Source: a virus. Taken from it: a stretch of DNA of 37,418 nucleotides. The stretch covers positions 1 to 37,418 of the IMG/VR virus record IMGVR_UViG_3300025110_000045; one strand, written 5' to 3'. Of this stretch, positions 1 to 37,418 are shown one piece after another. A program made the translations under genes and the position numbers. The notes beneath the pieces were generated by a model. The model was given only the letters and a program-made list of their open reading frames with translations, was not told where the DNA came from and ran no database searches. Numbering within the stretch: position 1 is the first letter of the stretch; every line of letters begins with the position of its first letter.

Positions 1-196
1 AGGATTCTTTGGAGCATTTCCAAGTGATGATTCCGGTACTTATAGTTATACAAACCCTACGGCTAACGACCAACAAAATGGAATGCAGACATTATTTAAA
101 AATCCACATTCTATTTATGTTGCTACTGCAGGAACAACAGGAAAACTGCCTGTTAATTTTCAATCAAACAAAGTTACAAGTTGGTATGAATATTAA
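1..196 (+). CDS. C-terminal end of beta-helix tail fibre/spike (partial, 5' end outside)
   Basis: An open frame enters at base 2 (base 1 is the third base of a broken codon) and encodes 64 residues ending in VTSWYEY before TAA at 194..196. It has no start here. The fragment is rich in G, S, T and N, as expected of a fibre tip. If the window is circular, the frame continues exactly from the gene cut at the right edge (36037..37418), giving a joined product of 525 residues. The continuity of frame and composition is seen; the joining is inferred. A ribosome site, AAGGAG, follows the stop and serves the next gene. Confidence 0.75.
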   Translation, partial: GFFGAFPSDDSGTYSYTNPTANDQQNGMQTLFKNPHSIYVATAGTTGKLPVNFQSNKVTSWYEY

Positions 197-204
197 GGAG
201 ATAA

Positions 205-888
205 ATGGCTACAGATAATAATATAAAAGTTTCAGAAATCTTAAGGCACTTAAGAGCAAGAGTCGAGGATTTAAATGATTTGGGTTTTAGTAAGCAGGAA
301 AAATTAGATGCGTTAGATACTTCTCAAAGATATCTATGCTCTGTTATACATAATTATTATTTAAATAATTTAGAGGTTTCAGATGATGTTACAACAGATG
401 GTGATGGTAAAATAACATATTCACAATTATCAAATAAAGTATTTAGAAATGATATTTTAGGAATTTCAACTGTTAGAGATGGACATCTAATGACACTAGA
501 TAATATAGAGTATGAGGATGTTGGGAGGTTGAATCATACATATCTTCAAGGGAATTTTGATTATCAAATGTGGTATAAATTTAAGGATGGTATTCATGTA
601 TATCCATCAGATTCAACTTTAACTTACACAGTATCTTATATTAAACAACCTGATATGTTTTATGACGATGAGGATGGTCAAGAAGCAACAGTATGTGATT
701 TAGATATAGTATTATTAGACCCGTTATTAGATTTTGCAGAGGCTAATCTTTGGAAAATTGATAATAAGCAAAATAGAACAAAGATGGCTTTTGAGATGGG
801 GGTAAATAATGTTAATCTATTAAATGAAAGATTTGCTCAAGAAAGAACTACAGGAATTAATCAAACAGGACAAGGACAGAGTCAATAA
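205..888 (+). CDS. head-tail adaptor/connector-like protein
   Basis: 227 residues with ATG 205 preceded by AAGGAG at 195..200. The N-terminal half is helical, a central beta-rich section (residues about 90-160) contains YKFKDGIHVYPSD and TVSYIKQPDMF, and a C-terminal helical section has LDFAEANLWKI. This beta-then-helix order and the position immediately before the nozzle-like protein fit podovirus adaptor proteins, which form the ring between portal and tail nozzle. A second protein of the same general plan lies at 4857..5477. The role rests on fold pattern and context, not on a motif. Its stop overlaps the next start by one base (TAATG). Confidence 0.55.
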   Translation: MATDNNIKVSEILRHLRARVEDLNDLGFSKQEKLDALDTSQRYLCSVIHNYYLNNLEVSDDVTTDGDGKITYSQLSNKVFRNDILGISTVRDGHLMTLDNIEYEDVGRLNHTYLQGNFDYQMWYKFKDGIHVYPSDSTLTYTVSYIKQPDMFYDDEDGQEATVCDLDIVLLDPLLDFAEANLWKIDNKQNRTKMAFEMGVNNVNLLNERFAQERTTGINQTGQGQSQ

Positions 889-3800
889 TGCCTGAGATTA
901 AAATACCATTAAATTCAGGAATTGACCAATTTTCAGATGCTGAAGAGGTTGGTTTTAATGGGAATACTGAACTTCAAAATGTTTATATTGATACCCCCGG
1001 AAAATGTACAATAAGACCATATACGAATTCGTTAACTACAATACCAAACAAACAAATACATAAAATAATAAGATGGTCTAATCCTGATATTCCTTTTAAT
1101 GGATTTGGTTGGGTTATTGTTTGCACAGATACTGAATATAATAGCGCTAATGGTTTAACGCCAAACGCAAAAACTATTTATATTACAAATAGGGATTTTA
1201 ATCAATTCCATTTAATTACATCGATAGAATCCGGAACAGTCCCAAAGAAAATAGAAATACTAGAAAATGTTGCTTTATTTACTATGGGGACAGGTGAAGA
1301 TGCTATAAGATATCAGTGGATAAACAATTCTTTTTATCAAACATTGTTTTATTATAAGGATTGGTTTTTAGATATAGGTAGACCTTTTAATAGTTTTGCT
1401 AATATAAAAAGCATAACAGAAGAAACATCAGGGGGAACTTTAGCATCAGGGAAATATTATTTTTACAAGGTTGTTCCTATATTTGATGGTCGTCAAGTAT
1501 GTCCACTTCCTAATACTTACCAATATGCTGTTTCGAGTAATGATAATAGTAGATTTAAAATAAAATTAGAAATAGATATAGAAGATTTTAATCCTAGGTG
1601 TTCTTCTATCGATGTTTATAGAGCCGAGGGGACAAATGAATTAGAAACAAATTTAAGTTATTATAAAATAAAATCTGTTTCTACATATAGACCTATAGAG
1701 CAAGATGGTGGAATACTAGACAATTCTAATGTAGGTAGAACTATAGCAGATAATGTTGCTTACTACAATGCTACAACTTCAGCACCTTATACTAAAAATG
1801 ATTGGCTTCCTATTTTAAATCCAACTTTAAATGATACTACAGAGAGAATTGATATGAATGACCCAAATGATATAACCCCTAAAACTAGGTTATTTATGTA
1901 TCCATACTCAGGTTATGTTTCAAATTCAGATGCGCCATTTGAAGCATATAAGATTCCACAGCAATATAAAGAGGGAGAAGGAGGAGGCAAACCCAATGAA
2001 CATAAAATTTGTTCAGGTCTTAATGATAATATGTGGGGGAAAAAGGCTTATCCTGTTTCAGGATACAGTCATAATGATACTGCAGTTACTACTGATAAAG
2101 CAACAGACACATTAAATTTAGATGTAAAAATAAGAACGCTTGATGAACATTCAGAAGGAGATAAAAGTTATCTTTTAGTTAGTCGTACAAATAAAATTAA
2201 AAATGGGCATTTTATGACTAGAGCAGGATGGAGTCAGGGCAATACTGCACCTGTAGGCTCAAGTGAAACTAATTATAATCTTACATCACATTCATCTTGG
2301 AATTCATCCACAGCACCATGGAATAGTTGGTATAATTTTACGCCTGTAGATGGAAACGACTCGATGTGGAATGTTCATAACGGATGGATGCAAAGAATGA
2401 GTGGTTTAAGGTTAGGTTTTCATAGTGAACATAATGGTGGCGCTCAAACAGGCAATAATGCTGTTGCACAAAAATTCACACTTACAGCCGGTACAAAATA
2501 TTATTTTCAATATGCTTTTACATGGACAGCAATCCAAAATTTGGGTAATAATTGGAATCCTCAATATTTTAATGTAAAACTTACAAAACCTGATGGGGGA
2601 TGGGATAATAGTTCTCATGATTGGACGAATATGAACAGTACAAACGCCATTCATTATAAATCATACGGTCGGTCAGGATATAGAAAAGAAAGTTGGGGTG
2701 GTGATGCAAATTATAGTTTTTCTCATGGCGCACCTCATAATTGGTGGTTATATTCAAATACATTTGACTGCACTGAAACAGGTAGTTATTATATTAATTT
2801 TTGGATGCACTGTAGTAATGGTGTAGGGACTAAGATAATATCAGGAGTTGGTTTAGGACACTCTATTAGAGTAAGAGATGTTGTTGTTGCAGAATGTGAT
2901 GGTGGTCGTGCTAATTATTATGGTGGTCATCAGACTCTTATACCTAAAAATTATAAAAATTATGATGCAGATACAACTTCTGCAGAAATTTCTGACCATG
3001 ATTATTTAGGTGGAACTGCATTTATTGGTGAGGAAAAATTTAATGTTGTGGATAATATAAATACTATTTTTACATTATCATCACCTATACCAAGTTCACT
3101 TATGGGGACTACTTCTGAAGCCATAATTACGAAAGGCGTGTCAGCCACAAAAACATCAGGAAATGATGGTCGTGAAAAAATAGAAGTAGAGGTTATAGAT
3201 ATTGGGTATACAGCATTAGATAAACACCCGACACATGAAATTCCTATTAATGTTAAATATGAGTTTTCACAATACATAGAAGGTAGAATGTTTGTCGCTG
3301 ATTGTAGATATACAAATGAAAATAATGATGATGTAGAGCAAGATAGAAATTTAGTGTTGTTTTCTGAGTTAAATCAACCAAATGTAATACCCGTCACTAA
3401 TTATATAAAAGTTCAAGACAATCAAGGTGGATATATAAAAGGATTATCAGAATTATCAGGAAATTTAATAGTTTTTATGGAAAATAGCATTTGGAGATTA
3501 AATGTTCCAAATACAGACCCTAGTAATTGGTCTTTGGTAGAAACAAGTGGAAGTTTAGGATGCACATCTGAATCAAGCATATTATCTTTTGAGGGTGGTA
3601 TTTTATTTGCTAATAAAGATGGTTTATATTTAATGACTTCTAATTTTATACCACAAGAAATAAGTAAACCTTGGAGAAAGCATTATCAAGAAAATTATAA
3701 AGATAGAACATCTATCCATTACTGTCCTAAATCTAAAATGTTATATATAAATCAAGATGACCCTTATATAACTTGGGTTATGGATGGTGGCGCTGATAAG

Positions 3801-4313
3801 CCTAGTTGGTTATCTTTAAGAGAATTAGGCAATGGAGCAGAATTAAATGGATGGTCAGGCTTTATGAATGATGAAACATCTAAACCGTTCTTTTATGAAA
3901 ATAGAGGAGATTCATCTGTTGTAGGAGAACTAGAGGCTAGAAAAGGTAATAATAAATTAAAATTTGTAAAAAGAACAGGATGGATAAGGTTAGGTGACCT
4001 TCATTTATCTAAAATGATTAGGCGTGTTAATATAAGATATAAAAATAAATATACAGGAACAGGGTTAGCACCAAATTTATACATATGGGTTAACGGAAAA
4101 GGTTTTGAAGAAAGTGATTTAGAATATTCTTTGAGTGGCGATTCTTTATTTCAGGATAAAACAGGTGCTGAGGCTATTGCATCAGTAAGAGTTGGTGTGA
4201 GATGTAAGTATTTTGCGCTTGAAATTGGTAGAAGTTTTGGTACAACTGATGATATAATATCTACTGATGAAGATTTATTTGAATTATTATCATTGGAGAT
4301 AGAATGGGAATAA
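888..4313 (+). CDS. large tail nozzle/stabilisation protein with inserted carbohydrate-binding-like domain
   Basis: 1141 residues. The first part (residues about 1-300) looks like phage stabilisation/tail tubular B proteins: an opening about a 'QNVYIDTPGKCTIRPY' mapping, then GKYYFYKVVPIFDGRQ and SSIDVYRAEG. Residues about 435-668 are a Trp/Asn-rich insertion beginning NGHFMTRAGW and ending in a beta-rich strand before VRDVVVAE, which resembles the NG-F...GW start of CBM4/9-type jelly rolls. The C-terminal 400 residues return to the nozzle pattern (LVLFSELNQPN, LIVFMENSIWRL, GGILFANKDGLYLM). It probably forms the tail tube distal to the adaptor. At 1141 residues it is longer than the roughly 800 of T7 gp12, and the insertion accounts for most of the difference. 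The carbohydrate-binding reading is inference. Confidence 0.65.
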   Translation: MPEIKIPLNSGIDQFSDAEEVGFNGNTELQNVYIDTPGKCTIRPYTNSLTTIPNKQIHKIIRWSNPDIPFNGFGWVIVCTDTEYNSANGLTPNAKTIYITNRDFNQFHLITSIESGTVPKKIEILENVALFTMGTGEDAIRYQWINNSFYQTLFYYKDWFLDIGRPFNSFANIKSITEETSGGTLASGKYYFYKVVPIFDGRQVCPLPNTYQYAVSSNDNSRFKIKLEIDIEDFNPRCSSIDVYRAEGTNELETNLSYYKIKSVSTYRPIEQDGGILDNSNVGRTIADNVAYYNATTSAPYTKNDWLPILNPTLNDTTERIDMNDPNDITPKTRLFMYPYSGYVSNSDAPFEAYKIPQQYKEGEGGGKPNEHKICSGLNDNMWGKKAYPVSGYSHNDTAVTTDKATDTLNLDVKIRTLDEHSEGDKSYLLVSRTNKIKNGHFMTRAGWSQGNTAPVGSSETNYNLTSHSSWNSSTAPWNSWYNFTPVDGNDSMWNVHNGWMQRMSGLRLGFHSEHNGGAQTGNNAVAQKFTLTAGTKYYFQYAFTWTAIQNLGNNWNPQYFNVKLTKPDGGWDNSSHDWTNMNSTNAIHYKSYGRSGYRKESWGGDANYSFSHGAPHNWWLYSNTFDCTETGSYYINFWMHCSNGVGTKIISGVGLGHSIRVRDVVVAECDGGRANYYGGHQTLIPKNYKNYDADTTSAEISDHDYLGGTAFIGEEKFNVVDNINTIFTLSSPIPSSLMGTTSEAIITKGVSATKTSGNDGREKIEVEVIDIGYTALDKHPTHEIPINVKYEFSQYIEGRMFVADCRYTNENNDDVEQDRNLVLFSELNQPNVIPVTNYIKVQDNQGGYIKGLSELSGNLIVFMENSIWRLNVPNTDPSNWSLVETSGSLGCTSESSILSFEGGILFANKDGLYLMTSNFIPQEISKPWRKHYQENYKDRTSIHYCPKSKMLYINQDDPYITWVMDGGADKPSWLSLRELGNGAELNGWSGFMNDETSKPFFYENRGDSSVVGELEARKGNNKLKFVKRTGWIRLGDLHLSKMIRRVNIRYKNKYTGTGLAPNLYIWVNGKGFEESDLEYSLSGDSLFQDKTGAEAIASVRVGVRCKYFALEIGRSFGTTDDIISTDEDLFELLSLEIEWE

Positions 4314-4843
4314 TTAAACCTGATTTAGATAAGGTTGATAACGCAATAAATCCTGAGGTTGTAAGTAAGGCTGTTCAGATATTAGAAAAAAGAATATTAT
4401 ATTTAGAAAACGCAGTTCATGGTACAGGAGCAAAAAGTGATAAATTAAAAGTATTAGGATTAGAGGAAAGTTTAAACGGATTATCATTTAAAAAATATGA
4501 TTCCGGTGAATTTTCTGCAACCATGAGTGGCTCAGGAGATAAGTGGACAAAAACACATGGATTAGGTGCAGTTCCATCTTTTGTTACTGTTTGGGGTAAG
4601 TTTTCAGGGGAAAATTATTGGATTCAGTTATTATGTCAACCCCTAAATTCCTCGCCATTAAAAGCACACACAGGTCATTCAGGTGGCGACCCTAGTTCTA
4701 GTCCTCAGGGATGTTCGAGTGTAAAGGCAACAAGTACCTCTATAACATTTAATAACGACCAAAGTCCTTCGGGTTCACTATTGGTTGGGAGTAAAGGAAT
4801 TGATGATATAAATAAATGTAGAGTTGTTGCTCTATTATTTTAA
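4304..4843 (+). CDS. small tail-associated protein, coiled-coil N-terminus and beta C-terminus
   Basis: 179 residues, ATG 4304 overlapping the end of the nozzle gene by 10 bases. Residues 1-40 form a heptad-like helix (VSKAVQILEKRILYLENAV), and the rest is Gly/Ser-rich and predicted beta, with HGLGAVPSFVTVWGKF and a hydrophobic end CRVVALLF. Short proteins with a trimerising helix followed by a compact beta domain are common as tail fibre or needle components in phages. The position between nozzle and second adaptor supports a structural role. No family is recognised with certainty. Confidence 0.5.
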   Translation: MGIIKPDLDKVDNAINPEVVSKAVQILEKRILYLENAVHGTGAKSDKLKVLGLEESLNGLSFKKYDSGEFSATMSGSGDKWTKTHGLGAVPSFVTVWGKFSGENYWIQLLCQPLNSSPLKAHTGHSGGDPSSSPQGCSSVKATSTSITFNNDQSPSGSLLVGSKGIDDINKCRVVALLF

Positions 4844-4856
4844 TTAAGGAGAAATT

Positions 4857-5477
4857 ATGAATTGGAAAAAATTAGTAGACAGATGCAGTTTATTTGTAGA
4901 TGGAAATAGAAACCTATTACTAAACCTTTTACATGAGGCTGAAGAGGAGTTAACAAGAAGTTGCAATATATTTGAAGATTTTAAAGAATATACAATTGAT
5001 GCAACAAATCAAAATGTAATTTCACTTCCTTCAGAGAACGAATCCATGAATGATGACCTTTCACAACATCAAGGTTCTGTGTTTAAAAAGGCTATAGTTG
5101 TATTACATAATGGTCTTAAATTAAAAGCAATGCATGAATATGATTTTACATACGATAGTACTAATTCAAGATACAGTGGGACACCAATAGGATATTCTAT
5201 TAAAAATGATATTTTAAATTTATCTCATATACCAAGGATAGGCGATAAAATTAAGATTGTATATTATGGTATAGTATATGACCATGAAGGTCTTGAGCCA
5301 TCTATTCCAATCCAATTTCATAAAGATTTATGTCATTATGCATGTTTTATGGCTACTATAAAAACCAACCCAAATCTAGCATCTGTTCACATGCAATTAT
5401 GGACAGATACTATGAATAGAGTTTCGGTTGAAGAGGGTGATAGAGATTTGGTTTATACAGTAAGAGAGGAGATTTAA
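4857..5477 (+). CDS. second adaptor/neck-like protein
   Basis: 206 residues, ATG 4857 with AAGGAG at 4847..4852. An N-terminal helical part (LLLNLLHEAEEEL) is followed by beta strands (KKAIVVLHNGLKL, LSHIPRIGDKIKIVYYGIVYD) and a terminal helical stretch with PIQFHKDLCHYACFMATI. This order is shared with many phage head-tail adaptor proteins and with the gene at 205..888, although identity by eye is low. It may form a second connector ring or a side component of the neck. Its stop is one base before the next ATG, so the two are translated together. Confidence 0.5.
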   Translation: MNWKKLVDRCSLFVDGNRNLLLNLLHEAEEELTRSCNIFEDFKEYTIDATNQNVISLPSENESMNDDLSQHQGSVFKKAIVVLHNGLKLKAMHEYDFTYDSTNSRYSGTPIGYSIKNDILNLSHIPRIGDKIKIVYYGIVYDHEGLEPSIPIQFHKDLCHYACFMATIKTNPNLASVHMQLWTDTMNRVSVEEGDRDLVYTVREEI

Positions 5478-5478
5478 T

Positions 5479-6159
5479 ATGTGGTGGTTAAAACCTGTAA
5501 TTAGTGGTGCAATTGGAATGATTGGTGCAAGTCAACAAAAAGCACCACCTAAATATAAAAGAACAGAAGATGAAGAAAAAATGGTTACTTCATTAGAGAA
5601 TAAAGCAAGAGATGGATTTAATGTAGATGAGAGATTAAGGCAAAGGTCTAGACCTGTTCTTGATATTGCATCAAGTCAAAAAGGAGGTGCTTTAGGTAGA
5701 GCAATAGGAAGGGGAATGCAAAATTCTATAATAACAGAACAATTATTATCAAAGGTCGATAGGGAAACTCAGGATAAGATTTCTTCTATGTCTAATGAGA
5801 TTGCAATACAAAACCAACAATATAAAGACCAAGCAGAGGGTCAATTACATAGTTTTTATCAACAAGAAGGTGGTGCAATAAGACAAAATGATGCAGATAG
5901 AGTTGCACATGGAAACCAAAAAAGAGCAACTCAAATGAGTGCCTTATCAGGCATGGCGTCAGGGTTGTTATCGGGTACTTGGGATAAAGAAGGTGATGGA
6001 TTTGAATATAGTCCACCAAATATGACTCCTGACAGTAATACTCAATACGATAAGAGTTGGTTAATTCAGTCAATGAATCAAGCAAGTTTAGATGGAGACA
6101 CTACTGAATTTAATAGATTGAACGAATTATTTAGGCAACTATTCCCAAACAGTCAGTAA
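5479..6159 (+). CDS. internal virion/ejection-like protein
   Basis: 226 residues starting MWWLKPVISGAIGMIGASQQ, a short hydrophobic N-terminus with small residues typical of phage internal core proteins (T7 gp14 or P22 gp7 style). The middle is highly polar and helical, rich in Q, E, K and R (residues about 30-150), followed by a small Gly/Ala/Met patch LSGMASGLLSG and a polar tail. It is the first of three consecutive genes that increase in size (226, 671, 2444 residues), like the 14-15-16 ejection set of T7-like phages. Function inferred from context. Confidence 0.5.
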   Translation: MWWLKPVISGAIGMIGASQQKAPPKYKRTEDEEKMVTSLENKARDGFNVDERLRQRSRPVLDIASSQKGGALGRAIGRGMQNSIITEQLLSKVDRETQDKISSMSNEIAIQNQQYKDQAEGQLHSFYQQEGGAIRQNDADRVAHGNQKRATQMSALSGMASGLLSGTWDKEGDGFEYSPPNMTPDSNTQYDKSWLIQSMNQASLDGDTTEFNRLNELFRQLFPNSQ

Positions 6160-6172
6160 TTAAGGAGGTTAA

Positions 6173-8188
6173 ATGTCAACAGACAGCACACAGGTACAAT
6201 TTACATTAAACGAAGAGGATGTTCAAGACCCTTACGAAACCATAGATTGGTTTGAAGGTTGGGAACAGCCTGAGAATTTTGAAAACTATATCTTTAAAGA
6301 GTATAATGATATGACATATGGTGCAGATAATAAAACCCCCTTTGTTTTACAAATTCCGGGATTTAATGCAAATATTGGGACTCAAGATGAATGGGTCACA
6401 AAACAATTAGAGAAAGATTCAATATTTAAAGACACTCACATGAATTATTACAGTCTTTATGATGAGTATGGTGGTAGGTATAAAGAATTTCTCAAAATGA
6501 TACAAAAGCATAATAAAACACAAGCAGGTAAATACAGATTAGTACTTCCTATGCACCCTAAAGATGATGGAGCAGGTAATCAAATATATACATATGCTTT
6601 TGAGGGAAGTCCTACTAATAAAATAACTACGCTTGAAAATTTAATTCAATCAAATTATAAAAAGTCTAAATTAGTTTTAAATACAAAGACGGGAGAATAT
6701 GTTGACCCTAAAGTTTTAATTAAAGAAGAAAGAGAACAAAATAAGTTAGATTTGTATGGAGATGAATTATTCCCAATTTGGAAAAAATATTACGAGAAAC
6801 TCAGTACATTCACTGATGATTATGAAGATTGGAAAGATAAAATCAATTTAGATTTAGTTAAAAAGGGAGATGATGTTCCTTCTTATTTACAAGATGATGC
6901 TGTTGGCTCTGATGATGCATCTTTATATTGGGCAAATTTCAATCAACATGCTAAGGTTTTTTTCTTAGAGGACACTAAACAGGCAGGTTTATATGTTGAT
7001 GAATTGTTTGGTGTTGAGGGAGTTACAGCATCAAATATGCCTTCAATAAAACTTGAGGCAGGTCACAAGCAGTTATTAGAATGGGTTGTTGCTAATCTTA
7101 AAAACGGAGCATATTATAAAACAAACAGCAATTTAAGAGACGATATTTCTAGGATAGAAGGTATACTTAAAAAACAAAATGACCCCGGATTTATAATGTC
7201 TATAGATATTCATAAAAAAGATGAATTAGAAAATGCTGAAAGTTGGGGTATTGGTGAGTCTATAGCAACTAACACTATAAAGTTTATGGGATTAATATCA
7301 GGAAAAGATTCAGAAACAAGACTTAGCCATGTAAAGGACTATAAAACATATAAATCTTTTGTCCGAAGAGTTCCTGAAACAATAGATAAATTTACCAAAA
7401 ATTCAAGTAACTACACAGTTAACGGTAGAAGACCAAATAAAGTAAGGATGTTTGTAGATAAAAACCCTAGTTTAAGTTCAATTCAATATATGATAGGAAA
7501 CCCTGTGTCTTACACTGCTCATAATGGATATAAGGTGGCGTTTAATGATTTATTAGCAATTCCTTTGTTTGAAGACCTTACAAGAGAATGGTTTTACGAA
7601 AATCATGATTCAATGGGTTTTGATAAATTGGATTTTGCTTATTGGTTAAGAAGTCATCCTGACCCAAAGTATTCATCTACAGACCCTGATGATAATTTTT
7701 TCTCATATTACGAAATATTGAATATGGGTTATAGTGCTTGGAAAGATGACCCTATGAAAAGTCCTATAGGTCACAATAACTATCTTTCAACAATGGAATT
7801 TACGCAAAAAGACTTACAAGACCATGCATCTATAACAAATAGTATAAATAGATGGAAGTTGTTTGAAGAGAGATATGGTAAATCTAAAGGGGGATTTTTA
7901 GAATTTATGTGTACAAATTATCCACAGGTAGCCATTAAAATGTATCAACTGCATTCAAATATGAGCAATGTTAAGAATTTTATGACTTCAGGAGATTTTA
8001 CTAATACACTACCACCTGCACACGCAAACAGAATTCCTGTTTTGTTAACAGAAATATATGGTATTACAGATAACAATGACAACCCTTGGGATTGGAAAAA
8101 TATGTCTAGCCAAGAGGCAGAATTTTTAGAAAAAAAACCTGAAATGTTCGATGATTTATATACACCACCACCTGCGAGTAATTGGTAA
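6173..8188 (+). CDS. putative ejection/internal virion protein, 671 residues
   Basis: 671 residues, ATG 6173 with AAGGAGG at 6161..6167. Acidic and Trp/Tyr-rich N-terminus (DWFEGWEQPENF), no signal peptide, no membrane segment and no catalytic motif that I recognise. The middle contains long helical segments and the C-terminus ends in Pro-rich LYTPPPASNW. It sits between the small internal-protein-like gene and the giant polyvalent protein, and its stop overlaps the next ATG (TAATG at 8186..8190). This suggests that the three products are packaged together and enter the cell with the DNA. The function is not established by sequence. Confidence 0.5.
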   Translation: MSTDSTQVQFTLNEEDVQDPYETIDWFEGWEQPENFENYIFKEYNDMTYGADNKTPFVLQIPGFNANIGTQDEWVTKQLEKDSIFKDTHMNYYSLYDEYGGRYKEFLKMIQKHNKTQAGKYRLVLPMHPKDDGAGNQIYTYAFEGSPTNKITTLENLIQSNYKKSKLVLNTKTGEYVDPKVLIKEEREQNKLDLYGDELFPIWKKYYEKLSTFTDDYEDWKDKINLDLVKKGDDVPSYLQDDAVGSDDASLYWANFNQHAKVFFLEDTKQAGLYVDELFGVEGVTASNMPSIKLEAGHKQLLEWVVANLKNGAYYKTNSNLRDDISRIEGILKKQNDPGFIMSIDIHKKDELENAESWGIGESIATNTIKFMGLISGKDSETRLSHVKDYKTYKSFVRRVPETIDKFTKNSSNYTVNGRRPNKVRMFVDKNPSLSSIQYMIGNPVSYTAHNGYKVAFNDLLAIPLFEDLTREWFYENHDSMGFDKLDFAYWLRSHPDPKYSSTDPDDNFFSYYEILNMGYSAWKDDPMKSPIGHNNYLSTMEFTQKDLQDHASITNSINRWKLFEERYGKSKGGFLEFMCTNYPQVAIKMYQLHSNMSNVKNFMTSGDFTNTLPPAHANRIPVLLTEIYGITDNNDNPWDWKNMSSQEAEFLEKKPEMFDDLYTPPPASNW

Positions 8189-11100
8189 TGGGAAAAATAT
8201 TAAATACAATATCTGAAGACTTAAAAGATTATTCAAATATAGGTTCATTTGAAGAGGCGTTTAATTTAGCATTATCTGAACTAGGTGTTAATAGGGAATT
8301 TGTTTATAACGGTGAAGTATATTCAACAATAACAGAAAACGACAGAAATAGTCGTTGGATTAACAAAATTCCATCTGATGGAATATGGAAGATTGATTTT
8401 AATGATGGTGATAAATTGTATAAGTTTATGGGTAATGAATGGACTCAAATTAGTGAAGAAGATGGTAAACTAATACCTCTAGACTTTGCAAAAACTTCCT
8501 CAAATAACGGTGTAGCAGAAAAACCTATAGATACATCTAATCCTAATAACCAAACTACTCAGGAGGTTGTCTTTTCAACTATAATGAATATTGATGACCC
8601 TAAGTATGATGATGTAAAAGAATTATTAAATCAAGGAAGATATGATGATGCTTGGAATGAATTAACAGCAATCAATGAAGAATTTGAATTAATTGTTGGT
8701 GATGAGACTTTAGACCAAGAATCTGTTTTTAATCCAAAAATAAATAAACAAACAGGTGAAGTTCAAGAACATTATGATTCTAATTATCCGTTTTTCGGTA
8801 TAGACCAAATACAATTTGGCGAGGGTTTTATACCTCTTTCTCAGGGAACTTTTACACCTTGGGATAATGAAAATTTATCTAAATATGGACAAAGAAAAGA
8901 AGGTCATTATATTTTAGTTAAATTTGAAGATGATACAGTAGACCCTTCAAAAGCAATAAGACAATCATACGAATCAGTAAGTGATGATAAAATATTTAAT
9001 TTTCTAATGTCTATGCCGAATACAAAAGATGATGCTCAAAGACTTGGTTTGGGTGATAAATGGGATGAGGTTGAAAAATATCATGATGAAGGATATAGAC
9101 TTGTAACCACAACGGGTGATGTTGAAAAAGGTTACGCAGAGGTAGAAATAAATAGAAATTTATTTGAGGTTGAAACAGGTATAATTGAATGGGGTTTTAT
9201 GGATTCATTCAATGAATGGTTTACTGAAGGGGAATGGGTTTATGATGCGCCAATAGTGGGAAGTTTTAATGAGTATGCAAGAACAGTTAGGATTGCAGAG
9301 GCTCTTCAAAGAGTTGAAGATGGTACTGCAGACGGAACTGATATGATGCTTTTAAAAGATGTCTATGACAAAAGTCGTAGAGATTCAAATTGGGGAACGA
9401 TGTTTGCAAATGGACTTCAGGAAGTTATAGGATTTGCAGTTGATTTAAGAATGACAAGGGGTCTTCAAACATTTTCTACAAAGATTTCTCAAAAAGCAAT
9501 TACAAAGATATTAACAAAACTTACATCAAAGGGTGGAAAGGAATATTTAGACACACTTCTTGTTAAATATGGGACAAAAATTACTTCTAGGGGTATAGGT
9601 ATAGGGGTGCAGTCTCAAGTAGGTTTTATAGGTCATCAAATGTCAGGTATTGCAGATAAAATGTTACCACATTTTGAAATAGGTACTGACATGGATGGTG
9701 AATTATATGCAATGATTACATCCGATGGGATGAATATGATGGATGCATATTTATATACATCTGCTGAAAATTATATTGCTATTTGGAGTGAGCAATTAGG
9801 CGAACATATGGTTAAACTTAGTCCTATGAGATTTGAAATTGCATCTAGAATAGGGTTAACAGATTTAATGAAAAAATTAAACCCAAACATGACCGATAAA
9901 CAATTAAAGGAATTGCTTAGTAGATACGGTTATCAAGGTGTTTTTATAGAGATGTTGGAAGAGGAGGTTGATAGAGGTGCTAGGGGTGTGCTGTATGAAG
10001 CAGACACAAGACTTTTTGAAAGAGAAGGAAATCCTACATGGGAATACAAATTACCTACCTTGGAGGAATGGACTTCAACAATGGCTACATTTATTGTCAG
10101 TCCTGTTAAAATGGGAATAACCGGATTAAACTATACATTTAATTATAGAAATATTCAAATAGCAAGAGATGTGGCTAACAGAGAACTTACAGACACATCA
10201 AAAGAAAGAGGTAAAATATTTCAAGGCAGGGATTCTGTTAAAGCAGTAAACCAAGCATATGAAGATGGTTTAATTTCTGAAAATACTAGAAACTATATGT
10301 ATATAATATTAGATTCCCCCGGAAATGAAACTTTTGATGAAAATGGTATTTTGGAAATATTTGACACTGAGAAAAAAATTACTAAAGATAAATATGTAGA
10401 AGATATAATGAAAACCACCGGTATGAGTGAAGCAGATGCTGAGGGTCTTTGGTTTCAGTTTTTAACAGGAAGATTAGATTTAGATGGAGAATATAGGGGT
10501 TATGATGTTAAGAATATTTTAGAAGTTAGTATTCTTGGTAGAACTCGCATAGATATGGATGAGGGTGCAAAGAAAGTTCTTGTTCATCTTTTTACAGGTG
10601 CTAATGAATCAACTATAATAGAAGAATTTTTAGGTTATCAATATAGAACCATGAATAATGAAGAGTGGGTTGCTTTCAATGAGGCTTATGAAGAGTATGT
10701 AGCAAGTGGAGGAAGATTAAGACCTGAAGAACTTTTTGAAAAGAAGGGTGTTGATTATATTATGGGCAATGCTGACTTTGTTCAACATCCGTTTCTACAA
10801 ATATGGGATGCAGTTAAACAAGATTTTGGAAGTTTTATAAATGAAATTAAAGGTAAGTCAGGTATGAACCTTCCTGACAATGTTACATCTATGTATGAAA
10901 ATATGTTTGTCGTGGATAAAGCAGAGTCACTTGATGAGCCTATTGTTAGAAATATAAATACAAATATAGATATTAATGAAGGGAGCGATTTAGATGGAGA
11001 TTCATATCAAATAAAAGTAGTTCCAACAAAGAAAGTTGGAATAAAATTAGCCAACAAATCTATAATTAATCCTGCTAACCACGACAAACCCACTTATGAG

Positions 11101-14100
11101 AAAAAAGTTATTAACAGGGGAATTCTACAAGGGTTTAGGAATATATTGGATGCAGTTAACAAGGGTAACATTAACATAGAGGGCGCTAGACAATGGTATA
11201 ACGAAGAAACCCAAGGCGCTTTTGATGTATTAAAAAAAGAAATCCCTGAATTAAAAGACGACCCTGCTTTAGAAGTATTTGCTAAAGTTGTGTTGGCTAT
11301 CACATCTAACGGTCAAAATGTAAGAGTTAATTGGAATCAGGCTGTTGAATTAGTCAAAGATTACTTGCGAGATGGTAGTTTTACTATTGGTTCAAAACTT
11401 GTTGTAGCAGACAAAGATAAAACAGTAAGACCAATGAGAGGAGATTCTTTTAAAGTCCTAAAGGGCGAAGAGTATGTAGACGAGGCTATTGTAACTAGAA
11501 ACATAGAAGGAAAAGAAATTTCTACAGGGGGAATTAGAAGTAAAAATGTAGGTGGAACTCTTTTATTAATACAAGACCTTATACAGAAAAAAGGAATGTC
11601 GGGTGCAATGAGGTTTTTATTGGAAAAAAACAATGGAAGAGTTATTGGCGATGAGATGGGTTTTAATAATATAACAAAAGAGGGTGACCATTTTGGCGCT
11701 GAAAGAATAGGTGAAAAAATAGGTGCATTCTTCTTAAATTTAAATGGGGTAAGCGATTTACCAACCTTTGATTTATGGTGGTCTCGTACTTGGAATAGAT
11801 GGATGGGTACACCATTAAATAAACAGGGTACAGAATTACAAGACTCACCTAGAAATAAATCAGAGAGAAAGTTAATGACAAATGTTTTATTTTCTTTGTC
11901 TGATAGGTTGTCGTCTGTATTTGGTGTTGATATAAACCCACAAGATGTTCAAGCATTACTATGGTATTATGAAAAAGATTTATATATTAGGTCAGGTGCA
12001 ACGCCATCTGATTTAGTTAGTTTTAAAGATGTAGCAATAGAAAGACAGGAGACTATAAATGAAAAAGAAAGACAACTTATCCAATCTACCTCACCCGAAA
12101 GTATATCAAAGTCTTTACAAGATGAAAGAGATGGGGATATTAGAGCCTCAGAACAGGAGTACAGTGATAGAGATATTGAGGCAAGAGATAAAAAGGCTAG
12201 AGAAAGCGTTCGGAAAGGAGATTCTTTCCAAATAAAAGCATTTCATGGAACAAATAATCCTTTTATAGATTTATTTAATCCTGATGCAGTTAAGAGCCAC
12301 CAAAAGATAGGGGATGTGCAAGGTTGGGGAACTTATTTTGCAGAGCATAAATTATTGGCTAAATGGTATGCAAAACTAAGGGCAGATAATGTTCACCCTC
12401 AAGATAAAGAAGAGGTTGATGGAAAACCTACTGTATATGAAGTAATTGTACACAAAGGGAAAAAGCCAAATCAGTATGATTATCTTCAATGGGAAGACAC
12501 ACCATCTCAAAAACAAACAGAAAAAATATTACAAGCATTTTTAAATGATTTTTCTGCAGAAGAGATGCAACATGTGGTTAACTTATACAGAACACTTCAA
12601 ACAGGCGAATCAATAAAAGTTCCATCATTTCATTGGAATCCAAAAACAAACGAAATCAATCAATATAATGTAAGCGCTACTTGGATAGGTCAAGATATTT
12701 ATGACCTTGTTTCAAGTATATATGCAAAAAGAAATTTTTTACAAGTTGAAGAGAAAAATGCTCAATCTGTAATAGGTGATGCTAGAAAAGAAGCATCTAT
12801 GTTCTTTTTAGAAGCAGGTATTGATGGTATTAATTTTATATCAGCCATGAGTCCTAAAGGTATCAAGGGTATATCTAAAGGGATTGTGGTTTTTGATGCT
12901 AATGAGATAGATATACAAAACAGAGAATCTTATCAATTAAAAGTAACAAAACAAAAACTTGACTATTCATCAGAATCAACCTATCAATATTTTTATCAAG
13001 GGATTGTTGATAAATTTGCAAGAATATTAAATATACAAGATACCCTTAGGCATTTACCTAAAGATTTAAATGTATATTTAGAATTGGTAGCATTCCCCGG
13101 AAAATCTAAATATTTAGTTGAACAAATAAATGTTGTTGCAGAAAAAATATTTAAAGCAGTAGAGCGTTCAGGTTTTAAAGTTTCTGAACTAGAAGATTTT
13201 TTATATGCTAAACATGTAAAAGAAAGAAACTCCACAATAAGAGAGCGAACAGGTGGTAAAGATAACGAGGGTTCAGGTATGAGTGATGAGTGGGCAGATG
13301 AAATACTTGATAAATACACAGGGACTCAAATAGAAAAAATAGCAGAAAGATTTCAAAAACAAATAGTTAGAAAGAATTTACAGGCTCTTAAAAGGGCAGG
13401 TTTAATTACAGAAGAAGAATTTATAGAGTTAAATGAGAGATGGAAGGACTATATACCTTTAAAAAACAGAAAGGGTATTAAAGGAATTCAAGATAGAATG
13501 AGAATGGGACAAGGATTTAGTATAGTTGGAAATGAATACAAAAGAGCCGGTGGAAGAAAGGGTATCAGGGCAGACAATGTTATCCTTCATGCTATTGCAG
13601 ATTATCAAAACACTATAGTTCGTATAGAAAAAAATAAAATAATGAAAAAACTAGGTAAGTTGGTTGAAAAAAATCCTAGTGATTTGTGGAGCGTTAGAAA
13701 GGTTAAGTATAAATTAGTAAAACCTGTTTGGGATGATGATGGTAATTATGAACATCCTGAAATGGACTTAAAAGACAATGAAGTAGGGTTTAGGGATATT
13801 GTTGACGGTAAGGTTGTTCAATATGTAATAGAAATTAATGATTTTTCAGACAGTATTTTTAAATTTGAAAAAGGAAGAAACCCACTGCTATCATCTATTA
13901 AGAATATTGGAGTGTCAAAAAGTATACCTGTATTAAATAAATTAAATGGTTGGCTTAGAACTGTATATACAACTTGGAATCCTGACTTTATTATTTCAAA
14001 CTTTGAAAGAGATATACAGACAGCATTTTATAATCTTAATATTGATTATGACCCCAAAATGACTGCAAGGATAATGCTAGATGTTAGAAAAGCATTAGCA

Positions 14101-15522
14101 GGTGTTTATAAGTCTGAGCGTGGTTATAAAAAAGTAACTGAGTGGATGAAAATCTACAAAGACTATAAGAAAAATGGTGGTCAAATGGGTTGGTTTGATT
14201 TAGATGGTATAGAGGAAAAATTAAGAAAACTTGAAAAGGATATTAGAATCTATACTGAAAAAGGTCAAACTAGAAGAAAAATTCAAGCAATAGGTAAATG
14301 GATAGAAGATGTTAACCAAGCAATAGAAACAGGTGTAAGATTATCAACATATAACACAATGCTAAATAACGGTATGTCTAAAAAAGAGGCTATTCAAGTA
14401 GCCAAAGACCTTACTATTAATTTTAACCGTAAAGGTGAGTGGGGTTCAATGATAAACAGCCTATATTTATTTTTCAATGCCGGTGTTCAGGGCGCTGTAA
14501 ATGTTGGTAAGAGAGCAATGACCCCCGGTGGTGGTGCTGTAGCAGGAACTCTATTTGCAATGGGTTTTATAAACAGTTGGTGGAATAAACAAATGTGTCC
14601 TGATGGATATAATCATGAAATATCGGATTATAAAAAAGATAATTATTTGATATTTATGAAACCTGACTGCTCTGTTGGTTTTACATTAAGAATGCCTTAT
14701 GGTTGGGGAGTTTTTAAAGCCGTGGGAAGTATTGCTGAGGATTATGGTGCAGGAGATTCTAGTTTAGGTGAGTCAACAGCAAGAATATTTGCAAGTTTTA
14801 CTAATTCTTTTAACCCTTTTGGTGGTGCTAATCTTTCTCAAATGGTTACGCCTACATTTTTAGACCCTATATTTCAATTATATACAGATACAGATTTTAA
14901 GAATGATAATATATATCCAAAATCTTGGGGTTACGAACATGTTCCTAGATATAGCCTTTACAAGAAGAACACATCGCCAACATATATAAAAATGGCTAAA
15001 TTTTTAAATGATGTATCAGGTGGTAGAGGACAGACAGAGGGATTGATAAGAGTAGCACCTGTTGAACTAGAACATTTTGCTAACTTTTTTGGTGGTGGTG
15101 CATTAAACTTTTTAGATGATGCTCTTGTTACAGGCAAGAGTTTAATTACCGATAGAAAACTTCCAACCCTAAGGAACAGTGATAAAACAAATTGGGGTAA
15201 AGTTCCTTTTGCAGGGCATCATGTTACAACAGCAAATCCATATGTCGCTAAGGGTAAAATTTATGATTATTTAAATACTGCCGATACAGAAATGTATAAT
15301 GAAAGAGAGCATGAAGAATTTGTAAACCTTCTTCAAATTGCAATTGAGAATGGTGTATTGGGTATAGATGAGGCGTTTGGGAAAAGCCCTGAAGATATAG
15401 ATGGAGATTTAATGCCTGATGTTGGAGATGGTGGTATGTACAAAAAATTTAGAGATAATCAGAGGCAGGTATTTAGGTCTATTAAATACGATACTAATAA
15501 ATTTGAATATGAGCCTGAATAA
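8188..15522 (+). CDS. giant polyvalent virion protein with ADP-ribosyltransferase-like and LPD38-like domains
   Basis: 2444 residues. I take ATG 8188 (overlapping the upstream TAA) rather than TTG 8182. Residues 1351-1580 form an ART-PolyVal-like domain: FHGT with His1353, GWGTYFAE with Tyr1383, and near the end FFLEAGIDGI and GIVVFDANEI. Residues about 1194-1207 (DLWWSRTWNRWMG) and 1670-2085 (DFLYAKHVKERN, NPDFIISNFERDIQTAF, GMSKKEAIQVAKDLTINFNR) resemble large polyvalent-protein-associated domains, the last like LPD38. A short motif [DE]S[YF]Q[IL]K[VA] recurs at residues 938, 1345 and 1580, the latter two bracketing the ART domain. DIDGDLMPDVGD near 2403 looks like a calcium-binding loop. 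Polyvalent proteins are injected with phage or conjugative DNA and act early on the host; here the position in the ejection cluster fits. Catalytic activity is inferred. Confidence 0.75.
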   Translation: MGKILNTISEDLKDYSNIGSFEEAFNLALSELGVNREFVYNGEVYSTITENDRNSRWINKIPSDGIWKIDFNDGDKLYKFMGNEWTQISEEDGKLIPLDFAKTSSNNGVAEKPIDTSNPNNQTTQEVVFSTIMNIDDPKYDDVKELLNQGRYDDAWNELTAINEEFELIVGDETLDQESVFNPKINKQTGEVQEHYDSNYPFFGIDQIQFGEGFIPLSQGTFTPWDNENLSKYGQRKEGHYILVKFEDDTVDPSKAIRQSYESVSDDKIFNFLMSMPNTKDDAQRLGLGDKWDEVEKYHDEGYRLVTTTGDVEKGYAEVEINRNLFEVETGIIEWGFMDSFNEWFTEGEWVYDAPIVGSFNEYARTVRIAEALQRVEDGTADGTDMMLLKDVYDKSRRDSNWGTMFANGLQEVIGFAVDLRMTRGLQTFSTKISQKAITKILTKLTSKGGKEYLDTLLVKYGTKITSRGIGIGVQSQVGFIGHQMSGIADKMLPHFEIGTDMDGELYAMITSDGMNMMDAYLYTSAENYIAIWSEQLGEHMVKLSPMRFEIASRIGLTDLMKKLNPNMTDKQLKELLSRYGYQGVFIEMLEEEVDRGARGVLYEADTRLFEREGNPTWEYKLPTLEEWTSTMATFIVSPVKMGITGLNYTFNYRNIQIARDVANRELTDTSKERGKIFQGRDSVKAVNQAYEDGLISENTRNYMYIILDSPGNETFDENGILEIFDTEKKITKDKYVEDIMKTTGMSEADAEGLWFQFLTGRLDLDGEYRGYDVKNILEVSILGRTRIDMDEGAKKVLVHLFTGANESTIIEEFLGYQYRTMNNEEWVAFNEAYEEYVASGGRLRPEELFEKKGVDYIMGNADFVQHPFLQIWDAVKQDFGSFINEIKGKSGMNLPDNVTSMYENMFVVDKAESLDEPIVRNINTNIDINEGSDLDGDSYQIKVVPTKKVGIKLANKSIINPANHDKPTYEKKVINRGILQGFRNILDAVNKGNINIEGARQWYNEETQGAFDVLKKEIPELKDDPALEVFAKVVLAITSNGQNVRVNWNQAVELVKDYLRDGSFTIGSKLVVADKDKTVRPMRGDSFKVLKGEEYVDEAIVTRNIEGKEISTGGIRSKNVGGTLLLIQDLIQKKGMSGAMRFLLEKNNGRVIGDEMGFNNITKEGDHFGAERIGEKIGAFFLNLNGVSDLPTFDLWWSRTWNRWMGTPLNKQGTELQDSPRNKSERKLMTNVLFSLSDRLSSVFGVDINPQDVQALLWYYEKDLYIRSGATPSDLVSFKDVAIERQETINEKERQLIQSTSPESISKSLQDERDGDIRASEQEYSDRDIEARDKKARESVRKGDSFQIKAFHGTNNPFIDLFNPDAVKSHQKIGDVQGWGTYFAEHKLLAKWYAKLRADNVHPQDKEEVDGKPTVYEVIVHKGKKPNQYDYLQWEDTPSQKQTEKILQAFLNDFSAEEMQHVVNLYRTLQTGESIKVPSFHWNPKTNEINQYNVSATWIGQDIYDLVSSIYAKRNFLQVEEKNAQSVIGDARKEASMFFLEAGIDGINFISAMSPKGIKGISKGIVVFDANEIDIQNRESYQLKVTKQKLDYSSESTYQYFYQGIVDKFARILNIQDTLRHLPKDLNVYLELVAFPGKSKYLVEQINVVAEKIFKAVERSGFKVSELEDFLYAKHVKERNSTIRERTGGKDNEGSGMSDEWADEILDKYTGTQIEKIAERFQKQIVRKNLQALKRAGLITEEEFIELNERWKDYIPLKNRKGIKGIQDRMRMGQGFSIVGNEYKRAGGRKGIRADNVILHAIADYQNTIVRIEKNKIMKKLGKLVEKNPSDLWSVRKVKYKLVKPVWDDDGNYEHPEMDLKDNEVGFRDIVDGKVVQYVIEINDFSDSIFKFEKGRNPLLSSIKNIGVSKSIPVLNKLNGWLRTVYTTWNPDFIISNFERDIQTAFYNLNIDYDPKMTARIMLDVRKALAGVYKSERGYKKVTEWMKIYKDYKKNGGQMGWFDLDGIEEKLRKLEKDIRIYTEKGQTRRKIQAIGKWIEDVNQAIETGVRLSTYNTMLNNGMSKKEAIQVAKDLTINFNRKGEWGSMINSLYLFFNAGVQGAVNVGKRAMTPGGGAVAGTLFAMGFINSWWNKQMCPDGYNHEISDYKKDNYLIFMKPDCSVGFTLRMPYGWGVFKAVGSIAEDYGAGDSSLGESTARIFASFTNSFNPFGGANLSQMVTPTFLDPIFQLYTDTDFKNDNIYPKSWGYEHVPRYSLYKKNTSPTYIKMAKFLNDVSGGRGQTEGLIRVAPVELEHFANFFGGGALNFLDDALVTGKSLITDRKLPTLRNSDKTNWGKVPFAGHHVTTANPYVAKGKIYDYLNTADTEMYNEREHEEFVNLLQIAIENGVLGIDEAFGKSPEDIDGDLMPDVGDGGMYKKFRDNQRQVFRSIKYDTNKFEYEPE

Positions 15523-15836
15523 TGGAAAAAGAAACCATAGAAGGAATAATTGGCGCTAATATATCTGTATTGATTCTATTATATATATCTATTATGTTGC
15601 GAGAAATCCTTCAAAGTATAATAGTTGGTGTTATTTGGAGGTGGTTTACACACCTAGAAGAAGATGATGTTGTATATATACATTGTGGAAAAAGAAAATG
15701 TAGAATACAAAAGTTAGGTATAGTAAATGTTTCTATGTTTACATATGACACAAAAGCAAAATTAATTATGAGTTATAAAGCATTAGAAGAGTTAGGAATT
15801 GAGAAAAAATTACCAAACGGAAATGGGAGTAGTTAA
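15522..15836 (+). CDS. small membrane protein, possible MscS-like beta-domain
   Basis: 104 residues, ATG 15522 overlapping the upstream stop. Residues about 8-42 are hydrophobic (ANISVLILLYISIMLREILQSIIVGVIWRWF), long enough for one or two passes. They are followed by a charged then beta-type section EEDDVVYIHCGKRKCRIQKLGIVNVSMFTYD and a tail ending LPNGNGSS. The order (pore-like helix, acidic GD-V-like turn, short beta strands, LPN) recalls the third helix plus beta domain of MscS channels, but the match is loose. A holin-like or envelope role is the alternative. It lies between the ejection cluster and small late genes. Confidence 0.55.
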   Translation: MEKETIEGIIGANISVLILLYISIMLREILQSIIVGVIWRWFTHLEEDDVVYIHCGKRKCRIQKLGIVNVSMFTYDTKAKLIMSYKALEELGIEKKLPNGNGSS

Positions 15837-16454
15837 ATGTCAGGAAACGAAACGCCTAATATAGTTAAAACACAACAATATAATTTTATAGGAGGAGAAA
15901 GGTCTTTTGGAGATGAAAACTCAGGCACTGATGTTCAGTTGCAATTTACGAGACTTCCTGATTCTATTGAAACCGTTGAACAAAAATATGAATTCAATAA
16001 GAAAAACCCATACTTAGGAATGAAAATACAAATCGATGATGCTAAGGTGGGTGAAGATTTTTTTAAATTTTATCACAACCAATATGGTCAATATATACCA
16101 AACTTACATAATGAGTATATTATAAAAAAAGGAAAAGAAGGCGATGTAAATTATATGTATTACATACCTCTTCCATATAGAGATATCCCATCTAGGTTTG
16201 ACCAAGATAAATGGATAGAATTTACAAATAAACATGATATAGAAAATATAATAGGGTATGTCCCTATAGATGAGTGGGACTATAGAGTTAACCTTATAAA
16301 ACAAGGAAAAATGAGACAGTGGAACGGTCATAAAGAAATTATGGAGGTTATGTGGGAATATGACCAAGTACCAATAGAAGATATGAAATCAAAGTCAGTT
16401 CCTGAAAATTATAATGATTATAGTTACCCTACAAATGAATATCCGGAGGAATAA
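15837..16454 (+). CDS. hypothetical late protein, 205 residues
   Basis: 205 residues starting at ATG 15837, immediately after the previous stop. Soluble, Tyr- and Asp-rich (YNFIGGERSFGDE, IPLPYRDIPSRFDQDKW, YNDYSYPTNEYPEE), with no membrane segment or motif I recognise. The pattern of aromatic residues with short polar linkers suggests a small virion-associated or assembly protein. It is co-transcribed with the ejection genes. No functional assignment is justified. Confidence 0.6.
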   Translation: MSGNETPNIVKTQQYNFIGGERSFGDENSGTDVQLQFTRLPDSIETVEQKYEFNKKNPYLGMKIQIDDAKVGEDFFKFYHNQYGQYIPNLHNEYIIKKGKEGDVNYMYYIPLPYRDIPSRFDQDKWIEFTNKHDIENIIGYVPIDEWDYRVNLIKQGKMRQWNGHKEIMEVMWEYDQVPIEDMKSKSVPENYNDYSYPTNEYPEE

Positions 16455-16604
16455 ATGATACAAACATTATTATTAAAGGCAATTATAGATGGAGTAATGA
16501 AGCATATTGAAAAAGCATCAGATAAAAGAATTGCAAAGACTCATGATAGAAAAATTAAAGAACTAGATAAGAGGGTTAAAAAACTTGAGCGACAAAAAAA
16601 ATAA
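16455..16604 (+). CDS. small basic coiled-coil protein, 49 residues
   Basis: ATG 16455 follows GGAGGA at 16445..16450, an ideal ribosome site. The 49-residue product has a short hydrophobic start (MIQTLLLKAIIDGVM) and a highly charged Lys/Arg helix ending in VKKLERQKK. It could be an amphipathic membrane-associated helix or a small DNA/RNA-binding peptide. The strong ribosome site and tight spacing (stop of the previous gene at 16452..16454) make it a likely real gene. Confidence 0.6.
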   Translation: MIQTLLLKAIIDGVMKHIEKASDKRIAKTHDRKIKELDKRVKKLERQKK

Positions 16605-16716
16605 ATATGATTGGAAATACCTAATGTCTTTACCTAAATACCAAAGAGATTGGGAGATAAAGAAAATGGCTAAAAAAGAAAAGGAAGAAGATGAAGTTAA
16701 AAGACCAAATAAGTGA
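16585..16716 (+). CDS. possible tiny charged protein (TTG start; ATG option at 16624)
   Basis: A 43-residue frame begins at TTG 16585 inside the end of the preceding gene, or 30 residues from ATG 16624 (MSLPKYQRDWEIKKMAKK...). It ends at TGA 16714..16716, overlapping the next gene by 26 bases. The product is very rich in Lys and Glu. It bridges two genes that are otherwise separated, which is the main argument for it; composition alone could be chance in AT-rich DNA. Confidence 0.35.
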   Translation: MSDKKNKYDWKYLMSLPKYQRDWEIKKMAKKEKEEDEVKRPNK

Positions 16717-16882
16717 TTGGGTTATTGCTAAAATAAAAGACCCTGAAACAAAAGATAAGGTAATTCAAAAATGGAATGACTCAGTTAATATACCTATACT
16801 AAACGAAAAGACTGAAGAAAAAATATTTACTGCTATATATGATTCTATCGTCAATGTATTTGAGGATGTTTTAAAAAAGTAA
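16691..16882 (+). CDS. hypothetical small protein, 63 residues
   Basis: ATG 16691 with AAGGAAG at 16680..16686. The product (63 residues, starting MKLKDQISDWVIAKIKD) is amphipathic and helical, with charged N-terminal and hydrophobic C-terminal halves (IFTAIYDSIVNVFEDVL). No family is recognised. It is the last gene of the late block before a 64-base gap carrying a leader hairpin and the start of the replication module. Confidence 0.55.
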   Translation: MKLKDQISDWVIAKIKDPETKDKVIQKWNDSVNIPILNEKTEEKIFTAIYDSIVNVFEDVLKK

Positions 16883-16907
16883 GATTATTTTCTTGTTTAA
16901 AAGATTT

Positions 16908-16940
16908 GGTGTGCTTAAGTTTATAGCAACACACAGGGGG
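16908..16940 (+). promoter_or_regulatory. leader hairpin before the replication module
   Basis: Bases 16909..16915 (GTGTGCT) can pair with 16925..16932 (AGC-A-ACAC, one bulged A), with a 9-base loop. The ribosome site GGGGG at 16936..16940 follows directly, 6 bases before ATG 16947. There is no T-run, so it is not a good terminator; it may tune translation or mark a processed or initiated 5' end for the early operon. The pairing is seen; the role is inferred. Confidence 0.3.
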
Positions 16941-16946
16941 TGATTA

Positions 16947-17111
16947 ATGAAAAACAAGATTAAAAAAGAAAACATTTATACAGTACATGGTAGAGTTAAT
17001 ACTAGTACTAAAAAACCTTATACTGAAATCAAAAAAAATGGTAAGCATTATTGCTATGCGCCTTATGGTTTATTTGCATCACACATGAAATCAAAAAGGG
17101 TGGAAGTTTAA
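16947..17111 (+). CDS. small basic protein, 54 residues, leads the replication module
   Basis: ATG 16947 follows AGGGGGTG with good spacing and the frame ends at TAA 17109..17111, overlapping the next ATG (TAATG). The 54-residue product is rich in Lys and Tyr (NKIKKENIYTVHGRVNTST at the start, HYCYAPYGLFASHMKS near the end) and looks like a single small beta-rich nucleic-acid-binding or regulatory protein. No family is recognised. The strong ribosome site and translational coupling to the initiator-like gene support it as real. Confidence 0.6.
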   Translation: MKNKIKKENIYTVHGRVNTSTKKPYTEIKKNGKHYCYAPYGLFASHMKSKRVEV

Positions 17112-17899
17112 TGCATTTAGTATTACATGATTATGTTTTATATAATGAGGAACTAACATTGCAGGAAAAGTGTATATACTCTTATATAGAAGGATTTCAT
17201 GACACAGCAGAAAAAACATTCTATGCATCTAATAAGCACCTAGCAAAACTAATGAATGTTAGTACAAGAAGAATTTCTTCCATTATATCTAAATTAGATA
17301 AAAAGGGTTATATATATATATCTTATACATATGTTGATGGGACTAAAGAAATTAAAAATAGATGTATATCATTAAATCCAAGTGTTTTAGGTTTAATGAA
17401 AAAGGGTGTTGAAGAAAGTTTCAAGGGGGGTATAGAAGGAAAGTTCAAAGGGGTGGTGAATAAACCTTCTAGTAATAATAAAGAAGAGATAATAAAGAAG
17501 AAAAAATTGTTCGAGTCTTGGTGGAATCTTTATAATTACAAACACGATAGAAAGGGGTCAGAACATAAGTTTTATAAATTAGATTGTGAAACTATCTCTA
17601 AAATAATGGAGCATACAGAGACTTATGTTAAAAATACTAATACAAATGGCGTTTATCCTTGTCGTAGACATCCTGCTACTTATCTTAATAATGAAACTTG
17701 GAATAATGATATTATTCAAATAGATAAGGAAGTAGACTCTATTGATATGTCTAAATTTAAAAGAACAACAAATGGACACTTAATAGGCTATTGTCATGAG
17801 TGCAATGGGGAGAGTATGTTTTATAAAGAGTGGGATATTAAAAAAGGAACTTCATGCAAATGTAATTCAAAAATTCATCCAAAAAGGAAGGTTGCTTAA
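17111..17899 (+). CDS. winged-helix replication initiator-like protein with C-terminal zinc ribbon
   Basis: 262 residues. I choose ATG 17111 (overlapping the upstream stop), not the in-frame TTG at 17051. Residues about 1-95 are a winged helix of the kind found in phage replication proteins: LTLQEKCIYSYIEGF, then FYASNKHLAKLMNVSTRRISSIISKLDKKGYI. Residues about 150-210 (FESWWNLYNYKHDRKGSEHKFYKL ... RHPATYLNNETWNND) resemble the C-terminal part of such initiators. The end has CHEC (near residue 238) and CKC, likely one zinc site. In the absence of a phage polymerase or helicase, it probably binds the origin and loads host replication enzymes. Confidence 0.65.
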   Translation: MHLVLHDYVLYNEELTLQEKCIYSYIEGFHDTAEKTFYASNKHLAKLMNVSTRRISSIISKLDKKGYIYISYTYVDGTKEIKNRCISLNPSVLGLMKKGVEESFKGGIEGKFKGVVNKPSSNNKEEIIKKKKLFESWWNLYNYKHDRKGSEHKFYKLDCETISKIMEHTETYVKNTNTNGVYPCRRHPATYLNNETWNNDIIQIDKEVDSIDMSKFKRTTNGHLIGYCHECNGESMFYKEWDIKKGTSCKCNSKIHPKRKVA

Positions 17900-18103
17900 A
17901 TGGACTTAAAAGATAACCCTATTTATAAAAAACTCGACACAAAAGAACAGTTTTATAAGTACTTAAAACTCTTATTTGAAGATTTGGAATTTATAAAATC
18001 AGATAAGATTTTTTTAGAAAAACAAAATCAAAAACTACAAAAAGAAATACAGATGCAGGGGTTAAGAATTCACAAGTTGGAGAAAAGACTTGAAAAAAAA
18101 TAA
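17900..18103 (+). CDS. small coiled-coil protein, 67 residues
   Basis: ATG 17900 begins directly after the previous stop, with AAGGAAGG at 17884..17891 as ribosome site. Residues about 30-67 are a continuous charged coiled coil (DKIFLEKQNQKLQKEI, HKLEKRLEKK). It resembles small phage accessory proteins that dimerise with a replication partner. No specific family is recognised. It is in the same operon as the initiator-like gene. Confidence 0.6.
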   Translation: MDLKDNPIYKKLDTKEQFYKYLKLLFEDLEFIKSDKIFLEKQNQKLQKEIQMQGLRIHKLEKRLEKK

Positions 18104-18245
18104 TATAAAAATAGTAGAAAAATATTGCTCAAAGCCATTAAGCGACATTCAAAAAATGACTGATGATTTTGCTAAATGGTTAGAAGAAAACGAAAACAAA
18201 ATAGGGGGTGAAAATGACACCGGAACAACTGATAAAAAAATATAA
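18090..18245 (+). CDS. possible small protein with TTG start, 51 residues
   Basis: TTG 18090 lies 7 bases after GGAG (18079..18082), inside the end of the coiled-coil gene. The 51-residue frame continues to TAA 18243..18245, overlapping the next gene by 32 bases. The product (IVEKYCSKPLSDIQKMTDD, FAKWLEENENKI) has a mixed, protein-like composition that is less biased than noise in this DNA. It fills an otherwise empty gap of about 110 bases. The TTG start makes it uncertain. Confidence 0.45.
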   Translation: MKKNNIKIVEKYCSKPLSDIQKMTDDFAKWLEENENKIGGENDTGTTDKKI

Positions 18246-18840
18246 ATTAGAAAAAGGTATTCACGCAGATTATTATGAACACTTTCAATCTAAAAAAACT
18301 GTATTAACTCACAGGGCATGTGAAAAGATAGCAGGAATTGAAGGCATTGTAATGAAGGCTATACAAGTATTAAACTCTGAAAGAGATTTTGCTAGGTTTT
18401 TAGTTACTATGGAACTAGGAGAAAAAACAATATCTTCTGTAGGTGAGGCAGACAATAAAAATTGTACTAATAAATTTGTTGGGTGCATGGCTGAGAAGAG
18501 GGGTATAGACCGTTGTGTACTTAAATTAATAGATGCACATGAATTTGCTTTTTCTGAGGTAGATTTTGCAGACCATAATGCGCAAAATTTTGAAGTTAAA
18601 CCCACAGCAACGCCAAGTGCTAAAGTAGAGGAATCCACAGAAGATTCACCCCCTTCATCCTCTACTGCTTGGCGTAATGAAAAGTTTAAGCCATTAGATA
18701 CTAAAATAAAGAATATAAGTAATGATGATTGTAAGTTTTGGCGCAAAGCAGATATATCTGATAAGCGTTCTGCCGAATTAATACAATTAGAATTTCAGTA
18801 TAGGCTTAAAAAACATAATGAAATTAGGGGGGAAAAATAA
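18214..18840 (+). CDS. putative single-strand annealing/recombination-associated protein
   Basis: 208 residues. ATG 18214 sits 3 bases after GGGGGTG; the GTG at 18208 is part of that ribosome site, so I prefer the ATG. The core ARFLVTMELGEKTISSVGEA followed by the N, then MAEKRGIDRCVLKLIDAHEF, matches a signature (GEA..KN ... MAEKR..DR) shared by phage proteins that sit beside recombination exonucleases and resemble part of Rad52/ERF-type annealing proteins. Residues about 125-155 are an unstructured Ser/Pro/Thr linker, followed by a charged tail (CKFWRKADISDKRSAEL). The neighbour downstream is an exonuclease-like gene, the usual pairing. The function is inferred from signature and context. 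Confidence 0.5.
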   Translation: MTPEQLIKKYKLEKGIHADYYEHFQSKKTVLTHRACEKIAGIEGIVMKAIQVLNSERDFARFLVTMELGEKTISSVGEADNKNCTNKFVGCMAEKRGIDRCVLKLIDAHEFAFSEVDFADHNAQNFEVKPTATPSAKVEESTEDSPPSSSTAWRNEKFKPLDTKIKNISNDDCKFWRKADISDKRSAELIQLEFQYRLKKHNEIRGEK

Positions 18841-19607
18841 TGTATGAATATTTAGATACATCTAATGGTAGATGGGTTCAGGTTTCAGATAGTCATACAG
18901 TTGCATCTGTTACAACAATATTAGGTATTATTAATAAACCCTTTTTAACTGAGTGGAAATTAAAGCAAGGGTTTAAGGCAGATATGGAATTGCAAAAGGC
19001 ATGTGATTTAGGCAATGTTTGTCATGATATTATGGAGAGGCTTGTTAATGGAGAGGATATTGATTGGACAGATGAGAATCATTATCATATAAAAGGTAGG
19101 AAATTAAAAATAAGCAGAGGAATGTTAAAATCTATTATATCATTTGTTGAATGGTGGAACAACGGAATACCTAAAAAAGTAGTTCAAACAGAAGTACATC
19201 TTTATAATGAAAAAAGAAAATGGTGTGGAACTGCTGATTTAGTTTGTGATATTTGGAATGATAAAAAGGGTGCTTGGGAAAGGTGGTTAATTGATTATAA
19301 AACATCTAAGCAATTATCAGAAAATGTAGACCTTCAATTAACGGCTTATTCTATTTTATATAATGATTACAACCCTGATAAACCTGTTGTAAGGATTGGC
19401 GCATTACATTGCAAGAAAAGTTGGATAAGAGCAAATACATGTAGCGCTAATTTGAAGGAGTTTAAAATATCATCTGATGTTTGGGAAGGTATAGTTAACG
19501 CATACTATCATTACAATCCTAAACCAAGAATAAAAAGTGAATTAACTAGAACATTTCAATTAAAGGAGTATAATGAAGAGCAAATCATCGAAGATAAAAA
19601 AGAGTAA
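18840..19607 (+). CDS. PD-(D/E)XK exonuclease, RecB/Cas4-like
   Basis: 255 residues, ATG 18840 overlapping the upstream TAA. All hallmarks of the RecB-type nuclease fold are seen in order: an upstream helix with His in GNVCHDIMERL, Glu in TEVHLY, Asp in WCGTADLV, the core LIDYKTSK with Asp and Lys, and QLTAYSILY with Gln and Tyr. Such phage enzymes resect double-strand ends for recombination or replication, and the gene just upstream encodes an annealing-type partner. Length is typical. The C-terminus overlaps a tiny downstream gene by 35 bases. Confidence 0.85.
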   Translation: MYEYLDTSNGRWVQVSDSHTVASVTTILGIINKPFLTEWKLKQGFKADMELQKACDLGNVCHDIMERLVNGEDIDWTDENHYHIKGRKLKISRGMLKSIISFVEWWNNGIPKKVVQTEVHLYNEKRKWCGTADLVCDIWNDKKGAWERWLIDYKTSKQLSENVDLQLTAYSILYNDYNPDKPVVRIGALHCKKSWIRANTCSANLKEFKISSDVWEGIVNAYYHYNPKPRIKSELTRTFQLKEYNEEQIIEDKKE

Positions 19608-19707
19608 TATATATCCACAATTTGTTGCTCATGATGGAACTATTTTCCGTACTATGAAAGAATGGAAAGAATACTTAGATAAACATCCTGAGGAGATACC
19701 CTTTTAA
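19573..19707 (+). CDS. 44-residue protein ending in an SSB-like tip (EEIPF)
   Basis: ATG 19573 follows AAAGGAG at 19562..19568 with good spacing and the stop overlaps the next ATG (TAATG, 19705..19709). The 44 residues have a basic N-terminus (MKSKSSKIKKSNIYP), a compact middle (FVAHDGTIFRTMKEWKEYL) and the end HPEEIPF. The last residues imitate the acidic-hydrophobic C-terminal tip of bacterial SSB (DDDIPF in E. coli), by which SSB recruits repair and replication proteins. A second such tip occurs in the SpoVG-like gene at 21119..21397. Recruitment of host proteins is inference. Confidence 0.65.
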   Translation: MKSKSSKIKKSNIYPQFVAHDGTIFRTMKEWKEYLDKHPEEIPF

Positions 19708-20132
19708 TGTATAAAAGACCTATATATGAAACATCTGAGCATCTAAAAAGGGAGTATGCAGTAAGAGACATAATCCAAAAAAAATGGATATGCAAATTAG
19801 AAAAACTTCCTAGAAAAGATATCATAGATTATGCTATATGTAGACATGGTAGCATATGTGGTTGGATTGAGATTAAATGTAGAAAACAAGAATATACCTT
19901 AAGTACACATTTAATGATAAGTATGCACAAGATAAACCATGGTAGGCTTATCTCAGACTCTACAGGGTTACCATTTTTCTTGGTTGTTAAATTTAACAGT
20001 GATATTTACTATTATAAAGACAATAGAGAAAAGCATGAACTAAGGTGGGCAGGTAGAATTAAAAGTCAAAGAGATGATGAAGACTTAGAACCATGTTACT
20101 TTATAGAAATAGGATTATTTGAAAAATTATGA
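19707..20132 (+). CDS. small PD-(D/E)XK nuclease, resolvase/VRR-NUC-like
   Basis: 141 residues, ATG 19707. A nuclease core is visible: an N-terminal Glu-containing helix (SEHLKREYAVRDII), then DIIDYAICRHGSICGWIEIKCRK in which Asp, Glu and Lys have D-x(n)-E-x-K spacing, and a later THLMISMHKINHGRLI strand-helix. This size and order suit Holliday junction resolvase-like or VRR-NUC enzymes. It could cut branched recombination intermediates or assist packaging. Substrate is not shown by sequence. It is followed, with an ATGA overlap, by a zinc-finger protein. Confidence 0.6.
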   Translation: MYKRPIYETSEHLKREYAVRDIIQKKWICKLEKLPRKDIIDYAICRHGSICGWIEIKCRKQEYTLSTHLMISMHKINHGRLISDSTGLPFFLVVKFNSDIYYYKDNREKHELRWAGRIKSQRDDEDLEPCYFIEIGLFEKL

Positions 20133-20284
20133 AGTGTTTTCATTGCAATTCAGAGTTGGTTTGGGGTTCGGATGTATCATTTGAAGATAGAGCAATTGAC
20201 GGAGAAGGCATAGTAAGTTTTTTAAGTTGTTCTAATAATGATTGTGACTGTAATGTTGAAGTGTATTTGAGACAAAAATTATGA
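20129..20284 (+). CDS. small zinc-finger-like protein, 51 residues
   Basis: ATG 20129 overlaps the upstream TGA (ATGA) and its own TGA overlaps the next ATG at 20281 in the same way, so all three are coupled. The 51 residues have Cys3 and Cys6 (CFHC) and a second cluster Cys34, Cys39, Cys41 (SCSNNDCDC), a plausible zinc ribbon. The rest is acidic. A DNA/RNA-binding or protein-docking role is likely; no family is recognised. Confidence 0.6.
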   Translation: MKCFHCNSELVWGSDVSFEDRAIDGEGIVSFLSCSNNDCDCNVEVYLRQKL

Positions 20285-20733
20285 GATTAAAACTATATAA
20301 AAACAAACAGGATAGAGATACACTAAGAACTGAATGTGTTGAAAAGGGATTTACTGAAAGTAAAATAGTGGCGCATCAGTTAAGAATGGCTTTAAACTTT
20401 GGTGGTATTAAAAGTCAAAATGCTGTAGGATTAGCATCAAACCAAGTAGGTTTAAATTCTTCTGTTTTTATTGCTTTAATCGATGGTAAGTGGGAGTCTT
20501 TTATTAATCCTAGATTAGAGGCACATTCAAAAAAATTGGTTGCTTACAAAGAAGGGTGTTTATCCCTTAAAAAACAATTTTATACCAATAGATATGAGTG
20601 GGTTAAACTAAGTTATGAAAGATTACCTGACAAGAGAGTTACTAAAAAATATAGTGGCTTTAGTGCAATAATAATACAACATGAGTTAGACCATTTAAAT
20701 GGTAAACTATGTAAAGATGGGGGAATAAATTAA
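20281..20733 (+). CDS. def: peptide deformylase
   Basis: 150 residues carrying the three deformylase motifs: GLASNQVG (residues 50-57, with Gln55), EGCLS (91-95, metal ligand Cys93) and QHELDH (133-138, metal ligands His134 and His138, catalytic Glu135). It removes the formyl group from the N-terminal methionine of new proteins. It is shorter than most host enzymes (about 170 residues), as in phage deformylases known from marine phages. All catalytic residues are present, so it should be active. ATG 20281 overlaps the upstream stop, and its stop overlaps the next start (TAATG). Confidence 0.93.
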   Translation: MRLKLYKNKQDRDTLRTECVEKGFTESKIVAHQLRMALNFGGIKSQNAVGLASNQVGLNSSVFIALIDGKWESFINPRLEAHSKKLVAYKEGCLSLKKQFYTNRYEWVKLSYERLPDKRVTKKYSGFSAIIIQHELDHLNGKLCKDGGIN

Positions 20734-21122
20734 TGAGTGAATGGGAAAAAGCATTAAAAGGCTCTGTTGAATCAACAACAACAGAAGTCATATCACCAAG
20801 TAAATTTATAGAACAAAAATATCCGGAAACATCTCAATTATTAAGAGAACTCCAAGATATGCAATATAGATTGTTTTGTTCTAAACAACAAGATTATGGT
20901 AGTGGAAATATTTCCTTAGGTGGCGATATGGAAAACCATAAAGACAAAAACTTTGCTATGTTAGGATTGTCTATAAGAATGAATGATAAATTACAAAGGT
21001 TACTGAATTTAGTTAAGTCTAATAAAGAACCTAATAATGAATCATTAGAAGATACACTTATGGATATATCTACATATGCATTAATGACAATAATCGTAAA
21101 TAGAGGAGTATGGACAAAATGA
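20733..21122 (+). CDS. DUF1599/Nmad1-like nucleotide-metabolism protein
   Basis: 129 residues, ATG 20733 overlapping the deformylase stop. The pattern KQQDYGSGN, then GLSIRMNDKLQRLLNL, then ESLEDTLMDISTYALM is that of DUF1599 (nucleotide modification associated domain 1), an all-alpha family related to MazG-type nucleotide pyrophosphohydrolases. Acidic residues in the last helix (Glu, Asp, Asp) would bind metal. It may adjust the dNTP pool or serve base modification; no modifying enzyme is seen here. Family assignment is fairly firm, the reaction is not. Confidence 0.75.
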   Translation: MSEWEKALKGSVESTTTEVISPSKFIEQKYPETSQLLRELQDMQYRLFCSKQQDYGSGNISLGGDMENHKDKNFAMLGLSIRMNDKLQRLLNLVKSNKEPNNESLEDTLMDISTYALMTIIVNRGVWTK

Positions 21123-21397
21123 AAATCAAAGACATGCGTACAGGAGAGTGGGGAAAAATTAAAGCATTCTTCACTTTAGTAACATCAGAAGGCTTTGAAA
21201 TTAAAGGTTGTAAATTAGTTGACGGACAAAATGGTGTGTTCGTTTCAGCGCCACAGGAAAAGAATCCAAAGGATGATAAATATTATGATACTGTTTGGAT
21301 ACCTAAGGAAGTTAGACCTGAGTTAGAAAGAATTGCATCTCAGGAATTTTCACCTGTTAAAGAGAAAGCAGTAACAGATGGAGATATACCATTTTAA
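21119..21397 (+). CDS. SpoVG-like nucleic-acid-binding protein with SSB-like tip (DGDIPF)
   Basis: 92 residues. I choose ATG 21119 (10 bases after GGAG and overlapping the upstream TGA) over ATG 21110, which is only one base from GGAG. The body is SpoVG-like: KIKAFFTLVTSEGFEIKG, CKLVDGQNGVFVSAPQ, then WIPKEVRPELERIASQEF. SpoVG domains bind DNA or RNA. The last six residues DGDIPF, after a short linker (SPVKEKAVT), imitate the C-terminal tip of bacterial SSB. No separate SSB gene is seen, so this may act as the phage's SSB-like protein or an adaptor for host SSB partners. The tip is seen; its function is inferred. Confidence 0.7.
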   Translation: MKIKDMRTGEWGKIKAFFTLVTSEGFEIKGCKLVDGQNGVFVSAPQEKNPKDDKYYDTVWIPKEVRPELERIASQEFSPVKEKAVTDGDIPF

Positions 21398-21573
21398 ACG
21401 AACTCTATAAAGAGAATGTAGAATTAGCAATGCAACTATCTCATTGTAAGAAGTTGCTTGATGTCGCTATGGTAGGACTAAAAGCATCAGCAGAGATGGG
21501 AGATGTCATTGCTAAAGAATGTTTAAAAGAACTAGAAAAAGTAGGGGAACAAGGAACTTCGGAAAACTCGTAA
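21391..21573 (+). CDS. small helical protein without canonical start (ATT candidate), 60 residues
   Basis: An open frame encodes NELYKENVELAMQLSHCKKL and further helix to GTSENS, TAA 21571..21573. The only ATG in frame is at 21430 and has no ribosome site; it would remove the first part of the helix. In contrast ATT 21391 lies 7 bases after GGAG (21380..21383) and overlaps the upstream stop, like other coupled starts here. Starting there gives 60 residues of heptad-rich helix. ATT starts are known (infC) but rare. The alternative is a shorter 47-residue protein from ATG 21430. Confidence 0.45.
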   Translation: MLNELYKENVELAMQLSHCKKLLDVAMVGLKASAEMGDVIAKECLKELEKVGEQGTSENS

Positions 21574-21605
21574 GTTGCTCGTAAGTTCAGTCGGACTTGT
21601 TCCTC
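21544..21605 (+). promoter_or_regulatory. nested hairpin around the stop between two in-frame genes
   Basis: Bases 21544..21553 (GGGGAACAAG) pair with 21596..21605 (CTTGTTCCTC), ten pairs with one G-U. Inside, 21554..21559 (GAACTT) pair with 21583..21588 (AAGTTC). The TAA stop of the upstream frame (21571..21573) lies in the loop, and the sequence CTCGTAAGTT occurs twice in it (from 21567 and from 21578). There is no T-run that would make it a clear terminator. It may control translation of the NinG-like gene, whose ribosome site begins at 21632. Confidence 0.45.
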
Positions 21606-21642
21606 TTCTAGTTCAGTTAACCTAAACAAAAGGGAGTATACT

Positions 21643-22014
21643 ATCCCAAGAAAAGCATCAAGAAAAACACTTATCAAAAAACTTGATAGAATCTTCTCTA
21701 AATTTATTAGAGCAAGAGACAAGTTCTGTGTCTTATGTGGCTCTTATGAGAATCTTAATGCAGGTCACATATTTTCAAGAAGACATTATTCAACTAGATG
21801 GGATGAAGAGAATGTTGAATGTCAATGCTATCCATGTAATTTTAAACACACACATCAGCCTTGGATATATCATAACTATGTAATAGAAAAGTATGGTAAA
21901 GAACGAATGGATGATTTATATTCTAAGCACATAAAATCACGAAAATTTTATGATTACGAATTGGAGGAACTAATAGAGGAGTATACAATCAAACTAAAGG
22001 AACTTGAAAAATGA
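21643..22014 (+). CDS. NinG/Rap-like HNH recombination protein, ATC start candidate
   Basis: 123 residues if started at ATC 21643. The product has the NinG layout: PRKASRKTLIKKLDRIFSKF, RARDKFCVLCGS (Cys29, Cys32), AGHIFSRRHY (His42), ENVECQCYPCN (Cys60, Cys62, Cys65, Asn66), then YVIEKYGKERMDDLYSK. Lambda NinG (Rap) is a nuclease acting on branched recombination intermediates. There is no ATG, GTG or TTG between the upstream stop (21571) and the zinc-finger core. A good ribosome site, GGGAG at 21632..21636, is followed 6 bases later by ATC exactly where homologues begin (MPRK-). The stop overlaps the next ATG (ATGA). Confidence 0.75.
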   Translation: MPRKASRKTLIKKLDRIFSKFIRARDKFCVLCGSYENLNAGHIFSRRHYSTRWDEENVECQCYPCNFKHTHQPWIYHNYVIEKYGKERMDDLYSKHIKSRKFYDYELEELIEEYTIKLKELEK

Positions 22015-22223
22015 TAATGAAATCTAGATATATAGACCCTATTCGTATAATAAATAATCTAGACACTGCAATAAGAGATGCAGAAATTCGTGCATATTTT
22101 GATGGTTTAAATGATAGTGGTGCAGATATGTCTTATGAGAATAAATTACTAGCAGTAGTCAATAAATTTTTAGTTAGTTATGAATCAGCAAAAAAAATCA
22201 CAACAACGCCTAAGCAATCTTAA
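22011..22223 (+). CDS. hypothetical small protein, 70 residues
   Basis: ATG 22011 overlaps the NinG-like stop (ATGA). The 70-residue product is helical (YIDPIRIINNLDTAIRDAEI, LLAVVNKFLVSYESAKK) and mildly acidic at first and basic at the end. It overlaps the next gene by 44 bases in another frame. No family is recognised. Codon use and coupling agree with its neighbours. Confidence 0.5.
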   Translation: MIMKSRYIDPIRIINNLDTAIRDAEIRAYFDGLNDSGADMSYENKLLAVVNKFLVSYESAKKITTTPKQS

Positions 22224-22626
22224 GGTTGGACATGCAGGTGAACATTTCACTTGCTATGTTGCAATGATGCAAGGATATGACGCTCATAGAGTATCAGGTC
22301 AAAGAATGTTTGATGTTATTATAGAAGACCTTGGAACTTTATATAAGGTTCAGGTTAAAACATCTAGATATAGAGATAAAGGTAAGAATCTAACCTTTTC
22401 TTTAATAAGGCGCTCTATGGATTACCAATTAAAAAAATCAGTTGACCATCAATATAAAAAAAGAGATGTAGATTTATATGCGTTTGTTTCACCTGAATAT
22501 CAGAAGGTAGCATTTATTTCTTCGCAGGATATTGTTAACAAATACAAGATAAACCTAAGTAAAGAAGACTTTAATAGATACACCTTAAAAGATGCATTAA
22601 ACAATATAAAGAAAACAATACTATGA
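22180..22626 (+). CDS. PD-(D/E)XK endonuclease-like protein
   Basis: 148 residues, ATG 22180. Nuclease signs in order: KVGHAGEHFTCYVAMMQGYD with Glu in the first helix, RMFDVIIEDLG with Asp, and YKVQVKTSRY, the QVK form of the E-x-K strand found in the PF11645-type PD-(D/E)XK family, which includes the I-Ssp6803I homing enzyme. No intron surrounds it, so it more likely acts as a phage recombination or host-DNA-degrading nuclease. It is the third nuclease-fold protein of this module. Its stop overlaps the next ATG (ATGA). Confidence 0.65.
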   Translation: MNQQKKSQQRLSNLKVGHAGEHFTCYVAMMQGYDAHRVSGQRMFDVIIEDLGTLYKVQVKTSRYRDKGKNLTFSLIRRSMDYQLKKSVDHQYKKRDVDLYAFVSPEYQKVAFISSQDIVNKYKINLSKEDFNRYTLKDALNNIKKTIL

Positions 22627-22823
22627 CTTATAGAAAAATTCCGGTTGTACCATTCAACCAAAGAAACTATTCAAAAGAAAGATTTGTTGTACCTGAATAT
22701 AGAGATATAAAAGACCCATACAAAAAGGCTAGACAGGTTGCTCTTGATAGTTCAGATAATGGTCGTTGTTGGTGGATATATCAACACATCTTAAACTACT
22801 TTATGCATCCAACTAGTTATTAA
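22623..22823 (+). CDS. hypothetical small protein, 66 residues, last gene of early module
   Basis: ATG 22623 overlaps the upstream TGA. The 66-residue product is basic and aromatic (PVVPFNQRNYSKERFVVPEY, CWWIYQHILNYFMHP), with no membrane segment and no family that I recognise. It ends at TAA 22821..22823, right where the bidirectional terminator begins, so it closes the plus-strand early operon. Confidence 0.55.
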   Translation: MTYRKIPVVPFNQRNYSKERFVVPEYRDIKDPYKKARQVALDSSDNGRCWWIYQHILNYFMHPTSY

Positions 22824-22862
22824 AAAAAAACCCCCTAACTGTGCAGTCAAGGGGTTTCTTTA
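22822..22862. terminator. bidirectional intrinsic terminator between convergent operons
   Basis: AAACCCC (22828..22834) pairs with GGGGTTT (22851..22857), and ACT/AGT inside the loop can pair further. The plus-strand RNA ends in TTTCTTTATT, the minus-strand RNA in a run of nine T. It stops the plus-strand early operon (stop at 22823) and the minus-strand operon (stop at 22885) with one structure. Confidence 0.9.
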
Positions 22863-22884
22863 TTACAGCATCTTGTTTATGTAT

Positions 22885-24798
22885 TTACTTTTTATCGGAC
22901 AACTCTTCCTCATCATGCGTACAAGATAGTGGTGAAAAATTAAAGCACTCTTTACTTTTACAACCCTTATCCTTTTCAATTTCACCTGAAAATGCATTTA
23001 TTCCATTAAGATGTATGCGAACTGATTTACGCCTTGCTACCAACCCAACAACTACTTCCTCAAGTTCATCTGATTTAACCATACCTACGCCTGTATAAGC
23101 CAATTCATGACCTAATGTATCTATAATACTTAAGTCTATTAGGGTAACATGAAGGCTATCTAAATCATCCTCAAGCGTTATGGTTAGTTTAAAATCATTG
23201 TCTCCATAGTTTTCTTTACGCCAAACCCATGCATCTAAATTACCTGATGGACATCCATCAAATGCAGGGTCAATAACAATAGACCTTTCAGGTTTTGGGA
23301 TGTGATGTTCGCTAACTTCCATGTCTCTGTTAGCCTCAACAAAGTAAAATGCAGACTTCTTTAATAATGAATTAAACTTCTTAGCATTTTTATCAAAGAT
23401 ATCAACATTAGTATTAATTTTAGCATCTCTCTCTTGCATCCTTTGTTCTCTTTCGGCTGTCTGTATACCGGCTACTCTAACCTCATTATCATAATCATCA
23501 AATGTCTCTTTTATTTTACCTATAAGAGTTTTGATTTTAGCAGATGTCCTTAGTCTTGTAGAACCATAACCATAACGACCTCTACCTGCAACATAGGTAA
23601 CTGAACCTTCATATTGAAAGTAATACCCTTGCTTGTCTATTGCTTTTTGTAGAGCGCTATAATCATATCTAACTTCACCACCGTATCCTATTTTTATATT
23701 TAGGAATTTTTCTCTTTCATCACCATTAGCATTAGTATAAGGAAGTTCAATTTTTATTTTGAAGTCTGTTGCTCTAAGATTACCAAACCCATCGTTAACC
23801 CATATATCAATAACTTCATTAATACTAGCGCCTTTTACCATCTCTTGGTGTTTTTCATTGATTGGATGCACCCATAAATGATGTTCTCTACCTCTAGAGC
23901 CACCACTAGCAACATATTCATCAAAAGACATGGAAGTCTTTTCATCGATTGCATTTAAAACTTCCTGAATAACACCTTTATTTTTGAATGATTGTCTAGT
24001 ATTAATATAACCCTGAACTTGCTCTCTTCTCATTCTGTTAGCATCATGAATTAAAGGTATTCTAATAAGGTCATTAGTCATAAAACCTTCGATGTAATTA
24101 ATAGCATCTTTATTACCTTCATGAAAGGATGTGCTACTAATAATAGCCTCTTTTTGAACCACTTGCATTTTGTTACCATTCCATGTTGTATCATCTGTAT
24201 TTACATTAATAAAAACAGGTACAACATGACCACCTTCTCTATACAATTTGAAGTAGAATTTTGGATTATATTTATTTGGATTATTTACATACATGCTACA
24301 ATGATATTCTAGCGCATGGACATTTAAATCATATTTCCAATCTTCTATATCAAATTCGCCCTCTTCATCTTTATATGTTTCTTTAAGTTTTGCTATACAA
24401 GTATGATGCAGTTTTGACTCACCGCCACCCTTCCATGTTTCTTTAAGTTTTTCATTAATAACTTCATCTGCTTGTGGTGTAAAACTATAGTTAACTATGC
24501 TAACCTCATGCATATAATCATCATCAATTTTATCATTAAAGAAGTTAAATACATTAGTGAAGACCTTTTTATTACCTCTACTATAATACTCTCTATCAGC
24601 AATTATTAAAGTTACATAGTCTTCCTCGCAATAATCCCATTTAACTGATGCAATTAAACCGCTATTATCCTTCATTGGGTCATTCAACCTAAGAAGTCTA
24701 ACGCTTTTATTTGCAACATGGCTACTAGCCTTTTTAAGATAATTGAATATGTTTTCTATCATGTAGTTTGTTTTTAGTTTATTTAGTATTGTTGTCAT
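22885..24798 (-). CDS. unrecognised 637-residue protein downstream of the hammerhead ribozyme
   Basis: ATG 24798 on the minus strand with AGGGGTG as ribosome site. 637 residues, soluble, acidic, with no family I recognise. Visible parts: residues about 1-130 mixed alpha/beta (LIASVKWDYCEEDYVTLIIAD), a Gly/Lys turn WKGGGESKLHH, a middle with SFHEGNKDAINYIEGF, a Gly/Arg/Tyr-rich stretch VAGRGRYGYGSTRLR near 410, a charged helix around 440-480, and a C-terminal beta-rich part ending in a Cys-containing tail. It is transcribed with ardC and sits just after a self-cleaving ribozyme, with a predicted 74-base leader after the cut. An anti-defence or host-takeover role is suggested only by its neighbour. 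Confidence 0.75.
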   Translation of the reverse strand: MTTILNKLKTNYMIENIFNYLKKASSHVANKSVRLLRLNDPMKDNSGLIASVKWDYCEEDYVTLIIADREYYSRGNKKVFTNVFNFFNDKIDDDYMHEVSIVNYSFTPQADEVINEKLKETWKGGGESKLHHTCIAKLKETYKDEEGEFDIEDWKYDLNVHALEYHCSMYVNNPNKYNPKFYFKLYREGGHVVPVFINVNTDDTTWNGNKMQVVQKEAIISSTSFHEGNKDAINYIEGFMTNDLIRIPLIHDANRMRREQVQGYINTRQSFKNKGVIQEVLNAIDEKTSMSFDEYVASGGSRGREHHLWVHPINEKHQEMVKGASINEVIDIWVNDGFGNLRATDFKIKIELPYTNANGDEREKFLNIKIGYGGEVRYDYSALQKAIDKQGYYFQYEGSVTYVAGRGRYGYGSTRLRTSAKIKTLIGKIKETFDDYDNEVRVAGIQTAEREQRMQERDAKINTNVDIFDKNAKKFNSLLKKSAFYFVEANRDMEVSEHHIPKPERSIVIDPAFDGCPSGNLDAWVWRKENYGDNDFKLTITLEDDLDSLHVTLIDLSIIDTLGHELAYTGVGMVKSDELEEVVVGLVARRKSVRIHLNGINAFSGEIEKDKGCKSKECFNFSPLSCTHDEEELSDKK

Positions 24799-24827
24799 TT
24801 ATAACACCCCTGTATTTGATTATTTTA

Positions 24828-24878
24828 ACCGTTTCGTCCTTTTGGACTCATCAGACCTGACCCACATCAGGTGACGGC
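24828..24878 (-). ncRNA. hammerhead ribozyme, type III
   Basis: Read on the minus strand from 24878 down: GCCGU (24878..24874) forms stem III with ACGGU (24832..24828); C at 24873 is the cleavage base in GUC. Stem I is ACCUGA (24872..24867) with UCAGGU (24860..24855), loop UGUGGG. CUGAUGA (24854..24848) is the invariant core. Stem II is GUCC (24847..24844) with GGAC (24839..24836), loop AAAA. GAAA (24835..24832) completes the core. All core bases (C3 U4 G5 A6, G8 A9, G12 A13 A14 A15.1, U16.1, C17) are present. Stem III is open to flanking RNA, so the ribozyme is type III. Predicted cut: between 24873 and 24872. Confidence 0.93.
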
Positions 24879-24889
24879 ATAACGCCGTC
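24873..24889 (-). promoter_or_regulatory. hairpin ending exactly at the ribozyme cleavage site
   Basis: Minus-strand GACGGC (24889..24884) pairs perfectly with GCCGUC (24878..24873), loop GUUAU. Its last base is the cleavage base of the hammerhead. It begins two bases after the ardC stop (24894..24892). It competes with stem III of the ribozyme before cleavage, and after cleavage would form a blunt stem-loop at the very 3' end of the ardC mRNA, possibly protecting it. On the plus strand the same bases plus a TTTT run look like a weak terminator. Confidence 0.7.
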
Positions 24890-24891
24890 TT

Positions 24892-25860
24892 TTAGTTTTC
24901 TAAAGAGTTTTCCAATATCATATCCACACCTTTTTCTGCTCTTCCTGATGCCCATAAAATCCAATCATGGTTGTTTTTAAGCACTTTTATCCATGAACCA
25001 ATGTAATTGCTTGTATTCTCAATATGGTCACCTTTAAAGCCACAAATATCACTTAGAATTTGCGCTCCCATTTCAGCAACTAACTCCTCAGCAGAATACT
25101 GTCCTTCAGAATGCAATTTGTCACCGTTTCCTAGGTCTGCATTATCAAATCTATCTAACCTAGATTTATGTCCTGTAGAATGCATCATTTCATGGAATAT
25201 TACTTTATGAAGCGATTCCTCGTTAACCCAATCAACAACTCCATCACCATAAGGAATATTAATATAATCCATACTAGGTACATAGTAAGGTGTATTAGCA
25301 TTATCATAACCAAATCTAATAAAGCCTGTTTTCTTTTTTGTTTCCTCTTGTATTTTATTATCCCAATCAGATATTACTTGAGAACTCATTCCTGTAAACT
25401 CATCTAACTCATCTTTTACTTCAGGAATAACTACATCAGGTTTATACAATGATGTTTGAGATATATTAAATACATTGAATGTTCTTAGCATTGGAATTGT
25501 TTTAGTTGTCTCTTCACCTGTTTTTGGGTCTTCTTTAGTAACTTTTAAGAATTTCCAAAGCACTACTGTTGTGCCTTTAGAACCTTTTAAAACATGTCCA
25601 CCTTCATCAATACATTTTTTATATGTCATCCAAACATTTGTAGGATACTGTTCCGACATACAAATTGAATTTAATATCCATCTGTTCATTCCTCTATATA
25701 ATTTACCATAATAATTTCGTGCGTTACCGATTGTAGTAGAGTATGGTTGTGACCAAGGAACTATTCCTTTTTCTAAACAGGATATTATATTTTTTGTTAC
25801 TGATTCTGAGATACTTTTTATTGTAGGTCGTTTGTAGGCTTTTTTATTATATTTTTTCAT
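24892..25860 (-). CDS. ardC: ArdC-like anti-restriction protein with zincin metallopeptidase domain
   Basis: 322 residues on the minus strand, ATG 25860 with AAAGGAC as ribosome site. The N-terminal domain (residues about 14-150) is the ArdC single-strand DNA-binding domain: VTKNIISCLEKGIVPWSQPY, RNYYGKLYRGMNRWIL, WMTYKKCIDEGGHVLKGSKG then TTVVLWKF. The C-terminal zincin-like domain has HEMMHSTGH (His223, Glu224, His227) and YSAEELVAEMGAQIL. ArdC proteins protect incoming DNA from restriction and occur on conjugative plasmids and phages. Length is typical and all key residues are present. It heads a two-gene minus-strand operon. Confidence 0.9.
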   Translation of the reverse strand: MKKYNKKAYKRPTIKSISESVTKNIISCLEKGIVPWSQPYSTTIGNARNYYGKLYRGMNRWILNSICMSEQYPTNVWMTYKKCIDEGGHVLKGSKGTTVVLWKFLKVTKEDPKTGEETTKTIPMLRTFNVFNISQTSLYKPDVVIPEVKDELDEFTGMSSQVISDWDNKIQEETKKKTGFIRFGYDNANTPYYVPSMDYINIPYGDGVVDWVNEESLHKVIFHEMMHSTGHKSRLDRFDNADLGNGDKLHSEGQYSAEELVAEMGAQILSDICGFKGDHIENTSNYIGSWIKVLKNNHDWILWASGRAEKGVDMILENSLEN

Positions 25861-26145
25861 GTGTTTGTCCTTTTCGTTAATTAATAATAATAGTAAAGTT
25901 AAGCACTAAAACATATAAGTAGGTAGTCTTTTTTTTATTTTTATTAAATAAATATGCATTATTTAAGCATTTTTATGTCAGTATAATAATTTATTCATTT
26001 TACTTAAAAAACCTGATTAAACAGGCTCAATTACAGGAATTTTGAGTACTCTGAGCATAATTATAACATTGAAATTGCAACCTTAATACAAGTAGATATA
26101 TTTTTACCTGAAACTATTATTATTATATGTAGTATAATACATATA
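25861..26145. promoter_or_regulatory. divergent regulatory region between ardC and the packaging operon
   Basis: 285 bases with no gene, strongly AT-rich. It must hold the minus-strand promoter for ardC; AGTATA at 25980..25985 (TATACT on the minus strand) is a possible -10 with only a poor -35. It holds the plus-strand promoter near 26133. GAGTACTC at 26044..26051 is an 8-base palindrome. ACATATAA at 25911..25918 repeats half of the inverted repeat at 26122..26147. A weak four-pair hairpin before T6 on the minus strand lies at 26005..26025. Confidence 0.5.
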
Positions 26146-26147
26146 AT
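26122..26147 (+). promoter_or_regulatory. promoter -10 inside a perfect inverted repeat; leaderless start
   Basis: ATTATATGTA (26122..26131) and TACATATAAT (26138..26147) are perfect 10-base inverted repeats with the spacer GTATAA. TATAAT (26133..26138) is a consensus -10; no good -35 is seen. Transcription would begin about 7 bases downstream, at or beside A26146, the first base of the ATG of the next gene, which has no ribosome site. The arrangement suggests an operator that blocks its own promoter, and a leaderless mRNA. Confidence 0.6.
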
Positions 26148-26430
26148 GAATGAAGTATTTATATTTACAATTGGAATTACACTAGGTTGTGTAATTTCAT
26201 ATATATTCTTTAAGACAGGTGTCAATATTAATATGGATGCCTATAATAATTTCACATACAATACTACTACTGAGTCAGATGCTGTAGATGATGCAGATGA
26301 TATTAGTACTACTGTAGATGATACTTCATTAGATTGGGATAATTATCCATACACTAATGAGTATAATGATGCAGAGAATACTTCAGAGATAATAGGCTTT
26401 ATTGATACAGAGAACGATGAACCAAACTAA
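26146..26430 (+). CDS. small membrane-anchored acidic protein, 94 residues
   Basis: ATG 26146. Residues about 3-23 are a membrane segment (VFIFTIGITLGCVISYIFFK), followed by a long acidic, Thr/Asp-rich tail (DAVDDADDISTTVDD, YPYTNEYNDAENTSE). It is the first gene after the plus-strand promoter and may have no leader. Early single-pass membrane proteins of phages often modify the host envelope or exclude other phages; that is inference. It overlaps the next gene by 14 bases. Confidence 0.6.
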   Translation: MNEVFIFTIGITLGCVISYIFFKTGVNINMDAYNNFTYNTTTESDAVDDADDISTTVDDTSLDWDNYPYTNEYNDAENTSEIIGFIDTENDEPN

Positions 26431-26653
26431 TATATTTAAAAGATGGTATGCTAATACTGTGTTATGGTTTTTAAGGACTAATACCCTCAGTCACCGGTTC
26501 ATCAGTAATAGTATAGCCAACTCATATGATGAGGGATACAAAGCAGGACTCCTACAATTTTCTAAAGAAAAACTTGGTAAGAAGTATGTCAAGAAAGTAA
26601 AAAAAGTTATTAATAATGCATATAAGAGAGAAAATCTAAATAGCAATGGCTGA
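26417..26653 (+). CDS. small basic protein, 78 residues
   Basis: I choose ATG 26417 (MNQTNIFKRWYANTVL) over the in-frame TTG at 26402, as it makes the usual short overlap with the upstream gene. 78 residues, basic, with a hydrophobic patch VLWFLRTN, a Tyr/Asp turn SYDEGYKAGLLQF, and a Lys-rich end KKYVKKVKKVINNAYKREN. No family is recognised. It overlaps the terminase small subunit start by 8 bases. Confidence 0.55.
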   Translation: MNQTNIFKRWYANTVLWFLRTNTLSHRFISNSIANSYDEGYKAGLLQFSKEKLGKKYVKKVKKVINNAYKRENLNSNG

Positions 26654-26996
26654 AGATAAAAGGAATAACAAAGGTCAATTTAATAAAGGTATATCAGGAA
26701 ATCCTAACGGTAGACCCAAAGGAAGTACCTCGATTGCTCAACAGTTCAGGGACAATCCAAAAGTGGAAGGTCTTATGCAGAAGATGATTGAAGTGGCTAA
26801 TACCCTCGGAACAGACGGTGAACATAGTCAAGCAGTAGCCTGTGCTAAAGAAGTAATAGCAAGAGCGTATCCTACCCTCAAACAACAGGAACTTACAATA
26901 GATGCAGAGGTCAATAAAGGATATGTGATACTTCCTGAAAAGGTAGATGTTACCAAAGAACCCAAGACCCTAGAGGATGCTATAGAGGATGAGTGA
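26646..26996 (+). CDS. terS: terminase small subunit candidate (DUF5681-type)
   Basis: 116 residues, ATG 26646. It starts with the DUF5681 signature NKGQFNKGISGNPNGRPKGS, followed by a helical section (AQQFRDNPKVEGLMQKMIEV, AVACAKEVIARAYP) and an acidic end overlapping the next ATG by 8 bases. Proteins with this signature stand directly before large terminase in many phages and are taken to recognise DNA for packaging. Position supports it; the DNA-binding site is not evident from sequence. Confidence 0.7.
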   Translation: MAEDKRNNKGQFNKGISGNPNGRPKGSTSIAQQFRDNPKVEGLMQKMIEVANTLGTDGEHSQAVACAKEVIARAYPTLKQQELTIDAEVNKGYVILPEKVDVTKEPKTLEDAIEDE

Positions 26997-28395
26997 TGTA
27001 CTCTTCAAGCCACATGAAGGCGCACAGACAAAAGCATTGCAATCAGATGGATTATTTGAGTGCTGTTTCGGTGGAAGCAGAGGAGGTGGTAAAACGATGG
27101 TAGGTCTTGCATGGCTCATCGATTATACCTCTAACCCTAAGTTCAGGGGACTTGTTATAAGGCGTAATGCCGATGACCTTGCAGATTGGATTTCAAGAGC
27201 AAAAGAATTTTACCCATATGCTAGAGTGGTTGGTAAACCTGCAGAGGTTCGCTTTCCCTCAGGCGCTGTCATTAGATGTGGACATCTTAATTCAGAAGAC
27301 AGTTATACTAAGTATCAAGGACACGAATACCAAAAGATTTTAATAGAAGAAGCCACTCAGATTCCAAGTGAACAGTCATACCTCAAACTCATATCATCGT
27401 GCAGGAGTACTGTAGACGGACTAATACCTAAGGTTATGCTAAACTGTAATCCGGGTGGAAAAGGACATGTGTGGGTAAAACGCAGGTTCGTAGATGTAGG
27501 GGAACACAACAAAGCATATAAAGACCCTATAACGGGTAGATATAGAATGTATATACCTGCTACTATATATGACAACCCTACTCTTATGGAAAAAGACCCA
27601 CACTATGTACATTATTTAGAAGGATTACCTGAGCCATTAAGAAGTGCATGGTTATTAGGTGATTGGAATATATTTACAGGTCAATACTTTACAGAATGGA
27701 ATCCTAGGGTTCATATTATAAGCGTAGAGGATGCAGAAAAGATTGGGTATAACAAGTATAACAATACACATTATATGGGCATAGATTGGGGATATGCGAA
27801 TCCTTTTTCTGCTTTATGGTGTCAGGTAACTGATGATAAAATAGTATTTGTTGATGATGAATTATACGGAACGGAGAGGCATCCTGCTGAATGGGGTGAA
27901 TTAATGAAGGCTACAAATAGAGGGAGGGATATTAATTTAGTATTGGGAGACCCAAGTATGTGGGCAAGAAATCCAATGGCGTGGAATAGTCCGGAAACCA
28001 CTGCTTATACTGATTCGTCTATTGCTGATTGTTTATCTGATTATCTTCCTTCTTTAATGAAAGCGAATAACAGTAGAGTTAATGGTTGGAGTAATATGGC
28101 TAGGTTAATGCATTACACGGACGATTCCATTCCATCATTTTATATAATAGAAGATAGGTGTCCAAATTTAGTTAGAACAATCCCTGAAATGATTAGGGAT
28201 GAAAAAAACCCTGAGGATATAGATACTACGCTAGAAGACCACGCAGTTGATAGTTGCAGATATATGTTAAGTCATATAATAGCGCCTCATAAACCAAAGC
28301 CTAAGAAGTCTTATATGCAAAGACAAATAGATACATTGGTGTGGGAAGAAAAAACAGTTAATAATGATTGGTCTTATAATTGGGGAGAAAGTTAA
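26989..28395 (+). CDS. terL: terminase large subunit
   Basis: 468 residues. ATPase domain: Walker A GGSRGGGKT (residues 28-36), Walker B ILIEEATQI with Glu120/Glu121. Nuclease domain: GIDWGYANPFSALW with Asp266, LVLGDPSMW with Asp321, EDHAVDSCRYML with Asp421, the three acidic residues expected. It drives DNA into proheads and cuts the concatemer. The size is typical. It is preceded by the small subunit and followed by a TAATG overlap. Packaging type (headful or cos) cannot be told from this alone. Confidence 0.97.
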   Translation: MSDVLFKPHEGAQTKALQSDGLFECCFGGSRGGGKTMVGLAWLIDYTSNPKFRGLVIRRNADDLADWISRAKEFYPYARVVGKPAEVRFPSGAVIRCGHLNSEDSYTKYQGHEYQKILIEEATQIPSEQSYLKLISSCRSTVDGLIPKVMLNCNPGGKGHVWVKRRFVDVGEHNKAYKDPITGRYRMYIPATIYDNPTLMEKDPHYVHYLEGLPEPLRSAWLLGDWNIFTGQYFTEWNPRVHIISVEDAEKIGYNKYNNTHYMGIDWGYANPFSALWCQVTDDKIVFVDDELYGTERHPAEWGELMKATNRGRDINLVLGDPSMWARNPMAWNSPETTAYTDSSIADCLSDYLPSLMKANNSRVNGWSNMARLMHYTDDSIPSFYIIEDRCPNLVRTIPEMIRDEKNPEDIDTTLEDHAVDSCRYMLSHIIAPHKPKPKKSYMQRQIDTLVWEEKTVNNDWSYNWGES

Positions 28396-29504
28396 TGTCA
28401 AACGAGTTAATAGAAAAAATTAAAAGAAGAATAATGCCTCATAGAAGAACTTTTGATACTTCTGATAAAGGGTCTAGTTATAGTCGGGAGAAAAAAGATA
28501 AGTATCTTTTTAGAGCAGATGGAACTAGAATAGGAAGAATAAATCCATATTCAGGTGATGGGCAATATGATGCGAATTTAGATGGGTTCGAGGTCAGAGA
28601 TAAGTTTGATGCTAATCTCTATAAGAGTTTTGTTTTAGGTGATGAAGCCACAGGGACTAATGAACAGACAGGCATGGCTACATATACAGACCCTAAAACG
28701 GGCAAGAAATATGTAGTTCACGGGAGTGAAGGAGTCATAGATAAAAAAACAGGCGACTTTCATTCATATCAAGATAACACTTGGTCAAAAAATCAAAATG
28801 CTCCTTGGATAGGAACTCATGGTAATTTTGGCTATATGAATGAGGGTAGCGGGTTTGCAGACGATAGTATAGCATTTGTAGATAGAACCGATGTACCTCA
28901 TTGGTCTATTAAAAAAGGCAAAAATATGTCATCGGCAATATATGAAGGAGACCACGGAGAGGTAGCAGATTCGTTAAATGAAGGCTCGACTATAAGAGAG
29001 AGGGAAGCATCACATATTGGGGAGTCATACGATTACTTGAAAAATTTACATGACTTAGGAAAAAGTGGGTATATAGAAAAATTTTTAGAAAAGGTTCGTG
29101 TCGGTCATGGCTTTGATAGAGATGGTAGAGCATTCCAATACAAAACTGAAGCGGAGGCAATTGCTGAAGCAGAAAAGGATTGGGAAAGAATAGAAAATAG
29201 ATTTAAAGTTGATAAAGATAATAAGCATCTTGATTATAATAAAGATGGAAAAATATCTAGAGAGGAACAACTATCAGATGTATCAGAAGGCAACCGTACA
29301 CAAAGACAAGTAAATAGAAAACTATTTGATAGTGATAGGTCGGTTTATAGTAGAGTCAATCCTGAGACAGGTGAAACAGAGTGGTTCACTAGATGGTCAA
29401 TAGGAAAACTTGGAGGCAAAGAAAGAAAGGTTTCAGAAAAAAGAGCAAAGTTTATTAAGAAGAAAATGCACAAAAGACAAGATAGGGTTTATGGTGGAGA
29501 ATAA
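28395..29504 (+). CDS. unrecognised protein with two EF-hand-like calcium loops
   Basis: 369 residues. I choose ATG 28395 in the TAATG overlap with terL; an in-frame TTG at 28380 is less likely. Residues 280-291 are a perfect 12-residue EF-hand loop (DYNKDGKISREE). Residues 59-70 (DANLDGFEVRDK) are a dockerin-like calcium loop. The rest is polar with repeats of 'TG/DPKTGKKY' type turns and a basic C-terminus (KLGGKERKVSEKRAKFIKKK). It lies between terminase and endolysin; it may be a virion or lysis accessory that senses calcium. No family is recognised. Confidence 0.6.
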   Translation: MSNELIEKIKRRIMPHRRTFDTSDKGSSYSREKKDKYLFRADGTRIGRINPYSGDGQYDANLDGFEVRDKFDANLYKSFVLGDEATGTNEQTGMATYTDPKTGKKYVVHGSEGVIDKKTGDFHSYQDNTWSKNQNAPWIGTHGNFGYMNEGSGFADDSIAFVDRTDVPHWSIKKGKNMSSAIYEGDHGEVADSLNEGSTIREREASHIGESYDYLKNLHDLGKSGYIEKFLEKVRVGHGFDRDGRAFQYKTEAEAIAEAEKDWERIENRFKVDKDNKHLDYNKDGKISREEQLSDVSEGNRTQRQVNRKLFDSDRSVYSRVNPETGETEWFTRWSIGKLGGKERKVSEKRAKFIKKKMHKRQDRVYGGE

Positions 29505-30033
29505 ACTAGAAGAGGCTATAAAATTAATTAAAAAATATATAGATGAATCAAAACCTAAAGGAAGTAAATTCTCTAAATATTTTTCATTGAACGAACTTAT
29601 TAGGTCAGAAACTGCTACCCGTTTAGGTATCAAAAACAAACCTAGTAAAGCACAAGAAGTGCAATTAAAGGAGATATGTAGATATGTTCTTGACCCCATC
29701 AGAGAACACTTCGGTGAGCCGATTAAAGTGACATCAGGATATAGGTGCGCTAAACTTAACGAGGTTATCGGTGGCTCATCCAAGTCACAACACATGGCGA
29801 AGAACGGGGACAGTGCAGTTGACTTTAAATTTTTAGGCGACAAGGTTGATTTGCCTAAAGTTTTTAAGTGGATTACAGAAGAATCAAAACTGCCTTTTGA
29901 CCAATGCATATCAGAATTTTTACCTGATGGATGGATTCATATTAGTTATATATCTGTAAATGGTAAAAATCGAGGAAAGGTTACTATAGCAAAAAAAGTA
30001 AATGGTAAAACTGTTTACGAAAATAAGGAGTAG
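29491..30033 (+). CDS. endolysin, M15-type D-Ala-D-Ala carboxypeptidase-like
   Basis: 180 residues from ATG 29491, overlapping the previous gene by 14 bases; an upstream in-frame ATG at 29410 would put 27 unrelated basic residues in front. The Peptidase_M15_3 pattern is clear: FSLNELIRSETATRLGI, LDPIREHFGEPIKVTSGYR, then zinc ligands His101 (SQH), Asp111 (AVDF) and His150 (WIHISY). A short insertion lies between the first two ligands. It cuts peptidoglycan cross-links at lysis. There is no signal peptide, so a holin is needed; none is certain here. Confidence 0.85.
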   Translation: MVENKLEEAIKLIKKYIDESKPKGSKFSKYFSLNELIRSETATRLGIKNKPSKAQEVQLKEICRYVLDPIREHFGEPIKVTSGYRCAKLNEVIGGSSKSQHMAKNGDSAVDFKFLGDKVDLPKVFKWITEESKLPFDQCISEFLPDGWIHISYISVNGKNRGKVTIAKKVNGKTVYENKE

Positions 30034-30036
30034 TCT

Positions 30037-30246
30037 ATGGCTATGGAAGAAGATTATGGGTATGAAGTAGATGCCTCTATCAAAAAAATAAAAGGTAAAA
30101 CGGCTAAAGTACTAAAGGTTAAATTGCTAAAACCTAAAAGCAATGTAGGTGGTAATGTGAAAGTTAAAAAGAAAAAACTTGGAGCATCATCAGTAGCCTT
30201 AAGCGAAATAAACAGAGAAATGAAAGAGAATCCGGGGACAGGATAA
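30037..30246 (+). CDS. small basic protein, 69 residues
   Basis: ATG 30037 with AAGGAG at 30025..30030. An acidic start (MAMEEDYGYEVDASI) is followed by a Lys-rich section (KKIKGKTAKVLKVKLLKPKS, VKVKKKKL). ATG 30043 is an alternative start. No family is recognised. It precedes the portal with a TAATG overlap, a place often taken by small head-completion or decoration proteins. Confidence 0.55.
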   Translation: MAMEEDYGYEVDASIKKIKGKTAKVLKVKLLKPKSNVGGNVKVKKKKLGASSVALSEINREMKENPGTG

Positions 30247-32141
30247 TGGATAAATATGATGCATCTATACCTGAAGGCGCTGAAGTAACACAAATAGCAG
30301 GTTACAGTCCCTCAGATAAAGATAGAAAAACTTTAAAATATTTAAATAAAATGTTTAAAGCCTCTGAAAAGGCTAGGGCGCATAAAGTAAAAAGATGGCG
30401 TAGAAATGAAGAATTATATAATGGTGACTTTTTTAAACCTTTTAAACTTCCTAAATACAAATCTCGTGTTATTGCTAATGTAATTCATTCTACTATTGAA
30501 ACTATTTATTCAATAATGACGGATAGATTCCCTAAGGTTGATATAATGCCTAAAAGGAGAGACCAAATTCAAGATGCTATGTCTTCTCAAGAGGCTGTTG
30601 AATCTGAAATGGAAAAATATAATTGTAAGCGCTCTGTTCGTGCTATGAAGAGGGATGGACTTTTATATGGTAATGGTTTTATAAAGACAACAATAAATGA
30701 CGGGCATATACATTATAGTGTACCTGATGTTTATACTGTCTTTGTTGACCCTTTAGCAACCTCAATAGATAATGCTAAATGTGTTACTTTTGCTAGTCCA
30801 ACATATATAAAAGATATTAGAAATGATTTTCCTAATGGGAAATTTGTTAAGCCTGAAGGGAATATGGATTCATTTAAATCTTTTATAAGAAATCCTGATA
30901 CAGATGGAACTGTAGGTCAAGTGTCAACTGCGACACACTCTAGCGTTCCTGCAGGTGAAGTTAGAACAGATTACATAGAAAAAACACCATTGGTAGAGTC
31001 CGAGGAATATGACTATGGTGATGGTCAAGCATTATTAAAAGAGACTTGGTATTGGGAAGATGGCGAATTATGGTTGGCTACATGGTGTGATAAAGTTTTA
31101 TTACAAAGAACTAAATCCCCTTATCCTTTTATACCTGTTGCTATGTTTAAGAATTATGCAGACGAACACCATTTTTGGGGTAAGGGAGAGCCTGAAATTA
31201 TAGAACCACTTGCAGTAGGTACAAGTGTTCTTCTTTCTCAAGGTGTTGATAATTTAATATACCATGGTAATCCTGCGTGGGTAGTAGCAAAGGGAGTTGT
31301 TAAAGATTCTGCTATGAGACCCTCAGATAAGCCGGGACAAGTTTTTTATACAGATAACCCTAGTCAGTCAATACAAAGACTTCCTGCAGGTAATATAAGT
31401 AGTTCTACTATACCATTAGCAGATTCTTTGTTGAAAATGACAGACCAAGTTAGTGGTGTTCACGATATCACTCAAGGAAGAAATCCAAGTGGAGTGACAT
31501 CAGGAAGAGCAATTAGTCAATTACAAGAAGCCTCTCAACAAATAATAAGAACTAAAGAGAGGGAAGTTGGTAGCGACACAATGATTGTTGTATACAAACA
31601 AACTTTAACTTTAATCAAAAACAATTATGAGCAAAATATAGATGTAAGAAAATTTAACGAGTCAGGTGCAGGTTATGAATTTTACGAACTTAATCCAACT
31701 GATGTAGATGATGATATGGATTACAAATATGTTCCGGGAAGTGCATTACCTGAATCTAAGGCTAGTCGTTTTGACCAAGCACTAGACCTAGTACAACTTG
31801 GATTATTAGACCAAAAACAGTTTTGGATGTGGACTCAAAAAGATATGTCTAAAGAAATTTTAGATGCTATGCTTGAACAAGAGAAGAAACAAAAAGAAGA
31901 GGCTGAAAGATTAGTAGAGATATTAAATAATTCTACTGACCCACAAGAGATACAACAGGCTCAATTAATGTTGAGAGAAATGATGGGTCAGCAACAATCA
32001 CCTGAAGAACAAGCACAGCAACAAAATCAACAAGAGCAAAAGGCTCAGATGGAACAACAAGAACAACAAGCACGACAACAAGCACAGGAAGGTTCACAGA
32101 GTGGAAGAAGAAAACCTCAAAGATTCAACATTACGAGATAG
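30246..32141 (+). CDS. portal protein
   Basis: 631 residues, ATG 30246. The layout is that of podovirus portals: KWRRNEELYNGDFF-like start after a KAHKVKRW region, SRVIANVIHSTIETIYSIM, the stretch DVYTVFVDPLATSIDNA, FIPVAMFKNY, and SGVHDITQGRNPSGVTSGRAISQLQEASQQ followed by a long helix that lines the channel. The C-terminal 60 residues are a Gln-rich barrel-like tail (QQQNQQEQKAQMEQQ). It forms the 12-subunit ring for DNA entry and for adaptor binding. Size and position (after terminase) agree. Confidence 0.92.
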   Translation: MDKYDASIPEGAEVTQIAGYSPSDKDRKTLKYLNKMFKASEKARAHKVKRWRRNEELYNGDFFKPFKLPKYKSRVIANVIHSTIETIYSIMTDRFPKVDIMPKRRDQIQDAMSSQEAVESEMEKYNCKRSVRAMKRDGLLYGNGFIKTTINDGHIHYSVPDVYTVFVDPLATSIDNAKCVTFASPTYIKDIRNDFPNGKFVKPEGNMDSFKSFIRNPDTDGTVGQVSTATHSSVPAGEVRTDYIEKTPLVESEEYDYGDGQALLKETWYWEDGELWLATWCDKVLLQRTKSPYPFIPVAMFKNYADEHHFWGKGEPEIIEPLAVGTSVLLSQGVDNLIYHGNPAWVVAKGVVKDSAMRPSDKPGQVFYTDNPSQSIQRLPAGNISSSTIPLADSLLKMTDQVSGVHDITQGRNPSGVTSGRAISQLQEASQQIIRTKEREVGSDTMIVVYKQTLTLIKNNYEQNIDVRKFNESGAGYEFYELNPTDVDDDMDYKYVPGSALPESKASRFDQALDLVQLGLLDQKQFWMWTQKDMSKEILDAMLEQEKKQKEEAERLVEILNNSTDPQEIQQAQLMLREMMGQQQSPEEQAQQQNQQEQKAQMEQQEQQARQQAQEGSQSGRRKPQRFNITR

Positions 32142-32346
32142 AGAAATCTTTACGATGAAAGAATGGTGTAATAAAAATGGTTACGATGGTGTAACTAGGG
32201 AGTGCCTTATAAGTGCATCTGAGCAAGATGACCCAAAATTAAAGTTAATGGCTAAGGAACATTTAAGTAAAGGAATTATAAATAAGGTTAAGGAGAAAGA
32301 TAATGACATCTATGCAAGAAAACGATTCGATTCAAGGAATCGTTAA
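32101..32346 (+). CDS. small protein after portal, 81 residues (GTG start)
   Basis: GTG 32101 lies 8 bases after AGGAAGG and overlaps the portal end by 41 bases; the in-frame ATG 32155 has no ribosome site. 81 residues, charged helical, including EWCNKNGYDGVTRECLISAS and KLKLMAKEHLSKGI. No family is recognised. It overlaps the next gene by 44 bases. Probably a minor head protein or assembly factor. Confidence 0.5.
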   Translation: MEEENLKDSTLRDREIFTMKEWCNKNGYDGVTRECLISASEQDDPKLKLMAKEHLSKGIINKVKEKDNDIYARKRFDSRNR

Positions 32347-32758
32347 TACAATCAAAAAGAAAAAAGGCGATGATGGTGGCGGAGTCCAAACCGCAGGAAG
32401 ACAAGCCTATAGCCAAGAGGGTGGTGGAGAAAGTGGTAAAAAATCTGCATTACCTGAAGGAAGTAATGAGGATTTACATGCAATGACACCTGAAAAGGCT
32501 CAAGAATTTTTATCTGCTATAGAAAATGCTATGCAAAAAGGTAAAAAAGAAGTTGAATTTGAAGGAAAGCGTTGGGCAGTTTCTAGCAATTTAGTTCAGG
32601 CTATCCAAGGCAAGGTAGCAGGTGGAGGAAGTGATGGTGGAGGCAAGGGAGGAGTTTCTTCTGCACAATCGTCACATCAAGTGGCTAGTAGTAGAAGAGG
32701 TTCAAGTCCACCTATTAGACCTCCTGCTAGACCGGGAGTGCCTAGTAGAAGACCATAA
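32303..32758 (+). CDS. low-complexity Gly/Ser/Arg-rich protein before scaffold
   Basis: 151 residues, ATG 32303 with AAGGAG at 32289..32294. It has a basic N-terminus, a Gly-rich linker, a structured middle (TPEKAQEFLSAIENAMQKGK, EVEFEGKRWAVSSNLVQAI) and an unstructured tail rich in G, S, P and R. It lies just before scaffold and capsid, so it may be a minor scaffold-associated or head-coating protein. No family is recognised. Confidence 0.5.
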   Translation: MTSMQENDSIQGIVNTIKKKKGDDGGGVQTAGRQAYSQEGGGESGKKSALPEGSNEDLHAMTPEKAQEFLSAIENAMQKGKKEVEFEGKRWAVSSNLVQAIQGKVAGGGSDGGGKGGVSSAQSSHQVASSRRGSSPPIRPPARPGVPSRRP

Positions 32759-32794
32759 AAAAATTTTTTAATAACCAATCAAGGAGAAGTTATT

Positions 32795-33694
32795 ATGCCT
32801 GATGAATACGGCAACATAGAAGTGACAGATGATGAGATGGCTAGTCTTACGGTCGAAAAGACCCCTTCTTTAAATCAGTCTGACTCGGAAACAAAGCCTT
32901 CTAATGAAGAAGTAAGTGAAGTTTCACGGGAAGAATCTAACGAAATAGAACAAGAAGCACCTATAACAAACGATTCCGAAGATGAGGAGTACGAATTGCA
33001 TGTTGGTGAAGATGTTTTTTCAATAGATGATGTGTTAGGATGGAAAAAAGATTCGGATAATAAATCGAATTGGAATAAATCCAACACACAAAAAGCACAA
33101 TCAATTGCTAAAGGCGGTAGATTGCTGAAATTACTTGACAATGATGATTCTTTCAGAGACCATATAAAAGAGTTCTTTTATGGGGAAGAGAAAGATATAA
33201 AAAAATATGGGTTAGATAATGCTTATGATGTTGATTTTGATGATGTCCAAAAGCAAGAACCTACACCTGTAGCACCACAAGTTCCTCAAGAAGACCCAAG
33301 GATGACTCAGTTGCTTGACAGAGTTGAAGGGTTGGAAGATGAAAAACTAGGAAGGTCTATTGGAGACAGATATGACTCTATTAAATCTAATAATCCTAAT
33401 TTTTTCAGGGAGGAGAAAGATGGTGTTAGTTTTTTAGTTTTCTGTGAAGAAAATGGTGTCATTGAGAATAACGACATTGATATGGAAAAAACTTTCAAAT
33501 TATGGAGTTATGACAGAGTAATGACAGAAGAAAATCGAAAAGAGCAATTGTATAACAACAGATTGAGGAATGAAGGGAGTACTGTTGGTAATTCAGAAGT
33601 AGGTGCTAAAGAGGTTCGCTCAGGCGATTCTCCTAAGAACTACAATGAAATTTCAATGGAAAATCCTGAAATTACTCGATACTTCAATTCGTAA
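32795..33694 (+). CDS. scaffolding protein
   Basis: 299 residues, ATG 32795 with AAGGAG at 32780..32785. The first 100 residues are very acidic and disordered (DSETKPSNEEVSEVSREES, NDSEDEEYELHVGED), followed by a helical region and a Pro/Gln linker (PVAPQVPQEDPRMTQLLDRV), and then another helical end. Such acidic, helix-rich proteins directly before the major capsid gene are scaffolds of podovirus proheads. It should guide capsid assembly and leave. No sequence motif is diagnostic; the position is the main evidence. Confidence 0.75.
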   Translation: MPDEYGNIEVTDDEMASLTVEKTPSLNQSDSETKPSNEEVSEVSREESNEIEQEAPITNDSEDEEYELHVGEDVFSIDDVLGWKKDSDNKSNWNKSNTQKAQSIAKGGRLLKLLDNDDSFRDHIKEFFYGEEKDIKKYGLDNAYDVDFDDVQKQEPTPVAPQVPQEDPRMTQLLDRVEGLEDEKLGRSIGDRYDSIKSNNPNFFREEKDGVSFLVFCEENGVIENNDIDMEKTFKLWSYDRVMTEENRKEQLYNNRLRNEGSTVGNSEVGAKEVRSGDSPKNYNEISMENPEITRYFNS

Positions 33695-33710
33695 TTAAGG
33701 AGAAATTATA

Positions 33711-34781
33711 ATGAGTTTAAATTATGATTCACTGAGTGCGTTAACTAGAGATAAATTTATCCCTGTTTTAGTTGATAATATTTTTAACTCTAATGTATTA
33801 GCATTTAAATTGTTAAAAAATGCTGAGAAATTAGATGGTGGTAAAAAAATATTAACACCTTTAGAATATGGTATGAATACTGCTCAAGGTTACTACTCAG
33901 GTTATGATGTGCTTGACACAACGCCTTCTGACCCAATTACATCTGCAGAATGGAATTGGAAATTAGCGTATGCTACTATTTCTATTTCAGGAGAAGATGA
34001 GTTGAAAAATTCAGGCGATTCTCAAGTTTTATCATTATTAAAATCTAAAATGCGAAATGCAGAAAAATCTCTTAAAGATATGTTTGGTAATTCTTTATTT
34101 GGTGTCGGTGATGCAACAGTTGGTAATACTGCACCTGATTCAAATGAAATTACTGCTATAAGTGGAGCATCATATGATACAGGTTCAGCAGGTACTGACT
34201 ATGTTAAGACCGGCGCTGATAATTGTATTGTTGGTTTCGACAGAAGTTTAGGTGGTATTGATAGTACTACTTATACTTGGTGGGATGCACAATCTATGTC
34301 CTTCCATGACACTGACGGAACAAATGAATCTACTTGGACAGAACATTTGGATAACACTAATGGAGTTTCCCAAATAGTTCAAGATATGACTAAAATGTAT
34401 GGTAAGTGTACAATAGACAACGATAGTCCTGATTTAATCGTGACTACTCAAGTTCTAATGGATGCTTATGAGTCATCTTTACAAGCCAATAAAAGATTTG
34501 AAGGCTCATCTGATTTAGCAGATGCAGGTTTCCAAACTTTAAGGTTTAAAGGTGCTACTGTTGTAGTAGACTCTCATGTACCTGATGGTTGTATGTATTT
34601 TTTAAATACAAAATATCTTGATTTCAAAGTACATTCTAAGAGGAATTTCTCATTTGAAGATTTCCAAAAACCTGTAAATCAAGACTCTCGTGTCGCTAAA
34701 ATCTTTTGGATGGGCAACTTAACTTGCACAAATCCAAGAATGCAAGGTGCGATAGTCGGTGGTGATACAGATTACGCTTAA
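33711..34781 (+). CDS. major capsid protein
   Basis: 356 residues, ATG 33711 with AAGGAG at 33698..33703 (the same TAATTAAGGAGAAATTA leader as at 4843). It starts MSLNYDSLSALTRDKFIPVL, typical of podovirus HK97-fold capsids, then LDGGKKILTPLEYGMNTAQG, a long helix LLKSKMRNAEKSLKDMFGNS, and in the second half DLIVTTQVLMDAYESSLQAN and FQTLRFKGATVVVDSHVP followed by MYFLNTKYLDFKVHSKRNF. It is the shell subunit. The strong ribosome site fits high expression. It follows the scaffold. Confidence 0.93.
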   Translation: MSLNYDSLSALTRDKFIPVLVDNIFNSNVLAFKLLKNAEKLDGGKKILTPLEYGMNTAQGYYSGYDVLDTTPSDPITSAEWNWKLAYATISISGEDELKNSGDSQVLSLLKSKMRNAEKSLKDMFGNSLFGVGDATVGNTAPDSNEITAISGASYDTGSAGTDYVKTGADNCIVGFDRSLGGIDSTTYTWWDAQSMSFHDTDGTNESTWTEHLDNTNGVSQIVQDMTKMYGKCTIDNDSPDLIVTTQVLMDAYESSLQANKRFEGSSDLADAGFQTLRFKGATVVVDSHVPDGCMYFLNTKYLDFKVHSKRNFSFEDFQKPVNQDSRVAKIFWMGNLTCTNPRMQGAIVGGDTDYA

Positions 34782-34794
34782 GGAGGATAAATAA

Positions 34795-35025
34795 ATGGCT
34801 ACAGTACAAAGTAGTGCCGACAAGAAAACTGTCGGTATGATTACTGAAAAAGATGCTGATGGATTTGTTTATACCCTTATAGGTGGAATCCGTTTTTACA
34901 CTTGTACGGGCGCACCCGACCATACTACCGGTGTTAAAGGTTCTCTATGTGTCAGAACAGACACAGGGAAAATCTACATCGATAACGATGGAGCAGGTGA
35001 TTGGAAAATAGTTACGAGTGCGTAA
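34795..35025 (+). CDS. small decoration-like protein, 76 residues
   Basis: ATG 34795 with AAGGAGG at 34781..34787. 76 residues, all-beta, with IGGIRFYTCTGAPDHTTGVKG and SLCVRTDTGKIYIDNDGAGDW, a strand-turn pattern common in phage head decoration and fibre-base proteins. Located directly after the capsid gene and before a strong hairpin, it is probably made in high amounts and binds the head. Inference from size and location. Confidence 0.6.
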   Translation: MATVQSSADKKTVGMITEKDADGFVYTLIGGIRFYTCTGAPDHTTGVKGSLCVRTDTGKIYIDNDGAGDWKIVTSA

Positions 35026-35046
35026 CTAATCTTCTAGCATCAATAT

Positions 35047-35079
35047 TTGGGGGGAACGATGGGGTTTCCCCCCAATTTA
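35047..35079 (+). terminator. strong hairpin, probable terminator after the capsid genes
   Basis: TTGGGGGGAA (35047..35056) pairs with TTTCCCCCCAA (35065..35075), loop about 9 bases, followed by TTTAAATAGG. Six G-C pairs make it very stable, but the T-run is short, so it may only partly stop transcription or protect the 3' end of the capsid mRNA. Confidence 0.7.
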
Positions 35080-35093
35080 AATAGGAAGTAAAC

Positions 35094-36026
35094 ATGTTAA
35101 GAAATTATAAAAAAATAACAGAGCAAAGGCTTGATTTAGGTCTAATAAAAGATTTAGATGTTATCCCCATCTCTATAGACGGAACAGTTAAGATTAGTAT
35201 AAAATATACTTTAACTAATTTTTTTAAAGTTCCTTCTGTTAAGCCTGTTATAAGAATATATTATCATAGTGTTAAAGGCTCTGTTAATAGCAATTATGAC
35301 GAAATAAAATACAGTCATAAAAATATAAATTATGTTTCTGATGGCTCTATTAATAGAGTGACTTTAATTCATAAATTAGATACAGAAAAATTAGCAGTTT
35401 TATTAACAACTCCCTCTCAAGGACATGTAATGTATTATAAAGTTGTTTGGGATATTCCAACAGAGACTCAGGCATTGGTTGGTTCTGTTACAATCCCATC
35501 TAAGATAATTGAATCTACTGTTGATTATTGTCCAAATATATGGTTTGATATAAATAATATAACAAATCAAAAACCAATGAAGAAAAAATATATGACAACA
35601 ACAGGAATGGATAATATTGCTATGGGAGAACAATTTAAAATAGGGTATAATGTTTTTAATCGGACACAAACAGATTATAAAGGTGAATTAAAGTGTAGAC
35701 CAAAGTTAAAATTAACTTATACACACAAAACAACAGGCGCTTTAACTACGGTAGAGTTTGTTAGATTTAGTGTCCAATGTTACGATGCACAAGGTGTTGT
35801 TAATGCACCTGCAGTTGCATATGATTCATCGACTACAGATTTTATTATAAGTGGTGTACCTATAGGGGATTCTAACCTTGACATGGATGAAGATGCATGG
35901 TTTAATTCAAATAACCACAAATATACATTTAAAAACAATCAAACAAGTTTAACTTGGGATGATGAACTTGATGCAATAGGTTCAGTTGAAAAAGAACTTT
36001 CATTAAATGCATCTCAACTTACATAA
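35094..36026 (+). CDS. beta-rich virion protein, 310 residues
   Basis: ATG 35094 with AGGAAG at 35083..35088. 310 residues, mainly beta strands (VIPISIDGTVKISIKYTLTN, VRFSVQCYDAQGVV, TDFIISGVPIG) and short polar loops, no membrane segment. The spacing of strands suggests one or two jelly-roll or Ig-like domains. It is between the decoration protein and the fibre/spike gene; it may link fibre to tail or be a head fibre. No family is recognised. Confidence 0.55.
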   Translation: MLRNYKKITEQRLDLGLIKDLDVIPISIDGTVKISIKYTLTNFFKVPSVKPVIRIYYHSVKGSVNSNYDEIKYSHKNINYVSDGSINRVTLIHKLDTEKLAVLLTTPSQGHVMYYKVVWDIPTETQALVGSVTIPSKIIESTVDYCPNIWFDINNITNQKPMKKKYMTTTGMDNIAMGEQFKIGYNVFNRTQTDYKGELKCRPKLKLTYTHKTTGALTTVEFVRFSVQCYDAQGVVNAPAVAYDSSTTDFIISGVPIGDSNLDMDEDAWFNSNNHKYTFKNNQTSLTWDDELDAIGSVEKELSLNASQLT

Positions 36027-36036
36027 GGAGAATTGA

Positions 36037-37418
36037 ATGGCTGATTTAAGCACAAAGACATTAAAACAAGCGCAACCGGGACTATTACATACGGATAGCA
36101 CCACAGATGTGTCTGCCTTAAGTTCTAATTGGGCAGTCGTAGAGGATGGTGATGGGAATAGAAGTGGCTTATGGTTGAAAAGTTCTAGGCATGTTTCTAT
36201 CGGAGACGATAACCATAAGGGAGGAACTTCAAATTACCCTTTATATATCACTTCTCTTACAGGTCAAAATGATTTTATATGTATAGAAGACCAAAACGAT
36301 AATAAATATGAGATGAAAACTAATCCCGTAGGCACTATATATCATAAATGGGGTGGTTCAACAGATATAGCAAGAAATATATATTTTCAATGCGATGGTG
36401 GAGCAGGAGCAACTAGTGATGGTAAAATAATTTTTTCAGTTGGAGCAGGTGGGTATCTTGGTGGAGCATCATCAGGTACAGGTGTTACCATAACAGGGAC
36501 AAATGACAATAATAATAAAAGCACAGTGTCAATTGGTGCAACTAATAGTGCAGTGATACCTAGTACAGGCACTGATATTCCTACAGCATTGACTGTTTGG
36601 GGAGATATGAAGGTTTATGGTCAAATTCGTACTGCTGAGGCTGATAATGTTTTTTATGTGGATGTTGTTAACGGTGATGATGCAGATGCAGGAACATCAG
36701 CAAAACCAATAGCAAGTATAAATGAGGTGATGACTAGAGTAAATGGTCTTAGTGGTCAAAATATAACGATATACCTATTAGGTAAAGATGATTCATCATC
36801 AGGAAACGCCTCTGATAATGGATATACTATTGGCGTAGATTGTTATCTTTATAATTGCAATTTAAAAATTAAAGGTCTAAAATACGATAAGACAGAATTT
36901 GATACTTCAGATGGAGACCATGATTTACCTAGGCTTAATTTTAGCATGAATAATACTGTTACTGATAGAGGTTCTTTTGGATTTTGGTTAAATAATTGCA
37001 CAGCAGATGTTTCTAATTTAAGATTAATCACACCTATATGGACAACTGATGAAGAAAAAGATGATGCTAATACAGACGCTATGTTTAAAACATTAGAAGG
37101 TAGATATTCTATAAGGATACAATATTGTAGAACCGAAATAGGGGATGTGCCTTTAATAGCAGGAGGAGAATCTGCAACAGTAGATATAACCCTGTTCAGA
37201 AATAGAATTATAAGGAGTGATGCAGGTTTAAGTTACGGTAGTGTTGGTCAATCAGGAGGACAAGATAATAGTGGAACAGCAGGAGTTCCTGTGTGGAATA
37301 CAGACCATTTTGAAAATGTTGTTACAGCGCATGGTACTAAAGGTTATTTTGCTAATACTCATATGGGTAGAGTTTGGATTTTAGGAGACACTACAACATA
37401 TACAGGTGGACTTGCAGG
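36037..37418 (+). CDS. beta-helix tail fibre/spike protein (partial, 3' end outside)
   Basis: ATG 36037 with AAGGAG at 36025..36030. 460 full codons to the window edge, all open. The N-terminal 150 residues are a Gly/Ser/Asn-rich beta region. At about residue 200 the sequence VFYVDVVNGDDADAGTS and KPIASINEV marks the start of a pectate lyase-like beta-helix (DUF1565-like), followed by short repeating strands (LYNCNLKIKGLKY, WLNNCTADVSNLRL). Such proteins bind or degrade host surface sugars. Joined to 1..196 in a circle it would have 525 residues. It would then lie directly before the adaptor gene at 205. Confidence 0.8.
   Translation, partial: MADLSTKTLKQAQPGLLHTDSTTDVSALSSNWAVVEDGDGNRSGLWLKSSRHVSIGDDNHKGGTSNYPLYITSLTGQNDFICIEDQNDNKYEMKTNPVGTIYHKWGGSTDIARNIYFQCDGGAGATSDGKIIFSVGAGGYLGGASSGTGVTITGTNDNNNKSTVSIGATNSAVIPSTGTDIPTALTVWGDMKVYGQIRTAEADNVFYVDVVNGDDADAGTSAKPIASINEVMTRVNGLSGQNITIYLLGKDDSSSGNASDNGYTIGVDCYLYNCNLKIKGLKYDKTEFDTSDGDHDLPRLNFSMNNTVTDRGSFGFWLNNCTADVSNLRLITPIWTTDEEKDDANTDAMFKTLEGRYSIRIQYCRTEIGDVPLIAGGESATVDITLFRNRIIRSDAGLSYGSVGQSGGQDNSGTAGVPVWNTDHFENVVTAHGTKGYFANTHMGRVWILGDTTTYTGGLA

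Follow-up and report, generated by a model that had tools for sequence, protein, structure and literature searches.

The ardC/637-aa gap and its hammerhead motif

The window (i.e., the whole 37,418-base stretch of viral DNA that was analysed) carries on its minus strand the gene pair ardC and a 637-aa gene, with a hammerhead motif in the gap that separates them. The features of this region are, in the order in which the minus strand is read:

24892..25860, minus strand: ardC, 322 aa, first gene of the pair (PF08401, E = 1.1e-29; PF18818, E = 1.5e-20; phrog_7245, anti-restriction, E = 5.4e-56)
24894-24892, minus strand: ardC stop codon TAA, read from the sequence
24873..24889, minus strand: hairpin H0, with arms GACGGC (24889-24884) and GCCGUC (24878-24873) and loop GUUAU
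24827..24878, minus strand: type III hammerhead ribozyme motif (model R1, 63.8 bits, E = 3.5e-17; RF00008, 39.6 bits, E = 2.6e-5)
24878-24874 with 24832-24828, minus strand: stem III, GCCGU/ACGGU, 5 pairs including one G.U
24875-24873, minus strand: cleavage triplet GUC, with C17 = 24873
24873/24872, minus strand: predicted cleavage site, C17 followed by A, placed from hammerhead chemistry and the aligned core
24872-24867 with 24860-24855, minus strand: stem I, ACCUGA/UCAGGU, 6 pairs plus a possible U.G, loop UGUGGG
24854-24848, minus strand: core CUGAUGA, read from the sequence
24847-24844 with 24839-24836, minus strand: stem II, GUCC-AAAA-GGAC, 4 pairs, loop AAAA
24835-24832, minus strand: core GAAA, read from the sequence
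24807..24811, minus strand: Shine-Dalgarno-like AGGGG, 8 nt 5′ of the ATG at 24798
22885..24798, minus strand: 637-aa gene, second gene of the pair, for which no family or homologue was found
22824..22861, minus strand: terminator-like hairpin and U-tract directly 3′ of the 637-aa gene (–21.7 kcal/mol, z = –4.2)

The original prediction had put a complete hammerhead of type III on the minus strand, in the gap between ardC and an unrecognised minus-strand gene, and every base and helix that it named was recovered, as were the GUC triplet with C17 at 24873 and the resulting cleavage site. The neighbours likewise proved to be as described, with PF08401 and PF18818 confirming ArdC and the second gene having no family. 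Specifically, the 637-aa protein had no match in Pfam, PHROGs, PADLOC, or PDB and only noise in NCBIfam, no relative of it was found among phage records or IMG/VR, and its AlphaFold2 model (predicted from the single sequence) was uninformative, at a pLDDT of 31.7.

The catalytic core (CUGANGA ... GAAA ... UH) is complete, and loops close stems I and II while stem III is left open, i.e., the type III topology, on which the structural finder agreed. RF00008 of Rfam matched the element end to end (39.6 bits, E = 2.6e-5) and matched nothing else in the 37,418-base record, although the curated gathering cut-off of 48.5 was not reached. The covariance search that the original prediction had proposed as a check thus gave a score below the cut-off with the Rfam model, but a significant match with a covariance model (R1) derived from phage sequences. 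R1 was made from 41 phage type III hammerheads, leaving out that of the window, by IMG/VR pattern scans followed by a filter for type III structure and alignment. It scored the element at 63.8 bits (E = 3.5e-17, filters off; second-best match in the window, E = 2.8) and aligned all 15 pairs with zero non-standard pairs flagged. In the R1 alignment, 13 of the 15 pairs vary on both sides, but because its sequences were picked for possessing the stems, these changes describe the class and are no proof of it. In block-shuffled viral DNA (590 kb), the structural finder gave no hits. Judged from its sequence, the hammerhead motif at 24827-24878 is real, and cleavage itself is predicted.

Three other Rfam matches in the window were set aside. 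NsiR1 and sR52 both scored below their cut-offs, the weak NsiR1 match being due to the strong terminator-like hairpin at 22824-22861, and RAGATH-9 (11422-11567) scored far below its cut-off and lies inside a coding frame. Other genes of this genome include one for a 2,446-aa protein that carries a polyvalent LPD38 domain and one for a phage peptide deformylase (8182-15522 and 20281-20733).

Gene order, the downstream terminator-like hairpin, and a gap in which a consensus scan found no promoter match on the minus strand indicate that ardC and the 637-aa gene probably share one transcript. The hairpin at 22824-22861, which sits where the minus-strand cassette meets plus-strand genes, is then the probable end of this two-gene unit.

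Hairpin H0 and the computed masking of the ribozyme

The region just upstream of the predicted cut holds a further structure, hairpin H0, that was absent from the original prediction. H0 is a perfect 6-bp hairpin of –9.5 kcal/mol (equalled in 1 of 200 shuffles) that begins 2 nt past the ardC stop codon. Its 3′ arm also forms the 5′ strand of stem III, and as its final base is C17, H0 ends flush with the predicted cut. A single strand thus presents the stop codon, H0 after 2 nt, the predicted cut (19 nt from the stop codon), the ribozyme, and an ATG 29 nt past the end of stem III. Since H0 and stem III use one common strand, they are mutually exclusive, and when the RNA was folded with its upstream flank, H0 formed and stem III did not.

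On the minus strand, H0 is followed by ACCTGATG, which lacks the U-tract of an intrinsic terminator, and H0 was rejected as the intrinsic terminator of ardC for this reason. The consensus scan listed H0 as terminator-like on the plus strand only, where TTTTAGTTTT comes after the hairpin (24873-24889), which in this orientation runs antisense to the ardC end.

The cost of this masking was computed with ViennaRNA by enforcing the cleavage-competent fold, with tertiary contacts and co-transcriptional folding outside the energies. It amounted to 9.1 kcal/mol in the window, i.e., the highest of 102 type III loci, for which the median was 2.0 kcal/mol. It had been claimed that a shared transcript should cut itself; the predicted site holds, but cleavage is not assured, as the isolated RNA favours H0 and the competent fold is about 9 kcal/mol dearer. 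When the stop codon and the 11 nt behind it were treated as occluded, the computed cost fell from 8.05 to 1.09 kcal/mol in one calculation and from 8.6 to 1.07 kcal/mol in another.

A comparable arrangement was found in a second phage contig (L599), which carries two type III hammerheads with flush hairpins (GACGGC-GAGA-GCCGUC and GACGGGC-AAC-GCCCGUC) that fully overlap stem III. The stop codons lie either 2 nt 5′ of the hairpin or inside or overlapping it, and upon occlusion one cost, 10.8 kcal/mol, shrank to 1.2 kcal/mol and the other, 10.3 kcal/mol, to 1.8 kcal/mol. The scan pattern that retrieved this contig (GACGG...CCGTC before the hammerhead core) required the hairpin, but neither the position of the stop codon nor a full ribozyme.

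Upstream hairpins and gene neighbours of other viral hammerheads

The window was compared with about 400 other virus ribozymes from IMG/VR, whose loci were retrieved with sequence patterns and are in part related to each other (redundancy was cut at 70–75% identity and not by phylogeny); the patterns favour a G-N-C-C stem II and, in one scan, also a CCGTC stem III. For the type III set of 102 non-redundant loci, the best hairpin was sought in the 46 nt ending at the cleavage site. Its median energy was –15.3 kcal/mol, versus –7.5 kcal/mol in dinucleotide shuffles of the same sequences and –4.0 kcal/mol in 391 other post-stop segments of the same contigs (p = 2e-32). The best upstream hairpin of 74 type I hammerheads had a median of –5.95 kcal/mol.

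The extra hairpin of type III loci starts a median of 5 nt past the stop codon and mostly ends 0–6 nt short of the cut, and 89 of the 94 hairpins are distinct in sequence. A U-tract follows in merely 3 of 94, which argues that these hairpins are not intrinsic terminators. With genes called as simple open reading frames, the upstream stop codon lies a median of 35 nt from the cut (IQR 28–45; 19 in the window) and the end of stem III a median of 22 nt from the ATG (IQR 18–27; 29 in the window) over the 102 loci.

When the same finder was applied to all types and the better-scoring type was kept, the share of hammerheads with a hairpin of –8 kcal/mol or lower on the 5′ side of the ribozyme was 79% for type III (n = 110), compared with 19% for type I (n = 134) and 33% for type II (n = 153), with p = 1e-23 for type III versus I and p = 1e-19 for type III versus II. 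A few type III entries are ambiguous or fit type I better (e.g., L017), and the result held with this better-type finder. A clear excess over shuffles was seen in type III only (54%, versus 11% and 8% in the others and about 6% expected). The absence in type II had been predicted before the type II set was analysed; that in type I had already been seen by then. Moreover, 13 contigs carry a type III hammerhead together with one of type I or II, and in 11 of them the stronger hairpin is that of the type III copy. In phage contig L122, three type I hammerheads and one of type III each lie just 5′ of a start codon, and the extra upstream hairpin is found at the type III copy only.

No PHROG recurred among 75 downstream proteins, and the idea that the downstream genes form a single gene family was rejected on these grounds. 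Two composite hairpin-ribozyme probes gave no match when compared with annotated phages by BLAST. A few metagenome-assembled genomes (L214-L219) show the type III pattern as well, mostly those of Patescibacteria (Saccharibacteria, Parcubacteria, Taylorbacteria, Levyibacteriota) and of Polynucleobacter, perhaps in prophages or in virus contigs that were co-binned.

ArdC loci are enriched for same-strand hammerheads, which extends the published link with ardA. Among 80 IMG/VR loci with an ArdC relative, drawn with an alignment-based search, 7 contained hammerheads, compared with 0 of 59 random viral loci (452 kb; Fisher p = 0.02), the sample being small and the control (a random 14-mer set) coarse. 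A terminase/exonuclease control set was dropped because its homologues were too divergent for pattern scans. The nine hammerheads in the 7 loci are of types I and II, and all nine are on the ArdC strand. In L253, L261, L267, and L297, the distance to the ArdC match is no more than 75 nt, and in L296 it is 128 nt; the neighbours in L261 and L297 score above the Rfam cut-off, as does a hammerhead 0.9 kb off in L288. Among annotated phages, ArdC is best matched in MW202801, where a type II hammerhead (7036-7097, above the Rfam cut-off) lies 0.2 kb downstream of ardC. In a further locus (L074), a type III hammerhead lies directly 5′ of ardC, but since this locus was found via its hammerhead, it is not independent support for the link.

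According to the original prediction, hammerheads were known in some phages, but none between ardC and a partner gene. The placement is not without precedent, as all three hammerhead types occur beside phage ardC, and passages of a 2011 paper (PMC3088659) already describe gene-flanking phage hammerheads, including at ardA. The single-sequence scan confirmed no close ArdC relatives, the nearest ArdC (L224, 55% identical) has no type III hammerhead, and retention of the hairpin-ribozyme arrangement was not seen in close relatives of the window phage.

Two side observations concern cultured or annotated phages. Cellulophaga phage phi18:3 (KC821620) has an unannotated type I hammerhead at about 2994-3049, with core CUGAAGA, in the gp050/gp049 gap and about 0.9 kb upstream of ardA; being a cultured phage, it is a convenient laboratory test case. 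The ArdC-bearing phage MW202796 carries, on the minus strand at 2794-2860, an int-alpA RNA above the Rfam cut-off, where the terminase gene region begins.

Proposed role, alternatives, and known systems

We consider it fairly likely that H0 and the ribozyme form a punctuation module, which would split the co-transcript and cap the new 3′ end with a hairpin. The hammerhead, established as a motif and predicted to be active, would cut the ardC/637-aa co-transcript at 24873/24872. The ardC mRNA would then end flush in H0 with a 2′,3′-cyclic phosphate and should resist 3′ exonucleases, while the 637-aa mRNA would begin with a 5′-OH and the stem I hairpin and carry a ribosome-binding site of its own behind them. 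From the shared-strand geometry, H0 re-forming after the cut would trap the product and render the cut irreversible. The suggestion in the original prediction that the element could separate expression or stability of the two mRNAs is backed insofar as their separation is its likely role, with cleavage being predicted.

The differences between the types fit this proposal. In type III, stem III is open and the upstream product would otherwise be single-stranded at its end, so that an extra hairpin is needed only there; in types I and II, a closed stem III ends the upstream fragment, and no added hairpin is needed for a protected 3′ end. With the cuts as predicted, the upstream product of all three types alike ends in a hairpin. 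Types I and II end on stem III and type III on the extra hairpin, so that the upstream mRNA of every type would end in a hairpin. The comparison of about 400 ribozymes therefore suggests, at the level of sequence, a general rule for message punctuation by these viruses.

Against the proposal, isolated RNA of the window favours H0 by about 9 kcal/mol, so that cleavage by the ribozyme may be slow or absent as long as H0 stays closed. Before the cut, H0 would restrain the ribozyme until it is opened, most simply by a ribosome on the ardC stop codon. Further points against it are the RF00008 score under the cut-off and the nearest ArdC, which is without a type III hammerhead.

This restraint raises the possibility that translation controls the ribozyme. 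It is conceivable, if doubtful, that H0 locks the stem III strand in untranslated RNA and that a terminating ribosome covers the 5′ arm and frees the 3′ arm. If the lock were opened by a ribosome at the ardC stop codon, cleavage would report recent ardC translation. The full sequence of events, in which H0 keeps the ribozyme off, a terminating ribosome opens it, the RNA cuts, and H0 re-forms as the 3′ cap, we regard as unlikely. Such gating is coherent but unproven and speculative, and it would add to the capping model and does not exclude it. The window is the most masked of the 102 loci, its cost falls to about 1.1 kcal/mol upon occlusion, and the flush, fully overlapping hairpin occurs twice in the unrelated contig L599 with a like drop. 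However, the argument is purely thermodynamic, with an assumed ribosome footprint and with co-transcriptional folding and loop I/loop II contacts outside the model; moreover, the L599 hairpins came from a pattern that demanded them, and most type III loci are weakly masked.

In an alternative reading, the hairpin, given its place between stop codon and ribozyme, would have no part in the 3′ end of the upstream mRNA and would only shield the ribozyme, either against trailing ribosomes or against misfolding with RNA on its 5′ side. This is improbable, as the open helix of types I and II also faces upstream RNA and the same need would be expected there, yet these types have no hairpin, for which reason an insulation-only role was rejected; in the window, moreover, the hairpin disrupts stem III and offers it no protection. 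That the hairpin stops transcription, with the hammerhead behind it by chance, is very unlikely. In the window this could apply to the plus strand (GACGGCATAACGCCGTC then TTTTAGTTTT), on which the consensus scan marks H0 as terminator-like, but no convincing plus-strand gene ends at H0, the strand of both genes offers no U-tract after it, and class-wide such tracts are as rare as given above. The element could also be a decayed or inactive hammerhead or a functionless relic, in keeping with its strong masking, its Rfam score below threshold, and the lack of relatives showing retention. We hold this to be hardly probable, since core, helices, and both loops are intact, with loop I (UGUGGG) identical in locus L127 and the AAAA loop of stem II common in the type III class; the spacings to stop and start codons are class-typical, and the masking pattern recurs in L599.

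The proposed cut-and-cap role has consequences beyond this locus. A 2017 review names the role of bacterial and phage hammerheads as an open question of the field (PMC6155905), and the hairpin rule makes the purpose of the phage ribozymes directly testable. If they serve protected mRNA 3′ ends, an added hairpin should be required in type III but dispensable in types I and II, and the sequences agree. The rule would account for a feature seen in hundreds of intergenic regions of phages, and the self-masking variant in the window is a candidate translation-controlled ribozyme. In the open-licence literature, no report was found of a type-specific upstream hairpin or of a hairpin masking stem III. 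The hairpin rule and the masking provisionally appear to be new, whereas intergenic phage hammerheads were already known.

RNase III sites between T7 early genes are cut in the polycistronic phage RNA to leave stable hairpin-ended messages, for which the host protein is needed; in the window, by contrast, the RNA itself is predicted to cut. The closest published counterparts are the phage and prophage hammerheads of Perreault et al. (2011), which share with the window their intergenic placement and an anti-restriction neighbour. Passages of that paper describe hammerheads of all types between phage genes, proposed to process long transcripts into gene-length mRNAs, a triple set on the flanks of the anti-restriction gene ardA in A. 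tumefaciens, which shows cleavage in E. coli, and a hammerhead followed by ardA in Legionella (PMC3088659). The same passages contain no mention of a type-specific upstream hairpin, of masking, or of a link to ardC. They also cover the HHphage of haloviruses HF1/HF2, located 13 nt upstream of the helicase start codon in an early polycistronic transcript, where the cleavage site is discussed as matching a transcript 5′ end and taken as a sign of in vivo activity (PMC3088659). That element differs in being a core variant, in a high-salt archaeal virus and another gene context. The theta (HDV-like) ribozymes of gut phages are likewise phage-encoded, self-cleaving, and proposed to process transcripts, but they have another fold and lie at tRNA 3′ trailers (PMC10879173).

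The proposed module would be a natural relative of the RiboJ insulator, a synthetic element in which a type III (sTRSV) hammerhead in the 5′ UTR trims the leader and raises mRNA and protein, and for which a terminal hairpin left on the mRNA after cleavage was suggested to be stabilising (PMC6206723). RiboJ was engineered from a plant satellite RNA, and its added 23-nt hairpin stands 3′ of the ribozyme, on the downstream product (PMC6206723). In the window, in contrast, the extra hairpin stands 5′ of the ribozyme and is part of the upstream product.
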